Positions 1-64,000 of a DNA stretch of 64,000 nt are shown here, piece by piece. Under the pieces are notes generated by a model that worked only from the letters and a program-made list of their open reading frames with translations, made no database searches and was not told the DNA's origin. Source of the stretch: Bacteroidia bacterium (GTDB lineage Bacteria; Bacteroidota; Bacteroidia; Flavobacteriales_D; Sanyastnellaceae); NCBI GenBank assembly GCA_030427925.1, contig JAUICJ010000001.1:1-64000 (forward strand), written 5' to 3'. The stretch's first letter is position 1, and every line of letters begins with the position of its first letter. The translations under genes were made by a program, and so were the position numbers.

Positions 1-1
1 T

Positions 2-451
2 AATATCTCTTCGCAGATTCTTTTTTGGACCTTGGACCACCGGGGCCAAATCCCGGAGCTCGTCGGCATGTTTCAAAAGGAAGTGGCCGAACGCGTCGTC
101 GCCCCCCACGGATCGAAGACGTACGGCATCCTGAGCGTGCTCATTCAACTGCACTACGAAGCGACGTACCTGTTCACCGTTCCACCGGGCGCATTCAATC
201 CGCCGCCAAAGGTGCAGAGCGGCGTGATCCGTTTGGCCCAAAAGCCGAGCCCACCCGAACACCTGGACTACGCCCACCTGAAAGGCGTCGTGAAGGCCGC
301 GTTCAACCAACGGCGCAAAACGCTGCGCAACGCCCTGCGTTCCGGAGGCTTCGACGTGAGCAACGTTCCCGAGTCCACCCTCGGTTTGCGGGCGGAACAA
401 CTCAGCCCCGAGGACTTTGCCGAACTCGCCCGTTTGCTCCCTTCGAGATGA
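2..451 (+). CDS. rsmA: 16S rRNA (A1518/A1519) dimethyltransferase RsmA/KsgA, C-terminal part (cut by left edge)
   Basis: This is the C-terminal half of the SAM-dependent enzyme that dimethylates two adjacent adenines in helix 45 of 16S rRNA, a late step in small-subunit assembly. The frame is open from base 2 to the window edge, so about 149 residues are visible. It starts inside catalytic motif IV: the visible N-I-S-S would follow the missing N-L-P-Y. It contains the family blocks QKEVAERVVA and SKTYGILSVL, followed by the small helical C-terminal domain with PPPKVQSGVIRL and FNQRRKTLRNAL. SAM-binding motifs I-III lie outside the window. The stop codon overlaps the first base of a 16-bp palindrome that separates it from fbp. 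Confidence 0.95.
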   Translation, partial: NISSQILFWTLDHRGQIPELVGMFQKEVAERVVAPHGSKTYGILSVLIQLHYEATYLFTVPPGAFNPPPKVQSGVIRLAQKPSPPEHLDYAHLKGVVKAAFNQRRKTLRNALRSGGFDVSNVPESTLGLRAEQLSPEDFAELARLLPSR

Positions 452-466
452 CCTATATATATAGGT
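451..466. promoter_or_regulatory. 16-bp perfect AT-rich palindrome between rsmA and fbp
   Basis: The sequence acctatatatataggt reads the same on both strands and stands out in a GC-rich region. It starts on the last base of the rsmA stop codon and ends 30 bases before the fbp -7 element. The position fits an operator or upstream promoter element for fbp. It has no T-run after it, so it is unlikely to be an intrinsic terminator. The function is inferred only. Confidence 0.4.
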
Positions 467-496
467 ATGGGATTCTGCCCGACTTGGCAAAGGCCC

Positions 497-504
497 TACC
501 TTTG
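497..504 (+). promoter_or_regulatory. -7 promoter element of fbp (TACCTTTG)
   Basis: This is an exact match to the Bacteroidota primary-sigma -7 consensus TAnnTTTG, 16 bases before the chosen ATG at 521. No clear TTG lies 17-21 bases upstream. It supports starting fbp at 521, because the in-frame ATG at 467 would lie upstream of the transcript. Confidence 0.55.
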
Positions 505-520
505 GAAAAAAGGTTTTGAA

Positions 521-1516
521 ATGAACAAGACCGTGACGTTGCAAGAATTCATCATGGACGGCCAAGCGGCCTTTCCATTCGTGTCGGGCCAGTTGACCCG
601 GCTGTTGACCGATTTGGCCATTGGGGCGAAAATCGTGAACCACCAAGTGAACCGCGCCGGCCTTGCTGGCATCCTCGGCTCCACTGACCAAGTGAACGTG
701 CAAGACGAGCAACAGCAGAAGCTCGACGTCTTCGCCGACCGGACGTTCCTTCGGATTTTGTCCGCAGGCAAATCCGTGGCGGGCATCGGGTCGGAGGAGC
801 GGGAAGATTTTGTCCTGTGCGGGGACGAAGGCAAAAACGGGAAGTACGTGGTCCTCATCGACCCGCTCGACGGCAGTTCGAACATCGACGTCAACGTATC
901 CATCGGCACCATCTTCAGCATCCACAAGCGCACCACGCCTCTCGGGGAAGCGCTGACCGACGAAGACTTCCTTCAACCGGGTTCGCACCAAGTTGCGGCC
1001 GGTTACATCCTCTACGGCTCGTCCACCATGCTCGTCTACACGACGGGTACCGGCGTCAACGGATTCACGCTCGATCCCGCGGTGGGCGAATTTTTCCTGA
1101 GCCACCCGGGGATGTCCTTTCCCGACCACGGCTTCACGTACAGCATCAACGACGCCCTCCTCGCTCGGGCCACGCCCGCCGTGAGGTCCTTCATCGAGGG
1201 CTGCCGCGAAGCGACCGAACCCGCGTTCCGAGCTCGGTACATCGGGTCGCTGGTATCGGACTTCCACCGCAACCTCATTCACGGAGGGATTTACCTCTAC
1301 CCCTCCTTGATCAACAAGCCCGAAGGGAAGCTTCGGTTGCAATACGAATGCGCGCCGCTCGCATTCATTGCAGAACAAGCCGGCGGCCAAGCCGAAGACG
1401 ATTCCGGTCGCATCCTGGACCGCAAACCGGAGCAGCTCCACGAGCGCGTTCCTTTCTATGTCGGCAGCCGGCACCTCCTGCATGCGCTCAAGGCATGCCG
1501 TCAAGCCGGTTCGTAG
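521..1516 (+). CDS. fbp: Fructose-1,6-bisphosphatase, class I
   Basis: Cytosolic gluconeogenic enzyme that hydrolyses fructose 1,6-bisphosphate to fructose 6-phosphate and phosphate. The 331 residues match the usual class I length of about 330-340. The metal/phosphate signature DPLDGSSNIDVNVSIGT is intact, as are the upstream acidic residues in GSEEREDFV and the C-terminal KLRLQYECAPLAFIAEQAGG block that forms the sugar-phosphate and metal site. An in-frame ATG exists at 467, but its extension is unlike the family and lies upstream of the -7 element, so ATG 521 (MNKTVTLQEF) is preferred. It is followed after 15 bases by mfd. Confidence 0.96.
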   Translation: MNKTVTLQEFIMDGQAAFPFVSGQLTRLLTDLAIGAKIVNHQVNRAGLAGILGSTDQVNVQDEQQQKLDVFADRTFLRILSAGKSVAGIGSEEREDFVLCGDEGKNGKYVVLIDPLDGSSNIDVNVSIGTIFSIHKRTTPLGEALTDEDFLQPGSHQVAAGYILYGSSTMLVYTTGTGVNGFTLDPAVGEFFLSHPGMSFPDHGFTYSINDALLARATPAVRSFIEGCREATEPAFRARYIGSLVSDFHRNLIHGGIYLYPSLINKPEGKLRLQYECAPLAFIAEQAGGQAEDDSGRILDRKPEQLHERVPFYVGSRHLLHALKACRQAGS

Positions 1517-1519
1517 GGT

Positions 1520-1527
1520 TAACTTTG
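1520..1527 (+). promoter_or_regulatory. -7 element (TAACTTTG) four bases before the mfd ATG
   Basis: This exact TAnnTTTG match lies in the 15-base fbp-mfd gap and is separated from ATG 1532 by only four bases. If used, transcription would start at or next to the start codon, giving a leaderless mRNA. No convincing -33 TTG is visible at 17-21 bases, so the assignment rests on the -7 element and its recurrent spacing. Confidence 0.4.
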
Positions 1528-1531
1528 GGGC

Positions 1532-4500
1532 ATGCAAAGCCCGATGCGCCCCGCGGACCTGCTCGTTCATTACCAGCGAGACCCCCGCACCGCAACGTTG
1601 ACCCATGTCCTCACGCCCGAAACGGCCAAGGTCGAAATGCGGGGAGCGTGCGCTTCAGCAGTCCCGTTAATCGCTGCTGCTCAGTCCGTTACATCCGGAG
1701 GGTCGCACCTGTTCGTGCTTGACGACAAAGAACAGGCGGCGTATTTTTTGAACGATTTGGAGCAGCTCTTGGGCAAGGACGTGCCGTTGTTCTTTCCGCG
1801 TTCTGCGCGCACGCCGTACCAGGAGGAAGTCACCGAGAATGCGAACATCGCCATGCGGGCGGAGGTGCTGAACGAAATCCGCGTCCGCGGAACGGGTTTG
1901 GTGGTGGTCAGCTTCCCGGAAGCCCTCGCGGAACGCGTCATCAGCCGGAAGGAGCTGAACGATCAAACCTTCACCATCGCCTTGCGCGAGCAGTACACGA
2001 TGGACTTCCTGGACGACGTGTTCATCACGTACGGGTTTCACAAGGTGGATTTCGTATACGAACCGGGGCAGTACGCCATCCGCGGGGGCATCGTGGACAT
2101 CTTTTCGTTCAGCTTCGACTATCCGTATCGGATTGAATTCTTCGGAGACGAAGTGGAATCGATTCGGAAGTTTGACCCGGTTAATCAATTGAGCGTCAAT
2201 AAAATGACGAAGGCCGTCATCGTTCCGAACATCGGCAACAGCACCTTGCACGAGAGCGTGGAGCCCTTCTTCAACTTCCTGCCAGCGGACACGGTGATTT
2301 GGGCCACGGACGTAGAGCGCATGCGGAAGCAGCTGGCGAAGGAACTCGTTCGGGCCGAGGAAGCGTTCGCGCGGACGTCAGGCCAAATCCAATTCACTCC
2401 CCCGGAAGACCTGTACATCGCCCCGGATCGCCTTGACGGGCTGCTCGAGCCGTTCCGGGTGGTGGAGTTCGACGGGGGGACGACGTTTGCGGAGCGGTCG
2501 GTTTTGGCCTACGACATCCAACCGCAGCCCAGCTTCAACAAGAATTTCGACCTCATCGGCGCCAACTTGCGGTCCAACGCAAAACAGGGCTACACGAACG
2601 TCATCGTAGCCGGCCAAGCCACGCAGCTCGAACGCCTTTACGACATCTTCGCCGACCGCGAGGAAGACGTGCCCTACCACGCGCTGCCGATGGAATTGAC
2701 GGCGGGCTTCGTCGACAAAGAACTGCGGCTGCTCGTTTACACCGACCACCAGCTCTTCGAGCGGTACCACCGATTCCGCCTGAAAGAGAGCTTCCGACAA
2801 AACAAGCAAGCGCTGACGCTCAAGGAGTTGATGGCATTGGAGCCGGGCGACTTCGTGGTGCACGTGGACCACGGAATTGGCGAGTTCAGCGGCCTGCAGA
2901 AGATCGATGTGAACGGGAAGCAGCAGGAGGCCATTCGATTGACTTACAAGGGCGGAGATGTGCTGTACGTGAGCATCCACTCCTTGCACCGCATCGCGAA
3001 GTACACGAGCAAGGAAGGCACCGCACCGAAGATTTCGAAGCTCGGCTCGGGCGCTTGGCAGGCCACGAAGTCGAAGACCAAATCCCGCGTCAAAGAACTC
3101 GCCTTCGACCTCCTCCAGCTCTACGCGAAGCGCATGCAAGCCCCCGGGCACGCCTTCGCCCCGGACAGCTACCTCCAGCACGAACTCGAAGCGAGCTTCA
3201 TGTTCGAGGACACGCCCGACCAGCACGCCGCCTGTGAGGCCGTTAAGCGGGACATGGAGAAGTCGGCGCCGATGGACCGGCTCGTGTGCGGCGATGTGGG
3301 TTTTGGCAAGACGGAAGTGGCGATTCGTGCGGCCTTCAAAGCCGCCACCGACGGCAAGCAAGTCGCGGTCCTGGTGCCCACGACCATCCTGTCCATGCAG
3401 CACCACCGGAGCTTCACACGCCGCCTCCACGACTTCCCCGTCACGGTGGACTACATCAACCGATTCAAGACCGGAAAGGAGCTCACGAACACCCTCAAAC
3501 GCCTCGAAGCCGGCGAAATCGACATCCTCGTGGGCACGCACGCCATTGTGGGCAAGCGCGTGAAATTCAAAGACTTGGGTCTGCTCGTCATCGATGAGGA
3601 GCAGAAATTTGGCGTATCGGTAAAGGACAAGCTCAAGACGCTGAAAGCGAACGTGGACACCCTCACGCTGACCGCAACGCCCATTCCCCGCACGCTGCAA
3701 TTCAGCCTCATGGGCGCGCGCGATTTGAGCATCATTTCGACCCCCCCGCCCAACCGGCAACCCGTGGACACGGTCCTCGCCCCGTTCAACGAAGAGGTCG
3801 TGCGGGATGCGGTTGCGTACGAGATTTCGCGCGGTGGGCAGGTCTTCTTCGTGAACAACCGCGTCGGCAACATCAAGGAGGTCGCGGGGATGATCCAGCG
3901 CCTCGTTCCGGACGTCCGAGTGGGCATCGGGCATGGCCAAATGGATGGCAAGCAACTCGAAGAGGTCATGGCCCGCTTCATCGACGGCTCGTACGACGTC
4001 CTCGTCGCCACCACCATCATCGAATCGGGCATCGACATTTCGAACGCGAACACCATCATCATCAACGACGCCCAGCACTTCGGACTCAGCGACTTGCACC
4101 AGCTGCGCGGGCGGGTCGGCCGATCGAATAAAAAGGCCTTCTGTTACCTGCTCGCTCCCCCGTTGCACGCCCTGCCCGACGAGAGCCGCAAGCGCTTGCA
4201 GGCCATCGAGCAGTTCAGCGACCTCGGCAGCGGCATCCAAATCGCCATGCGCGACCTCGACATCCGCGGTGCCGGCGATTTGCTCGGCGGCGAGCAGAGC
4301 GGGTTCATCTCCGAACTCGGCTTCGACATGTACCAAAAAATCCTCGCCGAGGCCGTCCAAGAGCTCAAGGACGAGCAGTTCGAGGACCTGTTCCATTCCG
4401 AAGACGCCCCCCGCCGATTCGTGCGCGAAGCGGCCATTGAAACGGACTTTGAGCTCTTGTTACCAGACGATTACGTCAGCGACATTCCCGAGCGGATTGC

Positions 4501-4930
4501 CCTGTACCGGGAGCTGGACGATTTGGACAAGGAGGAGCATTTGGCGGCGTTCAAGGCGCGGTTGGAAGACCGATTTGGGGAGATTCCCGAGCAGGCTTCC
4601 GGGCTGATTGATACCATTCGGTTGCGCTGGCTCGCGGAGTTCTTGGGCATGGAGAAGGTGGTGCTGAAGTCCGGTAAACTCATCGCCGCATTCGTGTCGG
4701 ATGAGGAGTCGCCGTACTTCCAAGGGCCCGTGTTTGCTCGGGTACTCGATTACCTGAAGGTGAATCCAAGTCGGACGAAAATGTACCAGCGGAACGGCGG
4801 ATTGCGCCTCTCCATCGACGACGTCACTTCACCTCATCAGGCCTTGGAACTGCTCGAAGCCATCGCCGGCATCCGAGCGGAACAAGCGGCGCCCGAATAC
4901 CGTGCAGAAAAGGCAGAACCGGCCGATTGA
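1532..4930 (+). CDS. mfd: Transcription-repair coupling factor Mfd
   Basis: ATP-driven DNA translocase that removes RNA polymerase stalled at lesions and recruits UvrA. At 1132 residues it has the usual length and domain order: a UvrB-homology region with GIVDIFSFSFDYPYRIEFFGDEVESIRKFD near residues 185-215, the RNA-polymerase-interacting (CarD-like) domain starting at LKELMALEPGDFVVHVDHGIG near residue 430, a RecG-like SF2 helicase with Walker A GDVGFGKT (K593) and box II DEEQ (688-691), TATPIPRT, the QLRGRVGRS motif, and a C-terminal TRCF domain. ATG 1532 is chosen; ATG 1544 is an alternative. Its stop is two bases from the stop of the convergent gene at 4933. Confidence 0.97.
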   Translation: MQSPMRPADLLVHYQRDPRTATLTHVLTPETAKVEMRGACASAVPLIAAAQSVTSGGSHLFVLDDKEQAAYFLNDLEQLLGKDVPLFFPRSARTPYQEEVTENANIAMRAEVLNEIRVRGTGLVVVSFPEALAERVISRKELNDQTFTIALREQYTMDFLDDVFITYGFHKVDFVYEPGQYAIRGGIVDIFSFSFDYPYRIEFFGDEVESIRKFDPVNQLSVNKMTKAVIVPNIGNSTLHESVEPFFNFLPADTVIWATDVERMRKQLAKELVRAEEAFARTSGQIQFTPPEDLYIAPDRLDGLLEPFRVVEFDGGTTFAERSVLAYDIQPQPSFNKNFDLIGANLRSNAKQGYTNVIVAGQATQLERLYDIFADREEDVPYHALPMELTAGFVDKELRLLVYTDHQLFERYHRFRLKESFRQNKQALTLKELMALEPGDFVVHVDHGIGEFSGLQKIDVNGKQQEAIRLTYKGGDVLYVSIHSLHRIAKYTSKEGTAPKISKLGSGAWQATKSKTKSRVKELAFDLLQLYAKRMQAPGHAFAPDSYLQHELEASFMFEDTPDQHAACEAVKRDMEKSAPMDRLVCGDVGFGKTEVAIRAAFKAATDGKQVAVLVPTTILSMQHHRSFTRRLHDFPVTVDYINRFKTGKELTNTLKRLEAGEIDILVGTHAIVGKRVKFKDLGLLVIDEEQKFGVSVKDKLKTLKANVDTLTLTATPIPRTLQFSLMGARDLSIISTPPPNRQPVDTVLAPFNEEVVRDAVAYEISRGGQVFFVNNRVGNIKEVAGMIQRLVPDVRVGIGHGQMDGKQLEEVMARFIDGSYDVLVATTIIESGIDISNANTIIINDAQHFGLSDLHQLRGRVGRSNKKAFCYLLAPPLHALPDESRKRLQAIEQFSDLGSGIQIAMRDLDIRGAGDLLGGEQSGFISELGFDMYQKILAEAVQELKDEQFEDLFHSEDAPRRFVREAAIETDFELLLPDDYVSDIPERIALYRELDDLDKEEHLAAFKARLEDRFGEIPEQASGLIDTIRLRWLAEFLGMEKVVLKSGKLIAAFVSDEESPYFQGPVFARVLDYLKVNPSRTKMYQRNGGLRLSIDDVTSPHQALELLEAIAGIRAEQAAPEYRAEKAEPAD

Positions 4931-4932
4931 CC

Positions 4933-5538
4933 TCACCAGCGGTAAGCAAACTGCACGCCCGCAACCCGTCCAGGAGCCGAAATTCCAGCCGAACCGACCG
5001 CCGCGGAACGCCGCGCATACCGATCGTGTGTGGCGTTAACGGCGACGTGACCCGTCACTGCCCAATGTTCGCCCCACGTGTGCGTGGCGCCGATGAGCGC
5101 GCGCAATTCGCGGTGAACCCAAACATTGGTCACCGCCTCCGAACGCACCTCGAACCGGTCGCGGTTTACCTCGAAGCCCACGAAGGCATGGAGCGGCGCG
5201 TCTGGGGCAGGAGCGGGATGGAAACGAACCCCGATCCCAGCAGTCGTTCCGGACTCGAGGGCGGCCGCCTCGAACTCACCGCCCAACACGGGCCATCCGG
5301 AGACGGGATCGGTCACGAGCGCACCGCCCGTCACCTGGACAGAAAACTCCGGGTGGAACCACCGTTCGACGTTCGCCACGGCTTGACCGCGGAAGAGGCG
5401 CCCAGCATCCCAGCCGACTGCCCATTTGGCCTGACCAGCAAGCGGCAGCGCAGGCTCAGGCACATATTCCTGCCCGGCCACAGCCCCCACCAAGCCGAAG
5501 CACAGCCCCAAGCTCCACACGATTCGTCGCGCCTTCAT
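4933..5538 (-). CDS. Exported small outer-membrane beta-barrel-like protein, unknown function
   Basis: I do not recognise a named family. The 201-residue product starts with a clear signal peptide (MKARRIVW, then a hydrophobic core ending GAVAGQ). The rest is rich in alternating hydrophobic/polar strands with many aromatic and glycine residues and ends with FAYRW; a terminal aromatic is common for outer-membrane barrels. It resembles small porin-like or DUF3575-type proteins, but no signature decides this. An upstream in-frame ATG at 5556 adds six residues before the signal peptide, so 5538 is preferred. It is monocistronic, convergent with mfd and divergent from truB. Confidence 0.6.
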   Translation of the reverse strand: MKARRIVWSLGLCFGLVGAVAGQEYVPEPALPLAGQAKWAVGWDAGRLFRGQAVANVERWFHPEFSVQVTGGALVTDPVSGWPVLGGEFEAAALESGTTAGIGVRFHPAPAPDAPLHAFVGFEVNRDRFEVRSEAVTNVWVHRELRALIGATHTWGEHWAVTGHVAVNATHDRYARRSAAVGSAGISAPGRVAGVQFAYRW

Positions 5539-5584
5539 GCCCAATTGAACGTTCATTGTTAAGTGAAAGTTACAAACTTTATCT

Positions 5585-5592
5585 CAAAGTTA
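5585..5592 (-). promoter_or_regulatory. -7 element (TAACTTTG, minus strand) of the outer-membrane protein gene
   Basis: Exact TAnnTTTG on the minus strand, 46 bases upstream of ATG 5538 and 28 upstream of ATG 5556. A TTG lies 23 bases further upstream (5616-5618), slightly long for the spacer. The surrounding 5557-5640 interval is AT-rich and is shared with the divergent truB promoter. Confidence 0.45.
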
Positions 5593-5631
5593 AGAGAATG
5601 TTACGCAAATCGGTTCAACCGCCCTGCGAAG

Positions 5632-5639
5632 TAGCTTTA
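5632..5639 (+). promoter_or_regulatory. Near-consensus -7 element (TAGCTTTA) four bases before the truB ATG
   Basis: Seven of the expected positions fit TAnnTTTG apart from the last base (A for G). It is four bases from ATG 5644, the same spacing seen before mfd, nfu, sbcD and the oligopeptidase gene, consistent with a leaderless transcript. Confidence 0.35.
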
Positions 5640-5643
5640 TCGC

Positions 5644-6396
5644 ATGCAACCGATCATGACGTTTGAGGAGGGCGAAGACTTCCGCACAGGCCAAATCTTG
5701 CTCATCGACAAACCGCTCGAATGGACCTCCTTCGACGTCGTCAACAAACTCCGGTACACCATTCGCAAAACGTTCGGATTCAAGAAAATCAAGGTCGGTC
5801 ACGCCGGAACGCTCGACCCCCTCGCCACCGGCGTCCTCGTCATCTGCACAGGGCGCATGACGAAGCAAATCGACGGGCTCATGGCCGAAGAAAAGGCGTA
5901 CCGAACCACGGTTCGCCTCGGCGCGTTTACGCCATCCCTCGACGCCGAAACGCCCGTCGAGCGGTGGGTGGAGGCGAACCACATCACGCAGCAACACGTG
6001 GAATCCGCGCTCGACGCATTCCGCGGCACCATTTCCCAGCGCCCGCCTGTGTTTTCGGCGAAAAAGGTCGACGGGAAGCGGGCCTACAAAGTGGCGCGGG
6101 AAGGGGGCGAAATCGCGTTGCGCGTGGTCGAAGTGACGGTTCATGGATTGGATTTGGTCCAAATCGAGCACCGCACAGTCGAAGGCCACGCCGTATGTGA
6201 CGTCGTGCTGGACATTCGCTGCAGCAAAGGGACGTACATCCGCTCCATCGGCCGGGACCTTGGGGAAGCGCTGGGCGTGGGGGGAACCCTTGCCGCGCTT
6301 CGTCGAACGGCAAGTGGTCACTTCGTTGAAGACCAACTGTGGACGGTGGATGAGGCCGTTCAACGCATCGCAGCATGCCCTCTAGAAAAGACTTGA
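5644..6396 (+). CDS. truB: tRNA pseudouridine(55) synthase TruB
   Basis: Isomerises U55 in the T-loop of tRNAs to pseudouridine. The 250-residue length fits bacterial TruB with a short C-terminal domain. The catalytic motif GHAGTLDPLATGVLVICTG is intact, with the Asp of LDP as nucleophile. The family blocks LLIDKPLEWTSFDVVNKLR, QRPPVFSAKKVDGKRAYKVAREG and CSKGTYIRSIGRDLGEALG follow in order. The gene carries an internal perfect 15-bp palindrome (6151-6165) built from two inverted copies of the heptamer discussed in the findings. The stop codon overlaps the -33 TTG of the queA promoter. Confidence 0.96.
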   Translation: MQPIMTFEEGEDFRTGQILLIDKPLEWTSFDVVNKLRYTIRKTFGFKKIKVGHAGTLDPLATGVLVICTGRMTKQIDGLMAEEKAYRTTVRLGAFTPSLDAETPVERWVEANHITQQHVESALDAFRGTISQRPPVFSAKKVDGKRAYKVAREGGEIALRVVEVTVHGLDLVQIEHRTVEGHAVCDVVLDIRCSKGTYIRSIGRDLGEALGVGGTLAALRRTASGHFVEDQLWTVDEAVQRIAACPLEKT

Positions 6397-6423
6397 CAAA
6401 GGTGTGGCGATTTCGTACCTTTG
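6393..6423 (+). promoter_or_regulatory. queA promoter: TTG-N20-TACCTTTG
   Basis: TTG at 6393-6395 (overlapping the truB stop) and TACCTTTG at 6416-6423 are separated by 20 bases, an ideal Bacteroidota housekeeping promoter. It predicts a leader of about 70 bases before ATG 6499. The leader ends in a small hairpin (CAAAAC 6473-6478 with GTTTTG 6487-6492) that lies just ahead of the start codon. Confidence 0.7.
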
Positions 6424-6498
6424 CCGGCTTGAAGAAGGGATTCGCCTGACTTCTAGAAACCGCCTCGCAGCTCAAAACCCCCTGTCGTTTTGGAAAGA

Positions 6499-7548
6499 AT
6501 GAAACTCTCCCATTTCAAGTACGAAATTCCAGAGGATTTGATTGCCCAATACCCCTTGGACAACCGCGATGACAGCCGGTTGCTCGTGGTGGACCGCAAG
6601 ACGGGAACCTTCGAACACAAAATGTTCAAGGACGTGCTCGATGAATTCGACCCGGGGGATGTCTTTGTGGCGAACGATACCCGGGTGTTTCCTGCCCGCC
6701 TCTACGGAAACAAGGAGAAAACGGGGGCCGTCATCGAAGTGTTCTTGTTGCGGGAACTGAACCGCGAGAGCCTGTTGTGGGACGTGTTGGTGGATCCCGC
6801 TCGTAAAATCCGCATTGGGAACAAGCTGTACTTTGGCGAAAACGACGAGCTGGTGGCCGAAGTCATCGACAACACCACCTCGCGGGGTCGGACGTTGCGC
6901 TTCCTGTTCGACGGCACGCCCGATCAGTTCATGGACGTCATTTTCAAGCTTGGAGAAACCCCTCTTCCGCGGTACATCACGCGGGAGGTGGAACCCGAAG
7001 ACCGCGACCGATTCCAGACCATCTACGCGAAGAATCTCGGTGCGGTAGCGGTGCCGACAGCAGGCCTGCACTTCTCAAAGCACCTCCTCAAGCGGTTGGA
7101 AATCAAGGGGATTGACATGGCTTTCTTAACCCTGCACATCGGACTCGGCACCTTCCGTCCCGTCGAAGTGGAGGACCTCACGAAGCACAAAGTGGATTCC
7201 GAGCAGCTCAACATTCCCGAAGATTGCTGCGACATCGTCAACCGGGCAAAAGAAAACGGAAAGCGCATCGTTGCCGTGGGCACCACTGCGTTGCGCGCGA
7301 TGGAAACGTCGGTGAGCACCACGAACACGTTGAAGCCGTTCAGCGGCTGGACGAACAAGTTCATCTTCCCGAAGTACGACTTCAAGATTTCTGACGCGCT
7401 GATCACGAACTTCCACACGCCCCAGAGCACGCTGTTGATGATGTCTTCGGCTTTTGCGGGCTTGGAATTGATTCAAGAGGCGTATCACGAAGCCATTAAG
7501 GAGAAGTACCGCTTCTTCGCTTACGGGGACGCGCTCCTGATCAAGTAA
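6499..7548 (+). CDS. queA: S-adenosylmethionine:tRNA ribosyltransferase-isomerase QueA
   Basis: Transfers and isomerises the ribosyl moiety of SAM onto preQ1-modified tRNA to make epoxyqueuosine in anticodon position 34. The 349 residues fit the family. Hallmarks are the N-terminal [20 protein letters not shown], the [28 protein letters not shown] block, [20 protein letters not shown], and [18 protein letters not shown] near the C-terminus. A TTG codon three codons upstream is in frame, but ATG 6499 ([19 protein letters not shown]) matches the family N-terminus. It has its own promoter and appears monocistronic. Confidence 0.96.
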
Positions 7549-7616
7549 TCGCGCTGGGAGGTTTGCCGTAGCGGGATTTTTTAGAACTTCGGGAGCACTC
7601 AATTGTTGTTCTCCTC

Positions 7617-8279
7617 ATGATGAAAATCCTCGGCTTGGCCTTGGCGCTCGGGATGAGCGCGGGGTCTTGGGCGAATGCCCCTCTCGTTGGTAATCCTTTG
7701 ACTGTTAGCGCTGAAAGCGGTTTGGACGTGGGCCAAAAAGCTCCCCTCCTCGACCGCGAAATGCCCGGCGTAGACGGACTCAACCACACCATCAACTCCA
7801 CCATGGGCACCCACGGAACCGTGGTCGTGTTCAGCTGCAACACCTGTCCTTTCGTCGTGGGCAACGGCGAAAAATCGGAAGGCTGGGAAGGCCGATACAA
7901 CGAACTCGCGGCGCGGTTGGAGTCGTTGGGATTTGGCATGATCCTCGTGAACTCAAACGAAGCGAAGCGCGAGGGCGTGGATTCGATGAGCGCCATGGTC
8001 GAACATGCGAAGGCAGCGGAGTACACCGTGCCGTACGTGGTGGATGCGAACCACGAACTTGCTGACGCATTTGGAGCGATGAAAACGCCTCACGTGTTCA
8101 TGCTCGACGCTTCGGGCACCCTCGTCTACACGGGCGCCATCGACGACAACGTCAACCGGGCGAACGACGTGACCGAACGGTACGTCTTGGACGCAGCGAA
8201 AAGCGTTTCCCGTGGGGTCGCCATTTCCATCCCTTCAACGCCCGCGGTGGGCTGCAGCATCAAGCGCATCGGCGCCTGA
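7617..8279 (+). CDS. Periplasmic thioredoxin-like (AhpC/TSA-related) redox protein
   Basis: The 220-residue product has a signal peptide (MMKILGLALALGMSAGSWANA) and then a thioredoxin-fold domain of the redoxin/AhpC-TSA kind. The active site is C74-N-T-C77 followed by Pro, in VVFSCNTCPFV, so it is a two-cysteine redox motif. GAMKTPHVFMLDASGTLVYTGAIDD contains the cis-proline segment (TPHVF) typical of these proteins, and the C-terminal TPAVGCSIKR carries a third cysteine seen in related exported redoxins. The substrate is unknown; a role in envelope thiol or peroxide handling is inferred. A hairpin with T-run follows. The start could also be ATG 7620. Confidence 0.8.
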   Translation: MMKILGLALALGMSAGSWANAPLVGNPLTVSAESGLDVGQKAPLLDREMPGVDGLNHTINSTMGTHGTVVVFSCNTCPFVVGNGEKSEGWEGRYNELAARLESLGFGMILVNSNEAKREGVDSMSAMVEHAKAAEYTVPYVVDANHELADAFGAMKTPHVFMLDASGTLVYTGAIDDNVNRANDVTERYVLDAAKSVSRGVAISIPSTPAVGCSIKRIGA

Positions 8280-8297
8280 ACCCAGCTCGAGACCAGC

Positions 8298-8338
8298 AAC
8301 ACGGCAACGTTCCGCTCAAAGCGGGAGGTTGCCGTGTT
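8298..8338 (+). terminator. Intrinsic terminator between convergent genes
   Basis: AACACGGCAAC (8298-8308) pairs perfectly with GTTGCCGTGTT (8328-8338), and an inner stem CCGCT/AGCGG (8312-8316, 8320-8324) stacks inside it. A T-rich run follows on the plus strand, so it terminates the thioredoxin-like gene. Its right arm lies within the last codons of the convergent carboxylase gene. Confidence 0.75.
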
Positions 8339-9869
8339 TCTTTTTCGGCAACTTGACCGCCTTGTTTTCAAGCATTTCGAAGGCACGGATGAGCTTGATC
8401 CGGGTTTCGGAAGGGGCGATGACTTCGGACACGTAACCGCGCGCTGCGGCGTTGTATGGGTGCGCGAACAACTCGGCGTATTCCGCCTCGCGCGCAGCCA
8501 GTGCAGCGGCGGGATCCGCTGCCGCGGCAATTTCACGCCGGAAGATGATTTCAGCTGCGCCTTTCGCACCCATGACGGCAATTTCCGCCGTGGGCCAGGC
8601 GTACACCAAATCCGCTCCGATGTGGGAGCTGTTCATCACATCGTAAGCCCCACCGTACGCCTTGCGCGTGATGACGGTGATGCGCGGAACGGTGGCCTCA
8701 CTGAACGCGTACAGCAACTTCGCTCCGTTGCTGATGATGCCGTTCCACTCTTGGTCCGTTCCTGGCAAAAAACCGGGAACGTCCTCGAATACCAACAAGG
8801 GCACATTGAAGGCGTCGCACGTCCGAACGAATCGACCCGCCTTGTTCGATGCCTTGATGTCGAGCACCCCCGCCAAAAACGCCGGTTGGTTCGCCACCAC
8901 CCCGATGCTTCGGCCGGCCAAGCGCGCAAACCCGCACACGATGTTCTCCGCATAGTCGCGTTGGACCTCACAGAAACTGCCCGCATCCACGGTGCCTTCA
9001 ATGGCCTCGCGGATGTCGTAGGGTTGTTGGGCGTTCGCAGGAACCAAGTCGTTCAACCCCGGACGCTCCTCCGAACCAGGAGTGTAATCCACCGCTGGGG
9101 GCAGGTCTTCGCAATTCGATGGGAGGTACGATAAAACGCGCTTGATCTGCTGGATGACCGCAGCTTCGTTGGGCGCCGTGAAATGCGTCACGCCCGACTT
9201 CGATGCGTGGGCCTTCGCCCCCCCCAATTCCTCGCTCGTCACTTCCTCGTGCGTCACGGTCTTCACCACGTTGGGGCCCGTTACGAACATGTAACTCGAT
9301 CCTTCCGCCATGAAAATGAAGTCCGTCAGCGCCGGGCTGTACACCGCGCCTCCAGCACACGGGCCCAAAATGCCCGACAGCTGCGGAATGACGCCGCTCG
9401 CCTGCACGTTTCGGTAAAAAATGTCCGCATAGCCCCCGAGCGACACCACGCCCTCTTGAATCCGCGCACCCCCGCTGTCGTTGAGCCCGATGAGCGGCGC
9501 ACCATTCTGCATCGCCAAATCCATGACGCGGCAGATCTTCTCCGCATGCGCCTCCGCCAACGACCCTCCCAACACCGTGAAATCCTGCGAAAAAACATAA
9601 ACCAACCGCCCCTCGATGCGACCGTACCCCGTCACAACGCCGTCGCCGAGAAACTGCTGCTTGTCCAGTCCGAAATTCGTCGAACGGTGCTTCACCAGCA
9701 TCCCGATTTCCTCGAAGCTATCGGGATCCAGAAGCAGCGAAATCCGCTCGCGCGCCGTCAATTTGCCCTTGGCATGCTGGGCTTCAATGCGCGCTTCTCC
9801 GCCGCCTTTCAAGGCTTCCGCGCGCAAGCGTTCGAGGCGATCCATCGGGGTTGAGGGGGTATCGGACAT
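8316..9869 (-). CDS. pccB: Acyl-CoA carboxylase carboxyltransferase (beta) subunit, propionyl-/methylmalonyl-CoA type
   Basis: Transfers carboxyl from carboxybiotin to an acyl-CoA, most likely propionyl-CoA, giving methylmalonyl-CoA. At 517 residues it has both crotonase-like halves. Visible family motifs are [40 protein letters not shown] and [17 protein letters not shown] in the N half, and [35 protein letters not shown] and [17 protein letters not shown] in the C half; the G-G-A pairs form the two oxyanion holes. ATG 9869 ([16 protein letters not shown]) is preferred over an upstream extension. No biotin carboxylase or biotin-carrier gene lies nearby, so the partner subunit is encoded elsewhere. 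The homologous methylmalonyl-CoA decarboxylase alpha subunit cannot be excluded. Confidence 0.92.
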
Positions 9870-10057
9870 GTTCGTCAGGGTTGTCGGCCGGCACATTTTC
9901 CGGCAAGTGGGAACGATTCAGCAGCGGCAGGGGCTCTAGGCCAAATCCCGCCAACGCCAAAACTACGGCGAAACCCACGCCCATCCGAACCCGTACGGGA
10001 ATCGGCGCCTGCCAGAATTGGGCGCCTCCGGACACCGCTGCGCTGCGGTTTCCGTGG

Positions 10058-10065
10058 TAAATTTG
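10058..10065 (+). promoter_or_regulatory. -7 element (TAAATTTG) of aspS
   Basis: Exact TAnnTTTG match 23 bases before ATG 10089, in the 219-base gap between the divergent carboxylase and aspS genes. No obvious -33 TTG at the standard distance. The rest of the gap holds no convincing gene. Confidence 0.5.
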
Positions 10066-10088
10066 CACACCTGAAAAAAGGCACTTTC

Positions 10089-11846
10089 ATGCACCGATCC
10101 CATACTTGCGGCGAACTCCGCCTCGAACACGCCGGACAGACCGTCACCTTGAGCGGTTGGGTCCAACGGTCCCGCGACCTCGGGGGAATGACCTTCGTCG
10201 ACTTGCGCGACCGGTTTGGCCTCACCCAATTGGCCTTCAACATGGACACCGATGAGGGCCTCTGCCTCAAGGCGCGGAAGCTCGGCCGGGAATTTGTCAT
10301 CAAAGCGACCGGGCTCGTCGTCGAACGCGAATCGAAGAACGCGAACATGCCGACCGGGGAAATCGAGATCGAAGTGCGCCAACTCGAAGTGCTCAACGCC
10401 TCCAAAACGCCCCCGTTCACCATCGAAGACTCCACGGACGGCGGCGACGACCTGCGGATGCAATTTCGCTACCTCGACTTGCGCCGCAAGCCGGTTCAGA
10501 ACAACCTCATGCTGCGCCACCGGCTCAGCATCGAAACGCGGAAGTACCTCGATTCCATCGAGTTCATCGAAGTCGAAACGCCGTACCTCATCAAGTCTAC
10601 GCCCGAAGGTGCCCGCGACTTCGTGGTGCCGTCGCGCATGAACCCGGGGCAGTTCTACGCCTTGCCGCAGTCGCCCCAGACGTTCAAGCAGCTCCTCATG
10701 GTATCGGGTTTTGACCGCTACTACCAAATCGTGAAGTGCTTCCGTGACGAGGACTTGCGAGCGGATCGACAGCCGGAGTTTACCCAAATCGACTGCGAGA
10801 TGGCCTTCGTGGAACAGGAGGACATCCTCAACACGTTCGAAGGGCTCGTGCGCCATTTGTTCCAAGTCGTTTTGAACCACGAAATCGGGGACTTCCCGCG
10901 GATGACGTACGACGAGGCAATGCGCCGGTATGGATCGGACAAACCAGACGTGCGGTTTGGGATGGAATTCCAGGACTTCGCACCGGTGGCGCAAGGCAAG
11001 GGGTTCGGGGTGTTCGATGCGGCGGAGGCAGTGCTGGGCATCGTCGCTCCGGGATGCGGCGAATACACGCGCAAGCAGCTCGACGCCTTGACGGATTGGG
11101 TGAAGCGTCCGCAAATCGGAGCGAAAGGCTTGGTTTACTGCAAAGTGAACGAGGACGGCAGCACCAAATCCAGCGTCGATAAGTTCTTCGACGATGCCGC
11201 CCGCGCGGAGTGGGTGCAGGCCTCAGGGGCACAACCAGGCGACCTCATCCTGATGCTGTCGGGGGATTTGGAAAAAACGCGGAAGCAGCTCAACGAACTG
11301 CGCTTGCACATGGGATCCGCCCTGGGCTTGCGCGACCCGAAGGTGTTCCGTCCGCTTTGGGTGGTGGATTTCCCCTTGCTCGAATGGGACGAGGAGACAG
11401 AGCGCTACCACGCGATGCACCACCCCTTCACCTCCCCGAAACCCGAACATTTCGACCTCATCGAAACGGATCCGGGAGCGGTGCGCGCGAATGCCTACGA
11501 CATGGTCATCAACGGCGTGGAAATCGGCGGCGGCTCCATTCGGATTCACGACCGCGGCATCCAAAGCCGGATGTTCGACCTGCTCGGATTCACGCCGGAA
11601 GAAGCCGAAGCGCAATTCGGTTTCCTGATGAGCGCGTTCACCTACGGCGCTCCGCCCCACGGCGGATTGGCGCTCGGGTTTGACCGCTTGTGTTCACTGT
11701 TTGGCGGAAGCGACTCCATCCGCGATTTCATTGCCTTCCCGAAGAACAATTCCGGCCGCGACGTGATGATCGATGCGCCCAGCCCCATCGACGATGCGCA
11801 ATACGCGGAATTGTACCTTCGTTCAACTGCACCCGACGAAAACTAA
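10089..11846 (+). CDS. aspS: Aspartyl-tRNA synthetase (bacterial type)
   Basis: Class II synthetase charging tRNA-Asp. At 585 residues it has the bacterial architecture: N-terminal OB-fold anticodon-binding domain ([26 protein letters not shown]), catalytic core with motif 2 [18 protein letters not shown], the bacterial GAD insertion roughly at residues 290-410, and C-terminal motif 3 [15 protein letters not shown]. The AHPFTSPKP-like segment here reads [11 protein letters not shown]. It is the first gene of an apparent operon with the bacilliredoxin (5-base gap) and trpS (9-base gap), so two aminoacyl-tRNA synthetases and a redox switch would be co-transcribed. Confidence 0.97.
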
Positions 11847-11851
11847 CCACC

Positions 11852-12265
11852 ATGTACCCACCCGAACTCGTAGCCCCCATGCGGGAAGACCTGACGCAAG
11901 TCGGATTCTCCGAATTGACGACCTCTGAAGCCGTTGACGCCGCTCTGGCAGAAACGGGCACCGCGTTGGTCGTATTGAACAGCGTCTGCGGATGCGCAGC
12001 GGGCTCCATGCGACCCGCCGTAAAACTCGCCGTTCAACACAGCACCGTGCCCGCGCACTTGTTCACGGCCTTTGCCGGCGTGGACCGGGATGCCGTGGAG
12101 CGCGTGCGCCAGTACATGCTGCCCTACCCGCCGAGCTCGCCGAGCATCGGTTTGTTCAAGGACGGCAAGCTGGTCAGCATGGTCGAGCGGCACCACATCG
12201 AAGGGCGCACGGCGGAAATGATCGCCGAGCACCTGAAGATGGCCTTCGACGAATTCTGCAACTGA
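11852..12265 (+). CDS. Bacilliredoxin, BrxA/BrxB (YphP/YqiW) family
   Basis: Small thioredoxin-fold protein of 137 residues with the family active site C46-G-C48 inside NSVCGCAAGSMRP. In Firmicutes, bacilliredoxins remove bacillithiol from oxidised protein thiols; Bacteroidota members presumably serve the same or another low-molecular-weight thiol. The conserved YPPSSPSIGLFKDGKLVSMVERHHIEGR block and the ending AEHLKMAFDEFC agree with the family, whose usual length is 136-145. ATG 11852 (MYPPELVAPMREDL) is the family start. It sits between aspS and trpS in the same operon. Confidence 0.92.
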   Translation: MYPPELVAPMREDLTQVGFSELTTSEAVDAALAETGTALVVLNSVCGCAAGSMRPAVKLAVQHSTVPAHLFTAFAGVDRDAVERVRQYMLPYPPSSPSIGLFKDGKLVSMVERHHIEGRTAEMIAEHLKMAFDEFCN

Positions 12266-12274
12266 TCCCGCACC

Positions 12275-13270
12275 ATGGCGCGCATCCTGACCGGCATCCA
12301 GGCCACGGGCATCCCGCATTTGGGCAACCTCTTGGGAGCCATTCGCCCGGCCATCTCGCAGGCAAATGACCCCGACAACGAGTCGTTCCTCTTCATCGCG
12401 GACATGCACTCGTTGACCCAAATCAAAGACGCCAACACCCTCCGCGACAACACGTACGCGGTGGCGGCGGCGTGGCTGGCGTTCGGGTTGGATGCGCGCC
12501 GTTCGGTGTTTTATCGGCAGAGCGATGTGCCACAGGCGGCCGAATTGGCCTGGTACCTCAATTGCTTCTTCCCGGTGAGCCGGCTGGAGCTCGCGCACAG
12601 CTTCAAGGACAAAACCGCCAACCTCAAGGACGGCGCGGCCTCCGTGAACACCGGCTTGTTCACCTACCCCATGCTGATGTCCGCGGACATCCTGCTGTAC
12701 GATGCGGAATTCGTGCCCGTGGGGAAAGACCAAATGCAGCACCTCGAATTCACCCGCGACGTCGCAAAGCGCCTGCACAACGCCATGCAAACCGAAGTCT
12801 TCGTGCTCCCCGAAGCGGTGACGCAGGAGTCGGTGATGCTGGTGCCGGGTTTGGACGGTGAGAAGATGTCCAAATCCCGCGACAACACCCTCAACATCTT
12901 CGACGATCCGAAGGCCCTCAAGAAGCGCATCAACAAGGAAATCGAGACGGATGCGACGGCGCTTGAAGACCCGAAGGACCCGGACTCGAATCCCGTTACC
13001 CGGCTCTACGCGCTGGTGGCGGGAGACGCCGCAGCCGCGCACATGGCCGATCAACTGCGCGCGGGCGGTTACGGTTGGGGCCATGCGAAAAAGGCCCTGC
13101 TCGAGGCGGTCGTGGACGGGTTCTCAACCGAGCGGGATGAATACAACCGCTGGATGGCGGACCGCGGCGCCTTGGATGCCGAGCTGCATGCCGGCGCGCA
13201 GCGCGCGGCCGAGGTCGCTCACGGCGTGCTGAACCGGGTGCGCGTGGCGCTCGGTTACGGCGCCCTTTGA
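12275..13270 (+). CDS. trpS: Tryptophanyl-tRNA synthetase
   Basis: Class I synthetase charging tRNA-Trp. Its 331 residues match the bacterial form. The N-terminal TGIQATGIPHLGNLLGAIRP carries the HIGH-type signature (P-H-L-G-N), and GEKMSKSRDN is the KMSKS loop. AELAWYLNCFFPVSRLELAHSFKDK and GLFTYPMLMSADILLYDAEFVPVGKDQMQHLE give the Trp-binding and Rossmann segments. It is the last gene of the aspS-bacilliredoxin-trpS run; a sigma-54-like element begins six bases after its stop. Confidence 0.97.
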   Translation: MARILTGIQATGIPHLGNLLGAIRPAISQANDPDNESFLFIADMHSLTQIKDANTLRDNTYAVAAAWLAFGLDARRSVFYRQSDVPQAAELAWYLNCFFPVSRLELAHSFKDKTANLKDGAASVNTGLFTYPMLMSADILLYDAEFVPVGKDQMQHLEFTRDVAKRLHNAMQTEVFVLPEAVTQESVMLVPGLDGEKMSKSRDNTLNIFDDPKALKKRINKEIETDATALEDPKDPDSNPVTRLYALVAGDAAAAHMADQLRAGGYGWGHAKKALLEAVVDGFSTERDEYNRWMADRGALDAELHAGAQRAAEVAHGVLNRVRVALGYGAL

Positions 13271-13276
13271 AATTTT

Positions 13277-13292
13277 TGGCACGGGAGTTGCT
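13277..13292 (+). promoter_or_regulatory. Sigma-54 (-24/-12) type promoter upstream of the DUF4139 gene
   Basis: TGGCAC-N5-TTGC with the invariant GG (13278-13279) and GC (13290-13291) exactly 12 bases apart matches the RpoN consensus. Transcription would start near 13303, about 26 bases before ATG 13329. No TAnnTTTG element is seen in this gap. No activator gene lies nearby, and RpoN itself is not in the window. Confidence 0.5.
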
Positions 13293-13328
13293 CCAGGGCG
13301 CGGAGATTTCATTCTCAATTTCGTGTCC

Positions 13329-15245
13329 ATGCGCCCTTTCATTTCCCTGCTTGCCCTGTTGGGCTTGAGCACCTCCTCATTCGCGCTTTCCCTCTCGGAA
13401 CAGAACGAAAAACCCCTCGAATCCGTCATCGACCACGTGGTGGTCTACCAGCAAGGCGCTCAGGTCGAACGCGTTGCGGATTTTTCCCACAATACGGGGC
13501 GTTCATCTTTGGTTTTCAAAGACTTGAGTACATCCATTGACCCCGCGCAATTGCGGGTCACTGGAAATGGACGCTTCACGGTGCTGAGCATTTCGCACCG
13601 CTACCACACCGATACGATCAGCGGGGTGGCGAGCGCCGAGGAACGGAATGCATTGCAAATCCAGCGAAACGAAAAGGTGAAGGAGGTGAACCGGCTGAAT
13701 GCGCGCCGCGTCATCTACGACCGCGAAGAGAACCTCCTGTTGAACAACCAGAGCTTTACGGTGAAGGACAGCGGGGTGGACTTGGCGAGGCTGATGGAGG
13801 CGGACGCGTTCTTCCGCGAACGGTTTACGGCAGTGCTTGAGGGCCGGCAAGCCATCGATTTGGCCATCGAAGAATTGAATGAGGAAATGGGCCAAATCGA
13901 CGCTCAAATGCGCGCCCTTCCGCCCCTCCAAACCTCCACTTCGCTCGAAGTGCTCGTCAACATCGACGCCGAAAGCGCGGGCAAAGGCAAACTGCTGCTG
14001 TCTTACTGGATGGCCAACGCGGGCTGGACGCCTTCCTACAACGCACGGGTCGAAGAAATCACGGATCCCTTGAAGCTCGAGTACCAAGCGATGGTCCACC
14101 AATCCACGGGCGAAGACTGGGAAAACGTGGGCATGAGCATCGCCACGGGAACCCCCAGTAAAAACCGAAGCAAGCCCACGCTGCAACCGAAAGTGCTAGA
14201 CGGCGCCTACATTGGCCGCAAAGTTGCCGACAACGCGGCCAATGCGTGGTTGCGCGCCCAACCTTACAACCCCAATGTGAACCAAGTCCGCGGTCAGCTC
14301 TACGACGCCAACGGCAATCCCCTCGTCGGAGCGCAAGTCGTGGCTCAAGGGCATGGCGCAACGGCAATCACCGACATCAACGGCTTCTACACGATGAACG
14401 TGCCCGCGAACACCATGAACCTCTCGTATTCTGCAGCGGGATACGCCACGGAGAGCCTCTACATATCCGCCCCAGTGATGAACGTGGCCTTGGCGCCACA
14501 ACAGCACATGCTCGCTTCGATTTCCATGGCCGACATCGAGTCGGAAGAGTCCTTGTTCGGGGGGCGATCGAGTCGGCGCGAATCGTTCTCAGAGCAGCCT
14601 CGGATGGATTTTGCCGCCGTACAGGTAGGCCATTCGCCGACTTCCACCCGCTTCGACATCGGCGCTCGGCATGACATCCCTTCCGACGGCCAATCGCACG
14701 CCGTACGCATCCAAGAACACGCCATTCCCGTGGAATACCTGTACCAGGTCACGCCCAAACTGGACCCGCAAGTTTACCTGACGGCGCACTTTACAGATTG
14801 GGAAGAACTCGACCTCATCGACGGGCGGATGCACATTTACTTCGAGGACGACTACGTGGGCGAAAGCCAACTGCGCCTCGATTTCGTTCAGGACACCCTG
14901 TCCATCTCCCTCGGGCCAGACCCCGGCATCCAAGTTCGCCGGAAGCGCGTCGAGCGGGAGAACAACACGAACCTGCTGAGCGGGCGCCACGAATACATCC
15001 GAGCTTACGAATTCTCCATCACCAACCGAAAGCGCGCTGAAATCCACATCGAAGTGGAAGACCAGCTCCCACTCGCGGAAAACGAAGAAATCGAAATCGT
15101 CGCCACGAAGGCTTCCGGAGCAAAAATTGATGAGGAAACCGGCCTCGTGGTGTGGGACCTCGAAATTCCCGCTGGAAAAACCGAAGATTGGGTCTATCGC
15201 TACGAGGTGAAGTCACCGAAAGACCTGCCACTGGCCGTGGACTGA
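13329..15245 (+). CDS. DUF4139/DUF4140 (mucoidy inhibitor MuiA-like) exported protein with an internal carboxypeptidase-regulatory-like domain
   Basis: This 638-residue protein starts with a signal peptide (MRPFISLLALLGLSTSSFALS). Residues about 30-130 resemble DUF4140, with VIDHVVVYQQGAQVERVADF, followed by a coiled-coil-like stretch and the DUF4139 beta-rich body (LLSYWMANAGWTPSYNARVEE; GEDWENVGMSIATGTPS; NRKRAEIHIEVEDQLPLAENEEIEI). Around residues 318-393 a carboxypeptidase-regulatory-like beta-sandwich is inserted (GQLYDANGNPLVGAQVV, TDINGFYTMNV, GYATESLYI). Biochemical function is unknown; the related MuiA name comes from a mucoidy phenotype. A GTG two codons upstream is in frame, but ATG 13329 fits the signal peptide. 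It is preceded by the sigma-54-like promoter. Confidence 0.85.
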   Translation: MRPFISLLALLGLSTSSFALSLSEQNEKPLESVIDHVVVYQQGAQVERVADFSHNTGRSSLVFKDLSTSIDPAQLRVTGNGRFTVLSISHRYHTDTISGVASAEERNALQIQRNEKVKEVNRLNARRVIYDREENLLLNNQSFTVKDSGVDLARLMEADAFFRERFTAVLEGRQAIDLAIEELNEEMGQIDAQMRALPPLQTSTSLEVLVNIDAESAGKGKLLLSYWMANAGWTPSYNARVEEITDPLKLEYQAMVHQSTGEDWENVGMSIATGTPSKNRSKPTLQPKVLDGAYIGRKVADNAANAWLRAQPYNPNVNQVRGQLYDANGNPLVGAQVVAQGHGATAITDINGFYTMNVPANTMNLSYSAAGYATESLYISAPVMNVALAPQQHMLASISMADIESEESLFGGRSSRRESFSEQPRMDFAAVQVGHSPTSTRFDIGARHDIPSDGQSHAVRIQEHAIPVEYLYQVTPKLDPQVYLTAHFTDWEELDLIDGRMHIYFEDDYVGESQLRLDFVQDTLSISLGPDPGIQVRRKRVERENNTNLLSGRHEYIRAYEFSITNRKRAEIHIEVEDQLPLAENEEIEIVATKASGAKIDEETGLVVWDLEIPAGKTEDWVYRYEVKSPKDLPLAVD

Positions 15246-15247
15246 CC

Positions 15248-16576
15248 TCAGTCGATGATGGGCGCGTTGTACTTCTCTTGGTACTTTCTGTAAAGCTGTC
15301 GCTGGCGTTGGTCGAGGTCAATTTCACGGCCTTGGATGAACGCCAGCGACACGCGATTTGAACGCATGTCCAGCGCATCTCCGTCCGAAACGAAGAGCGT
15401 TGCGGATTTTCCGGTTTCAATGGAACCCCAGTGCTGCTCGATTCCGAGGATTTGGGCCACGTTCAGGGAAATGGCGCGAACGGCCTGTTCGTAGGTCAAG
15501 CCGTAAGCCGCCGCCGTTCCAGCGTAGAATGGCAGGTTGCGGGTGTTCATGTGCTCCATCCGTCCACCGCATTGGATGCCGTAAAGAACCCCTTCATCTT
15601 CCAGCAACTTGGGCAATCGGAAGGCCAAATCCACATCATCCTCCGGCAACCGAGGCAACGCATGCGTGCGATTGAGCAGCACGGAGATCCCGTTCTCGCG
15701 CAGCAAATCCGCGACCAAATAAGCTTCCGTTCCGCCCACCACCACAACATTTTGGATGCCGTACTCCCGTTTGAAGTGGACGACATCGGCGATGCCTTTG
15801 GCGTCATCGACGTGCACATAAAGGTTCACGCGCCCTTCGAACAGCGGACGCATGGCTTCCAATCGAACATCCCGAGCTGAGCGCAAATCCCCTTCCAATG
15901 GACGCGGATGCGACTCGGCATACGCCACTGACTCATCGAAAAAGTGCGTGATTTCTTGGATGGTTTGGTCATAGGTCTTCGAACGGACCACGTCCAACGT
16001 TCCGTGGTCTCGGTGCCGATGATACGAGGTCGGCCAATGCACGTGGATGCCGTCCACTTGACGAATGGCGGCGTCTTCCCAATTCCAAGCGTCGAACTGC
16101 ACCACACACGAGGAGCCGGTAATGATGCCTCCTCGGGGAGTCGGCTGCCCGAGCAGCACGCCATTTGTGCGCACCGTCGGGGTGACTTCGCTGTCCGTGT
16201 TGTAGGCGATCAAACTGCGCATGTGGGGGGTGTAGGTGCCCACTTCAGCATAATCTCGGGTGGCGCGAACGGCCTCGATTTCTTGAAGGCCCAAGGTCGT
16301 GTTTGCCGCGATGAACCCGGGATAAATGTGCCGGCCGCTCACGTCGATGACGCGGCGGTAGCGACCGGGGTCCGCATCCCGCTCACGGCCTACGAATTCG
16401 ATGTTGCCGTTGCGCAAGCCGATCGCCGCACCCTCAATGACGTCGCCCGTTCCCAAGTGGGCGATTCCCCCGAGCAACAGGATGGATTCCGACTGCTCCG
16501 GAGCCGGAGTCGGTTGCGCAAAGCCGGTCGCCGCAAAAAGTGCTGAACCGATTGCGATGGAAAGAAAGCGCTTCAT
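15248..16576 (-). CDS. Exported amidohydrolase-family protein lacking the N-terminal metal HxH
   Basis: A 442-residue protein with signal peptide (MKRFLSIAIGSALFAATGFAQ) and amidohydrolase-superfamily framework: an N-terminal composite beta domain (GAAIGLRNGNIEFVGRERD), the strand-1 segment GRHIYPGFIAANTTLGL, and a C-terminal SLNVAQILGIEQHWGSIETGKSATLFVSDGD. The normal strand-1 ligand pair (GFIDxHxH) is replaced by A-A-N-T-T, so a canonical binuclear centre cannot form; it may be a pseudoenzyme or use an altered site. Its ATG overlaps the stop of the upstream 1029-residue amidohydrolase by four bases (ATGA), implying translational coupling and probably a shared complex or pathway. Substrate unknown. 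Confidence 0.82.
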   Translation of the reverse strand: MKRFLSIAIGSALFAATGFAQPTPAPEQSESILLLGGIAHLGTGDVIEGAAIGLRNGNIEFVGRERDADPGRYRRVIDVSGRHIYPGFIAANTTLGLQEIEAVRATRDYAEVGTYTPHMRSLIAYNTDSEVTPTVRTNGVLLGQPTPRGGIITGSSCVVQFDAWNWEDAAIRQVDGIHVHWPTSYHRHRDHGTLDVVRSKTYDQTIQEITHFFDESVAYAESHPRPLEGDLRSARDVRLEAMRPLFEGRVNLYVHVDDAKGIADVVHFKREYGIQNVVVVGGTEAYLVADLLRENGISVLLNRTHALPRLPEDDVDLAFRLPKLLEDEGVLYGIQCGGRMEHMNTRNLPFYAGTAAAYGLTYEQAVRAISLNVAQILGIEQHWGSIETGKSATLFVSDGDALDMRSNRVSLAFIQGREIDLDQRQRQLYRKYQEKYNAPIID

Positions 16577-19500
16577 CGGGTTTCTTCGAGTTGGGTGTCA
16601 CAGTGGTAGTGGAAGGCCGGTTTGAATGCCGGTGTTTGGCGGTCCTCGCTCGGGTCGGCCAGCATGGCTTGAATCAACCGTGCGCGTTCGGCTTGAACCG
16701 CAGCGCGGAGCTGTGCATCCTCCTCCAAGCTGAATTCGCATCGCCCATCAACCCACGTTTGTTCCGCCCGGGTGTAAATGCTCATCGGAGGTCCATCCCA
16801 GAGGACCAAATCCGCATCCTTGCCCGGGGCTATCGACCCGACCCGATCGTCAATGTGCAGCATGCGAGCCGGATTCAGGGTGACGAACTTCCACGCATCC
16901 TCTTCGGAGACCCCGCCATATTTCATGGCTTTGGCCGCCTCCTGATTCAAGCGCCGCGCCATTTCCGCGTCGTCCGAATTGAACCCGGTCAGCACGCCCT
17001 GCCCATGCAATACCGCGCCATTGTATGGGATGGCGTCTTTCACTTCATACTTGTAAGCCCACCAGTCGCTGAAGGTGCTTCCCGCAGCCCCGTGTTCAGC
17101 AAGCTTGTCGGCCACCTTGTATCCTTCGAGGATGTGAGTGAAGGTATTGATTCGGAAGCCCAAGCTGTCCGCAACGTGCATCAGCATGTTGATCTCGTCT
17201 TGGCGGTAGCTGTGGCAGGTGATGTGGCGCTCACCGGCAAGGATTTGGGCCAACACCTCCAGTTCCAAATCCCGGCGCGGAGCAACAGGCGGCTCACCCC
17301 TTCTGAAAAACCTGCGCTCCCATTCACTCAATGCCCGATCGTGAGCGCGCCAAGCCTCCGCATACTCCGCAGCCGCCAAAAACCGCTCGTAAAACACCTG
17401 CTCGACGCCCATGCGGGTCTGAGGAAACCGAACCGTTTGATCGTCGCCCCAATTGCTCTGCTTCACGTTTTCTCCCAATGCGAATTTGATGAAAGGCGGA
17501 GCGTCTTGAACGAGCATTTCCTGCGGAGTGGCGCCCCACCGCAGCTTGATGAGGGCGCTCTGGCCGCCGATGGGATTCGCCGATCCGTGCAGAATTTGTG
17601 ACGTGGTCACGCCGCCAGCCAATTGGCGGTATACGTCGATGTCTTCCGCATTGATGACGTGCTGTAAGCTCACTTCGGCGCTGCTGGACTGCGTGCCTTC
17701 ATTGACGCCGCGGACGGCCGCAATGTGGCTGTGCTCGTCGATGATGCCTGAAGTCAGGTGCTTTCCGCGGGCGTTGATGACCTCCAAATCGCTTGGAACC
17801 GGGCGCTTTCCGAAAACCGCGGCGGGGTCCAAATCGGAGCCGACTGCCAAGATTTGGCCTTCGTGGATCAGCACGTCCGCGGACGCCAAAATGCCCTCCA
17901 CCTCATTCGTCCAAACCGTAGCTCCTTGAAACAACACCGTCCGCTGCTCGGGGCGCTCAGGGCGACCAAATGCCATGAACGGATGGGTAACCGGTCCCAA
18001 CGCCGGCGGCCGTTGCAGCGAATCCACAGCACGGACTGCCTCGGTTTCGTCGTCCGACTGGCGGATGGCGCTCCATGTGAACGAAGCCCCGTCGGGCGTT
18101 CGGCCCGTTCCTTCCCAGATCCGGCTGTCCATCCACACATTGCCCGCCAATCGAACCACGCCATCCCAGCCCCAGGAATCCCCCGGGGTGGTGAGGGTCA
18201 ATTGACGTTGCTCCAAATTCAATTCCACCGGAATCTTCGTGGTGTCTCCCCCTTCAATGCGCTCCCAGTGCGCCTTGGGGTGAGCTGAAGGCCCCTCCAC
18301 GACCAAGCGTTCCACATCCCCATCCAAGGTGACGTCGTACCGGCCCCTCGGATCAACCTCGGGCACGATGTGCAGCACGTGGCGCTCACCCTGAACCCAA
18401 TGCTCCCACCACGTCGTCTGATCTGCGAACAAAGGGCCATCTGTCAACATGAAGTTCGCCCGCAATCCAGCAGCCAACGTACCCAACTCGTGATCTGCAT
18501 GGACCAATGCGGCCGGTGTGGTCGTCCATGCCGCCAACGCTTCGGCTTCAGAAAGTCCGTATTCCATGGCCTTGCGCGTGGCTGCGACGAGCTCCTTAGG
18601 AGACTTCAATCCGCGCGAAGTGAACGCGATGGGGATTCCTGCAGCCACCAAGGCAGCAGCCTGAGCGGGCGCCCATTCCCAATGCTTCATTTCTTCCAGT
18701 GAGATGTACCGAGAAGTAATGGGGTCCGACACATTGAATGCCTTGGGGAAATTCAGCGGCAGGACGCAGGCCGACTGCGTAGCCTTCAACGCTTCTACTT
18801 GACGATAGCCATCCGCAACGCCTACGAATATCCAAGGCGCATCATCGCCCATCCGTTCGCGCAACGCGTCCGCCCGCAAGGCATCCTGCCAATTTCCAAC
18901 TTCCATGAAGGCCGGCAAACCGCGTTGATCGTTCCATGCGTCCAAGCTCAAGTTGACCACATCTTCGTTGCCTGTGGCGTGCCATTTGGCATCCTCTGCG
19001 GTTTGTTCCAACAAAGCGATGGACCCCATGAGCGAGCGGGGATAATCCTGAGAAGAAGTGCCCTTCCGGAAACTGAAATGGCGGCTTGCCGCCTCGTTGA
19101 CCCACGCATGATGCGGCGAAGAATGCAAGGTCATCAGCGCCCCCGTACCCCGAGCAATGCCATCGTGGTGATGGGTCAAAATGGCCCCAATTCCGGCGTC
19201 AATCCACGATGCAGCGTCGCCCGCACCGACGTACAGGTCCTTTGCCTGCACCTCCGGGTGAATGGCCTCGTTCCAATGCAATGGACCGGGTTCGTCTGAC
19301 AAATCCTGAGGACCCCGGCGATGGGGTGCGTCGTACTGCGGATGCTCCAACCCCCAATCCACGTCCAAATCAATCAACGACGGGTAGACGTGGTAGCCCT
19401 GCAAATTGCGCTCAATGGTCGGTCCTTCGACCGATACGGTGCCGTACGGACCGACAGCCACAATCCGACCTTCCTTGAACACCAATGTGGCGTCTTCAAT

Positions 19501-19662
19501 GACCCGTCCGGGTTCCACATGGGCGATCACGTGGTGCCAAACATGGGCCGACCAAGTCCGTTCAGGTGCTCCGTTAACTGGGCGGTCGCTTTGGGCCAAT
19601 CCGGAGGCCATCCCTACCGCCACGGCTGCCCCTGTTAAAAGTGGTTGGATCCAACGATTCAT
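16573..19662 (-). CDS. Exported tandem amidohydrolase (two amidohydrolase-like domains)
   Basis: A 1029-residue protein with signal peptide (MNRWIQPLLTGAAVAVGMASGLAQ). Residues about 30-430 form one amidohydrolase-like domain (GRVIEDATLVFKEGRIVAVGPYG; HVYPSLIDLDVDWGLEH) that lacks the strand-1 HxH. Residues about 580-1000 form a second (VLIHEGQILAVGSDLDP) with GIIDEHSHIAAVRG giving HxH, GERHITCHSYRQDEI and FTHILEGYK supplying later histidines, and GFNSDDAEM for the terminal Asp. Only the second half therefore looks metal-competent. ATG 19662 is chosen for the signal peptide. It is co-transcribed and four-base overlapped with the downstream 442-residue paralogue. Likely a periplasmic hydrolase of unknown substrate. 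Confidence 0.85.
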   Translation of the reverse strand: MNRWIQPLLTGAAVAVGMASGLAQSDRPVNGAPERTWSAHVWHHVIAHVEPGRVIEDATLVFKEGRIVAVGPYGTVSVEGPTIERNLQGYHVYPSLIDLDVDWGLEHPQYDAPHRRGPQDLSDEPGPLHWNEAIHPEVQAKDLYVGAGDAASWIDAGIGAILTHHHDGIARGTGALMTLHSSPHHAWVNEAASRHFSFRKGTSSQDYPRSLMGSIALLEQTAEDAKWHATGNEDVVNLSLDAWNDQRGLPAFMEVGNWQDALRADALRERMGDDAPWIFVGVADGYRQVEALKATQSACVLPLNFPKAFNVSDPITSRYISLEEMKHWEWAPAQAAALVAAGIPIAFTSRGLKSPKELVAATRKAMEYGLSEAEALAAWTTTPAALVHADHELGTLAAGLRANFMLTDGPLFADQTTWWEHWVQGERHVLHIVPEVDPRGRYDVTLDGDVERLVVEGPSAHPKAHWERIEGGDTTKIPVELNLEQRQLTLTTPGDSWGWDGVVRLAGNVWMDSRIWEGTGRTPDGASFTWSAIRQSDDETEAVRAVDSLQRPPALGPVTHPFMAFGRPERPEQRTVLFQGATVWTNEVEGILASADVLIHEGQILAVGSDLDPAAVFGKRPVPSDLEVINARGKHLTSGIIDEHSHIAAVRGVNEGTQSSSAEVSLQHVINAEDIDVYRQLAGGVTTSQILHGSANPIGGQSALIKLRWGATPQEMLVQDAPPFIKFALGENVKQSNWGDDQTVRFPQTRMGVEQVFYERFLAAAEYAEAWRAHDRALSEWERRFFRRGEPPVAPRRDLELEVLAQILAGERHITCHSYRQDEINMLMHVADSLGFRINTFTHILEGYKVADKLAEHGAAGSTFSDWWAYKYEVKDAIPYNGAVLHGQGVLTGFNSDDAEMARRLNQEAAKAMKYGGVSEEDAWKFVTLNPARMLHIDDRVGSIAPGKDADLVLWDGPPMSIYTRAEQTWVDGRCEFSLEEDAQLRAAVQAERARLIQAMLADPSEDRQTPAFKPAFHYHCDTQLEETR

Positions 19663-19709
19663 GCTCCGATTCTGGTGAAATTGAAGGCCCGAAGTTACGG
19701 GGCGACTGC

Positions 19710-19717
19710 TACCTTTG
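19710..19717 (+). promoter_or_regulatory. -7 element (TACCTTTG) four bases before the nfu ATG
   Basis: Exact TAnnTTTG in the 59-base divergent gap, four bases before ATG 19722. The nearest TTG (19681-19683) is 26 bases upstream, longer than usual. The spacing predicts a leaderless transcript. Confidence 0.5.
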
Positions 19718-19721
19718 CACC

Positions 19722-20360
19722 ATGAGCATCCCCACATCCGTTTACGCTGAAATGACACCCAATCCGGCTGTCATGAAATTCGTTGCTGATCGCGATTTGA
19801 TTGAAGCGGGTAAGCAGGTGGAGTTTCGCTCGCCGCAAGAAGCTGCGCTGTGCTCGCCGCTCGCCGCGGAGTTGTTCCATTTTCCCTTTGTAACCAACGT
19901 CTTCATCAGCGGTCCGTTTGTTTCCGTCACGAAGGACGAAAGCTTGGGCTGGGAGATGATCGTGCAGCAACTGCGCGAATACATCCGCGAATGGCTGATG
20001 GAGCACCCGGTTGCGGTGGACGCTGAGCAATTGGCTGCAGTTGAAGACCAACTCGCCCAACCCGCATCCGCCCCTCAAAACACCCCCGAATCGCTGGACT
20101 TCATTCGCGACGAGGAGATTGAACCCTCGGAGCAAGACGACGCCATCCGATCGTTGCTCGACGAGTTCGTTCGGCCTGCAGTGGAACAGGATGGTGGAGC
20201 CATCGATTTCAAGGCCTTCAAAGACGGCACGGTCTACGTGCACATGCGGGGGGCTTGCAGCGGATGTCCCTCCTCCATGCAGACCCTCAAAGGCGGCATT
20301 GAGCAACTCCTGACTGCAAAGATTCCTGATGTGAAAGAAGTCGTGGCCCTCGGCGTCTGA
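19722..20360 (+). CDS. Fe-S cluster scaffold/carrier, Nfu/NifU family
   Basis: The 212-residue product has an N-terminal Nfu-N (Scaffold_NFU_N) domain (MTPNPAVMKFVADRDL, FPFVTNVFISGPFVSVTK), an acidic linker, and a C-terminal NifU-like domain with LLDEFVRPAVEQDGGAIDF and the cluster-binding C179-S-G-C182 in RGACSGCPSSMQTLKGGIE. It would assemble or deliver [4Fe-4S] clusters to client proteins in the cytosol. ATG 19722 (MSIPTSVYAEMTPNP) is chosen; the upstream in-frame extension crosses the promoter. It is convergent with the S24 repressor gene with a five-base gap. Confidence 0.92.
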   Translation: MSIPTSVYAEMTPNPAVMKFVADRDLIEAGKQVEFRSPQEAALCSPLAAELFHFPFVTNVFISGPFVSVTKDESLGWEMIVQQLREYIREWLMEHPVAVDAEQLAAVEDQLAQPASAPQNTPESLDFIRDEEIEPSEQDDAIRSLLDEFVRPAVEQDGGAIDFKAFKDGTVYVHMRGACSGCPSSMQTLKGGIEQLLTAKIPDVKEVVALGV

Positions 20361-20365
20361 TCGAA

Positions 20366-21145
20366 TCAGTCGAGCTTCTTTTGAATGGTGCGCAAGTCTT
20401 CCCGCATCTGATCGAGTGTGCCTTGGATGCGTTCCATTCCAGCAAATGCTGGAGTCGGCCAATCGAACGCCAAGTACGCACGAGCGCGCCACATCTCCAC
20501 CACGTCTTCGGGAAACACCCGGTAGGGCGCGAAATCGAGGTTGTCGGAAATCAACAAATAATCCCCATGGGTGTCGAGCCGGTTCTCGACGCGCTTGAAC
20601 ACCACCCCGTGGTCGCGGGTGACCACCACGTAGGGCCGCATACCACCTGCCTTGGACCAGTTCTCCTCGTAGTGGGCCAAGATGTAGCTGCCGTGCGGAA
20701 TGGGCAGCATGCTCTCTCCCTCGATTTGAAACATCCGGTAGGTGGCGTCTTGCGGGAGTTCCTTCACCGGAAGGTTGAAATGGTCCAATCCCTCCATGTA
20801 CTCCGGATCGCCATAGCCGCTCAAGTAACCCGCAGCCGCGCGCACCGGGACAATGGCCACGCGCTCGCGTTCGGAGGAGCGATCTACAGGCACTGACAAA
20901 ACGCGCAAATCGCCCCCAATCACTCGCCGCATCATGCGGTCCTCTTCCGACTCGCCCAGCACAAAGGCATCGAGTGACATGCCGAAGTGGCGGGCCAGCG
21001 CAATCAATGTCGCGAGCTTCGGCTCGGCTCGCCCCTCCTCGTACGCGCCGAGGGCCGACCGCTTCAAACCCAATTCGTCCGCCAGGGACTGCTGGGTCCA
21101 TCCTGCGGCCTTGCGCAGTGTGCGTATTCGGGATGCTAAATCCAT
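20366..21145 (-). CDS. XRE-family repressor with S24 (LexA/CI-like) autoprotease domain
   Basis: A 259-residue regulator. Residues 3-60 are an XRE helix-turn-helix (RIRTLRKAAGWTQQSLADEL, SALGAYEEGRAEPKLATLIA). The C-terminal S24 domain has all autocleavage parts: A105-G106 in RAAAGY, S145 in IEGESMLP, and K184 in GVVFKRV, with spacings close to LexA (cleavage bond to Ser about 40, Ser to Lys 39). It is followed by a C-terminal coiled-coil-like tail (TLDQMREDLRTIQKKLD). It is divergent from the polymerase/SRAP/DnaE genes, so it is the likely damage-sensing repressor of that cassette, acting like LexA but with a CI-type HTH. ATG 21145 is used; a TTG two codons upstream is unlikely. Confidence 0.88.
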   Translation of the reverse strand: MDLASRIRTLRKAAGWTQQSLADELGLKRSALGAYEEGRAEPKLATLIALARHFGMSLDAFVLGESEEDRMMRRVIGGDLRVLSVPVDRSSERERVAIVPVRAAAGYLSGYGDPEYMEGLDHFNLPVKELPQDATYRMFQIEGESMLPIPHGSYILAHYEENWSKAGGMRPYVVVTRDHGVVFKRVENRLDTHGDYLLISDNLDFAPYRVFPEDVVEMWRARAYLAFDWPTPAFAGMERIQGTLDQMREDLRTIQKKLD

Positions 21146-21157
21146 GAGCAATGGAGG

Positions 21158-21189
21158 CGAAGATAGGTTTTTTCGAATTCATGCTCAAA
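21158..21189 (-). promoter_or_regulatory. Promoter of the S24 repressor gene (minus strand)
   Basis: On the minus strand, TTTG (complement of 21186-21189) lies 20 bases upstream of TATCTTCG (complement of 21158-21165), one mismatch from TAnnTTTG, 12 bases before ATG 21145. The -33 part belongs to a 10-bp palindrome, CAAATATTTG (21186-21195), a possible autoregulatory half-operator. Confidence 0.5.
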
Positions 21190-21268
21190 TATTTGGCAAG
21201 TGATTTGGTCTAAAAAAGCCAACTTCACAAACGTCAGCGAAAAATTCACGGATGCGTGGTTTTGGTTT

Positions 21269-21287
21269 GCTAAAATTTTTAGCTTTG
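21269..21287 (+). promoter_or_regulatory. Y-polymerase promoter with overlapping 15-bp palindromic operator
   Basis: GCTAAAA-T-TTTTAGC (21269-21283) is a perfect inverted repeat with a one-base centre. Its right arm overlaps TAGCTTTG (21280-21287), an exact -7 element, 19 bases before ATG 21307. TTTG copies at 21261-21264 and 21266-21269 lie where a -33 element would be, with a short spacer. A dimeric repressor bound here would block the promoter; the adjacent S24 protein is the natural candidate. Confidence 0.6.
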
Positions 21288-21306
21288 CCTTCGTAGTTAG
21301 CAAGCC

Positions 21307-22527
21307 ATGAATCTGCACCAACGATCCATCCTCCACCTCGACCTCGACACGTTCTTCGTGTCCGTTGAACGGCTGCTTGATAGCCGCTTGGCGGGCAAGC
21401 CGATCCTCATCGGAGGCACCGGCGATCGCGGGGTAGTGGCTTCATGCAGTTATGAGACGCGCGCGTTTGGGGTGCATTCCGGAATGCCCATGCGGCAAGC
21501 ACGCGCCATGTGCCCCGAAGCCGTGGTCATTCGCGGCAATTCATTGAATTACATGAAGCTGTCCGACGCGGTCACTGAAATCGTGCGCGAGGCCGTGCCC
21601 GTGTGCGAGAAAACCTCCATCGACGAATTCTACGCCGACCTCACTGGAATGGACCGGTTCTTCGGATGTTGGCAGTTTTCACGCGAATTGAGGGAACGCG
21701 TGGTGCGCGAGACGGGGTTGCCCATTTCATTTGGCCTGAGCACATGCAAAACGGTCAGCAAAGTCGCCACCGGCGAGGCCAAACCCGCAGGAGAACTCCA
21801 CGTTCAACAGGGCCTGGAACGTCCCTTCCTCGGCCCGCTATCGATCCGCAAGATTCCCCAAGTCGGGGTGCAGACCTACCAAACCCTGCGCAATTTGGGC
21901 GTGCGGCGCATCCACACCATTCAAGAAATGCCCCAGGACTTGATGCAGCAAGTGTTGGGCCTGAATGGATTGGCGATTTGGCGCAAGGCGCAGGGAGTCG
22001 ACCCCAGCCCCGTCGTGGCATTCAACGAACGCAAATCCATCTCCACGGAACGGACGTTTGCGCGGGACACCACCGACGTGGCCAAGCTGCAGGGCATGTT
22101 GGTGGCGATGGCGGAGAATTTGGCCTATCAACTCCGTCGGGGGAAAAAAGTGACCGCCTGCATCACCGTTAAGGTGCGCTACGCCGATTTTGATACCCGC
22201 TCCATGCAAGCACGCATCCCTTACAGCGCTGCAGATCACGTGCTCATTCCCAAGGCTCAGGAACTGTTTCAACGGCTGTACGATCGCCGCGTACGCGTCC
22301 GGCTCATCGGCATCCGATTCAGTCACCTCGTCGGTGGCGGCACCCAAATGGACCTGTTCGAAGACACGGAAGAACGCTCCAACCTCTACCAAGCGCTCGA
22401 CAGCATCCGCAACCGATTCGGCGATCGCAGCGTGGTCACCGCGGCGGGCATGGAAGCCCGCACCATCGGTCGATCGAATCCCTTCAACGGCGATGCGCCC
22501 CTTCTTTTGGCCAACCGCCATCAATGA
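21307..22527 (+). CDS. Y-family (DinB-type) translesion DNA polymerase
   Basis: A 406-residue lesion-bypass polymerase. Catalytic carboxylates are present: D12 in HLDLDTFFVSVE, and D106/E107 in TSIDEFYADLTG. The steric-gate region and fingers (GVVASCSYETRAFGVHSGMPMRQARAMCPEA) are typical. Helix-hairpin-helix thumb segments (PLSIRKIPQVGVQTYQTLRNLGV) and a little-finger domain follow. Q347-M-D-L-F351 is a classical beta-clamp-binding pentapeptide near the C-terminus. It is the first gene of a three-gene run with SRAP (22-base gap) and the DnaE-like polymerase (9-base gap). Assigning DinB versus UmuC subfamily needs a tree; no UmuD is present in the window. Confidence 0.93.
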   Translation: MNLHQRSILHLDLDTFFVSVERLLDSRLAGKPILIGGTGDRGVVASCSYETRAFGVHSGMPMRQARAMCPEAVVIRGNSLNYMKLSDAVTEIVREAVPVCEKTSIDEFYADLTGMDRFFGCWQFSRELRERVVRETGLPISFGLSTCKTVSKVATGEAKPAGELHVQQGLERPFLGPLSIRKIPQVGVQTYQTLRNLGVRRIHTIQEMPQDLMQQVLGLNGLAIWRKAQGVDPSPVVAFNERKSISTERTFARDTTDVAKLQGMLVAMAENLAYQLRRGKKVTACITVKVRYADFDTRSMQARIPYSAADHVLIPKAQELFQRLYDRRVRVRLIGIRFSHLVGGGTQMDLFEDTEERSNLYQALDSIRNRFGDRSVVTAAGMEARTIGRSNPFNGDAPLLLANRHQ

Positions 22528-22535
22528 AAACCTTT

Positions 22536-22543
22536 TAAATTCG
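22536..22543 (+). promoter_or_regulatory. Possible internal -7 element (TAAATTCG) before the SRAP gene
   Basis: One mismatch from TAnnTTTG, six bases before ATG 22550, in the gap after the polymerase stop. It could give the SRAP and DnaE genes a second, short-leader promoter. Weak on its own. Confidence 0.25.
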
Positions 22544-22549
22544 GCAGCC

Positions 22550-23380
22550 ATGTGTGGTCGCTACGTCACCGTTTCCTCGGTCAAAACCATTGAAAAACGC
22601 TTCCACGTCAGCATCCCCGATGACGTGGGGAACGCGCTTGTGCCCAATGCCAACGTGTCCCACGGTGAACTCGCGCCCGTCATTGCCAGCGATGCCCCCG
22701 ACCACGTGCAGCGGTTTCAATTTGGGTTTACTCCTCGGTGGGCGAAAAAGCAGTTCTACACCATCAATGCGCGCTCAGAAGGGGACCACAATTCAGCGAA
22801 CGACCCCCGCTACACCGGAGCCATGGGCATCTTGCATAAACCGATGTTTCGGCAATCGATTCGCGACCGGCGGTGCCTCGTCATAGCGGATGCCTTCATC
22901 GAAGGTCCAGAGCGGGAAAAACTCGCGAAGCCCTATGTGGTCTACCCACGAACAGGAGATCGCCCCATGGCGCTGGCGGGCATTTGGGATGAGTGGTGCA
23001 ACCCCGCTACTGGGGAATTGGTGAGGTCGTACGCCATCTTGACCACGGTAGCCGGTGGGGTCTTGCAAGCCATCGGGCACCACCGAAGCCCCGTGATCTT
23101 GGATCCCGAGTCGGAGCGGGCCTGGGTGGACCTTAGAACCCCCCTGAACGACATCACCGCCATGATGCGGCCGTGCCCAGCCAGCCGGCTGAACGCCTAC
23201 CCCATTTCACCCGAAATCCGGGACCCTCGGGCGAACGGGTCCCACCTGCTACAGCCCATCGGACAACGCATTCACCCCGAATCGACCTACACGTTACACG
23301 AAGAAATCGAACTCTTCGGAATGGGCGAATCCCGGTCCAAATCCCGGCGCACCCCTCCCCAACAAGGTTCCCTCTTCTGA
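22550..23380 (+). CDS. SRAP-domain protein (HMCES/YedK-type abasic-site DNA-protein crosslinker) with C-terminal clamp motif
   Basis: A 276-residue SOS-response-associated peptidase (SRAP) family protein. After Met removal the catalytic Cys2 of MCGRYVTV becomes N-terminal; in this family it forms a thiazolidine with abasic sites in single-stranded DNA, protecting them. Other family residues are visible: the Asn of INARSEGDHN, the Glu of ADAFIEGPE, and the His of IGHHRSPVILDP. The last five residues, Q272-G-S-L-F276, match a beta-clamp-binding pentapeptide. The start is fixed because Cys must be residue 2. It lies between two translesion polymerases and fits a damage-tolerance role. Confidence 0.92.
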   Translation: MCGRYVTVSSVKTIEKRFHVSIPDDVGNALVPNANVSHGELAPVIASDAPDHVQRFQFGFTPRWAKKQFYTINARSEGDHNSANDPRYTGAMGILHKPMFRQSIRDRRCLVIADAFIEGPEREKLAKPYVVYPRTGDRPMALAGIWDEWCNPATGELVRSYAILTTVAGGVLQAIGHHRSPVILDPESERAWVDLRTPLNDITAMMRPCPASRLNAYPISPEIRDPRANGSHLLQPIGQRIHPESTYTLHEEIELFGMGESRSKSRRTPPQQGSLF

Positions 23381-23389
23381 ACCCGTGTC

Positions 23390-26300
23390 ATGTTCCTGAA
23401 TTGCCATTCGTGGTTCAGCCTCCGCTACGGGCTGATGCCGCCAGAAGAACTCGTGCGCGAAGCGGCCGCGCGGGGAGTGACCGCACTCGCCATGACGGAC
23501 GTCAACAACACGTCCGGGGTTTGGGACTTTGTGCGGCATGCAAAAGGAAGCGGCATTCGGCCCGTGGTGGGCATCGACTTCCGAACCGGAGCCACTTGCC
23601 ACCGCATCGGGCTGGCACGAAATGCGGCGGGTTTTGCGGCGCTTTGCCACCACCTTTCAACGGGAAAACCATGCGACGGGGAGCACGTGGAATTCATCAT
23701 TCCGTGGGCCACGTGGAAAACGTGCTCCGAGCGACCTCCCTTGCGTGAAAACGAGTGGATCGGGGTGCGTGCGGATGAAGTGGCGGAGTTCCGATTGCTC
23801 GGCAAGTCGGATGTGCATTGGGACCGGTTGGTGGCCTTGCACACCGTAACGTTTCGGCACCAAAGGGATTGGAATTGCCACCGCTTGCTACGGGCCATGG
23901 CTGGGAATACACTGCTCAGTAAGTTGGACTCCAAAGCGACGGGGAATCCGCGTGATCGGTGGGAAGACCCTGCAGCACTGCGTTCGCGGTTCGACGAACG
24001 ACCCGAATGGGTCAAACGGAGTGACGCGCTGATTGAGCGCTGTGGCATCGAATGGCCCGCCCCGCCCCAGGACCGATTGCACAACAACCAGCACACCTAC
24101 ACCGGGTCGGAAACGGAAGACGAGCGCCTCATTCGCACGTTGTGCGCAGAAGGATTGGCCTACCGGTATCCCGACCACGACGAAGTGGTCTTGGAGCGGA
24201 TGGAACGGGAGCTTGAAGTGATTGCTCAGCAAGGGTATTTGGCCTATTTCCTGATCAATTGGGACATCACCAGCTACGCGCGCAGCCGGGGTTATTTCTA
24301 CGTCGGCCGGGGCAGCGGTGCCAACAGCCTCGTCGCTTACCTGCTGCGCATCACGGATGTCGACCCCATCGAGCTCGACCTCTACTTCGAACGGTTCATC
24401 AACCTGTACCGCAAGAACCCACCGGACTTCGACATCGACTTCTCGTGGACGGACCGGGACGATGTGACGCGGTACATCTTCAAGCGATTCGAGCACGTGG
24501 CGCTGGTGGGCGCTTACAGCACCTTCCAATACCGCGCGGTCATACGCGAGTTGGGCAAAGTGTTCGGGCTCCCCAAGGCCGACATCGATGTGCTCGCGGA
24601 AGGCCGGTTTGACCCCAATCAACTCGATGACATGGAGCGGCTCGTGGTGCGGTATGCCGGCCATTTAAAAGACCAGCCGAATGCCCTGACCATCCACGCG
24701 TGCGGCATCCTGATTGCCGACCGACCCATTCACCACTACTGCGCCACGTTCCTCCCTCCGAAGGGATTCCCCACGACCCAATTCGACATGCTCGTAGCGG
24801 AGGACGTGGGGCTGTACAAGTTTGACATCCTCAGCCAACGGGGACTCGGCAAAATCCGCGACACCATGGATTTCATCGCGCGCAACCACCCCGAAGAAGC
24901 AGCCGGCATCGACATCCACGACATGAAGCGCTTCAAAGCCGATTCCGCCATCCGAAACATGCTGCGAAATGCCGAAGCCATCGGGTGCTTCTACGTAGAG
25001 TCTCCGGCCATGCGCATGCTCCTGCGCAAACTCAACGTGGACCACTACCTCGGCCTTGTTGCCGCCAGTTCCGTCATCCGTCCAGGGGTGGCAAAAAGCG
25101 GGATGATGAAGGCCTACATCGAACGGCATCGGAATCCCGAAAAGCGGCAAGAGGCCCACCCGGTCCTGCTGAAGCTCATGCCCGAAACGTATGGGGTCAT
25201 GGTGTACCAAGAGGACGTCATCAAAGTCGCGCACCACTTTGCAGGATTGGACTTGAGCGAAGCGGATGTGCTGCGCCGCGGCATGAGCGGGAAGTTCCGG
25301 TCACAGGAGGAGTTCGCCAAAGCCGCCTTTACATTCCAGCAAAAAGCCCTTGCCGCGGGCCGAACACCGGATGAAGCGCGCGAGGTTTGGCGCCAGGTCG
25401 AAAGCTTCGCGGGCTATGCCTTCGCCAAGGGACACTCCGCTTCCTATGCGGTTGAGAGCTACCAAAGCTTGTTCCTGAAAGCCCACTGGCCATTGGAATA
25501 CATGGCTGCCTGCATCAACAACTTCGGCGGGTTCTACCGCACCGAATTCTACGTACACGAGGCGCGCATGCTCGGGGCAGAAGTGGAGGAGCCGTGCGTC
25601 AACGAAGGGGGATGGGAGGCCGATGTCACCGGAAACCGCCTCATCCTGGGATTCAATTTGGTCAAGGGGGTCGAAGCGGCCTCTGTGGGAAATTGGCTGG
25701 AGGAACGCCGAACCCGAGGTGCTTTCCGCTCCTTGGGCAACTTCGTTGAGCGCACGGGTGTCGGACTCGAACAGCTCGTCCTGCTCATCCGAGCCGGAGG
25801 GTTTCGCTTCACGGGGAAAACGCCGCAAGCCTTGCTGTGGGAAGCGCATTTCCTGTTGGGACAGGGACCTTCCCTACCACATCAGGCTTCGCTGTTCGCA
25901 GCGGAATCGCATGGAGATTTCGCCTTGCCGCCCTTGGAGCACGGCCGGTTGGAACGCACGTTTGATCAGATCGAATTGCTCGGATTCCCCCTGAACTCCC
26001 CCTTCGAACTGTTAACGCCCGACGCGCAACAGGTGGTGCAAGCCGCCGTGCCTGCTCGCCACCTGCCGCAGCACATCGGCCGGACGGCCGCGGGTGTCGG
26101 CTACCTCGTTACCGTGAAAGAAACGCGCACCGGAAAAGGGGAACGGATGTGCTTCGGTTGCTTCATCGATTCCGAAGGCCATTGGCTCGACAGCGTCCAT
26201 TTTCCGCCGGCCTTGAAGCGCCAAAACTTCCGCGGCCGGGGCATCTACCGCATCTCCGGACCCGTACGGGAAGAATACGGTTGCGTGCACATCGAAGCGC

Positions 26301-26437
26301 ACCAGTTGGAAAAACTCGACTACATCCCCGATCCTCGGTACGCAGAAGGGGAGGCTGCTCCTCGTCCTTCGCGCCGCATGGCCCCGAGTGCACGCAGCGC
26401 AGGCACCCAGCTCAAACGCTCGCTCCGATCACCGTGA
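23390..26437 (+). CDS. DnaE-like (DnaE2/error-prone type) DNA polymerase III alpha homologue
   Basis: A C-family polymerase of 1015 residues, shorter than a replicative DnaE (about 1160) and lacking room for the tau-binding C-terminus. N-terminal PHP-like domain: NCHSWFSLRYG and AMTDVNNTSG, where the usual first His and the TDH His are replaced by Asn and Val. The palm carries P-D346-F-D348-I-D-F with the catalytic aspartates; GRGSGANSLVAYLLRITDVDPI and FAKGHSASYAVESYQSLFLKAHWP are typical. Q832-A-S-L-F836 fits a beta-clamp motif, followed by an OB-like C-terminal region (RGRGIYRISGPVREEYGCVHIEA). Context with a Y-polymerase and SRAP points to damage-induced bypass synthesis. It ends four bases from a convergent gene. 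Confidence 0.92.
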   Translation: MFLNCHSWFSLRYGLMPPEELVREAAARGVTALAMTDVNNTSGVWDFVRHAKGSGIRPVVGIDFRTGATCHRIGLARNAAGFAALCHHLSTGKPCDGEHVEFIIPWATWKTCSERPPLRENEWIGVRADEVAEFRLLGKSDVHWDRLVALHTVTFRHQRDWNCHRLLRAMAGNTLLSKLDSKATGNPRDRWEDPAALRSRFDERPEWVKRSDALIERCGIEWPAPPQDRLHNNQHTYTGSETEDERLIRTLCAEGLAYRYPDHDEVVLERMERELEVIAQQGYLAYFLINWDITSYARSRGYFYVGRGSGANSLVAYLLRITDVDPIELDLYFERFINLYRKNPPDFDIDFSWTDRDDVTRYIFKRFEHVALVGAYSTFQYRAVIRELGKVFGLPKADIDVLAEGRFDPNQLDDMERLVVRYAGHLKDQPNALTIHACGILIADRPIHHYCATFLPPKGFPTTQFDMLVAEDVGLYKFDILSQRGLGKIRDTMDFIARNHPEEAAGIDIHDMKRFKADSAIRNMLRNAEAIGCFYVESPAMRMLLRKLNVDHYLGLVAASSVIRPGVAKSGMMKAYIERHRNPEKRQEAHPVLLKLMPETYGVMVYQEDVIKVAHHFAGLDLSEADVLRRGMSGKFRSQEEFAKAAFTFQQKALAAGRTPDEAREVWRQVESFAGYAFAKGHSASYAVESYQSLFLKAHWPLEYMAACINNFGGFYRTEFYVHEARMLGAEVEEPCVNEGGWEADVTGNRLILGFNLVKGVEAASVGNWLEERRTRGAFRSLGNFVERTGVGLEQLVLLIRAGGFRFTGKTPQALLWEAHFLLGQGPSLPHQASLFAAESHGDFALPPLEHGRLERTFDQIELLGFPLNSPFELLTPDAQQVVQAAVPARHLPQHIGRTAAGVGYLVTVKETRTGKGERMCFGCFIDSEGHWLDSVHFPPALKRQNFRGRGIYRISGPVREEYGCVHIEAHQLEKLDYIPDPRYAEGEAAPRPSRRMAPSARSAGTQLKRSLRSP

Positions 26438-26441
26438 AGCG

Positions 26442-28769
26442 TCAACTCACCTTCCAACGGAACCCGGAATACACCATCCGACCGAAAATCGGCCCGTACA
26501 CCAAGCTCGCATCGAAGTAGCGCTGGAAATCCTCATCGGCTACTCCCCCCGCCCCGATGATGGGCCGATCCTGGCGAACGTTTGTCAAATTCTCCACCCC
26601 CACGTACCAACTCGCCCGAGAAGAAAAATCGCGGGATACCTGCAGGTTCAATTGGGCAAAATCCGGGGCTTCGTCCGGTCGGCGAAACGGCTCAGGATTG
26701 TTTGCCGTAGAAGGCAACCGCTGAGCCCCAATCCATTGAACGGTTGCATCCGCCCGCCATTGGCTTCCGTTCTCCCTTACCCGACTTCCGTAGGAAAGCT
26801 GAGCAAACCCGCGGTGCTTGGAAACGAACGGATCGCGCCGAGCCTCAGGCTGGATGCGGTCCGTCACGGCATCCACATACCGGTAAGCCATTCGCACGTC
26901 AAAACGACGGTGCATCGACCAGTCCCATTCCACCTGTGCCGTGCGCGAGCGGGAGGTGCCGACTAAGTTGTAGACGAGCACCGCATCCGTCCCGAAATCG
27001 TAGTCCACCACCAGCCGCTCCTCAAATTCGGTCCAATACGCATCGATGCTCAAAGACGATTCCCGGTGATTCAGTTTGAACCGAGCGGACGCGTTCAGTC
27101 CAAAATTCGAAGCCACTTCGGGCCGAATGTTCAGCCCTTGCAAAGGCACGCGCTCGTCGCTCTCTCGGTCCCACGTCCACCAGACCCGACGTGACGCCCA
27201 AGGACCCAGCTGTTCCATCAGGGGATTCGGAACCCGCATGCCCCGCCCGGCAGAAGCCTTCAAGGAAACGTGCTCAGACAGACTGAACCGCGCGTGAAAT
27301 CGGGGACTGAAAAATCCCCCATAGAGGTTGTGGCGGTCATACCGAACGCCCGCCACCACATTCCATCGGGCCTCATCGTTCAACGTGTATTCAAAGTAGG
27401 CGCCCGGCACCCGCTCGACCCGGTTCCAACTGACCGAAGTGGTGTCGTTCCAATCCGCCGATTCATCGAACGAATTGAAGACCCAAGACCCCCCGGTGGT
27501 GAACCGGTGATTCGAGTTTCCGATTCGGCCCGCATACAACACGTTCGCCCGAAACATCTGTTCGACCCCATCGTACGCATTGCCGCCCATGTTGTGCCGG
27601 GAAGCATGCCGCAAGGCACTGAGCTGGGTTCCGATGCTTCGCCATTCCGCAGCGGGAAAAACAAAACCCGTCTTCGCCGTGGCCTCCAATCGGTCAATCA
27701 ACGAAGTCGCCACCCACGAACCTTCCGAAAACGTGCGCTGATCCATCCACGTGGGGAGTTGGTTCCAAGGGGCCTCGCTGAAAGGCGTGGTCTGACCGGA
27801 AACCAGCTGGGTGGTGGCTCCCGAAAGTGCGTACTCGCCGCGAATGCCTCGGTCGCCCGTGAATTTCCACTCGTTGCGCAGAATGACGTGGCGTTGCAAC
27901 GGCGTATCCAAGAAACCGTCCCCGTTGCGGTCGTTGACGCGTTGGTTCAATAGCGCGTGACTCAGCAGGGCGGTGCGCCATCGGCGGCTGACTTGGTGCG
28001 TGCTCACGTGATTCCATTCCCAGCGGCCCGCGCCGTTGAGGTAGACGTTCGCGTGAAACGGATCGGCATTTGTGGGGTTTTTGAGGGCAACGTTGATTTG
28101 GCCCGTGATGCTTTCGTATCCCGAAGAAACGGTGCCGGCACCCTTGGAAATGGCGATGGACTGCACCCAATCGCCCGGAATGAGCAACAGGCCCTGAACC
28201 ACCGAAAGCCCCCGTGGACCGGGCATGTTATCGACCATCAATTGGGTGTACTTGCCGTCCAAACCCAGCATCTTGATTTGCCGGGTACCGGTAATGGCAT
28301 CGGTGAATGACGCATCGACGGAGGCATTCGTCTCGAACGCTTCGGACAAGTTGCAACAGGCCGCTTTGACCAATTCCGCCCGGTTCAAGGTTTGGACATT
28401 CAGCGGGCTCATCAGCGAAAGGGACGTGGCGCGCTGCTCCGCGACCACCTCAGCGGCTTCCAAGGCCACACCAGGCCGCAACACCAACTCCACAAACCCC
28501 CGGCCTTCCCAAACCCATCCAGATGGCTCATAGCCCACCATGGAGGCTTCGATGGTGTCGCCCATTTGGACCCCATCCAACTCAAAAACCCCAAATGCAT
28601 CCGTCACCGTGATCGACTCGGAACCCAACAGCCTCACGTGCGCGCCCGGCATGGGTAGGTGCTTCAACTCAAAGCCACCTTTTTCTTCATAGACCTTGCC
28701 TTTCACGCGCTGTGCAGCCCCCTGACTGGACATCAGGAGGAATCCCGCAATCAGCAAAAAGAGCCTCAT
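26442..28769 (-). CDS. TonB-dependent outer-membrane receptor, probable metal type
   Basis: A 775-residue receptor with signal peptide (MRLFLLIAGFLLMSSQGAAQ), an N-terminal carboxypeptidase-regulatory-like domain (residues about 22-100), a plug with AELVKAACCNLSEAFETN (C138-C139) and DGKYTQLMVDNMPGPRGLS, GYESITGQINVALK, and a beta-barrel ending SGFRWKVS. The CC-N-L-S-E plug motif recurs in Bacteroidota receptors found next to heavy-metal proteins. Its ATG overlaps the stop of the upstream heavy-metal-associated gene by ATGA, so the pair is translationally coupled. Uptake or export-linked binding of copper or another soft metal is inferred, not proven. It is convergent with the DnaE-like gene. 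Confidence 0.9.
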   Translation of the reverse strand: MRLFLLIAGFLLMSSQGAAQRVKGKVYEEKGGFELKHLPMPGAHVRLLGSESITVTDAFGVFELDGVQMGDTIEASMVGYEPSGWVWEGRGFVELVLRPGVALEAAEVVAEQRATSLSLMSPLNVQTLNRAELVKAACCNLSEAFETNASVDASFTDAITGTRQIKMLGLDGKYTQLMVDNMPGPRGLSVVQGLLLIPGDWVQSIAISKGAGTVSSGYESITGQINVALKNPTNADPFHANVYLNGAGRWEWNHVSTHQVSRRWRTALLSHALLNQRVNDRNGDGFLDTPLQRHVILRNEWKFTGDRGIRGEYALSGATTQLVSGQTTPFSEAPWNQLPTWMDQRTFSEGSWVATSLIDRLEATAKTGFVFPAAEWRSIGTQLSALRHASRHNMGGNAYDGVEQMFRANVLYAGRIGNSNHRFTTGGSWVFNSFDESADWNDTTSVSWNRVERVPGAYFEYTLNDEARWNVVAGVRYDRHNLYGGFFSPRFHARFSLSEHVSLKASAGRGMRVPNPLMEQLGPWASRRVWWTWDRESDERVPLQGLNIRPEVASNFGLNASARFKLNHRESSLSIDAYWTEFEERLVVDYDFGTDAVLVYNLVGTSRSRTAQVEWDWSMHRRFDVRMAYRYVDAVTDRIQPEARRDPFVSKHRGFAQLSYGSRVRENGSQWRADATVQWIGAQRLPSTANNPEPFRRPDEAPDFAQLNLQVSRDFSSRASWYVGVENLTNVRQDRPIIGAGGVADEDFQRYFDASLVYGPIFGRMVYSGFRWKVS

Positions 28770-29113
28770 TCCTTTTCCTCGTGCGGACAACTGGCCCCTT
28801 CGCGGTACTTGCAGCAGCCATGAAGACCTGCGTATTCCTCGTCAGACGCCTTCCCAGCCGAGGTATCGTGTCCCACTGCGTGAATCAAATCATGCAACTG
28901 TTGCTCGGTGATTTTTTTCGACCGATAAACGACTGAAACCATCTTCGAGTCACGATCCCAATCGGCAACCACAACCCCAGGAACATCCAACGCTCCTTCG
29001 ATGCGGTCCTCGCACATCCCACAAATGCCCTCTACACGAAACGTAACCGATTCTTTTTGGGCGTGTGCCCATTGCGTTGCCACCAGGGCAAACAAAACGA
29101 GTGCGTATTTCAT
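28766..29113 (-). CDS. Exported heavy-metal-associated (HMA) domain protein
   Basis: A 115-residue protein with signal peptide (MKYALVLFALVATQWAHAQ) and an HMA fold with metal site C31-G-M-C34 in EGICGMCEDRIEGALDVPGV, followed by KITEQQLHDLIHAVGHDT. The C-terminal tail adds GCCKYREGASCPHEEKE, three more cysteines and a histidine that could bind metal. HMA domains usually bind Cu(I) or other soft cations; here the location would be periplasmic. It starts at ATG 29113 and overlaps the TonB receptor start, so it probably hands metal to, or senses it with, that receptor. Confidence 0.88.
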   Translation of the reverse strand: MKYALVLFALVATQWAHAQKESVTFRVEGICGMCEDRIEGALDVPGVVVADWDRDSKMVSVVYRSKKITEQQLHDLIHAVGHDTSAGKASDEEYAGLHGCCKYREGASCPHEEKE

Positions 29114-29117
29114 CTCA

Positions 29118-29125
29118 GAAAGGTA
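29118..29125 (-). promoter_or_regulatory. Near-consensus -7 element (TACCTTTC) four bases before the HMA gene
   Basis: One mismatch (final C for G) from TAnnTTTG on the minus strand, four bases from ATG 29113. It repeats the short spacing seen at several other genes in the window. No -33 TTG at the normal distance. Confidence 0.35.
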
Positions 29126-29176
29126 GCTCAAGATCCGAGCATCCACTGTCTACAAAGTGTAAAAGATTCCAAAGGA

Positions 29177-29202
29177 AAAGCCCCTCACACTGGAGGGGCT
29201 TT
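29177..29202 (-). terminator. Intrinsic terminator downstream of tRNA-Pro
   Basis: AAAGCCCCTC and GAGGGGCTTT form a perfect 10-bp stem with a six-base loop. Read on the minus strand it is followed by TTCCTTT, fitting termination of the tRNA transcript six bases after its 3' end. Confidence 0.8.
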
Positions 29203-29208
29203 CCGAAG

Positions 29209-29282
29209 TCGGGATAGCAGGATTCGAACCTGCGGCCTCTTCGTCCCGAACGAAGCGCGCTACCGGGCTGCGCTATATCCCG
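29209..29282 (-). tRNA. tRNA-Pro (anticodon CGG)
   Basis: Read on the minus strand this is a 74-nt cloverleaf: acceptor CGGGATA paired with TATCCCG, D-arm GCGC/GCGC, anticodon stem CTTCG/CGAAG around the loop TTCGGGA (anticodon CGG, U33, G37), and T-arm GCAGG-TTCGAAT-CCTGC. The discriminator base is A. The CCA end is not encoded. G37 next to CGG is as expected for proline tRNAs methylated by TrmD. Confidence 0.95.
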
Positions 29283-29331
29283 TTTAAAGTGCGGGCAAAG
29301 GTAATCATTTCCCTTCGACGCACCTACACCT

Positions 29332-30081
29332 TCACTCGCCTTTCAACGAGGCCGTCAAGTAATCGCGATTCATTCGTGCGATGTTGGTCAAGCTGATGCC
29401 TTTCGGGCATTCCACTTCACAGGCGCCCGTGTTGGTGCAATTGCCGAACCCTTCCTTATCCATCTGTTCCACCATGCGCTTCACCCGCAATTCGCGCTCC
29501 GGTTGCCCTTGAGGAAGCAGTGCCAACTGAGAAACCTTGGCTGACACAAACAGCATCGCAGAAGCGTTCTTGCACGTAGCCACACAGGCTCCACAACCGA
29601 TGCACGTTGCGGCATTGAACGCCTCGTCTGCATCTGCTTTGGGGATGGGAATGGTGTTGGCATCGATGGTGTTGCCCGAGGTGTTCACCGACACGTATCC
29701 GCCCGCTTGAATCACCCGGTCAAACGCACTGCGATCCACCACCAAATCCTTGATTACGGGGAACGCCTGCGCCCGCCACGGCTCAATGTAAATCGTATCA
29801 CCGTCCTTGAACGAGCGCATGTGCAATTGGCAGGTGGTCACCCCGCGGCCCGGACCATGCGCCTCGCCGTTGATGAACATCGAGCACATGCCGCAAATGC
29901 CCTCGCGGCAATCGTGGTCAAACGCAATGGGATCCTTGCCGTCGCGAACGAGTTGGTCGTTCAAGACGTCCATCATCTCCAAGAACGACATGTGCTCCGA
30001 GATGTCGGAGACCGGATACGTCTCCATCCGTCCTTTGTCTTCTGGGCCGTTTTGGCGCCAAACTTTCAATGTCAAGTTCAT
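29332..30081 (-). CDS. sdhB: Succinate dehydrogenase/fumarate reductase iron-sulfur subunit
   Basis: Electron-transfer subunit of complex II, 249 residues. The N-terminal [2Fe-2S] ferredoxin domain includes [18 protein letters not shown]. The C-terminal domain has [15 protein letters not shown] for the [4Fe-4S] cluster and [15 protein letters not shown] for the [3Fe-4S] cluster. It is the last gene of sdhCAB, seven bases after sdhA, in the gene order typical of Bacteroidota. Direction of catalysis (succinate oxidation or fumarate reduction) cannot be decided from sequence alone. Confidence 0.95.
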
Positions 30082-30088
30082 GGCTCGC

Positions 30089-32086
30089 TTACTTGTAGCT
30101 GCGTTGCTTCAGCTCGATGTTTTCATAAACCAACTCCTCCTTTTCCAACTTTGCTTCCGAGGGGTCGCCCGTGTATTCCCACGCAGAAACGAACGTGAAA
30201 TCCGCGTCGTTCCGCAAGGCCTCTCCTTCTGCAGTTTGGTGTTCTTCGCGGAAGTGCCCGCCGCATGACTCTTCGCGGGCCAACGCGTCAACGCACATCA
30301 GTTCGCCGAGTTCGAGGAAGTCCGCAACGCGGCCAGCCTTGTCCAACTCGGGATTGTATTGCGTTGCCGTTCCCGGTACGCGAACCTTCTTCCAAAACTC
30401 CTCCCGCAATGCACGGATGTCAGCAATGGCCTGTTTCAACCCGTCCGCATTGCGCGCCATGCCACAGTTGTTCCACATGATGCGTCCCAACTTGCGGTGA
30501 AAGTCGTCCACGGGGGTGTCGCCCGGGTTGTTCAAGAAGTGTTGAATGCGTTCGGTCACCTCCTTCTCCGCCGCTTCAAACGCCGGGTGATCCGTCGAAA
30601 TGGGTCCCGTTCGAATGTCGTCCGCGAGGTAATCCCCAACGGTGTAAGGCAATACGAAGTATCCATCGGCTAGCCCCTGCATCAGAGCGGATGCCCCGAG
30701 GCGGTTTGCGCCGTGATCCGAGAAATTCGCCTCACCCGCCGCGTACAACCCAGGAACGGCAGTCATGAGGTTGTAGTCAACCCACAAACCACCCATGGTG
30801 TAGTGCACCGCCGGGTAAATCTTCATCGGCGTTTCGTACGGGTTGTCGGCGGTAATTTGTTTGTACATGTCGAAGAGGTTGCCGTATTTGGCTTTCACCA
30901 CTTCCGTACCAAGTGCTTTGATTTCGCTGGCTGAAGGGTTCTCCAATCCGCGAATGTTCGCCTCGGTTTTGCCGTAACGTTCAATGGCACTCGCATAGTC
31001 CAAAAACACCGCCTCCCCCGTCTCGTTCACCCCAAAGCCAGCATCACAGCGTTCCTTCGCGGCACGCGACGCAACGTCGCGCGGAACAAGGTTGCCGAAT
31101 GCCGGGTACCGGCGCTCGAGGTAATAATCCCGGTCCTCTTCCCGGATGTCCACGGGGCGCAACTTGCCTTCACGCACCGCCTGGGCGTCCTCCTTCTTCC
31201 TCGGCACCCAAATCCGACCGTCGTTCCGAAGGGACTCGGACATCAACGTCAGTTTCGACTGGTGCGAACCGGATACGGGAATGCACGTGGGGTGAATTTG
31301 AGTGAAACTCGGGTTCGCAAAATGAGCGCCCTTTTTATGGGCTTTCCACGCCGCGGAAACGTTGGATCCCATGGCGTTCGTACTCAAGAAGAACACATTG
31401 CCATAGCCTCCCGAAGCCAAGATGACCGCATGCGCTCCGTGGCGTTCCACCTCACCTGTCACCAAGTTGCGGGCAATGATTCCTCGGCATTTGCCGTCGA
31501 CGACCACCACATCCATCATTTCATGGCGGTTGTACAGCTTCACTTTGCCTTTGGAAATCTGGCGGCTCAGCGCCGAGCAGGCACCCAAGAGCAACTGTTG
31601 ACCCGTTTGGCCCTTCGCGTAAAATGTGCGGGAAACTTGAACCCCACCGAACGAACGGTTGTCAAGCAATCCGCCATAATCTCGCGCAAAAGGAACGCCC
31701 TGCGCCACGCATTGATCGATGATGTTCGCGCTGACTTCCGCCAAACGGTAAACATTCGCCTCCCGGCTGCGGTAGTCTCCTCCTTTCACCGTGTCGTAAA
31801 ACAGGCGGTAGGTGGAATCCCCGTCGTTTTGGTAGTTCTTCGCGGCGTTGATGCCCCCTTGGGCCGCAATCGAGTGTGCGCGACGCGGAGAATCTTGGAA
31901 GCAAAACGCCTTGACGTTGTAACCCATCTCAGCAAGCGACGCAGCGGCTGAACTGCCTGCGAGGCCCGTGCCCACCACGATCACATCGATCGAGCGTTTG
32001 TTCGCTGGATTCACCAGCCGGATCGAATTCTTGTGATTCGTCCATTTTTCGGCGAGGGGCCCCTGTGGAACTTTTGAATTCAACAT
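30089..32086 (-). CDS. sdhA: Succinate dehydrogenase/fumarate reductase flavoprotein subunit
   Basis: Catalytic FAD subunit of complex II, 665 residues. The Rossmann [20 protein letters not shown] binds FAD, and [16 protein letters not shown] contains the His to which FAD is covalently attached. The substrate site shows [10 protein letters not shown], and the capping-domain and C-terminal helices follow with [13 protein letters not shown] and [22 protein letters not shown]. It lies 11 bases after sdhC and 7 bases before sdhB. The long form and short ordering resemble epsilonproteobacterial and Bacteroidota B-type enzymes. Confidence 0.96.
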
Positions 32087-32097
32087 GGTCGTGCAGG

Positions 32098-32802
32098 TTA
32101 GGAGAGCTGGATGATGTAGAGGTAAACCGGAATGGAAGCAAATGCCGCAGGCACAACGACGCTGAACGCCTTGCCAGCGCCCTCAATCCAGGGCGTGTAC
32201 TTCTCCGAGCGCAAACCAAAAGACTGGAAAGCACTAGCGAACCCGTGCCAAAGGTGGAAACCAATGGCCACTTGAGCAATCACGTAGAAGAGGACCGCCC
32301 CGAGCGCCATACCGTTCGCGGGCCCAAAGAACTCCATCACAACGCCATGCAAATCCTTCACCTCCACCCCATCAATCGCATACGTGCTCACCTCACCGAA
32401 GTGCATGACGTACCAAAAATTCTGCATGTGGGCCGCGATGAAGGCCAACACCACTGTGCCCAATACGGCCATGTTCCGGCTGCTCCAACCGGCGTTGGCG
32501 GCGCCGTTCTCTTTTACATAGCGCACAGGTCGAGCAGCCCGGTTCGCGCGGACCAACAAGATGCCATCCACCACGTGGAGGAGGATGCCGAAATACGTTG
32601 CATAGCTGAGCACCTTGACCAACGGAAAAGTCGTCATGAACAAGGCGTATTCGTTGAAGGCATCCCTGCCCGCCTCCCCAGACTGAAACAGTTGCAAGTT
32701 GCCCAGCAAGTGGCCGACTAAAAACAGGCACAGGAAAAGGCCTGTCGCGGCCATGGCATACTTCTTCGACAGCGAAGACGGAAATAACCCTTTGTTGCTC
32801 AT
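32098..32802 (-). CDS. sdhC: Succinate dehydrogenase cytochrome b subunit (single-polypeptide, B type)
   Basis: Membrane anchor of complex II, 234 residues with about five transmembrane helices (e.g. [64 protein letters not shown]). The histidines in VGHLLG, LLHVVDG, AAHMQN and FHLWHG are haem-ligand candidates for a dihaem B-type anchor. ATG 32802 ([18 protein letters not shown]) is chosen because the upstream in-frame extension crosses the promoter. It is the first gene of sdhCAB. Confidence 0.93.
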
Positions 32803-32823
32803 TGCGGTTGAGTTCGTTGGTTG

Positions 32824-32854
32824 CAAAGATAGTTCTGCAGCGGCCGGCGACCAA
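32824..32854 (-). promoter_or_regulatory. sdhCAB promoter: TTG-N20-TATCTTTG (minus strand)
   Basis: On the minus strand, TTG (complement of 32852-32854) and TATCTTTG (complement of 32824-32831) are separated by exactly 20 bases, a full match to the Bacteroidota housekeeping promoter. ATG 32802 lies 21 bases beyond the -7 element. Confidence 0.75.
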
Positions 32855-32911
32855 TGCAACGCTGCATCACCCAACCCAAACAACTGAAGGCCCCCTTCTG
32901 TTTCATGAAAA

Positions 32912-32948
32912 ATAAAGGGCGCCCCGCCCCGAAAGGCTGCGGGCGCCC
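32912..32948 (-). terminator. Intrinsic terminator downstream of ssb
   Basis: A GC-rich hairpin (arms GGGCGCCCCGC at 32917-32927 and GCGGGCGCCC at 32939-32948, one bulge) is followed on the minus strand by TTTATTTTT. It separates ssb from the downstream sdhC promoter. Confidence 0.7.
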
Positions 32949-32954
32949 CACCCT

Positions 32955-33314
32955 TCAGGACTTCGCCTCCTTCTCCTCGGGCCGCTTTTCGAGCAACAAC
33001 AACTCGTTGGCGACCACCTCCGTCACATAACGGGTGTGTCCTTCAGAGTCCTCATAGGTCCGGTAGGATAACCGCCCCTCAACCGCAACCTCTGAGCCTT
33101 TCGTGAGGTAAGCCCCCACCACTTCTGACAACTTGCCCCAAACCACAACGTCGTGCCACTGGGTTCGTTCCATGCGATCTCCCGAAGCATTCTTGTACAC
33201 TTCGTTCGTCGCCAATGGGAAACTCGCTTTGGTTTTCCCCTCTTCAAATTGGACCAATTCCGGGTCCTTTCCCAATCGTCCAATCAACTGGACTTTGTTG
33301 CGCAATGCATTCAT
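32955..33314 (-). CDS. ssb: Single-stranded DNA-binding protein, short form without acidic tip
   Basis: A 119-residue protein made of one SSB OB-fold: NKVQLIGRLGKDPELVQF, SFPLATNEVYKN, TQWHDVVVWGKLSEVVGAYLTKGSEVAVEGRLSYRTYEDSEG, and RYVTEVVANELLLLEKR. It binds ssDNA as a tetramer in the family. The normal disordered tail ending in DDDIPF-like acidic residues is absent; the protein stops at EEKEAKS. It may be an accessory SSB alongside a full-length paralogue elsewhere. ATG 33314 (MNALRNKVQ) is the family start. Confidence 0.9.
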   Translation of the reverse strand: MNALRNKVQLIGRLGKDPELVQFEEGKTKASFPLATNEVYKNASGDRMERTQWHDVVVWGKLSEVVGAYLTKGSEVAVEGRLSYRTYEDSEGHTRYVTEVVANELLLLEKRPEEKEAKS

Positions 33315-33436
33315 CTTGTGTGTTTTTGAATGATGAAGCGAAGGTGCGAGGGGGGCTGAGCAAGAGCCGTAACCGTTACGGATGCGTTCACCAGCGGCAG
33401 TCGGGAATTCACCCGCGTCAGCTGAAAGGCTCGCCG

Positions 33437-33444
33437 TATCTTCG
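33437..33444 (+). promoter_or_regulatory. Near-consensus -7 element (TATCTTCG) of gltX
   Basis: One mismatch from TAnnTTTG, 24 bases before ATG 33469, in the 154-base divergent gap between ssb and gltX. No clear -33 TTG. The remainder of the gap shows no further feature. Confidence 0.35.
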
Positions 33445-33468
33445 CGCCTCCATCGAAATTCCCTTGCC

Positions 33469-35004
33469 ATGAGCGCTTCTTCCGATGTTCGCGTACGTTT
33501 TGCTCCGAGTCCCACAGGTCCCCTTCACATGGGGGGCGTCCGCACGGCGCTGTATAACTACTTGTTCGCTCGTCGACACGGGGGCAAATTCCTGCTGCGA
33601 ATCGAGGATACGGACCAAAAACGCTTCGTCCCCGGGGCCGAGGATTACATCCTTGAGGCCCTGAATTGGTGCGGCTTGAAGGTGGACGAAGGCGTCGGAG
33701 CATCGGGTGATTTGGGCCCTTACCGCCAAAGCGAACGCACCGCCATTTATGCCCAACACATCGGCTCTTTGATGGAGTCAGGTTGGGCCTACAAGGCCTT
33801 CGATGCCGCGGAGGAGATGGAGGCGTTGAGGAAGTCAGCGGAAGCGGAAGGGCGGGTTTGGCAGTACGACGCATCGACGCGGATGGGGATGCGCAACAGC
33901 TTGACGCTGAGCCCACAAGAAGTGGCATCGTTGGAGGCTGAAGGGGTGCCGGCCGTGATCCGGTTTCGCATGCCGGAGGAGCCGAGGGATGTGGTGATTG
34001 ACGATTTGGTCCGAGGAAAAGTCCAAATCTCTACCCGCGTGCTGGACGACAAGGTCCTCATGAAAGCCGACGGCCTGCCCACCTATCACTTCGCCAACGT
34101 CGTTGACGATCACCTCATGGCCATCAGCCACGTCATCCGCGGAGAAGAATGGCTCCCGAGCGCGCCGCTCCACGCCCTGTTGTACGAAGCATTCGGTTGG
34201 ACGGCACCGCGGTTCGCGCACTTGCCCCTCATTTTGAAGCCAACAGGGAACGGCAAACTGAGCAAACGCGACGGCGACCAAGGCGGGTTCCCGGTCTTTC
34301 CCTTGGAATGGAAGGATCCCGCAACGGGCCATGCGTCGTCCGGTTACCGCGAATCGGGGTATTTACCGGAAGCCTTCACGAACATGCTGCTGCTGTTGGG
34401 GTGGAATCCAGGAAACGAGCAGGAAGTGTTCCGCCTTGCCGATGCGGTGGAGGCGTTCGATTTGGACCGGGTGGTGAAATCGGGGGCGCGTTTCAATCCA
34501 GATAAGGCCAAATGGTTCAACGAACAGCACCTGCGCAGCCTGCCGCTTGATGCCGTTGCAGCGCAACTCCACGCGACCCAACCCACCGGCCTCAATTGGG
34601 ACCTTCAAGCCTGCCACGACGTGGCCGACATGATGCTCGAGCGCGTTTCATTCTTGAGTGAAGTATGGGAGGCGCGCTGGCTCTTTGAACGTCCGAAATC
34701 CCTGGATGCCAAACTGGTGCGCAAGCGATGGAAGGCGGACACGGATGAGCTCATCGATGGACTGATGGAGCAACTCGACGCGTTGGAATCGTTCGATTCA
34801 GCATCAATTGAAACGGCATTCAAGGCCTACCTCGAAGACCGAGGTGTCGGATTCGGGTCGGTGCTTTTGCCCTTCCGGATTTTGCTCACGGGCGAAGGCG
34901 GAGGGCCGTCCATGTTCGCCTTCGCGGCGTTCATCGGAAAAGAAGAAACCCGTCAGCGGGTAACAGCGGGCAAATCGTTGGTCCAAAGCATGCAATCCGA
35001 ATGA
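33469..35004 (+). CDS. gltX: Glutamyl-tRNA synthetase
   Basis: Class I synthetase charging tRNA-Glu, 511 residues. The N-terminal RFAPSPTGPLHMGGVRTALYNY carries the HIGH-like signature, LLRIEDTDQKRFVPGAE follows, and KLSKRDGD is the KMSKS equivalent. The C-terminal all-helical anticodon-binding domain is complete. ATG 33469 (MSASSDVRVRFAPSPTG) is chosen. The stop overlaps the folB start by ATGA, so folB is translationally coupled. Confidence 0.96.
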   Translation: MSASSDVRVRFAPSPTGPLHMGGVRTALYNYLFARRHGGKFLLRIEDTDQKRFVPGAEDYILEALNWCGLKVDEGVGASGDLGPYRQSERTAIYAQHIGSLMESGWAYKAFDAAEEMEALRKSAEAEGRVWQYDASTRMGMRNSLTLSPQEVASLEAEGVPAVIRFRMPEEPRDVVIDDLVRGKVQISTRVLDDKVLMKADGLPTYHFANVVDDHLMAISHVIRGEEWLPSAPLHALLYEAFGWTAPRFAHLPLILKPTGNGKLSKRDGDQGGFPVFPLEWKDPATGHASSGYRESGYLPEAFTNMLLLLGWNPGNEQEVFRLADAVEAFDLDRVVKSGARFNPDKAKWFNEQHLRSLPLDAVAAQLHATQPTGLNWDLQACHDVADMMLERVSFLSEVWEARWLFERPKSLDAKLVRKRWKADTDELIDGLMEQLDALESFDSASIETAFKAYLEDRGVGFGSVLLPFRILLTGEGGGPSMFAFAAFIGKEETRQRVTAGKSLVQSMQSE

Positions 35005-35357
35005 AACTCGGTGAGATCCACGTGAATGACATGCGCTTCCGAGCCCAGCACGGGTGCATGGAAGAGGAAGCGCGCATCGGCGGCGATTACGTCGTCGACG
35101 TCACCATCCGAATGGACCTTCACGAAGCGGCCACCACGGATCGGCTCGATGCAACCGCCGACTATTGCGACGTTCACCGAATCGCCCAAGAAGCCATGGC
35201 CATTCGTTCAAAACTGATTGAACACGTCGCCCAACGGATCCTGGACGGGTTGCGCCAACAGTGGCCCCATGCCGAATCATTTCAAGTCAAACTGACGAAA
35301 ATCGCCCCTCCGATTGGTGGGGACGTGGCCTCCGTGGCCGTCGTGTTGAACGGTTGA
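35001..35357 (+). CDS. folB: Dihydroneopterin aldolase
   Basis: Folate-pathway enzyme converting 7,8-dihydroneopterin to 6-hydroxymethyl-dihydropterin plus glycolaldehyde. At 118 residues it matches the single-domain family. FRAQHGCMEEEARIGGDYVVDVTI contains the conserved H-G-x-x-x-E segment, DYCDVHRIAQEAM contributes to the pterin site, LIEHVAQRILDGL carries the conserved Glu-His pair, and VKLTKIAPPIGGDVASVAV holds the catalytic Lys region. The start overlaps the gltX stop by four bases. Confidence 0.93.
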   Translation: MKLGEIHVNDMRFRAQHGCMEEEARIGGDYVVDVTIRMDLHEAATTDRLDATADYCDVHRIAQEAMAIRSKLIEHVAQRILDGLRQQWPHAESFQVKLTKIAPPIGGDVASVAVVLNG

Positions 35358-35369
35358 ACATTTTGTTGA

Positions 35370-35390
35370 CATCGTAAATGCATTACGATG
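35370..35390. promoter_or_regulatory. Inverted repeat upstream of sbcD
   Basis: CATCGTAA and TTACGATG (35370-35377, 35383-35390) are perfect 8-bp arms around a five-base centre, in the 53-base folB-sbcD gap. There is no T-run after it, and it lies just upstream of the -7-like element, so an operator is more likely than a terminator. Confidence 0.4.
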
Positions 35391-35398
35391 TGGTGCCG

Positions 35399-35406
35399 CA
35401 CCTTTG
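35399..35406 (+). promoter_or_regulatory. Near-consensus -7 element (CACCTTTG) four bases before the sbcD ATG
   Basis: One mismatch (first base) from TAnnTTTG; four bases separate it from ATG 35411. It repeats the leaderless-type spacing and sits directly after the inverted repeat. Confidence 0.35.
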
Positions 35407-35410
35407 GTAA

Positions 35411-36622
35411 ATGAAGGTATGGCACACTGCAGACTGGCATTTGGGCAAGCGCCTGCACGAGCAATCGTTGCATGCGGACCAAGCCCTCTTCTTTGAATGG
35501 ATGCTCGGCGAAATCGAGCGGAGAAGAGTGGACGTTTTACTCGTTTCGGGAGACGCATTCGATGCCGCGAATCCGCCCACCGAGTCCCGAGCGCTTTACT
35601 ATTCGGTTCTCACGAGGCTTGCTGCACTCAACGTTCAGGTGGTGGTGACAGGCGGCAACCACGATTCGCCGTCCATGCTGAACGCCCCGAAGGATTTGCT
35701 CGAGGCGTTGCGCATCCGCGTCATCGGCGAGTTGCCCGAAGACCTGTCCGACGCCTTGATTCCGCTCGGGCCGCCAGAGGCGCCGGTAGCGGTGGTGGCT
35801 GCCATCCCCTTTGTCCGCGACAACGCTTTGCGCCAAATCACTCCCGGGCTCAACCCCACGGAGCGCCAAGAAGCCATCCGAACGGGCCTGCATGAGCTGT
35901 TTCACGCAGCCGGAGCGGCCTGCAAAGCAACGTATCCCGGCCTGCCGGCATTGGCCATGGGCCACCTCTACGCCGCGGGCACCCAACTCAGCGAAAGCGA
36001 GCGCGAAATCCAAGTGGGCAACCTCGCGGGCGTTGAACCCAGTACCTTTCCTGCCCATTTTCAGTACGTGGCCCTCGGGCACATCCACAAACCCCAACCG
36101 GTAGCGCCCCACATCCGCTACTCTGGTTCGCCCATTCCGTTGTCCTTCAGCGAACGGGACCAACAGCATCGGGTGCTCGAATTCACCATCGACTCCGGCC
36201 AAATCAGCGCCGCCGAATCCGTGCACATCCCGGCCATTCGCAAACTGGTTCAAGTGTCCGGGGACCTGCAGCAGGTGCGGGAACGCCTCGAGCGCCTTCC
36301 CGCAAACGGCCGCCTTTCAACGCTCATTGAAGCGCGACTCATCATTGAGCACGCGGATCCTGCAGTAACCCTGAACTTCAGCCAACTCGTCGAACAATTC
36401 AACGCAGTCCATTCCGATGCCCGAATTGTGAAGCAGTTCATCGAATTAACCGGCGACCGGTCCCGTGCGACCGACATCCTGCCCGATGCGGACTTGAAGC
36501 AACTGCAACCCTCGCAGGTGTTCGAAGCCCTCCTCGACGCAGAAGGCATTGAGGACCGCGACGTCCTCCGCGAAGCCTTTCAAGAACTCATCCAAGAACT
36601 CCAACAAGACGAACGCGCATGA
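35411..36622 (+). CDS. sbcD: Exonuclease SbcD (Mre11-type nuclease subunit)
   Basis: Metallophosphoesterase subunit of the SbcCD complex that cleaves hairpins and processes DNA ends. The 403 residues are standard. Motifs in order: HTADWHLGKRL (D and H ligands), LLVSGDAFDAANPP, VVTGGNHDSPSM, and ALGHIHKPQPV with the GHxH ligands. The C-terminal cap domain follows. It starts at ATG 35411 and its stop overlaps the sbcC start by ATGA, the usual operon arrangement of these two subunits. Confidence 0.95.
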   Translation: MKVWHTADWHLGKRLHEQSLHADQALFFEWMLGEIERRRVDVLLVSGDAFDAANPPTESRALYYSVLTRLAALNVQVVVTGGNHDSPSMLNAPKDLLEALRIRVIGELPEDLSDALIPLGPPEAPVAVVAAIPFVRDNALRQITPGLNPTERQEAIRTGLHELFHAAGAACKATYPGLPALAMGHLYAAGTQLSESEREIQVGNLAGVEPSTFPAHFQYVALGHIHKPQPVAPHIRYSGSPIPLSFSERDQQHRVLEFTIDSGQISAAESVHIPAIRKLVQVSGDLQQVRERLERLPANGRLSTLIEARLIIEHADPAVTLNFSQLVEQFNAVHSDARIVKQFIELTGDRSRATDILPDADLKQLQPSQVFEALLDAEGIEDRDVLREAFQELIQELQQDERA

Positions 36623-39600
36623 AGATCCTCAAACTGGAAATCGAAAACCTCGCCTCGTTGAAGGGAAAGCACGTCCTGGATTTCACTGCCCCACCCCTGC
36701 ACCAATGCGGCTTGTTCCTCATCGCGGGGCCGACGGGCAGTGGGAAAACAACGCTCTTGGATGCCTTGTCGTTGGCCTTGTACAACGAATTGCCGCGGAT
36801 GGGGAAAATTTCCAAACGCGACATCGACCAAACGGGCGCCCTCGTGACCCGACACACCCACCACGCGCTGGCGCGCGTCACCTACCGCTGCGCTTCTGGG
36901 ACGTTCATTTCGCAATGGCAAATCTCGAAGAACCGCAACGGCAACTGGCGGAATTACGACTTCGAGGTCTTCGATGAAGCGGGAAATTCCATGGGGTTGC
37001 TGCGGAGCGAAGTGGCCACTTTCAATGCCGAGCGGATTGGTTTGGATTACGAGCAATTCACGCGGGCCATTGTGCTGGCGCAAGGTGAGTTCGCACAGTT
37101 CCTGAAAAGTGGGGAAGACCAACGAGCGGCGCTGCTCGAAAAGATCACTGGAGACCGCATTTACCGGCAACTGGGAAAAGGCGCAGCCGAACGGGCCAGC
37201 GGGTTGCTGGCACAAGACAAGGACCTCAAGAACCAACAAGAAGGGTTGCGGGCTCAGGTGCTTGAACCCGACCAAGCGGATGCGCTTTCGGCTGTGGTGG
37301 ACGGATTGAACACGAACGTCCAATCGCAGCAAAAGGAGCTCCATCAGCGCGAACGAGCACTTGAGATTCGAAAAGCATTGAACCAAGCAAAATCGTCCCT
37401 CGATGCGCGTCGAAGAGAACTTGCTGCAGCCGAATCCCGATGGACTCATTGGAACAGCCTCCACGCCGATTCTTGGTCGCGACACCAAGCCTTGCTGCCC
37501 ATTGAGTCGGTGGTCAGGCAGTGGTCCCAGGCCTCGGCACGATTGGCTTCAGCGAAGAATGAACTGTTGGGGCTGACCGCAGATCAGACGGCATCGCGGG
37601 AACGGCTTGAATTGCACCTCGAACGCGCACAAGCGTGGTTGCCGTCCCGGGTGGATCGGGCCACCATCGTCGAGCAACTTGACGCCCATTCGGAACAAGT
37701 TCGTAGGGTGGCCAAGCGTTTGAACCAAAAAAAGGAAGAAGCCGCCACCCTCCAAGCTCAATTCAAACAGCAGGTTGAGTTTCAAACGAAACTGGAGTGG
37801 AGCGGCGATCGAACCGCGGCGGAATGGTCGACCGCCCTGGGCCGAAACCAAACAGAATGCACACAACAACTGGCCGAAGCGGAGTCCCAACTTGCGGCCT
37901 GCGCGGCCCCCGGATTGGACGAGGACTCCGCGGCGAATTGGGAACTGCGCGCAGAGCAGTGGATGCAACTGGAATCGGCTTGGAACGCTAAGAATGGGCG
38001 CGCCACCCAAATCCAATCAGCCTTGTCGACCAAGCGCACCCAATTGGCGGAAATTCCAGACCAATTGCGCGCACGGCAACACGCCTTGTTGCTGGCCACT
38101 TCCAAAGAACAAACCGCAGAGGCCGAGTGGCGATATGCCGCATTGCACGCACAAGTGGCCGCGCATCGAACGGAGCTCGCCGCCGGTCACCCCTGTCCCC
38201 TTTGCGGCGCCCTAGAGCACCCGTTCGCAAAAGACCTGCCTGAGATCCATCCCGACGATAAAAAAGCAGCACGCGATCGTGCACAACAGGCACGAATGGA
38301 CGCTGAATTGGCCTTGAAAGAGGCCCAACGAAAGCAACAAGGACTTCAGGATGAATTGCAGCTGCTGGAGCGGGAGTTGGAGGAACTGGGGTTGGATCCA
38401 CTGAACGCAGAACTTCGCGAAGTCAAATCATCCTTTCCCGCGGATTGGGCGGAATGGGGAGGCGAACGGGTGCGGTCACACGTTCGGGACTGGGTGGCCG
38501 CGAAGGGAAGGGCTTTGGAGGCGTCGAAGTTCCTTAACGGGGGGAATGAAGCCTCGCAACGGCTTGAACGGTTGGAGGCCAGTCGGGAGGAGGTCGGGGT
38601 GATTGAGCGGGAATTGAACGCGATTTGGCCTCAGGAAACGGCCGTGGATGAAGCAGTCAGCGCATGGAAATTGGCTTGGAAACTCGAGCACGGAACCCTG
38701 CAATCCGTGAACCAACGCATGGAACGCGTAGAAGCGGCCATCCTGCTGGAGTCCGAGGCGGTCGAAGCCTGCGAACGGGAAGCGCAAGCCATACTCGATG
38801 AATTGGGGCTTGCAGACCTTGGTGCAGCGCATGCGCAGTTGATCGATGGCGGGAAGGCCCAACAACTCGGCAAGGAGCGCGAGCAGCTCAACATCGATCG
38901 CATCCAAGCCGTTGAACGCGTCAAAGAACAAGAAACGCGTGTCGAAGAATTGTTGGAAAACGACGCGAAAGAACCCGAAGAAACCCTAGAACTGCGGGCG
39001 AAAACCGCCGAAGAACAACTCCATGCCTTCCAAGCAGAACGCGACGCACGCTTCGCTGAACTGCAACAGCACCAGGGAGCCCTTAAACAAATCGAGGTGC
39101 TGGAAAGGAAGCGAGCCCAACTCCTTGGCGATGGCGAAAAATGGCTGAAACTCCATGCGCTCATCGGCGACGGAGAAGGCAAGAAGTTCAACAAATTCGC
39201 CCAACAGTTGACCATGGGACAACTGCTCGCCATCGCCAACCGACGCCTGAAAGGTCTCAGCGATCGCTACCGTTTCGCCGAGCCCGATGAAAGCGGAAAA
39301 CTGGCGGTCATCGACCAGCACATGGCGGGCGAACGGCGGGGCGTTAACACGCTCAGCGGCGGGGAAACGTTCCTGATGAGCTTGGGGCTTGCTCTGGGAT
39401 TGAGCGATTTGGCCTCCCGCAACATCCAAATCGGTGACCTCTTCATCGACGAAGGGTTTGGCACCCTCGACTCGGAAGCACTCGAAGGCGTTCTGGACGT
39501 GCTCGATCGCGTGCAAACAGCCGGTGGGCGGAACGTGGGCATCATTTCGCACGTCGAGGGCCTCAAAGAGCGCGTCTCAACGCAAGTGCAGCTCACACCC

Positions 39601-39645
39601 AACGGCCAAGGGCACAGCACCCTTCGCGTGGTGCCTGAAGATTAA
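36619..39645 (+). CDS. sbcC: Exonuclease SbcC (Rad50-type ATPase subunit)
   Basis: SMC-like ATPase of the SbcCD nuclease, 1008 residues. Walker A is GPTGSGKT (residues 37-44, K43). Long coiled-coil arms rich in Gln, Glu and Ala flank the zinc hook C526-P-L-C529 in GHPCPLCGALEHP. The C-terminal ATPase half has the signature LSGGETFLMSLGLALGLSD (from L912) and Walker B LFIDEGFGTLD (D944-E945). The last four bases (TTAA) are shared with the convergent CoA-transferase gene, both stop codons being TAA. Confidence 0.95.
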   Translation: MKILKLEIENLASLKGKHVLDFTAPPLHQCGLFLIAGPTGSGKTTLLDALSLALYNELPRMGKISKRDIDQTGALVTRHTHHALARVTYRCASGTFISQWQISKNRNGNWRNYDFEVFDEAGNSMGLLRSEVATFNAERIGLDYEQFTRAIVLAQGEFAQFLKSGEDQRAALLEKITGDRIYRQLGKGAAERASGLLAQDKDLKNQQEGLRAQVLEPDQADALSAVVDGLNTNVQSQQKELHQRERALEIRKALNQAKSSLDARRRELAAAESRWTHWNSLHADSWSRHQALLPIESVVRQWSQASARLASAKNELLGLTADQTASRERLELHLERAQAWLPSRVDRATIVEQLDAHSEQVRRVAKRLNQKKEEAATLQAQFKQQVEFQTKLEWSGDRTAAEWSTALGRNQTECTQQLAEAESQLAACAAPGLDEDSAANWELRAEQWMQLESAWNAKNGRATQIQSALSTKRTQLAEIPDQLRARQHALLLATSKEQTAEAEWRYAALHAQVAAHRTELAAGHPCPLCGALEHPFAKDLPEIHPDDKKAARDRAQQARMDAELALKEAQRKQQGLQDELQLLERELEELGLDPLNAELREVKSSFPADWAEWGGERVRSHVRDWVAAKGRALEASKFLNGGNEASQRLERLEASREEVGVIERELNAIWPQETAVDEAVSAWKLAWKLEHGTLQSVNQRMERVEAAILLESEAVEACEREAQAILDELGLADLGAAHAQLIDGGKAQQLGKEREQLNIDRIQAVERVKEQETRVEELLENDAKEPEETLELRAKTAEEQLHAFQAERDARFAELQQHQGALKQIEVLERKRAQLLGDGEKWLKLHALIGDGEGKKFNKFAQQLTMGQLLAIANRRLKGLSDRYRFAEPDESGKLAVIDQHMAGERRGVNTLSGGETFLMSLGLALGLSDLASRNIQIGDLFIDEGFGTLDSEALEGVLDVLDRVQTAGGRNVGIISHVEGLKERVSTQVQLTPNGQGHSTLRVVPED

Positions 39646-40295
39646 AGGCGCATCTCGGGGACCGCATCCGGAACGACGAGCGGACCTGCAGTGGCGGTTT
39701 GGATTTCCTCCACGGACACTCCGGGAGCGCGCTCAACCAGGTGGAACGCGCCATCGCGGATGTCCAGCACGGCAAGGTTCGTCACAACACGCCGGACGCA
39801 GGCAACGCCGGTCAACGGCAGGGTGCACGCGGGCAGCAATTTGGAATCGCCGCGCTTGTTCGTGTGCATCATCGCCACGATGATGTTTTCCGCGCTTGCG
39901 ACCAAATCCATGGCGCCCCCCATCCCCTTGACCATCAGCCCCGGAATTTTCCAGTTCGCAATGTCGCCGTTGGAACTGACTTCCATGGCACCCAGTACCG
40001 TCAACTGCACGTGGCGCCCGCGGATCATCGCGAACGAGGTGGCGGAATCGAAATAGACCGCACCCGGCATCGCCGTGATGGTCTGCTTGCCCGCGTTGAT
40101 GAGATCGGCATCTTCGGTGCCCTCTTCGGGGAAGGGGCCCATGCCGAGGATGCCGTTCTCGGACTGGAATTCCACCTCCAAACCCTCCGGAATGTAATTG
40201 GCTACCAGGGTCGGAATGCCGATGCCCAGGTTGACGTACCAACCGCCTTGAACCTCCTGCGCAATGCGGCGTGCGATGTCGTTTTTAGATAACAT
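39642..40295 (-). CDS. scoB: 3-oxoacid CoA-transferase subunit B
   Basis: Beta subunit of succinyl-CoA:3-oxoacid (or acetoacetate) CoA-transferase, used in ketone-body or short-chain acid activation; 217 residues. The catalytic Glu is in SENGILGMGPFP. Other family blocks are YVNLGIGIPTLVANYIPEG, INAGKQTITAMPGAVYFDSA and NWKIPGLMVKGMGGAMDLV. ATG 40295 (MLSKNDIARRIAQEV) is used. It is four bases after scoA and forms the CoA-transferase pair with it. It converges with sbcC and shares the overlapping stops. Confidence 0.93.
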   Translation of the reverse strand: MLSKNDIARRIAQEVQGGWYVNLGIGIPTLVANYIPEGLEVEFQSENGILGMGPFPEEGTEDADLINAGKQTITAMPGAVYFDSATSFAMIRGRHVQLTVLGAMEVSSNGDIANWKIPGLMVKGMGGAMDLVASAENIIVAMMHTNKRGDSKLLPACTLPLTGVACVRRVVTNLAVLDIRDGAFHLVERAPGVSVEEIQTATAGPLVVPDAVPEMRL

Positions 40296-40299
40296 GGGC

Positions 40300-41007
40300 T
40301 CAAGCTTTTGCCGGACGAACCGTGCGTTGTTCAATGCGTTTTTCAAACCGGTCGCCTTGGAAAATGCGCTGGACAAAAATGCCCGGCGTGTGGATTTCAT
40401 TCGGATCCAATTCCCCTGCGGGAACCAGCTCCTCCACTTCCGCGACCGTAATGCGACCGGCCATGGCCATCATCGGATTGAAGTTGCGTGCCGTGGCCTT
40501 GTACACCAAGTTCCCCGCCGTGTCGCCCTTCCAAGCCTTGACAAATGCGAAATCAGCCGTTAGTGCTGTTTCCAAAATGTGGGGCTTTCCATCGAACTCC
40601 CGCACCTCCTTGCCCTCGGCCACCTCGGTTCCGAAACCGGCCGGGGTAAAAAAAGCAGGGATGCCAGCGCCCCCTGCTCGGCAACGCTCCGCAAGAGATC
40701 CCTGAGGAATGAGGTCCACTTCGAGCTCACCAGAGAGCATTTGGCGCTCGAATTCGTCGTTTTCCCCAACGTAGGAGGAAATCATCTTCCGGATTTGGCG
40801 CCCTTGCAACAACAAGCCCAATCCGAAGTCATCGACGCCCGCGTTGTTTGAAATGCACACCAAGTCCTTCACGCCGCGGCGCTTCAGCTCCGCAATGGCG
40901 TGCTCCGGAATGCCGCACAGCCCGAAGCCACCGAGCATCAGGGTCATGCCACTTTCAATCCCTTCGCAAGCCGCTTGCGCGTCCTTGACTGTCTTTGTTA
41001 TCGCCAT
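40300..41007 (-). CDS. scoA: 3-oxoacid CoA-transferase subunit A
   Basis: Alpha subunit of the CoA-transferase, 235 residues. Family blocks: SGMTLMLGGFGLCGIPEHAIAEL, the CoA-binding SNNAGVDDFGLGLLL, KMISSYVGENDEFERQMLSGELEVDLIPQGSLAERCRAGG, GIPAFFTPAGFGTEVAEGKE, and the C-terminal ELDPNEIHTPGIFVQRIF. ATG 41007 (MAITKTVKDAQ) is preferred over a longer in-frame extension that would reach into the upstream gene. It follows the PBP gene on the same strand after 10 bases and may be transcribed with it. Confidence 0.93.
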   Translation of the reverse strand: MAITKTVKDAQAACEGIESGMTLMLGGFGLCGIPEHAIAELKRRGVKDLVCISNNAGVDDFGLGLLLQGRQIRKMISSYVGENDEFERQMLSGELEVDLIPQGSLAERCRAGGAGIPAFFTPAGFGTEVAEGKEVREFDGKPHILETALTADFAFVKAWKGDTAGNLVYKATARNFNPMMAMAGRITVAEVEELVPAGELDPNEIHTPGIFVQRIFQGDRFEKRIEQRTVRPAKA

Positions 41008-41017
41008 CTCAATGTGG

Positions 41018-43498
41018 TTAATCGAATAATCCGTCTTCCGCTTTGTTGGGGTTGCCAAACGGTGTCCCGCGCAGCAACAAGCTCTCCTCGCAATCCAACG
41101 AATCCAACCCCAACTGCTCGGGCAATGTGAAATCCGCGCCGCTCAGTCCGATGCGCGGATTGGCAAGCGCCTCCTTCATGTAGTAACCGAAAATCGGCAA
41201 TGCGGTGTTGGCGCCCTGTCCAAAACGAATGGTACTGAACCGGACTGCAGGGTCCTGCGCCCCGACCCAGATTCCCGTTACCAGGTCGGGAGTGAGGCCC
41301 ATGAACCACCCGTCCGTATGCCCCTGCGTCGTCCCGGTCTTTCCAGCCAGCGGAATGGTCAAGCCGTCGTAGTCGCGGGATTGCAAATCCATGCGCAAGC
41401 GAATTCCCGTGCCTTTTCGATCACCCGTCTCGATGCTGTACGCACCATCCACGACGCCCTTCATCATTTCCACAACCGTCGCCGCGGTGCGGGCGTCGAG
41501 GCCTTGGCGGATTTCAGGTTCTGGCGTGTAAATGACGTTGCCGAATTTGTCCTCGATGCGCGCAATGTAGGTCGGCCGCACATACACGCCGCCATTGACC
41601 AGTGCCGCATTGGCGGACGTGATTTCCTTCAGCGTCATTTGGGCCGCACCGAGCGCGATGGAGGGAACCTCAGGGATTTCGGACTCGATGCCCAACGCGT
41701 AGGCCAATTCCGCAACCCGGTGTGCACCGAATTCCTTGATGAGCTTCGCCGTCACGGTGTTCATGGAATTTGCAAGGGCGTACTCCAAGGTCACGATGTC
41801 CCCATATTCGAAGTCGGAGTTATCCGGGCACCAGTCCGGTTGACCGTCTGGCATTTCGATGCAGATTTTTTGGTTCGGAATCTCGGTGCATCGGTTCATG
41901 CCGTAGCGCAGCGCGGTAGCGTAAACAAAGGGCTTGAAAATCGAGCCCACTTGGCGACGGCTTTGGCTGACGTTGTCGTATTTGAATTGGCGGTAATCGA
42001 TGCCACCAACCCACGCTTTGATGTGACCCGTCTGAGGCTCAATCGACATCAGGCCCGCATGCAAGAAGTGCTTCCGGTACTTGATGGAGTCCATCGGGGT
42101 CATCACCGTGTCCACGGGGCCGGCGTGCGAGAACACGCGCATGGGTACCGGGGTGTCGAACGCCTGCTTGATTTCCTTTTCCGTTGGCCGATGCCACGTG
42201 TGGCTGCAACCGCCTTTTTCGGCGTCGCATCGCCACGTGTTTTGGCCTTCCTCGGCATCTTTCACAATGTAAAACCCGGGGCGCTTGCACTCGGGGCACA
42301 ACTTGCCCGTGGCGACCAGATACCGCTCGCTTTCGCGCACGGCTTGATCGAGGATGTTGTCGCGCACTCGGCGGTCAATTCCAGCGTAGAATGGCCATTC
42401 TGACGCGGACCTGCGGCGCAAGTCCTGATCCAAACTGGCTTGCAATTCCTCTGAAAGGTGGCGGTGTACGGCTTGCTCAGCGGCCCGCTGCAACCGGCTG
42501 TCGATGGTCGTAAACACCTGGATTCCATCTCGATACACGTCATATGGCGCGCCATCGGCCTTCCGGATGAGGTACTCGCCCGTGGCGTCCTTCTCGGACA
42601 AAAGCCGCTTCAACTCACTGCGCAACTCTTCCCTGAAATAGGGAGCAATGCCCTCGTCATGGCTAACGCGTTGGAAATTCAATCCGAGGGGAAGGGCGGA
42701 AAGGGAGTCGCATTGCGCAGGGGTGAGTCGATCGTATTTCGCCATTTGACTCAGCACCACATTGCGGCGATTCAATACCAATTCTTCCCGGCGCATGGGG
42801 TTGAAAAGCGAGCTGTTCTTCAGCATTCCGATGAGCATCGCGGACTCTTGAATGTTCAACTCGTGAACGTCCTTGTCAAAGTAGATGTTCGCCGCGGATT
42901 TGATGCCAACCGCCTGATTTAAAAAGTCGTAACGATTGAGGTAGAGGGCGATGATCTCGCCTTTGGTGTAGTGACGCTCGAGCTGCGCAGCGATGATCCA
43001 CTCCTTCGGTTTCTGCAACAGCGCCCGTTCGATCAGGCTCGTTTGATCGTATGATTCTGTAAACAGCAATTTGGCCAATTGCTGGGTGATGGTGCTGCCC
43101 CCACCACGGGAACCCATGAAGGCAATCGCTCGCGCCAACCCGATGAAATCCAACCCACTGTGGGACTCAAATCGAGCGTCCTCCGTGCTGATCAGCGCAC
43201 CAACCAAGTGGTCTGGCAGCTCATCGAACCGCGCGTCGGACCGGTTCTCCGCATAGTCTCGGCCGCTGATTCGACCGTCAGAAGAATACACCCGGGTGGC
43301 CAAATCAGTCTTCGGGTTCGCCAACGTTTCCGTATCCGGCAAATTACCCAACGAGGCCACCGCGACCAATGCTGCCAAGCCCAACAACGGACCCAACCCG
43401 ATCAACCAAAACCACGCCGCTTGCCGGCCAAATCGGGACCCTTTCTTTCCCTGGCCCCGCTTCGATGCGGGTTTTTTCGTCTGTTGCTTCGCTGCCAT
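41018..43498 (-). CDS. Class A penicillin-binding protein (PBP1A type) with inserted four-cysteine ribbon
   Basis: Bifunctional peptidoglycan synthase, 826 residues, with a short basic cytosolic tail, one transmembrane helix (about residues 28-50), a GT51 glycosyltransferase domain (E106 in STEDARFESH; GGSTITQQLAK) and a transpeptidase domain with S519-x-x-K522 (SIFKP), SMN, and K720-T-G (AGKTGTTQG). Between them, near residues 398-445, is an insertion with C401-P-E-C404 and C424-x6-C431, resembling a zinc ribbon or disulfide module. Ordinary PBP1A enzymes do not need this. ATG 43498 is preferred. It is divergent from rseP, so envelope assembly and envelope stress proteolysis share the control region. 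Confidence 0.93.
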   Translation of the reverse strand: MAAKQQTKKPASKRGQGKKGSRFGRQAAWFWLIGLGPLLGLAALVAVASLGNLPDTETLANPKTDLATRVYSSDGRISGRDYAENRSDARFDELPDHLVGALISTEDARFESHSGLDFIGLARAIAFMGSRGGGSTITQQLAKLLFTESYDQTSLIERALLQKPKEWIIAAQLERHYTKGEIIALYLNRYDFLNQAVGIKSAANIYFDKDVHELNIQESAMLIGMLKNSSLFNPMRREELVLNRRNVVLSQMAKYDRLTPAQCDSLSALPLGLNFQRVSHDEGIAPYFREELRSELKRLLSEKDATGEYLIRKADGAPYDVYRDGIQVFTTIDSRLQRAAEQAVHRHLSEELQASLDQDLRRRSASEWPFYAGIDRRVRDNILDQAVRESERYLVATGKLCPECKRPGFYIVKDAEEGQNTWRCDAEKGGCSHTWHRPTEKEIKQAFDTPVPMRVFSHAGPVDTVMTPMDSIKYRKHFLHAGLMSIEPQTGHIKAWVGGIDYRQFKYDNVSQSRRQVGSIFKPFVYATALRYGMNRCTEIPNQKICIEMPDGQPDWCPDNSDFEYGDIVTLEYALANSMNTVTAKLIKEFGAHRVAELAYALGIESEIPEVPSIALGAAQMTLKEITSANAALVNGGVYVRPTYIARIEDKFGNVIYTPEPEIRQGLDARTAATVVEMMKGVVDGAYSIETGDRKGTGIRLRMDLQSRDYDGLTIPLAGKTGTTQGHTDGWFMGLTPDLVTGIWVGAQDPAVRFSTIRFGQGANTALPIFGYYMKEALANPRIGLSGADFTLPEQLGLDSLDCEESLLLRGTPFGNPNKAEDGLFD

Positions 43499-43600
43499 TC
43501 CAAGTACAAGATTAGTCAAACCGAGCCAACCGCCACCGCTTGCTAGACGCAAAGGTCCGTTAAACGTGCGCATGCTGCCCACTGCGCGACCCGTTCGCCC

Positions 43601-43608
43601 TAAATTTG
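43601..43608 (+). promoter_or_regulatory. -7 element (TAAATTTG) of rseP
   Basis: Exact TAnnTTTG, 20 bases before ATG 43629 in the 130-base divergent gap. On the other strand TAATCTTG (43508-43515) is a weak -7 candidate for the PBP gene, nine bases from its ATG. Confidence 0.5.
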
Positions 43609-43628
43609 TCCTTCATCAACGCATTCCC

Positions 43629-44966
43629 ATGGTTGCCCTCATCAAAGCCGCTCAACTCCTGCTGAGCCTTTCCTTGCTCATTTTCCTGCACGAACTCGGG
43701 CATTACCTGGCTGCGCGCAAGTTCAACACGCGCGTCGAGAAGTTCTACCTGTTCATGAACCCGTGGTTTTCGTTGTACAAGAAGCAAATCGGGGAGACCG
43801 AGTGGGGGCTGGGTTGGCTGCCGCTCGGCGGTTACGTGAAAATCGCCGGCATGATCGACGAGTCGATGGACACGGAGCAAATGAAGCAACCGATTCAGCC
43901 TTGGGAATTCCGCGCTAAGCCCGCGTGGCAACGCCTCATCATCATGCTCGGAGGCATCATCGTCAACCTCATCGTCGGATTCGTCATTTACGCGATGGTG
44001 TTGGGGGTATGGGGTGAAAACGTGCTGCCCATGCAGAACATGCCGTACGGCATCGAAATCAACGAAGAAGTCGAGCATTGGGGCTTGGAGAACGGGGACC
44101 AAATCCTGACGGTCAATGGAGAAGAAGCCCCCCATTTCGATCGGTTGCGCCAAACCCTGTTCTTCGAGTCGATCACCTCCATCGAGGTGTTGCGTGACGG
44201 AGCGCGTGTGGAGTTGGAAATGCAAGGCGATTTGGGACAAGACATGGTCGATCGCGGCGTGCGACGGCCGTTCATGCCGAGGCGACCTTGCGTCGTGGCG
44301 CAAGTCGCCCCGAACTCCCCCGCGGAAGCTGCTGGACTTCAAGCGGGTGACCGTTTTGTGAGCTTGAACGGGCGACCTACGAGGTTCTTTGACGAAGCGA
44401 CTTCCATCTTGCGTGCCAACCCCTCCACGCCATTCGTGCTGACAGTGGAGGATTCTACGGGGGTTGCACGCGATTTGGCAGTCATGACGGACTCGACAGG
44501 GGCGTTGGGATTCATCAGTGCGGGGTTCAATGCCTTCCCGGAGATCGCCTTTGTCGAAAAGGAGTACAACGCATTGGAAGCGATGGTTGGAGGGTTGAGC
44601 ACCGCCGTGAATACGTTCCGGGAATACGCGTTGTCGCTTCGGTTTTTGGCTTCTAAATCGGGCATGACCCAGGTCGGAAGTTTGGTGACTTTCGGAAGCG
44701 TATTCGATGCCGGTTGGGATTGGCAAATCTTCTGGCGGAACACGGCATTCTTCTCGATCATCTTGGCCTTCATGAACCTGCTGCCCATCCCGGCGCTCGA
44801 TGGTGGCCACGTGATGTTCTTGCTGTATGAAATGATCGTCGGAAAGCCTGCGCCTCAACGGTTTTTGGAAATCGCGCAAACCGTCGGTTTCATCTTCTTG
44901 CTGATGCTCATGGTCTTGGCAATTGGGAACGACGTATTTCGCGTGCTCACGGGTCAGTTTGGTTAA
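43629..44966 (+). CDS. rseP: Site-2 protease RseP
   Basis: Intramembrane zinc metalloprotease that completes regulated cleavage of anti-sigma factors, 445 residues. The first helix carries H21-E-L-G-H25; the second metal ligand is in PIPALDGGHVMF near the C-terminus. Two PDZ segments are visible (about residues 130-210 and 225-300, the latter with APNSPAEAAGLQAGDRFVSLNG). LGWLPLGGYVKIAGMIDES is the conserved loop after the active site. ATG 43629 gives the normal N-terminus. A 30-base gap separates it from the antiporter gene. Confidence 0.95.
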   Translation: MVALIKAAQLLLSLSLLIFLHELGHYLAARKFNTRVEKFYLFMNPWFSLYKKQIGETEWGLGWLPLGGYVKIAGMIDESMDTEQMKQPIQPWEFRAKPAWQRLIIMLGGIIVNLIVGFVIYAMVLGVWGENVLPMQNMPYGIEINEEVEHWGLENGDQILTVNGEEAPHFDRLRQTLFFESITSIEVLRDGARVELEMQGDLGQDMVDRGVRRPFMPRRPCVVAQVAPNSPAEAAGLQAGDRFVSLNGRPTRFFDEATSILRANPSTPFVLTVEDSTGVARDLAVMTDSTGALGFISAGFNAFPEIAFVEKEYNALEAMVGGLSTAVNTFREYALSLRFLASKSGMTQVGSLVTFGSVFDAGWDWQIFWRNTAFFSIILAFMNLLPIPALDGGHVMFLLYEMIVGKPAPQRFLEIAQTVGFIFLLMLMVLAIGNDVFRVLTGQFG

Positions 44967-44996
44967 TCCCTTCTGCCAAGCGCGACCGCACATCCC

Positions 44997-46400
44997 ATGA
45001 ACGTCACGGACATCAACGCTTACGGATTGGTAATTGGCGGTTCCCTCGTCATCATCCTCTCGTATTTCGCCAACCTGTTGGCCAAACGCACGAACATCCC
45101 CAGCGTGTTGGTGCTCATCGGCATGGGCATTGCCATTCGCCAAGGCCTCAATGCCATCGGGCTGACGGAAATCCCTTTCGAAGGACTCGTGTTGGAGTTG
45201 CTCGGAACGGTGGGATTGATCTTCATCGTATTGGAAGCGGCGTTGGACCTTCAGTTGACTCGGGACAAGCGCACGCTCATCATCAAAAGCGCATCGCTCG
45301 CGTTGCTGGCCCTGATCGGAAGTTCGCTCGCCATCGCCTGGTTCTTGCAGGTCAGCATGGATTTTCCATTTTACGAAGGCTTGGTCTACGGCATTCCGCT
45401 TTCCATCATGAGCAGCGCCATCATCATTCCGAGCGTTGGAGGATTGCACCACGACCCGAAGGAGTTCATGGTCTACGAGAGCACGTTTTCGGACATTTTC
45501 GGGATCATGGCGTTTTACCTTCTGCTGGGCAACTCGGAATCCGCCTCCCCGCAAGAGGTGTTGCTCAGCATCGGATCCAACTTGTTCTTGACCTTGGTCA
45601 TTGCCATCCTGGTGAGCTATTTGCTGGTTTGGATCCTTCAAAAAATCACGAGTTCGGTGAAGCTGTTCTTGAGCATCGCCGTCCTGCTTTTGATTTACTC
45701 CATCCAAAAACTCCTGCACCTCAGTCCGCTCATCCTCATCCTGATCTTCGGCTTGATGCTGAACAACCATCGCTTGTTCTTTCCGCAATGGCGCAATGCC
45801 TTGAGAGGCGGGCGGTTGGGACGATGGTTTGGGGATAAAGCGGAGCACCAAAGCGATGGCCCAGGTTGGCCAGCAAATTTGTTGGATGACAACCGAATGA
45901 GCGTACTTCACCACGACTATCATCTCCTCACCTTGGAGAGTGCGTTTGTGATCCGAACCTTCTTCTTTGTGTTGTTTGGCATGACGGTCTCGCTCGCGGC
46001 CCTCAGCGATCTGCAGGTCATCATGGAAGGGCTCATCATTTGCGTCATCTTGTTTGCCATCCGTTTCCTCTTTCTGCTGCTCTTCAAACGCGAAGCGATG
46101 TTCCCTTTGCTGTACATCGCTCCGAGGGGATTGATCACGATTTTGCTTTTCTTCCAAATCCAGAGTTCGTACCCGGAATTCGTGCAGCCCGGCTTCGACC
46201 AAGGCATCCTGCTGGTGGTCATCCTCATTACAAGCATCGTGATGACGGTGGCGTTGGTGCAACACGGATTGGGCGTGAAGGAAATTCCACGGGAACCGGG
46301 AACCGCTGCCCTGGAATTGAGCGATCACGACCTGCAAGGGAAGAACAATCCCCCGGGTGAACGCCTGACCCAGCCGCCCAATTCCAGCGCCAACAACTGA
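44997..46400 (+). CDS. Cation:proton antiporter, CPA family
   Basis: Integral membrane protein of 467 residues with about 12 hydrophobic segments. The ion-site region reads SSAIIIPSVGGL (after residue 138) and then E161-S-T-F-S165-D166-I-F-G-I-M. This aligns with the CPA1 E-S-x-x-N-D motif, but the residue before the Asp is Ser rather than Asn (CPA1) or Asp (CPA2), so ion specificity and electrogenicity are unclear. A hydrophilic C-terminal tail from about residue 430 overlaps the convergent dprA gene by 76 bases. Na+/H+ or K+/H+ exchange is likely; no regulatory TrkA domain is attached. Confidence 0.85.
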   Translation: MNVTDINAYGLVIGGSLVIILSYFANLLAKRTNIPSVLVLIGMGIAIRQGLNAIGLTEIPFEGLVLELLGTVGLIFIVLEAALDLQLTRDKRTLIIKSASLALLALIGSSLAIAWFLQVSMDFPFYEGLVYGIPLSIMSSAIIIPSVGGLHHDPKEFMVYESTFSDIFGIMAFYLLLGNSESASPQEVLLSIGSNLFLTLVIAILVSYLLVWILQKITSSVKLFLSIAVLLLIYSIQKLLHLSPLILILIFGLMLNNHRLFFPQWRNALRGGRLGRWFGDKAEHQSDGPGWPANLLDDNRMSVLHHDYHLLTLESAFVIRTFFFVLFGMTVSLAALSDLQVIMEGLIICVILFAIRFLFLLLFKREAMFPLLYIAPRGLITILLFFQIQSSYPEFVQPGFDQGILLVVILITSIVMTVALVQHGLGVKEIPREPGTAALELSDHDLQGKNNPPGERLTQPPNSSANN

Positions 46401-47368
46401 CGCCGGGCACTGGTGAGCGGAAGTTCAACCAAGCGAGCGACGTCCTGCACCGAGCAGCCCCCACTGCCCTGCAAGGCCATCCACATAGGAATCAGCCCAT
46501 CGGGTGGGTTTCGAAACGGAATGGAAGGCCTGGGCACGGCGGCCGAATGGACCACGTCCTCCACGCTCGACACGCACTTGGCGCCCTCCTTCAGCCAATA
46601 GCGGTTCCCCATCCAATCGGGGCGGTCCTCCAACGGGTCCAGCACCAACAAGTCCCGATCGTATTCCAAGGCAAGGCGCGCTGTGATCATGCCGCCACCG
46701 TTCGCGGGGCTCTGGACCAACAAGGTCGTGGCCGCCATGCCGGCTACAATCCGGTTGCGGTGCGCGAAGTGCCACCGGTCCACATGCGTATGGATCGGGT
46801 ATTCCGTCACCCAAGCACCGCGCTCGAGCATCGCCTCAGCCGATCGAGCGTGGCCCGTGGGATGCACCCGTTCCAATCCATGCCCCAAACACGCCACCAC
46901 CGGCCCACCCGCATCCAGCGCTCCGCGCATCGCGGCGATGTCGATGCCCAGCGCCAGTCCGCTGACCAAGGTGCCGCCCGCAGCCGCAATCTGCGCGCCC
47001 ACGCGATATGCCCATCGCGCAGCGGCATCGCTGCACCGGCGAGTTCCCACGACGGCGATCAGCGGGCGATTCCAGGCGGAGATTTGGCCTTTTACATGCA
47101 ATAAATTCGGTGCATCGGGCAACTCCGTGAGCCCTAATGGATACGCCGCATCATTCCAAGAAATGATCTGCCCGCCCAAGGCATGGGTGCGATCCAAAAC
47201 GTACTGCCACCGATCTGGCAATTCCGTTAACGGAAACGGCAACGCTCCTGCGTGCTGCCGCAACAGCGCCTCTGGAAGCACGCCCCGCTTCTTCAACTCC
47301 CGATTCAGCCGCATTTGACCCCAACCATTCAATTGGGACAATCCCCAAAACACCGCTCGCTCCTCCAT
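46325..47368 (-). CDS. dprA: DNA processing protein DprA (Smf)
   Basis: Rossmann-fold ssDNA-binding protein that loads RecA during natural transformation, 347 residues. Core motifs: YPLGLTELPDAPNLLHVKG, IAVVGTRRCSDAAARWAYRVG, GGTLVSGLALGIDIAAMRGAL, VACLGHGLERVHP, and HFAHRNRIVAGMAATTLLVQSPANGGGMITARLA. A C-terminal winged-helix region (SVQDVARLVELPLTSARRQLLALELGGWVRR) follows. The last 76 bases overlap the antiporter gene on the opposite strand. No other competence gene lies in the window. Confidence 0.94.
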   Translation of the reverse strand: MEERAVFWGLSQLNGWGQMRLNRELKKRGVLPEALLRQHAGALPFPLTELPDRWQYVLDRTHALGGQIISWNDAAYPLGLTELPDAPNLLHVKGQISAWNRPLIAVVGTRRCSDAAARWAYRVGAQIAAAGGTLVSGLALGIDIAAMRGALDAGGPVVACLGHGLERVHPTGHARSAEAMLERGAWVTEYPIHTHVDRWHFAHRNRIVAGMAATTLLVQSPANGGGMITARLALEYDRDLLVLDPLEDRPDWMGNRYWLKEGAKCVSSVEDVVHSAAVPRPSIPFRNPPDGLIPMWMALQGSGGCSVQDVARLVELPLTSARRQLLALELGGWVRRSPGGLFFPCRS

Positions 47369-47513
47369 GCATTCTCCTCATTTGTTCGCCGCAAAAATCC
47401 ATGCACTCACCCCGGACTTCCGCATGCAATTCACGAGCGGCGGTCTGTAATTCACGGCCGTCGATGTGCATTCACCGGAGTTGTCGCATCTTGCATCCAC
47501 CCAATTTGATGAA

Positions 47514-49904
47514 ATGACTCGATTGCTTTCTCTGCTGATTTGGGCTTCTTTCACGCTCATTTCGAGCGATTTAAAAGGCCAAATCCTGTCCGGAACGGTC
47601 ACCGACGCCGATGCAGGCGACGCCTTGCCTGGTGCGCACGTGACCTGCACGTGCGGCGGTGCAGTGGTCCATGGAGCCACGGATTTTGAAGGCAGCTTTC
47701 GCTTGGAATTACCGGGGGCGCTTCCGTGCATGTTAGAGGCTTCATTCATCGGAATGGATGCCGTTGTCCTCAGCATCAGCAACCTCGATCCCATTGAAAT
47801 TGCCCTCCGATCGAGCGTCGAAGCCATCGGCACCGTCGTGGTCAGCGCGGGGCGGTTCGAGCAGGCCGCTGAGCGGGTCACGGTTTCACTGGACGTCTTG
47901 CCTCCTCGTGTCGTCGAATCGCGCGGCACGACTTCCCTCGAAACCGCCTTGGAGCAGAACCCCGGGGTCAGCTTCGTCGACGGCGAGCCCCAGATCCGAA
48001 GCGGAAGCGGATTCAGTTACGGCGCGGGCTCTCGGGTGATGGTGCTCGTGGATGATTTGCCCATCCTTTCGGGCGATGCGGGGCGTCCGACTTGGGGCTT
48101 CTTGCCGTTGGAGAATTTGGAACAAATCGAAATCATCAAAGGCGCCTCCTCCGTCCTCTATGGCAGCGCTGCCTTGAGCGGCGTCATCAACATTCGAACG
48201 CGTTACCCCGATGCGCGCCCCATCACGCGGCTGACCTTGCAACACGGCGGGTATTCCACTCCGTTAACCGCGTCCGCGCGCACGTGGGACGGCACCTCCC
48301 AACAAACCAACCTCCGGTTCCTGCACAGCCAGCAAGTGGGAGACTGGGACGTCGTTTTGGGCGCCAACGTCATCGGCAGTCAAGGCTACCTCGCGCCCAT
48401 CGACTCGAATTCCGCACGTGGATACGCGCCGTGGAAAGCCGACCGATTCGACAGCGAAGCCCGCGCGCGCATGAACGTGAACGTGCGCAAGCGAACGACG
48501 CGCATTCCCGGATTGCAATACGGACTTCGAACGAATTGGCAGAAAAGCAATGCCTTAGCGACGTTGATTTGGGCATACGCTCCCGACTCCCTCTACCACG
48601 CAGACGGTGGATCGGCCACGCGGACCTTGCAGACGGCCGGCACCGTGGATCCGTTCTTGACGTACTTGGCGCCTTCGGGGGTTCGACATGATGTGCGAGC
48701 CCGGTGGCAGCATTTGGTCAATGACAACGACAACAACCAGAGCAACGCCTCGGATGTGCTGTTTTCCGAATACCAAATCCACGTGCGCGGCGACCGCTGG
48801 CAACTCCCCGGATTGAACCTCACTGCGGGCCTGGTCGGCCAGCAAACTTGGAGCACATCCGAACTCTACAGCGGCGGGGACACCAACGGCGAAAACCAGG
48901 CCCTCAACGCTTCGGCCTATGTACAAGCCGATGTGGCGGCAGCCGAACGGTGGAATTTCTCCACCGGACTGCGCTACGAGCACTTTGATGTGAACGGGCA
49001 GGTCAGTGGAAAGCCGGTGTTTCGGGCAGGTGTGAATTACCAAGCGGGAAGGGCGACCTACTTCCGGGCGAGTTTTGGTCAGGGCTTTCGTTTTCCTACC
49101 ATCGCAGAATTGTACATCCGAACGGGCCTCGGAACCTTGCAAGTGTACCCGAATGCCCAGCTCCGCCCAGAGACGTCGTGGTCCGCCGAGTGGGGCGTGA
49201 AACAAGGAATCCAAATCGGCGGGCTTCAGGGATTCCTCGACCTCGCCCTCTTCGAGCAACGCTACGAGGACTTCATCGAATTCACCTTCGGGCAATGGGG
49301 CGCCCCCACCGACCCCTTGGTCGGACTGGGTTTCACCAGCAAGAACACGGGATCCAGCAAGGTCAATGGCGCAGAAGCCAGCTTCACCGGTCGGTTGAAC
49401 TGGGGCCAAACCACCATCGACTTCATTGCGGGCTACACGTACACCCGCCCCATGTCCTTGGACCCCAACTATGAATACGGAGAAGGAACAACTTACGAAT
49501 CAACGAGTTACGACCAAATCCATTACCAAAACCTGCGCGGGGACACCGTCGGCATGCAGCTCAAATACCGGTCGCCGCATTTGGTGCGGCTCGACGTGCA
49601 AGCCACACGGGGCAACTGGTCCGCGGGGGTTTCGGTACGCTACCAAACCGCTTTGCGCAACTTCGACCGCGCATTCGTGCAGTTCGAAGAATACGGCTTC
49701 GTGGATTGGGGATTGCAACGTTGGCTCAATGACCACGAGGAACTTCCGTGGATTTGGGATGCTCGCGTAGGCTACAGCGCTGGGGAACACCACAGCATTT
49801 CGTTGGTGGTCAGCAACCTGACGAATCGGGAATACGCCATTCGACCGCTGGCCATTGAAGCGCCACGGCTGATCAGCGCGATGTACACCTACACCCTGGA
49901 ATGA
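47514..49904 (+). CDS. TonB-dependent outer-membrane receptor
   Basis: A 796-residue receptor with signal peptide (MTRLLSLLIWASFTLISSDLKGQ), an N-terminal carboxypeptidase-regulatory-like domain (ILSGTVTDADAGDALPGAHVT), a plug (TSLETALEQNPGVSFVDGEP; SRVMVLVDDLPILSGDAG; LENLEQIEIIKGASSVLYGSAALSGVINIRT) and a 22-strand-type barrel. The ligand cannot be named: no haem, B12 or SusD context is present. ATG 47514 is chosen for the signal peptide. Its stop overlaps the kdsB start by ATGA, and a chain of such overlaps runs through four genes to 53249. Confidence 0.92.
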   Translation: MTRLLSLLIWASFTLISSDLKGQILSGTVTDADAGDALPGAHVTCTCGGAVVHGATDFEGSFRLELPGALPCMLEASFIGMDAVVLSISNLDPIEIALRSSVEAIGTVVVSAGRFEQAAERVTVSLDVLPPRVVESRGTTSLETALEQNPGVSFVDGEPQIRSGSGFSYGAGSRVMVLVDDLPILSGDAGRPTWGFLPLENLEQIEIIKGASSVLYGSAALSGVINIRTRYPDARPITRLTLQHGGYSTPLTASARTWDGTSQQTNLRFLHSQQVGDWDVVLGANVIGSQGYLAPIDSNSARGYAPWKADRFDSEARARMNVNVRKRTTRIPGLQYGLRTNWQKSNALATLIWAYAPDSLYHADGGSATRTLQTAGTVDPFLTYLAPSGVRHDVRARWQHLVNDNDNNQSNASDVLFSEYQIHVRGDRWQLPGLNLTAGLVGQQTWSTSELYSGGDTNGENQALNASAYVQADVAAAERWNFSTGLRYEHFDVNGQVSGKPVFRAGVNYQAGRATYFRASFGQGFRFPTIAELYIRTGLGTLQVYPNAQLRPETSWSAEWGVKQGIQIGGLQGFLDLALFEQRYEDFIEFTFGQWGAPTDPLVGLGFTSKNTGSSKVNGAEASFTGRLNWGQTTIDFIAGYTYTRPMSLDPNYEYGEGTTYESTSYDQIHYQNLRGDTVGMQLKYRSPHLVRLDVQATRGNWSAGVSVRYQTALRNFDRAFVQFEEYGFVDWGLQRWLNDHEELPWIWDARVGYSAGEHHSISLVVSNLTNREYAIRPLAIEAPRLISAMYTYTLE

Positions 49905-50641
49905 TGGAGCGCCCCATACTTGCGGTCATTCCCGCCCGGTACGGCTCCACGAGGTTTCCTGGCAAACCCTTAGCGGACGTGTTCGGCACGCCCATGGTGG
50001 TCCGGGTCATGGAACGCGCTCAAGCGTCCGGCGTATTTTCAGAGGTGTTGGTGGCCACAGACGATCGGCGCATTGCAGACGTGGTGGAGCAGCATGGGGG
50101 GCGGGTGGTGATGACCTCGGAAACCTGTCCCAATGGCACCGCCCGCTGCCACGAGGCCGTGTTGGTGTGGGAGGCGGAAACCGGCCGTACCGTGGAGGCT
50201 GTGGTGAACGTGCAAGGGGATGAACCGTACGTGCACTTGGACCAGTTGCGGGATTTGGTTCGACTCATTCGCAAACCAGGAGCGGCTGTGGCTACACTGG
50301 CCAAACCCATGGCGGCAGAAACCCCGGGGCTGCACGACCCGAACCGCGTGAAAGTGGTGTGCGATGCGAAAGGACGGGCGCTGTACTTCTCCCGATCCCC
50401 CATCCCCTCTGGCGCCGGGCCTTGGAACAAGCACATCGGGCTCTACGCCTTTACGCGCACCGCCCTTGAAGCCCTGATGGACCTGCACCCGACCCCGCTC
50501 GAATCGCGCGAACGGCTTGAGCAACTGCGGTGGCTCGAATGCGGTTGGCGCATTGACGTGGGGTTGACGCCACACGAAACGCCATCGGTGGACGCACCTG
50601 AAGATTTGGCCCAACTCCCCCCCCCTAACTTTGAATCATGA
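49901..50641 (+). CDS. kdsB: 3-deoxy-manno-octulosonate cytidylyltransferase (CMP-KDO synthetase)
   Basis: Activates KDO with CTP for lipopolysaccharide inner-core assembly, 246 residues. The N-terminal nucleotide-binding loop VIPARYGSTRFPGKPLADV is followed by VLVATDDRRI, MTSETCPNGTARCHEAV, VVNVQGDEPYV and the C-terminal IGLYAFTRTALE, LEQLRWLECGWRIDV. A second ATG at 49904 is an equally possible start. A nine-C tract (50617-50625) near the 3' end encodes prolines in QLPPPNFES. Its stop overlaps the next gene by ATGA, and a promoter for that gene lies inside its last codons. Confidence 0.95.
   Translation: MMERPILAVIPARYGSTRFPGKPLADVFGTPMVVRVMERAQASGVFSEVLVATDDRRIADVVEQHGGRVVMTSETCPNGTARCHEAVLVWEAETGRTVEAVVNVQGDEPYVHLDQLRDLVRLIRKPGAAVATLAKPMAAETPGLHDPNRVKVVCDAKGRALYFSRSPIPSGAGPWNKHIGLYAFTRTALEALMDLHPTPLESRERLEQLRWLECGWRIDVGLTPHETPSVDAPEDLAQLPPPNFES
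50605..50633 (+). promoter_or_regulatory. Promoter inside the kdsB 3' end: TTTG-N17-TAACTTTG
   Basis: TTTG (50605-50608) and an exact TAnnTTTG (50626-50633) are 17 bases apart, and the -7 element is four bases before ATG 50638. It would let the oligopeptidase gene be expressed separately from kdsB as a leaderless transcript. Confidence 0.5.
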
Positions 50642-52821
50642 ATCGCATCCTCATCGCCTGCGCAGCTGCGGCTATCTTTGCCGCTTCTTGCACGAACCCC
50701 ACTCCCATGGACACCCCCGCCGAACTTACCCAATCCGCTTTCAGCGCGCCGCCTCAAGCGAAAAAAGTACCGCATGAAACGGCCATTCACGGATTGACCC
50801 TGCACGACGATTACTTCTGGATGCGGCTGAGCGATGCCCAAAAAGAAGCGGAACAGCCGGACCCTCAAACGCAAGATGTCCTCGACAACTTGAACGCCGA
50901 AAATGCCTACCGATCCGAGGTCATGGCCTCTACGGAGGGATTGCAATCCGCCCTATATGATGAAATCGTCGGACGCATCAAGCAAGACGATTCCAGCGTT
51001 CCCGTCAAGGACAACGGTTACTGGTACTACACCCGCTACGAAGAGGGAAAAGAGTACGCCGTGCACTGCCGGAAAGCAGAGAGCATGGAGGCGGACGAGC
51101 AGGTCATGCTCAACGTCAATGAGATGGCGGAGGGCTTTGCTTACTACGCCATCGGCGGGCGGAGCGTCAGCCCGGACAACCGCTTGTTGGCCTTCGGGGT
51201 GGACACCATCAGCCGGCGTGAATACACGCTGCACATCAAGGATTTGGCCACCGGTGAGCTCTTGGAGGACCAAATCCCTGCCACCACGGGAGGAGCGACT
51301 TGGGCGAACGACAACCGCACCCTCTTTTACACGAAGAAAGATCCGGTGACCTTGCGTTCGTACCGGATTTTCAAGCACGTGCTGGGCACTCCGGCGGACC
51401 AGGATGAGCTTGTTTATGAGGAGACCGACGAAACGTTCAGCTGCGGCGTGGGCAAATCGAAGAGCAACGCGTACTTGATGATTTCGAGCTACTCCACGGT
51501 GAGCACCGAATGGCGGGTGTTGGAAGCCGACAACCCAAATGGGGAATGGCGGGTCATTCAACCACGGGAACGCGATTTGGAATACGGCGTGGAACACTTC
51601 GAGGACCATTTCTACATCACCACGAACCGGAATGCAAAGAACTTCAAACTGGTTCGGACGCCATTGGATGCGACAACTTACGACCACTGGGAGGATGTCC
51701 TGGCCCATCGGCCAGAAACCCTGCTCGAAGGCGTGGAGCTGTTCCGCAACTACCTCGTCATCGAAGAACGCACCGAAGGCTTGACGCAATTGCGGGTGAA
51801 AAGCTGGGATGGCGCGCGCGATTTCTACCTCGAATTTGACGATCCCGCCTACATGGCGTACATCGGCGCGAACCCCGATTTCAACACGGATCGCCTGCGC
51901 TATGGCTACACGTCCATGACCACGCCAAGCAGCGTCTTTGAGTTTGACATGACTGAGAACACCACGGAACTGTTGAAACAGGCAGAAGTGTTGGGGGATG
52001 ATTTTGACCCCAACAACTACACGAGCGAACGGATCATGGTGAAAGCGCGGGATGGTGTGGAAGTGCCTGTGTCCATCGTTTATCGGAAAGGCTTGGAAAA
52101 GAACGGTGCCAACCCCTTCCTTCTCTACGCTTACGGAAGCTACGGGTACAGCATGGATGCCGGATTCTCGAGCACGCGACTCAGCTTATTGGACCGCGGT
52201 TTTGTCTATGCCATTGCCCACATCCGTGGAGGACAAGAAATGGGTCGGCACTGGTACGAAGACGGCAAGTTGTTCAACAAAATGAACACCTTCACGGACT
52301 TCATCGATTGCGGCCAAGCCATGATCGATGCGGGTTTCACATCGTCTGAACACCTCTACGCCATGGGCGGATCAGCTGGGGGCTTGCTCATGGGCGCCGT
52401 GATGAACATGGCACCCGAACTCTTCAATGGCATCATTGCAGCCGTTCCCTTCGTGGACGTCATCAACACAATGCTCGACGAAAGCATTCCTTTGACGACC
52501 GGCGAGTTCGATGAATGGGGCAATCCGAAGAACAAGGACTACTTCGACTACATGATGCAGTACAGCCCTTATGACAACGTCGAGGCGAAAGCCTATCCGC
52601 ACACGTTGGTTACTACGGGTTATTGGGACAGCCAGGTGCAGTATTGGGAGCCCCAAAAGTGGGTGGCCAAGCTCCGCGAGTACAAAACCGACGACCACTT
52701 GCTCATCATGTACTGCAACATGGAAACGGGACACGGCGGCGCTTCGGGGCGGTTCCAGCGGTACAAGGAAGTGGCTATGGAATACGCGTTCTTATTCCAA
52801 TTGGAAGGCATCACGGAATGA
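50638..52821 (+). CDS. ptrB: S9 family serine peptidase, oligopeptidase B type, predicted lipoprotein
   Basis: A 727-residue prolyl-oligopeptidase-family enzyme. The N-terminus has a lipobox (AAIFAASC near residue 18), so it is predicted to be an envelope lipoprotein, unlike cytosolic enterobacterial oligopeptidase B. The N half is a beta-propeller (DDYFWMRLSD; KDNGYWYYTRYEEGKEY). The alpha/beta-hydrolase half has the triad S579 (GGSAGGLLMG), D664 (TTGYWDSQVQYWEP) and H699 (METGHGGASG). It would cleave small peptides, probably after basic residues. Start and stop overlap both neighbours by four bases. Confidence 0.9.
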   Translation: MNRILIACAAAAIFAASCTNPTPMDTPAELTQSAFSAPPQAKKVPHETAIHGLTLHDDYFWMRLSDAQKEAEQPDPQTQDVLDNLNAENAYRSEVMASTEGLQSALYDEIVGRIKQDDSSVPVKDNGYWYYTRYEEGKEYAVHCRKAESMEADEQVMLNVNEMAEGFAYYAIGGRSVSPDNRLLAFGVDTISRREYTLHIKDLATGELLEDQIPATTGGATWANDNRTLFYTKKDPVTLRSYRIFKHVLGTPADQDELVYEETDETFSCGVGKSKSNAYLMISSYSTVSTEWRVLEADNPNGEWRVIQPRERDLEYGVEHFEDHFYITTNRNAKNFKLVRTPLDATTYDHWEDVLAHRPETLLEGVELFRNYLVIEERTEGLTQLRVKSWDGARDFYLEFDDPAYMAYIGANPDFNTDRLRYGYTSMTTPSSVFEFDMTENTTELLKQAEVLGDDFDPNNYTSERIMVKARDGVEVPVSIVYRKGLEKNGANPFLLYAYGSYGYSMDAGFSSTRLSLLDRGFVYAIAHIRGGQEMGRHWYEDGKLFNKMNTFTDFIDCGQAMIDAGFTSSEHLYAMGGSAGGLLMGAVMNMAPELFNGIIAAVPFVDVINTMLDESIPLTTGEFDEWGNPKNKDYFDYMMQYSPYDNVEAKAYPHTLVTTGYWDSQVQYWEPQKWVAKLREYKTDDHLLIMYCNMETGHGGASGRFQRYKEVAMEYAFLFQLEGITE

Positions 52822-53249
52822 ATCGCTACCGGGATTTGACGCGGGAGGAACTGGAGGCCGTCGAGCCTGACGTCATCCAGTTCCTCTCGGAATCCGGCGT
52901 TACCGCGAAGGATTGGGAGGCGTGGAAAGCGGCGGGGGATGCCCGCGTGGGTGAATTGATTGCGGAATTCAGTGTCGGGTTTTGGGATCGGGCGACGGCT
53001 CAAATCCAGTTCTTGGAGCGCAGGAACGGCGACGAAGTTTGGGTCTTTTCCTTCGAGGAAGACCGGGCTTCCCTCATCCGTTGCGCCATGGACGGGGGCG
53101 AGGCCACGTGGTACCAAGGGGAAAAGCGATTTGAGCAAGAGGCGCGGGGACGAGAGATTTTTCTCCTGCTCGAACAGGGAGCCCTGCCCACGAACGCCGA
53201 ACGCTGGAAGGCCATGGAACAAGCCATGCGCGAAACGAACGTCAGCTGA
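52818..53249 (+). CDS. Conserved hypothetical protein, DUF6495-like
   Basis: A 143-residue soluble protein with no signal peptide. The N-terminus (YRDLTREELEAVEPDVIQFLSESGVTAKDWEAWK) and the following segment (ELIAEFSVGFWDRATAQIQFLERRNGDEVWVFSF) resemble a small Bacteroidota-specific family I know as DUF6495, of unknown function; the match is by eye. The start overlaps the oligopeptidase stop by ATGA, so it is translated in the same chain. Its last eight bases overlap the convergent HAD gene. Confidence 0.6.
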   Translation: MNRYRDLTREELEAVEPDVIQFLSESGVTAKDWEAWKAAGDARVGELIAEFSVGFWDRATAQIQFLERRNGDEVWVFSFEEDRASLIRCAMDGGEATWYQGEKRFEQEARGREIFLLLEQGALPTNAERWKAMEQAMRETNVS

Positions 53250-53901
53250 AGGTCCAGCCCGCTTGGCTCAAGGCTTCAGGGAGACTCAAGCCGGAATTTG
53301 GATGGTAATGCAGCCCCTGCAAACCCGCCTCTCGTGCACCCTCGACGTGGTGCTGGCTGTCATCCACGAAACCGGTTCGAGCGGGATTCAACCCATGCGC
53401 CTCGCACAGGGCCAAAAAGGACGGTGGGTGTGGCTTCCGTCGACCGAATTCATGCGAATAATGAATGGCCTCAAACGCTGCTCGAAAGGGAGTCAACAAC
53501 CCGTCTTCCTCCAATCGATGCTCGAACTCGTGAGCGTGGAGGGCATTCGTGTTGCTGAATAGAAAAAGTCGGGTTTGGTTCGCGAGCGCCTCAACCCAGT
53601 GCAACCGTTCCCGGGGCATGCGCAGCAAGATGCTGTTCCAGGCCGCCTTCACCGCTTCCGATGTCACTCCGGGGGCACAGCGCTCCACCAAGCGCTCAAG
53701 AAACGCGTCGGGGTCCAACCCACCCACCTCCAACGCATCGAACCAAGCGTGTTGACCTGCTTGGTGGTAGAACCCTTTAAAATCCTCGAAACCCAACGCG
53801 TCGAACGACCGAACTGGCGCGTCGTAATCGATGGGGTACAACACCCCACCAAAGTCCAAAATGAGGGCGTCCAATTCGGACGTCACAGGCGCTTCATCCA
53901 T
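53242..53901 (-). CDS. HAD-superfamily hydrolase
   Basis: A 219-residue HAD phosphatase-like protein. The nucleophile Asp16 lies in ALILDFGGVLYP, in the D-x-G variant rather than D-x-D, as in the haloacid dehalogenase/epoxide-hydrolase-like subfamily. FLFSNTNALH gives motif II (Ser), RRKPHPPSF supplies the motif III Lys, and GFVDDSQHHVEGAREAGLQG gives the acidic motif IV. Substrate unknown. It starts 19 bases inside the upstream SPOR-domain gene on the same strand, so the two are translationally linked. Confidence 0.87.
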   Translation of the reverse strand: MDEAPVTSELDALILDFGGVLYPIDYDAPVRSFDALGFEDFKGFYHQAGQHAWFDALEVGGLDPDAFLERLVERCAPGVTSEAVKAAWNSILLRMPRERLHWVEALANQTRLFLFSNTNALHAHEFEHRLEEDGLLTPFRAAFEAIHYSHEFGRRKPHPPSFLALCEAHGLNPARTGFVDDSQHHVEGAREAGLQGLHYHPNSGLSLPEALSQAGWTFS

Positions 53902-54902
53902 ACCGCCTCATGCCCCGAAGCGCGCACAGCCTCCAACGCCGAACGCGCATCGTCCTCCTCAGCAAACAGGCCCACTGTCACGAAGTGCAACGATCCCTGC
54001 CGGTGAATGTCCGCTTGCAAGCCCGCCTCACTCAAGCTGGCGACGTGACCTTGTGCGTTGCGTTCCTGAGCGAAAGCACCCGCCACCAAAGCGAAAGCGG
54101 CCGAAGCCATGTTCAATTCAGCCTCGAATTCAGGCACCGCAGCCTCCAACACCTCCTTCTCCACCGCTGCAATCCGCAATCCCGCTGGATCCAATCGGCC
54201 TTCAGCGAAATCAAACCGCACCGACTCCTTCATCTGCATTACCTCCCCGTAATCCGAAACCACATTCAACGGGGCAAGCGGCGCAACGGACTTCGGTGCG
54301 TAAGCGGCTGGCGCAGAACGAAGGCCCCATTCGGGCAAGATGCTCAATGCAGACACGTCGTTTGAACCCGAGAACCACCAAACGCTTCCTGCGAGCAACG
54401 GCACCGCGATGGCAGCGGCAATGCGCGGCCAGCGCACCGGTGTGGCCATCGGCAACACCACCGGATCTTCCTTCGCTTCCCGAACGATCGGCTTGAGCGG
54501 GATGCGCTGCAATCCAAACCCATCCAGCAACCGCTCCAATTCCGCCTCGGCCATGAACTGCGTGGCACCACTCGCCGCAATGAACAGCCTTCCAACATGG
54601 GGCAAGTTCACCGAACGCTGGCGCTGCAGAACTTCCCGCATCGCCGCAGCCTCCTGTTCCACCGCCGCCAACGCTTCCGGGTAGGCCAAGCGTTCTGCGA
54701 TAGCAACCGCATGCGCCAACACGCCATCGTTGTGCAACAACCGCTCGTTGAATTGGATGGCGCGCCGCGGCGGGACCAGTTCTTGAGCAGCCTCGTCAAA
54801 CCGGGCAGGCCGGTCGTTGCAAACGAAGCCTCCCAAGCCAGGAATGACCAAGCAGTCGTGCTCCAAAATGAGCCGTGGAAGGTGGGATTCAATGAAGGCC
54901 AT
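53883..54902 (-). CDS. Membrane-anchored HU-CCDC81-like and SPOR-domain protein
   Basis: A 339-residue protein. Residues 1-130 resemble the CCDC81-like prokaryotic HU domains (LPRLILEHDCLVIPGLGGFVCNDRPARFD; VNLPHVGRLFIAASG), residues 160-178 form one transmembrane helix, and residues about 268-339 form a SPOR domain (FALVAGAFAQERNAQGHVASL; LHFVTVGLFAEEDDARSALEAV). SPOR domains bind denuded septal peptidoglycan, so it could link a cytoplasmic HU-like, possibly DNA-binding, module to the division site. ATG 54902 is chosen. It is followed by the overlapping HAD gene. Confidence 0.82.
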   Translation of the reverse strand: MAFIESHLPRLILEHDCLVIPGLGGFVCNDRPARFDEAAQELVPPRRAIQFNERLLHNDGVLAHAVAIAERLAYPEALAAVEQEAAAMREVLQRQRSVNLPHVGRLFIAASGATQFMAEAELERLLDGFGLQRIPLKPIVREAKEDPVVLPMATPVRWPRIAAAIAVPLLAGSVWWFSGSNDVSALSILPEWGLRSAPAAYAPKSVAPLAPLNVVSDYGEVMQMKESVRFDFAEGRLDPAGLRIAAVEKEVLEAAVPEFEAELNMASAAFALVAGAFAQERNAQGHVASLSEAGLQADIHRQGSLHFVTVGLFAEEDDARSALEAVRASGHEAVWMKRL

Positions 54903-54947
54903 GGTGCCACGAAAGTAAGCCCTTCCCGCGGTTCGCACAAGCCGAAA

Positions 54948-57900
54948 TCAGCGGATCACCGTCACGTGACCTTCTGCCCACCGCGGGCCATCCCGCAACT
55001 CGTATCGGACGCGCCAGAGGTACACGCCGTCGGGCACATAATGCTCCCCCGATCCCCGCTGCCAATTGCCCTGCCAAACTTCCGCTGCATCCGTGCTTTG
55101 GAACACCCGTTCGCCCCATCGATTGAAAACCTCCAGCAAATAGCCTCGCGGCTCCACCCCTTCCACGAAGAATGCATCGTTCACCCCGTCGTTGTTGGGC
55201 GTAAAGGCATTCGGAACGTAAATCGGATAATACAGGTCCACGAACGCGCTGTCGCGGCCCACGCACCCCTCTTCCGAAATGGCCGAAAGCACGTACCAAC
55301 CCGGTTCCGATGACAGCAAGACCGGGCTTTCGCACACCGAACAACTCAGCAACTCCGCCGGCGTCCACCAAGCCGAGTCCGAGTCCGCCGTTCCGAACAG
55401 CCGCGCCTCGTCGAGCCAGTCCAGTTCGCGGTCGGGCCCCGCATCGACGTAAGGCGGCTGCCACACCCCGACTTCGAGCGTGCTGCTTGCCGTGCAGCCG
55501 AAGGCGTCCGTCACGAATACGGTGAAGGTCGTGCTTTCGACGGGGAAGACGGTCGTGGTTTGGCCTGACGGATTCCCGCACAACGCGGCCGGCTGCCACG
55601 AGTAGACGGTGCCCTCGCTCGCCTCCAAGATCATGCTCTCGCCGCGGCACATCCAGCCCCCGCCCGCCGCGGACACTTCCGGCGACACGAAGGACACCAT
55701 GACCGAATCGACGCCGATGCCGCAGATGTTCGCGATTTGGACCGTGAAGGTCGTGGCCTCAGCGGGCTGCACATACACTTCCTGGGCCAACGGATTGCTC
55801 ACGAGCTCCGCCGGGGACCACAAGTACGTGTCGCCCTCCGACGCCGTCAGCCACGTGCCCTGCCCTTCGCACAGCACCACGTCGGGGTCCACCTCGCCGC
55901 CCGGAACGGAAGGCACCACGGTCACGTTGATCGACGCTTCGCCTTCGCAGCCATTGGCGTCCGTGACCAGCGCGGTGTAGAGCGTGGTTTCGCCCGGAGA
56001 AGCCGTGGTGGACGCAGCAGTCGGCGAGCCCAGCCCGCCCGTAGGGGTCCACACGACCTCCGAACCGAAGCCGCCGCCCGTCACCTCCAAATCGACCACG
56101 TCACCGAGGCAAATGGTCGCGGCCACCGGCGACGCTTCGAGTTCCAGCACCCCCACCGTCACCGTCACCGAAGCACTCTGAGTCCCGCACGCGTTGCTCT
56201 CTTCGACCGTGTACGTCGTGGTTTCCAGCGGCGTCACCGTCGGCGTCGGGCTGCTCGGATCGTCGAGCGTCGGGTCTGGAATCCAGGCCAAATCCGCTCC
56301 TCCCCAAGCCTGCAACGTCACCGACTCCCCTTCGCAAATCGTCCCCACCTCATCGACCGATGGATTCGGCAACTCCGCCACCACCACCGTCGCGAAGGCC
56401 GTATCCGGCTCCAAGCACCCCTCCGAACCCGAGTCCGAACTCACCACCAAAATCACGTCCCATTCCCCCGCCTCGAGGTACGTGTACTCCGGATTCTCCT
56501 CGAGGCTCGTGTTGAGGTCCCCGAAGAACCATTCGTACGAGTTGCCCCCGATGCTTTGGTTCGTGAAGACGATGGGCTCCCCGGGACAAATCACGTCCGG
56601 CGCCTCGATGTCAATGTCCGCCACCAGCGCCCCGAGGTTGAACTTGAACACGCCGAGGTTGCAGTTGGTGCTGAGGTTGAGTTCGCTCCACGCGTCGTCC
56701 GTGGCGGGGAAGTCGTCGCCGCCCCCGCAGCCCGCGCACACGGCTTGGTACACCGTGCCGTCCTTGTCGAACCGGGAAGTGCCTCCGTCCACGTGCTCGT
56801 TCGAAAACGGACCGCCGAAAAACGAACCGTACGTCAAGTCCGTCGCCTCCGGAGCCAACACCCCGAGCCAAAAATCGCTCCCGTCCGTCCCCAGCTGCTC
56901 CGCATCCGGCGTGGTCGGCATCATCGACGTCGTGGACGAACCCGCGTACGGGGAATTGTTGTTCGTGTCGCCGCCCCAGCCGCTGAGGTAGATCTCGTCG
57001 CAGTCGCTGACGAGGAAGGCCGTGGGGACGATGTCGACGCCGGTTTGGGCGAGGCCGACGCGGGTTCGGAGCTCGGCGGTGCTCAGGTCGGGGGAGAAGC
57101 GCTGGACGAAGGAGGAACCGTTCGGGTTCGCGTTGTAGACCGAGCCGATGAGGGGGAGGTTGCCGGTGGTTTGGCCATTCACATACGGCCGGTCATCCGT
57201 ATCCAACTGAACGAAGTAGCACTGGTCGTAGGCGGAAGACCCCACGTACGACGCGGCGGTCGGCGCCATGCCTCCGGTCGCCTGCTGCTCCATCCGTGCG
57301 ATGAACCCGTCCACGCCGCCCGCATGGCCCGATTGCGCCCCGCTCGCCGTGCTCGGGAAGTCGGTGCTGCGCGTGCCGCCAGAAACGTACAACGCCAAAC
57401 CGAACGAATTGAACTGCAGCCCGTACCCCGCGTCGTCGTTTGAACCGCCGAGGTAGCTCGAGTATTCCAAATCCGCCAAGTCCGCCGACAACCGAAACAC
57501 CACGGCATCGGAAGCCCCGCCGAGCGTGGGGTCATCGGCCTGCACCAGCGGGAAATCGTCGCTCCGCGTGGTGGATGCGACCCACGGCCGCCCCGCGACG
57601 TCCACGATGATTTCGCCGCGGCAGACGTCGCCGTAGTTGTAGTTGAGCTCGGTGGCGATGTTGATGCCGTCGTTGTCGGAGCCGCCGACGAACGTGCCCG
57701 CGAGGAGCGAGCCGTTGGCCCCGGAAAGCTTGACGACGTAGAGGTCGCAGCCGTTGTTGTGTTGGCCGTAGAAGTGGTAGCCCGCGAGGTTGACGTTGGG
57801 ACCGCCGTTGTAGGTGTCGTCGTAGGCGCCCGCGGTCACGGGGAAATTGCCCGATCCGGTGGTGCCCATGATGAAGACGTCGCCGTTTTCGTCGGTGACG

Positions 57901-58892
57901 ATGCTGTGGGGGTATTCCATGGCGGAACCGCCGACGTAGGTGCTGACGTCGACGTTGGTGCCGTCGCTGGAGAAGTAGGAGATGCCGGCGTCGAAGGTGC
58001 CGCCGCTGTAGGTGGTGCTGACGGAGCCGGCCGTGGTGGGGTAGCCGGCGCCGAGCACGCCACTGCCTCCGATGAGGCGGCCCGCGTTGTCGTAGCCGGC
58101 CGTGACGCCCCAGCTGTCCGCGGTGCTGCCGATGTAGGAGGCGAAGACGAGATCGGGGTCGATGACGAGCGGGCGGGCGGGGTCGTAGTCGCCGAGTTCG
58201 AAGCGCACGGTGGTGCCGTCGAGGCGGTAGGTGCAGGCGACTTCTTCGAGGCGGGTGCCGTTGAGCTGGTAGGCGAAAGGCCGGCCTTCGGTGACCGCGC
58301 CCCAGGTGCCGAGTTGGTGGAGGAGCGTGCCGTCGGGTTGAAGGCGGGGGGTTGAGCCGGCGTGGTGCAGCGCGATTTGGCCCGGGTCCGCTTGGGGGGC
58401 CAAATAGAACGAGTACTTCAACCGCCGGTCGCTCCGCACTTCGACCTCGATGCCCGGCCACGCCTCCCAACGGGCCGCCGCCGCCGGGTGCAAGCCTTCC
58501 GCCCAACGCGCCGGATCCGACCCGTGGTAGTGGTTGACGATTTGGCCTGTAGCGATGTCCTTCCAATCCACCTCCGCGGCCGCAGCCCCCTCGAGCTTCA
58601 CCCGCCAAACGTGCTGCTCCAGCCGCCCATCCGCCGGCTCCTCATGCCGGGAAACCGCCTCGTATCCCGCCCCCCGCAATTGCGCCGTCCACCCCGATTC
58701 TTCCAACCAAAACCAGCCCTGGTCAAAGTCCATCCGTCCGGTCACTTCCTCCGGCCACTGCCCGCCATTGGGCACGAACTGGGGCGCCCCTGCCCGATGC
58801 TCCGCCCGCACCACGCGCTGGGCGCTGGCAAGAGAAGGCACCAGAAGCAAGGCCAGCCCGACCCAAAATCGACCTGCACAAAAGTGGAACAT
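54948..58892 (-). CDS. Large secreted protein with PKD-like and gliding-motility (T9SS type B) C-terminal domains
   Basis: A 1314-residue secreted protein. After a signal peptide (MFHFCAGRFWVGLALLLVPSLASAQ) the N-terminal third (PQFVPNGGQWPEEV, LVIDPDLVFASYIGS) precedes several propeller-like repeats with F-P-V-T-A-G-A-Y and T-Y-V-G-G/S-Y-L-G-G elements. A PKD-like domain lies at about 767-835 (IVFTNQSIGGNSYEWFFGD), followed by Ig-like repeats rich in Cys-Gly, and a CHU_C-type domain in the last 85 residues (YVPNAFTPNNDGVNDAFFVEG; LEVFNRWGERVFQS; GVYLWRVRYEL) that targets type IX secretion. ATG 58892 is chosen for the signal peptide. It is very GC-rich. Likely cell-surface adhesin or motility cargo; no T9SS machinery gene is nearby. 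Confidence 0.88.
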   Translation of the reverse strand: MFHFCAGRFWVGLALLLVPSLASAQRVVRAEHRAGAPQFVPNGGQWPEEVTGRMDFDQGWFWLEESGWTAQLRGAGYEAVSRHEEPADGRLEQHVWRVKLEGAAAAEVDWKDIATGQIVNHYHGSDPARWAEGLHPAAAARWEAWPGIEVEVRSDRRLKYSFYLAPQADPGQIALHHAGSTPRLQPDGTLLHQLGTWGAVTEGRPFAYQLNGTRLEEVACTYRLDGTTVRFELGDYDPARPLVIDPDLVFASYIGSTADSWGVTAGYDNAGRLIGGSGVLGAGYPTTAGSVSTTYSGGTFDAGISYFSSDGTNVDVSTYVGGSAMEYPHSIVTDENGDVFIMGTTGSGNFPVTAGAYDDTYNGGPNVNLAGYHFYGQHNNGCDLYVVKLSGANGSLLAGTFVGGSDNDGINIATELNYNYGDVCRGEIIVDVAGRPWVASTTRSDDFPLVQADDPTLGGASDAVVFRLSADLADLEYSSYLGGSNDDAGYGLQFNSFGLALYVSGGTRSTDFPSTASGAQSGHAGGVDGFIARMEQQATGGMAPTAASYVGSSAYDQCYFVQLDTDDRPYVNGQTTGNLPLIGSVYNANPNGSSFVQRFSPDLSTAELRTRVGLAQTGVDIVPTAFLVSDCDEIYLSGWGGDTNNNSPYAGSSTTSMMPTTPDAEQLGTDGSDFWLGVLAPEATDLTYGSFFGGPFSNEHVDGGTSRFDKDGTVYQAVCAGCGGGDDFPATDDAWSELNLSTNCNLGVFKFNLGALVADIDIEAPDVICPGEPIVFTNQSIGGNSYEWFFGDLNTSLEENPEYTYLEAGEWDVILVVSSDSGSEGCLEPDTAFATVVVAELPNPSVDEVGTICEGESVTLQAWGGADLAWIPDPTLDDPSSPTPTVTPLETTTYTVEESNACGTQSASVTVTVGVLELEASPVAATICLGDVVDLEVTGGGFGSEVVWTPTGGLGSPTAASTTASPGETTLYTALVTDANGCEGEASINVTVVPSVPGGEVDPDVVLCEGQGTWLTASEGDTYLWSPAELVSNPLAQEVYVQPAEATTFTVQIANICGIGVDSVMVSFVSPEVSAAGGGWMCRGESMILEASEGTVYSWQPAALCGNPSGQTTTVFPVESTTFTVFVTDAFGCTASSTLEVGVWQPPYVDAGPDRELDWLDEARLFGTADSDSAWWTPAELLSCSVCESPVLLSSEPGWYVLSAISEEGCVGRDSAFVDLYYPIYVPNAFTPNNDGVNDAFFVEGVEPRGYLLEVFNRWGERVFQSTDAAEVWQGNWQRGSGEHYVPDGVYLWRVRYELRDGPRWAEGHVTVIR

Positions 58893-59010
58893 GTACACAA
58901 TTAACGATTTTCTCGGCACAAGAGTTGCCTCAGCAGGCATCATCTTCTGCAATCGAACACTGCGCCCCATCGATTCCGATTGCGGCGATGCGCAGCGCGT
59001 TCAACCCCCG

Positions 59011-60009
59011 TTACGAAAGTTGATCCGCGAGCAGCCGCATCTCGATCACCGGCGACATCTTCTCGTGCAAGATGCGGTAGACGGCATCGGCGATGGGCAA
59101 GTGCGCTTGGAACCGCTTGTTCATTTGGTAAATCCCCTGAGCGCCGTTGTAGCCCTCGGCCACCATGTCCATTTCCATGATGGCGCCTTTGACGCTGTAG
59201 CCTTTGCCGATCATCGTGCCCAGCGTGCGGTTGCGGCTGTGCGGGCTGTACGCGGTGACGAGCAGGTCGCCGAGGTAAGGGCTGCCCTTCACGTCTCGGT
59301 CCAAATGGTGAACCGCCGCCAAAAACAACTTCATCTCCTGCGACGCATTCGAAATCAGCACGCTCAAAAAATTATCCCCGTACCCGAGGCCGTGCGCAAT
59401 CCCCGCCGCAATCGCGTACACGTTTTTCAGCACGGCCGCGAGCTCAGCCCCGATCACGTCGTCGCTCACCTGCGTCCGAATGTACCGCGTGGCCATGAGG
59501 TCCGCGAGCATGCGGGCGTGGTCCTTGTTTTGGCAAGCAATCGTCAGGTACGACAACTTTTCACGCGCGACTTCCTCGGCATGGCACGGCCCGGCGATCA
59601 TCCCGATGTTCTCGTAGGGCGTCCCAAACTCCTTGTGGATGTAGCGCGCAGGGATGCTGTCGTATTCAACGACCATGCCCTTGATCGCGGAGAAAATGAT
59701 CTTGTCCGCGAGCCGCTTGGGCTTCGCTTCTTTGATGGTGGCGTCGAGGTGGATGGAGGGAATGGCAAAAATCAACACGTCCGAAGCGTCGATGACCTCC
59801 TGCATGTTCGTAGAAACGTGCAGCTGTTGCGGGTTGAAGGAGATGCTTTGGATGTAGTGCGGATTGCGCCCGAACATCATCAAATACTCCGCCGTTTCTT
59901 CGCGCCGCACCCACCAGTTGAGTTCGTCGACGTTCGTCAGGAGCATCTTCGCGATGGCCGTCGCCCAGCTGCCGCTGCCGAGGAGTCCGATTCGTAGGGA
60001 GTTCGCCAT
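59011..60009 (-). CDS. gpsA: Glycerol-3-phosphate dehydrogenase [NAD(P)+]
   Basis: Reduces dihydroxyacetone phosphate to sn-glycerol 3-phosphate for phospholipid synthesis; 332 residues. The Rossmann motif GLLGSGSWATAIAKML opens the protein. FSAIKGMVVE, IGMIAGPCHAEEVAREK, the catalytic-Lys segment ELAAVLKNVYAIAAGIAHGLGYGDN, and SPYLGDLLVTAYSPHSRNRTLG all follow in family order. ATG 60009 (MANSLRIGLLGSGSWA) is preferred over an upstream in-frame ATG at 60042. Confidence 0.95.
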   Translation of the reverse strand: MANSLRIGLLGSGSWATAIAKMLLTNVDELNWWVRREETAEYLMMFGRNPHYIQSISFNPQQLHVSTNMQEVIDASDVLIFAIPSIHLDATIKEAKPKRLADKIIFSAIKGMVVEYDSIPARYIHKEFGTPYENIGMIAGPCHAEEVAREKLSYLTIACQNKDHARMLADLMATRYIRTQVSDDVIGAELAAVLKNVYAIAAGIAHGLGYGDNFLSVLISNASQEMKLFLAAVHHLDRDVKGSPYLGDLLVTAYSPHSRNRTLGTMIGKGYSVKGAIMEMDMVAEGYNGAQGIYQMNKRFQAHLPIADAVYRILHEKMSPVIEMRLLADQLS

Positions 60010-60015
60010 GGGGCG

Positions 60016-60023
60016 CGAAGGTA
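60016..60023 (-). promoter_or_regulatory. Near-consensus -7 element (TACCTTCG, minus strand) of gpsA
   Basis: One mismatch from TAnnTTTG, six bases before ATG 60009. This supports the shorter gpsA start and predicts a very short or absent leader. Confidence 0.4.
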
Positions 60024-60086
60024 CGATAAGGGCGATGTGCATGGATTTGGCCTGCCCAAACCCGCTTCCAACTCACCTTTGCAAGC

Positions 60087-60094
60087 TACCTTTG
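60087..60094 (+). promoter_or_regulatory. -7 element (TACCTTTG) of glyS
   Basis: Exact TAnnTTTG, 26 bases before ATG 60121, in the 111-base divergent gap between gpsA and glyS. No -33 TTG at the standard distance. Confidence 0.5.
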
Positions 60095-60120
60095 CGGCTT
60101 CCAAACGCGATTCCCCGATC

Positions 60121-61650
60121 ATGAGCGACGATTTGTTGAAGAAGGTCATCAGCCACGCGAAAGAGTATGGCTTCGTCTTCCCTTCCAGTGAGATTTACGA
60201 CGGCCTGAGCGCGGCCTACGACTACGGCCAACTCGGCGCCGAATTGAAGAACAACATCAAGCACTACTGGTGGACGGCCATGGTGCGGATGCACGAAAAC
60301 ATCGTGGGCATTGACGCCTCGATTTTCATGCACCCGACGACCTGGAAGGCGTCCGGCCACGTCGACGCGTTCAACGATCCGCTCATCGACAACAAGGACT
60401 CGAAGAAGCGCTACCGCGCGGACGTGCTCATCGAGGACCACATCGAGAAGATCGAAGCGAAGAACCGCAAAGACGTCGAAAAGGCGGCCAAGCGCTTCGG
60501 GGAAGCCTTCAACGAGGCGGAATTCCGCTCGACGAACGACCGCGTGCTCAAGCGCCAAGAGGAGATGGACCGCATCAACGAGGCATTCAAAACCGCCATG
60601 GAAGCCGACGACCTCGCCGCCGTGAAGGCACTCATCGAGGAACTGGGCATCGCCGATCCGGAAACGGGCAGCCGCAACTGGACCGACGTCCGCCAGTTCA
60701 ACCTGATGTTCAAGACGGAACTCGGAGCGGTCAGCGGCGATTCGGGCATCATCTACCTGCGCCCGGAAACCGCTCAGGGGATTTTCGTGAACTACCTGAA
60801 TGTGCAGAAGAGCGGGCGGATGAAGCTGCCGTTTGGCATTGCCCAAATCGGCAAGGCCTTCCGCAACGAGATCATCGCGCGCCAGTTCATCTTCCGCATG
60901 CGGGAGTTCGAACAAATGGAGATGCAATTCTTCGTCAAGCCCGGCACGCAAGGCGAATGGTACGAATACTGGAAAGCCGAGCGCCTGAAATGGCACAAAG
61001 CCCTCGGCCTCGGTGAAAACATGCACCGCTACCACGACCACGTCAAGCTGGCCCACTACGCCGACGCAGCGTGCGACATCGAATTCAACTTCCCGATGGG
61101 ATTCAAGGAACTCGAAGGCATCCACTCGCGGACGGACTTCGATTTGCGCCAACACGAAGAGTACAGCGGCCGAAAGCTGCGGTACTTCGACCCGGAGACG
61201 CAAGAGAGCTACATCCCGTACGTGGTGGAAACGTCCATCGGCCTCGACCGGATGTTCCTCGCGACGCTGAGCGCGGCGTACCAAGAGGAGACGCTGGAGG
61301 ACGGATCGCAGCGGACGGTGTTGCGGATTCCGGCGGCTTTGGCGCCGGTGAAGGCGGCGGTGTTGCCGTTGTTGAAGAAGGATGGGCTGCCGGAAAAGGC
61401 GCGTGAGGTGCTGAATTTGTTGCAACTGAACCACAACGTCCAATACGACGAGAAGGACGCCATCGGTCGGCGGTACCGCCGGCAGGACGCCATCGGCACG
61501 CCCCTGTGCATCACCATCGACCACGACACGCTCAACGACGAGGCGGTGACGGTGCGCGACCGGGATGCCATGACGCAAGAGCGCGTCGCCATCGCGGACC
61601 TGGCAGCAGTGGTCGAGAAGAAAGTCGGACTTGCGACGTTGTTCGCTTAA
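60121..61650 (+). CDS. glyS: Glycyl-tRNA synthetase (single-chain alpha2 type)
   Basis: Class II synthetase charging tRNA-Gly, 509 residues, of the eukaryote/Firmicute-like single-polypeptide form rather than the alpha2beta2 form. The N-terminal KVISHAKEYGFVFPSSEIYDGLSAAYDYGQLGAELKNNIK is diagnostic. YLRPETAQGIFVNYLN and GKAFRNEIIARQFIFRMREFEQMEMQFF give motif 2, and VVETSIGLDRMFLATL motif 3. The C-terminal anticodon-binding domain ends with MTQERVAIADLAAVVEKK. An upstream in-frame start at 60037 would cross the promoter. pgk follows after 11 bases. Confidence 0.95.
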   Translation: MSDDLLKKVISHAKEYGFVFPSSEIYDGLSAAYDYGQLGAELKNNIKHYWWTAMVRMHENIVGIDASIFMHPTTWKASGHVDAFNDPLIDNKDSKKRYRADVLIEDHIEKIEAKNRKDVEKAAKRFGEAFNEAEFRSTNDRVLKRQEEMDRINEAFKTAMEADDLAAVKALIEELGIADPETGSRNWTDVRQFNLMFKTELGAVSGDSGIIYLRPETAQGIFVNYLNVQKSGRMKLPFGIAQIGKAFRNEIIARQFIFRMREFEQMEMQFFVKPGTQGEWYEYWKAERLKWHKALGLGENMHRYHDHVKLAHYADAACDIEFNFPMGFKELEGIHSRTDFDLRQHEEYSGRKLRYFDPETQESYIPYVVETSIGLDRMFLATLSAAYQEETLEDGSQRTVLRIPAALAPVKAAVLPLLKKDGLPEKAREVLNLLQLNHNVQYDEKDAIGRRYRRQDAIGTPLCITIDHDTLNDEAVTVRDRDAMTQERVAIADLAAVVEKKVGLATLFA

Positions 61651-61661
61651 TTCAAACTGAA

Positions 61662-62849
61662 ATGAACTTGACTGAACTGGATTTGGAGGGCCGCCGCGCG
61701 TTGATCCGTGTGGACTTCAACGTGCCGTTGAACGAAGCGGGCGAAGTGACCGATGACACGCGGATTCGTGCGGCCATCCCCACGATTCAAACCGTTTTGA
61801 AGGAAGGGGGCTCGGTGGTGTTGATGTCGCATTTGGGGCGGCCGAAGGGCGTGGCCCCGGAATTCAGTTTGAAACAGGTGTTGCCGACGTTGGAGCGCCT
61901 GCTCGGAGTGAAGGTTCACTTCGCATCGGATTGTGTGGGCGATACCGCCCTCGACGTCACGCAGAACTTGCAGCCCGGGGAAGTGGCGTTGCTCGAAAAC
62001 CTCCGCTTCCACCCGGAAGAGAAGGCGGGTGACGAATTCTTTGCGGGCCAACTCGCCGAGAACGGCGACGTCTACATCAACGACGCATTCGGAACGGCGC
62101 ACCGTGCGCACGCCTCCACGGCCGTCATCGCGCGGTTCTTCCCGGAGGACAAGGCCTTCGGGCTCCTGCTCGCCGGCGAAGTGGACGCGCTGAAACGCGT
62201 GCTTGAAGCGCCTGTGAAGCCGTTGACTGCCATCATCGGCGGGGCGAAGGTGAGCTCCAAGCTCGGCATCATTGAGCACCTCATCGGCCGCGTCGATCGC
62301 CTCATCATCGGCGGCGGCATGGCCTACACGTTCGTCCAAGCGCAGGGCGGATCCATCGGGAACAGCCTCGTGGAGGAAGAACTGCACGGACAAGCGGTTT
62401 CCATCCTGGAAAAAGCAGCCGCGGCCGGCACCGAGTTGTTGCTGCCCACGGACACCGTGGCGACCGATGCCTTCGCCAACGACGCCGCACAGCAGGTGGT
62501 GCCCACGAACGCCATTCCGGACGGATGGATGGGCCTGGACATCGGCCCCGAAACGCGAAAAGCATTTGCGGATGCGGTCTTGACCTCGCGGACGGTGCTT
62601 TGGAACGGCCCGATGGGCGTGTTCGAAATGCCCAACTTCGCGGTCGGCACGCGCACCATTGCCGAAGCGCTCGCCCGGGTGACTGCGGAAGAAGAGGCGT
62701 TCACGCTCATCGGCGGTGGGGATTCTGTGGCGGCCATCAACTTGCTCGGCTTGGCGGACCAAGTCAGCTACGTCAGCACCGGCGGTGGCGCCATGCTCGA
62801 ATCGCTCGAAGGCAAGGTGTTGCCCGGGATCCAGGCCATCCTCGACTGA
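61662..62849 (+). CDS. pgk: Phosphoglycerate kinase
   Basis: Glycolytic enzyme transferring phosphate between 1,3-bisphosphoglycerate and ADP; 395 residues. The N-terminal RRALIRVDFNVPLNEAGEVTDDTRIRAAIPTI and MSHLGRPKGV bind substrate. LLENLRFHPEEKAGDE, YINDAFGTAHRAHAST, GGAKVSSKLGIIEHL and TLIGGGDSVAAI complete the family signature with nucleotide-binding glycines. ATG 61662 (MNLTELDLEGRRALIRVDF) is used. It probably shares the glyS transcript. Its stop is directly adjacent to the stop of the convergent Lrp gene. Confidence 0.96.
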   Translation: MNLTELDLEGRRALIRVDFNVPLNEAGEVTDDTRIRAAIPTIQTVLKEGGSVVLMSHLGRPKGVAPEFSLKQVLPTLERLLGVKVHFASDCVGDTALDVTQNLQPGEVALLENLRFHPEEKAGDEFFAGQLAENGDVYINDAFGTAHRAHASTAVIARFFPEDKAFGLLLAGEVDALKRVLEAPVKPLTAIIGGAKVSSKLGIIEHLIGRVDRLIIGGGMAYTFVQAQGGSIGNSLVEEELHGQAVSILEKAAAAGTELLLPTDTVATDAFANDAAQQVVPTNAIPDGWMGLDIGPETRKAFADAVLTSRTVLWNGPMGVFEMPNFAVGTRTIAEALARVTAEEEAFTLIGGGDSVAAINLLGLADQVSYVSTGGGAMLESLEGKVLPGIQAILD

Positions 62850-63302
62850 TCAAGCCCGCTCGAGCACTTCGCTCATGACGAAGGAGCTCTGGACTTGGCC
62901 AATGTTGTCCATCGCCGCCAAACGCTCCGAGATGAAGCGGTGGTAGGCGTCCATGTTCTTCACTTGCACTTCGAGGAGGTAATCGAAACCGCCTGCGATG
63001 TGGAAGCACGCGCGCACTTCCGTGAAATCGCCGATGCGCGCCTCGAATTCCTTCAAGTAACGGGAATCGTGCTGCTTGAGCTGGACGTTGCAAAAGGCGT
63101 GGATTTCCAAACCCAGCAACCGCCGGTCGATGCGCGCCCCATAATTGCGGATGACCCCTTCCGACTCCAAGCGGCGCACCCGATTGAACACCGCGGAACG
63201 GCTCAATCCGGTGAGGTCGCACAGCGTTTGCATGGAAGCGCGCCCATCGGTGCGCAGGCGGTCTACGATGCGGAGGTCGTGGGCGTCGAGGGTCGAATTC
63301 AT
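62850..63302 (-). CDS. Lrp/AsnC-family transcriptional regulator
   Basis: A 150-residue feast/famine regulator. The N-terminal winged helix (DLRIVDRLRTDGRASMQTLCDLTGLSRSAVFNRVRRLESEGVI) is followed by the RAM effector domain (EIHAFCNVQLKQHDSRYLKEFEARI; EVRACFHIAGGFDYLLEVQVKNMDAYHRFI). Members bind amino acids and control nearby metabolic genes. It is divergent from a Cys/Met-metabolism PLP enzyme (124-base gap), the most likely target. ATG 63302 (MNSTLDAHDLRIV) is chosen over an 11-codon extension. Confidence 0.92.
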   Translation of the reverse strand: MNSTLDAHDLRIVDRLRTDGRASMQTLCDLTGLSRSAVFNRVRRLESEGVIRNYGARIDRRLLGLEIHAFCNVQLKQHDSRYLKEFEARIGDFTEVRACFHIAGGFDYLLEVQVKNMDAYHRFISERLAAMDNIGQVQSSFVMSEVLERA

Positions 63303-63426
63303 TTGTTTTGAAGCAGGGGACAAACAGGCCCTCAATTTAACCTATTTGGTCCTTTTTTCTTGATTTGACGAAACAAATGAACGGCCATCGCACCACATTT
63401 AGGACAATCCGCACCATTTTCCCTAC

Positions 63427-64000
63427 ATGGAACACCTCGCCACACGTGCCATGTTCGCGGGCTACGACCCCGCAGAAGGCAAAGGAGCCGTCAAGCCACC
63501 GATCTACCTGACGTCCACGTTCATTTTCCCGAATGCCGCCACGGGCGCGCAGCACATGGAGTCGGCCTACGGGGTGGAGGGGGTGGAAGCGCCGGAGCAG
63601 CCGGGATACATTTACAGCCGACTGGCCAACCCGACTGTGGTGGGGGCGGAGCAGCGGCTGGCGGCGTGGGACGAGTCGGAGGACGCGGCGTTCTTTGCGA
63701 GCGGGATGGCGGCGATTTCCACGACGTTGCTGGCGTGGAGTGGGGCGGATCGGCCGGTTTGGTTCTGTCCGCCGTTGTATGGGGGGACGGAGCATTTTCT
63801 GCGGGAGGTGCTGCCGGGGATGGGGGTGCAGGTGGTGGAACTGAACGGGCTGGGCGACCTCGATGCGGTGCTCGAACGGGAGGGGCGGCGGCCGGGGCTG
63901 GTCTACCTTGAGACGCCCGCGAACCCGACGATGCAGCAGCACCGCATCGCATCGGCTGCGGAATGGGCGAAGCGGCATTCGACGGAGGACCACCCCGTGC
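63427..64000 (+). CDS. Cys/Met metabolism PLP-dependent enzyme (methionine gamma-lyase/cystathionine gamma-synthase type), cut by right edge
   Basis: The frame is open from ATG 63427 to the window edge, about 191 residues. Family features: VKPPIYLTSTFIFPNAATGA, GYIYSRLANPTV (PLP-phosphate-binding Tyr-Ser-Arg), AAFFASGMAAISTTLLAW, PPLYGGTEHF and GLVYLETPANPTM. The catalytic Lys lies beyond the window. The insertion MESAYGVEGVEAPEQPGY before YIYSR is longer than in many cystathionine enzymes and is seen in some methionine gamma-lyase-like proteins. The divergent Lrp/AsnC gene suggests amino-acid-responsive control. Confidence 0.88.
   Translation, partial: MEHLATRAMFAGYDPAEGKGAVKPPIYLTSTFIFPNAATGAQHMESAYGVEGVEAPEQPGYIYSRLANPTVVGAEQRLAAWDESEDAAFFASGMAAISTTLLAWSGADRPVWFCPPLYGGTEHFLREVLPGMGVQVVELNGLGDLDAVLEREGRRPGLVYLETPANPTMQQHRIASAAEWAKRHSTEDHPV

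Follow-up and report, generated by a model that had tools for sequence, protein, structure and literature searches.

The window analysed here, a stretch of 64,000 nucleotides from a member of the Bacteroidia, contains an operon on the + strand encoding, in order, a Y-family polymerase, an SRAP protein and a DnaE2-type polymerase. The type of operon, the similarity of the clamp and the style of the promoters point to the phylum Bacteroidota. The features of the locus are as follows.

20366..21151, - strand: XRE-S24 (LexA/CI-like) repressor, divergent to the operon (Pfam HTH_3 and Peptidase_S24)
21269..21283, no strand: GCTAAAATTTTTAGC palindrome between the divergent repressor and Y-polymerase genes
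21307..22527, + strand: Y-family polymerase, DinB/UmuC-like, with a catalytic-type SIDE motif (Pfam IMS, E 1.1e-42)
22345..22359, + strand: QMDLF, clamp-binding-like motif of the Y-polymerase at residue 347 (QINLF or QMDLF at the equivalent place in relatives)
22550..23380, + strand: SRAP gene, encoding a YedK/HMCES-type abasic-site crosslinking protein (Pfam PF02586, E 2.6e-42; AlphaFold; Foldseek)
22553..22555, + strand: Cys2 codon in the MCGR start, the crosslinking residue by homology to YedK/HMCES
23270..23377, + strand: C-terminal tail of SRAP, residues 241-276, of low model confidence and probably flexible
23309..23332, + strand: ELFGMGES element in the tail, conserved in the window's subfamily (alignment of 34 relatives)
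23363..23377, + strand: QGSLF, C-terminal beta-clamp-binding-like pentapeptide (direct reading, conservation, position)
23390..26437, + strand: DnaE2-type error-prone C-family polymerase (Pfam DNA_pol3_alpha, E 5.2e-60; C-family models of NCBIfam)
25883..25897, + strand: QASLF, clamp-binding-like motif of DnaE2, residues 832-836 (aligned column xxxLF in nearly all relatives)

The repressor gene adjoins the operon in many of the PolY-containing relatives whose contigs extend far enough. Upstream of the Y-polymerase gene or operon, relatives have sites related to the palindrome, reading TTTGCTCATTATTTTAGCA or, in one genus, TGCCAA-N5-TTGGCA, and the palindrome in the window is probably the operator of the XRE-S24 repressor. 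The operon consists of the Y-polymerase, SRAP and DnaE2 genes only; ImuA and ImuB genes are absent from it, and it does not qualify as an ImuA-ImuB-DnaE2 mutasome.

SRAP proteins crosslink to abasic sites in single-stranded DNA. For YedK this activity is described in PMC9436759. The SRAP reading frame of the window begins with the ATG at 22550 and encodes 276 amino acids, and its product is placed in the family by both profile and fold. The AlphaFold model has a mean pLDDT of 91.6, with most of the core at 93-98, and in a Foldseek search it matched HMCES and YedK structures with E-values of about 1e-13 to 1e-17, the best PDB matches being BT_1218, HMCES and YedK. Cys2 is present in all 45 ungapped alignment rows and N73, E118 and H177 are invariant; the active-site set of YedK and HMCES (Cys2, Asn, Glu, His) is retained as C2, N73, E118 and H177. 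The window protein has the fold and these residues in common with E. coli YedK and the SRAP domain of human HMCES, but differs from them in an insertion after INAR, an additional conserved ELFGMGES segment and a terminal clamp-type motif.

The C-terminus of the protein reads ...RSKSRRTPPQQGSLF, the last residues being PPQQGSLF. Direct reading of codons 23363-23377 (CAA GGT TCC CTC TTC), which are followed immediately by the TGA stop at 23378-23380, confirms the original observation that SRAP ends in a clamp-binding-like QGSLF. This pentapeptide fits the Q-x-x-[LMI]-F clamp-motif consensus and is the sole match to Q..[LMI][FL] within the whole protein. Among the reading frames of at least 100 amino acids in the window, just one other has such an ending, and it is an apparently non-genic frame. 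The tail peptide that includes the motif is SRRTPPQQGSLF. Over the last 36 residues pLDDT falls, by 10-residue block, through 74, 61 and 57 to 53, with the motif at the extreme end. The polar, probably flexible tail that had been predicted is thus borne out: it is variable among relatives, polar and modelled with low confidence, and probably forms a flexible, accessible segment carrying the motif.

Within the subfamily, the ELFGMGES..R.R element is retained even in members that have no terminal motif, and in these the protein ends soon after it. The linker between this element and QxxLF can be as short as a few residues or as long as about 35; its length and sequence vary among relatives while the motif is constant. 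Judged from these alignments, the motif and the tail are retained or lost together, as would be expected of a peripheral docking peptide. Several cassette SRAPs of the window's family have no tail at all (L007, L011, L013, L018, L019, L076, L080 and L087), and the tail therefore appears to be dispensable in some lineages.

The genome has a single match to the beta-clamp C-terminal domain, a DnaN of 372 amino acids counted from its ATG. It resembles solved bacterial clamps, the closest being 8dt6 (E 2e-108). It contains TDAHRL and ends in LVMPVMLNS, and TDAHRL and the C-terminal MPVML are elements that we take to form the peptide pocket as in E. coli beta. Judged by its sequence, the host clamp looks to have a canonical peptide pocket.

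Q-x-x-L-F is a short pattern, and chance occurrences also happen. The frequency of the ending was determined in 373 distinct complete SRAP proteins, comprising 64 from the window's order, 87 from its phylum, 32 from Alphaproteobacteria, 29 from Actinomycetes, 26 from Planctomycetota, 19 from Gammaproteobacteria, 26 from Bacilli, 82 from a mixed many-phylum set and eight from plasmids or phages; the Alphaproteobacteria, Actinomycetes, Planctomycetota, Gammaproteobacteria and Bacilli groups were each centred on named organisms. A strict motif was defined as Q-x-x-[LMI]-[FL] at the C-terminus with at most three residues beyond it. This ending was observed in 69 proteins, against about 1.5 expected from shuffling of the tails, and is absent from 304, including all eight plasmid and phage proteins and nearly all of those from Bacilli. 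For the 64 SRAPs of the window's order, shuffling the last 15 residues of each predicts 0.22 such endings; 32 of them have one, a difference which excludes chance as the source of the ending. Of 877 neighbouring reading frames at the sampled loci, 13 have the same ending, and several of these are repair-type proteins beside SRAP. Terminal Q..[LMI][FL] exceeds the shuffled expectation in every chromosomal group sampled, and its excess over neighbouring proteins is significant in five of the eight chromosomal groups for the strict motif and in seven for a relaxed one.

The motif is also specific in its position. Of the 309 SRAPs that do not belong to the window's order, 30 have Q-x-x-[LMI]-F at or close to the C-terminus: 25 end in it exactly, 4 have one residue beyond it and 1 has two. 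All other positions in these proteins, some 68,600, give 12 matches together. Of the 121 SRAPs with a terminal [LMI]F, 62 have Q where the clamp motif has it, 30 of them from outside the order; the background Q frequency is 4.4%.

The motif is near-standard in the window's family, and motif-positive SRAPs are found in at least six phyla. Named examples from outside the order are Marivibrio halodurans (RGQMSLF) and metagenome-assembled genomes (MAGs) of Nitrospinota (LQGSLFGD), Phycisphaerae (EQGLLF) and Opitutales (PQQEELF). The recurrence of the same kind of ending in relatives across many phyla suggests that clamp tethering of SRAP is probably widespread. On a FastTree phylogeny of the SRAP domains, from which the tails had been removed, the strict motif has been gained or lost at least 34 times. 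Among 23 DnaE2-linked, motif-bearing relatives, the free positions of the motif (G and S) are 55% identical pairwise, as against 15% for the preceding 20 residues; Q, L and F are fixed by the choice of the set and are not counted in this comparison. In the same relatives the Gly, Ser and Leu of the motif are each spelled with four to six codons. This combination of conserved free positions and many synonymous codons argues that selection acts on the peptide. An Actinomycete SRAP (L241) ends in GDDAPF, which is reminiscent of the C-terminal tip of SSB and not of a clamp motif.

Clamp-motif-like endings were also seen in proteins encoded beside SRAP in other genomes. UvrD/AddA-like helicases convergent with SRAP (L343:4723-7956 and L336:1028-4201) end in EQGTLF or QTSIFD, and proteins of comparable size in L340 and L341 have the endings IQGTLF and QMRMF; it is possible that helicase-nucleases adjoining SRAP carry clamp motifs of their own. 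A DUF72 protein directly upstream of SRAP (L335:3072-3977, also in L088) ends in KQNTLF. DUF72 and SRAP have been reported together near polB2 (PMC11791011).

An SRAP was scored as linked to the mutagenesis cassette when a sequence similar to the polymerases of the window lay within the reach of its locus, often 1.5 kb in each direction, and some linked cases may have been missed. In the window's subfamily, the motif is present in 23/34 DnaE2-linked SRAPs and in 4/19 unlinked ones (Fisher p 0.0016), a comparison between related sequences that are not ancestry-independent. Outside the order the strict motif occurs in none of 25 SRAPs detected beside a Y-polymerase or DnaE2, against 37 of 284 unlinked proteins. 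There are 15 independent pairs on well-supported branches of the SRAP-domain tree, and a tree-aware pair test found no association between motif and cassette, in a comparison that has little power as few pairs differ in linkage. SRAPs on conjugative plasmids of E. coli (L095) and Fluoribacter dumoffii (L092) lie beside umuD and a Y-family polymerase and have no clamp motif. It had been predicted that the motif would be enriched in cassette-linked SRAPs over others. As a general rule this fails, the association being confined to the window's subfamily, and beyond the subfamily cassette linkage is rejected as the cause of the motif. The underlying idea of an SRAP-clamp tether fares better in its general form, which agrees with the conservation, position and cross-phylum recurrence of the motif and with the canonical-looking clamp. 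As far as sequences can tell, a general tether is well supported, and it is broader than the cassette-specific version, which did not stand.

Several other explanations for the ending can be considered. It might stem from chance, or from drift within a lineage that inherited a short hydrophobic terminus from a single ancestor. Many of the positives inside the window's order are indeed related, but more than 30 state changes on the tree, the spread over phyla, the purifying pattern at the codon level and the excess of observed over expected endings already contradict this account, which is highly improbable. The terminal SLF might instead be a proteolysis tag (C-degron), making SRAP or the crosslinked protein a substrate of ClpXP or Tsp after damage. 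It is general knowledge that hydrophobic free C-termini can signal to proteases and that SOS proteins are often short-lived, and in 52/69 proteins the motif forms the exact C-terminal end. A degron would, however, leave unexplained why Q stands four residues ahead of F in half of the [LMI]F endings and why in the other 17/69 the motif is followed by one or two further residues (for example QGSLFD, QMSLFD, QGALFS and QGSLFGD), and the pattern equals the clamp consensus; a degron therefore seems quite unlikely.

A slightly stronger contender, albeit still an unlikely one, is that the SRAP tail serves as the clamp tether of a DnaE2-Y-polymerase mutasome, SRAP being a structural subunit that gives DnaE2 its clamp contact, as ImuB does elsewhere. 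This would suit the co-operonic arrangement in the window's family and the frequency of the motif in its DnaE2-linked members, as well as a few genera in which no Y-polymerase was found in the stretch read around SRAP-DnaE2 and the DnaE2 motif is degenerate. On the other hand, xxxLF is nearly always retained in DnaE2's own clamp-binding column, with or without a motif in SRAP; the motif is common in SRAPs that have no detected polymerase neighbour (15/32 in Alphaproteobacteria); and the independent pairs show no association. A regular-expression scan had hinted at compensation, with the DnaE2 motif lost when SRAP has one. This was rejected, as alignment of the homologous DnaE2 column shows xxxLF nearly everywhere.

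The reading preferred here, to which a probability of about 0.83 is assigned, is that the last five residues of SRAP are a short linear motif that binds the beta sliding clamp, and that the flexible tail of about 35 residues docks an abasic-site shield on the clamp. The binding, recruitment, timing and competition that are proposed would run as follows. QGSLF would insert into the clamp's hydrophobic pocket at the primer terminus. Once an abasic site has halted a polymerase, the clamp left at the stalled terminus would adjoin the lesion in the template, and some 35 flexible residues could be long enough to connect the pocket with the template strand in front of the clamp. The tethered SRAP would thereby be held beside the exposed single strand, raising its local concentration where abasic sites block synthesis, and could crosslink the site via Cys2 in place of translesion synthesis or cleavage. 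As SRAP would be produced with two clamp-motif polymerases, these proteins may compete or take turns on one clamp, with SRAP favouring shielding and the Y-polymerase and DnaE2 favouring bypass.

A more ambitious version, which is put forward tentatively as a doubtful extension, holds that clamp tethering is a general and repeatedly evolved property of SRAP, and that in the window's family SRAP, the Y-polymerase and DnaE2 are one damage-induced set sharing a single clamp, whose holder decides between shielding and bypass. If the tether is real, its presence in many phyla would explain how YedK-type proteins of bacteria come to abasic sites at replication forks, and would make the shield a direct competitor of translesion polymerases for the clamp. 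The idea is easily tested, as one peptide suffices.

The pentapeptide that binds the bacterial beta clamp is described as of the QL[SD]LF class, an example being QSSLF of PolA2 in the available passages of a 2026 polymerase survey (PMC12926913). The SRAP ending shares with this class the Q-x-x-L-F consensus and a disordered segment, but is carried by SRAP in place of a polymerase and has mostly Gly at position 2 in the window's family. The same passages describe a DnaE2B-PolY-RecA module in Bacteroidetes, which resembles the window in having Y-polymerase and DnaE2 in one operon. They place SRAP-like proteins beside UmuC-like polymerases, outside the DnaE2B module, whereas the SRAP of the window sits between the Y-polymerase and DnaE2; no clamp motif in SRAP is reported in them. 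In Aravind et al. 2013 (PMC3765255) SRAP was connected with operons of SOS polymerases, and SRAP lies beside polymerase genes there as it does here; the word clamp is absent from the text of that paper. More widely, the open-access literature searched (abstracts and passages, outside subscription papers and preprints) reports no clamp motif in SRAP. Solved chains of the model protein, E. coli YedK, finish at about the point where the SRAP profile finishes, which may be why a link to the clamp has been overlooked.

On the best reading of the sequences, the SRAP ending would be a clamp tether that has evolved recurrently, a bacterial counterpart of the PIP motif of HMCES. HMCES reportedly has a C-terminal PCNA-interacting (PIP) motif, a finding ascribed to Mohni et al. 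in 2019. In both cases an abasic-site shield bears a C-terminal tail with a sliding-clamp motif, but in HMCES this is a PIP box for PCNA, whereas in bacterial SRAP it would be QxxLF for DnaN. As motif and clamp both differ, the likeness between the two appears to be convergent and not inherited.
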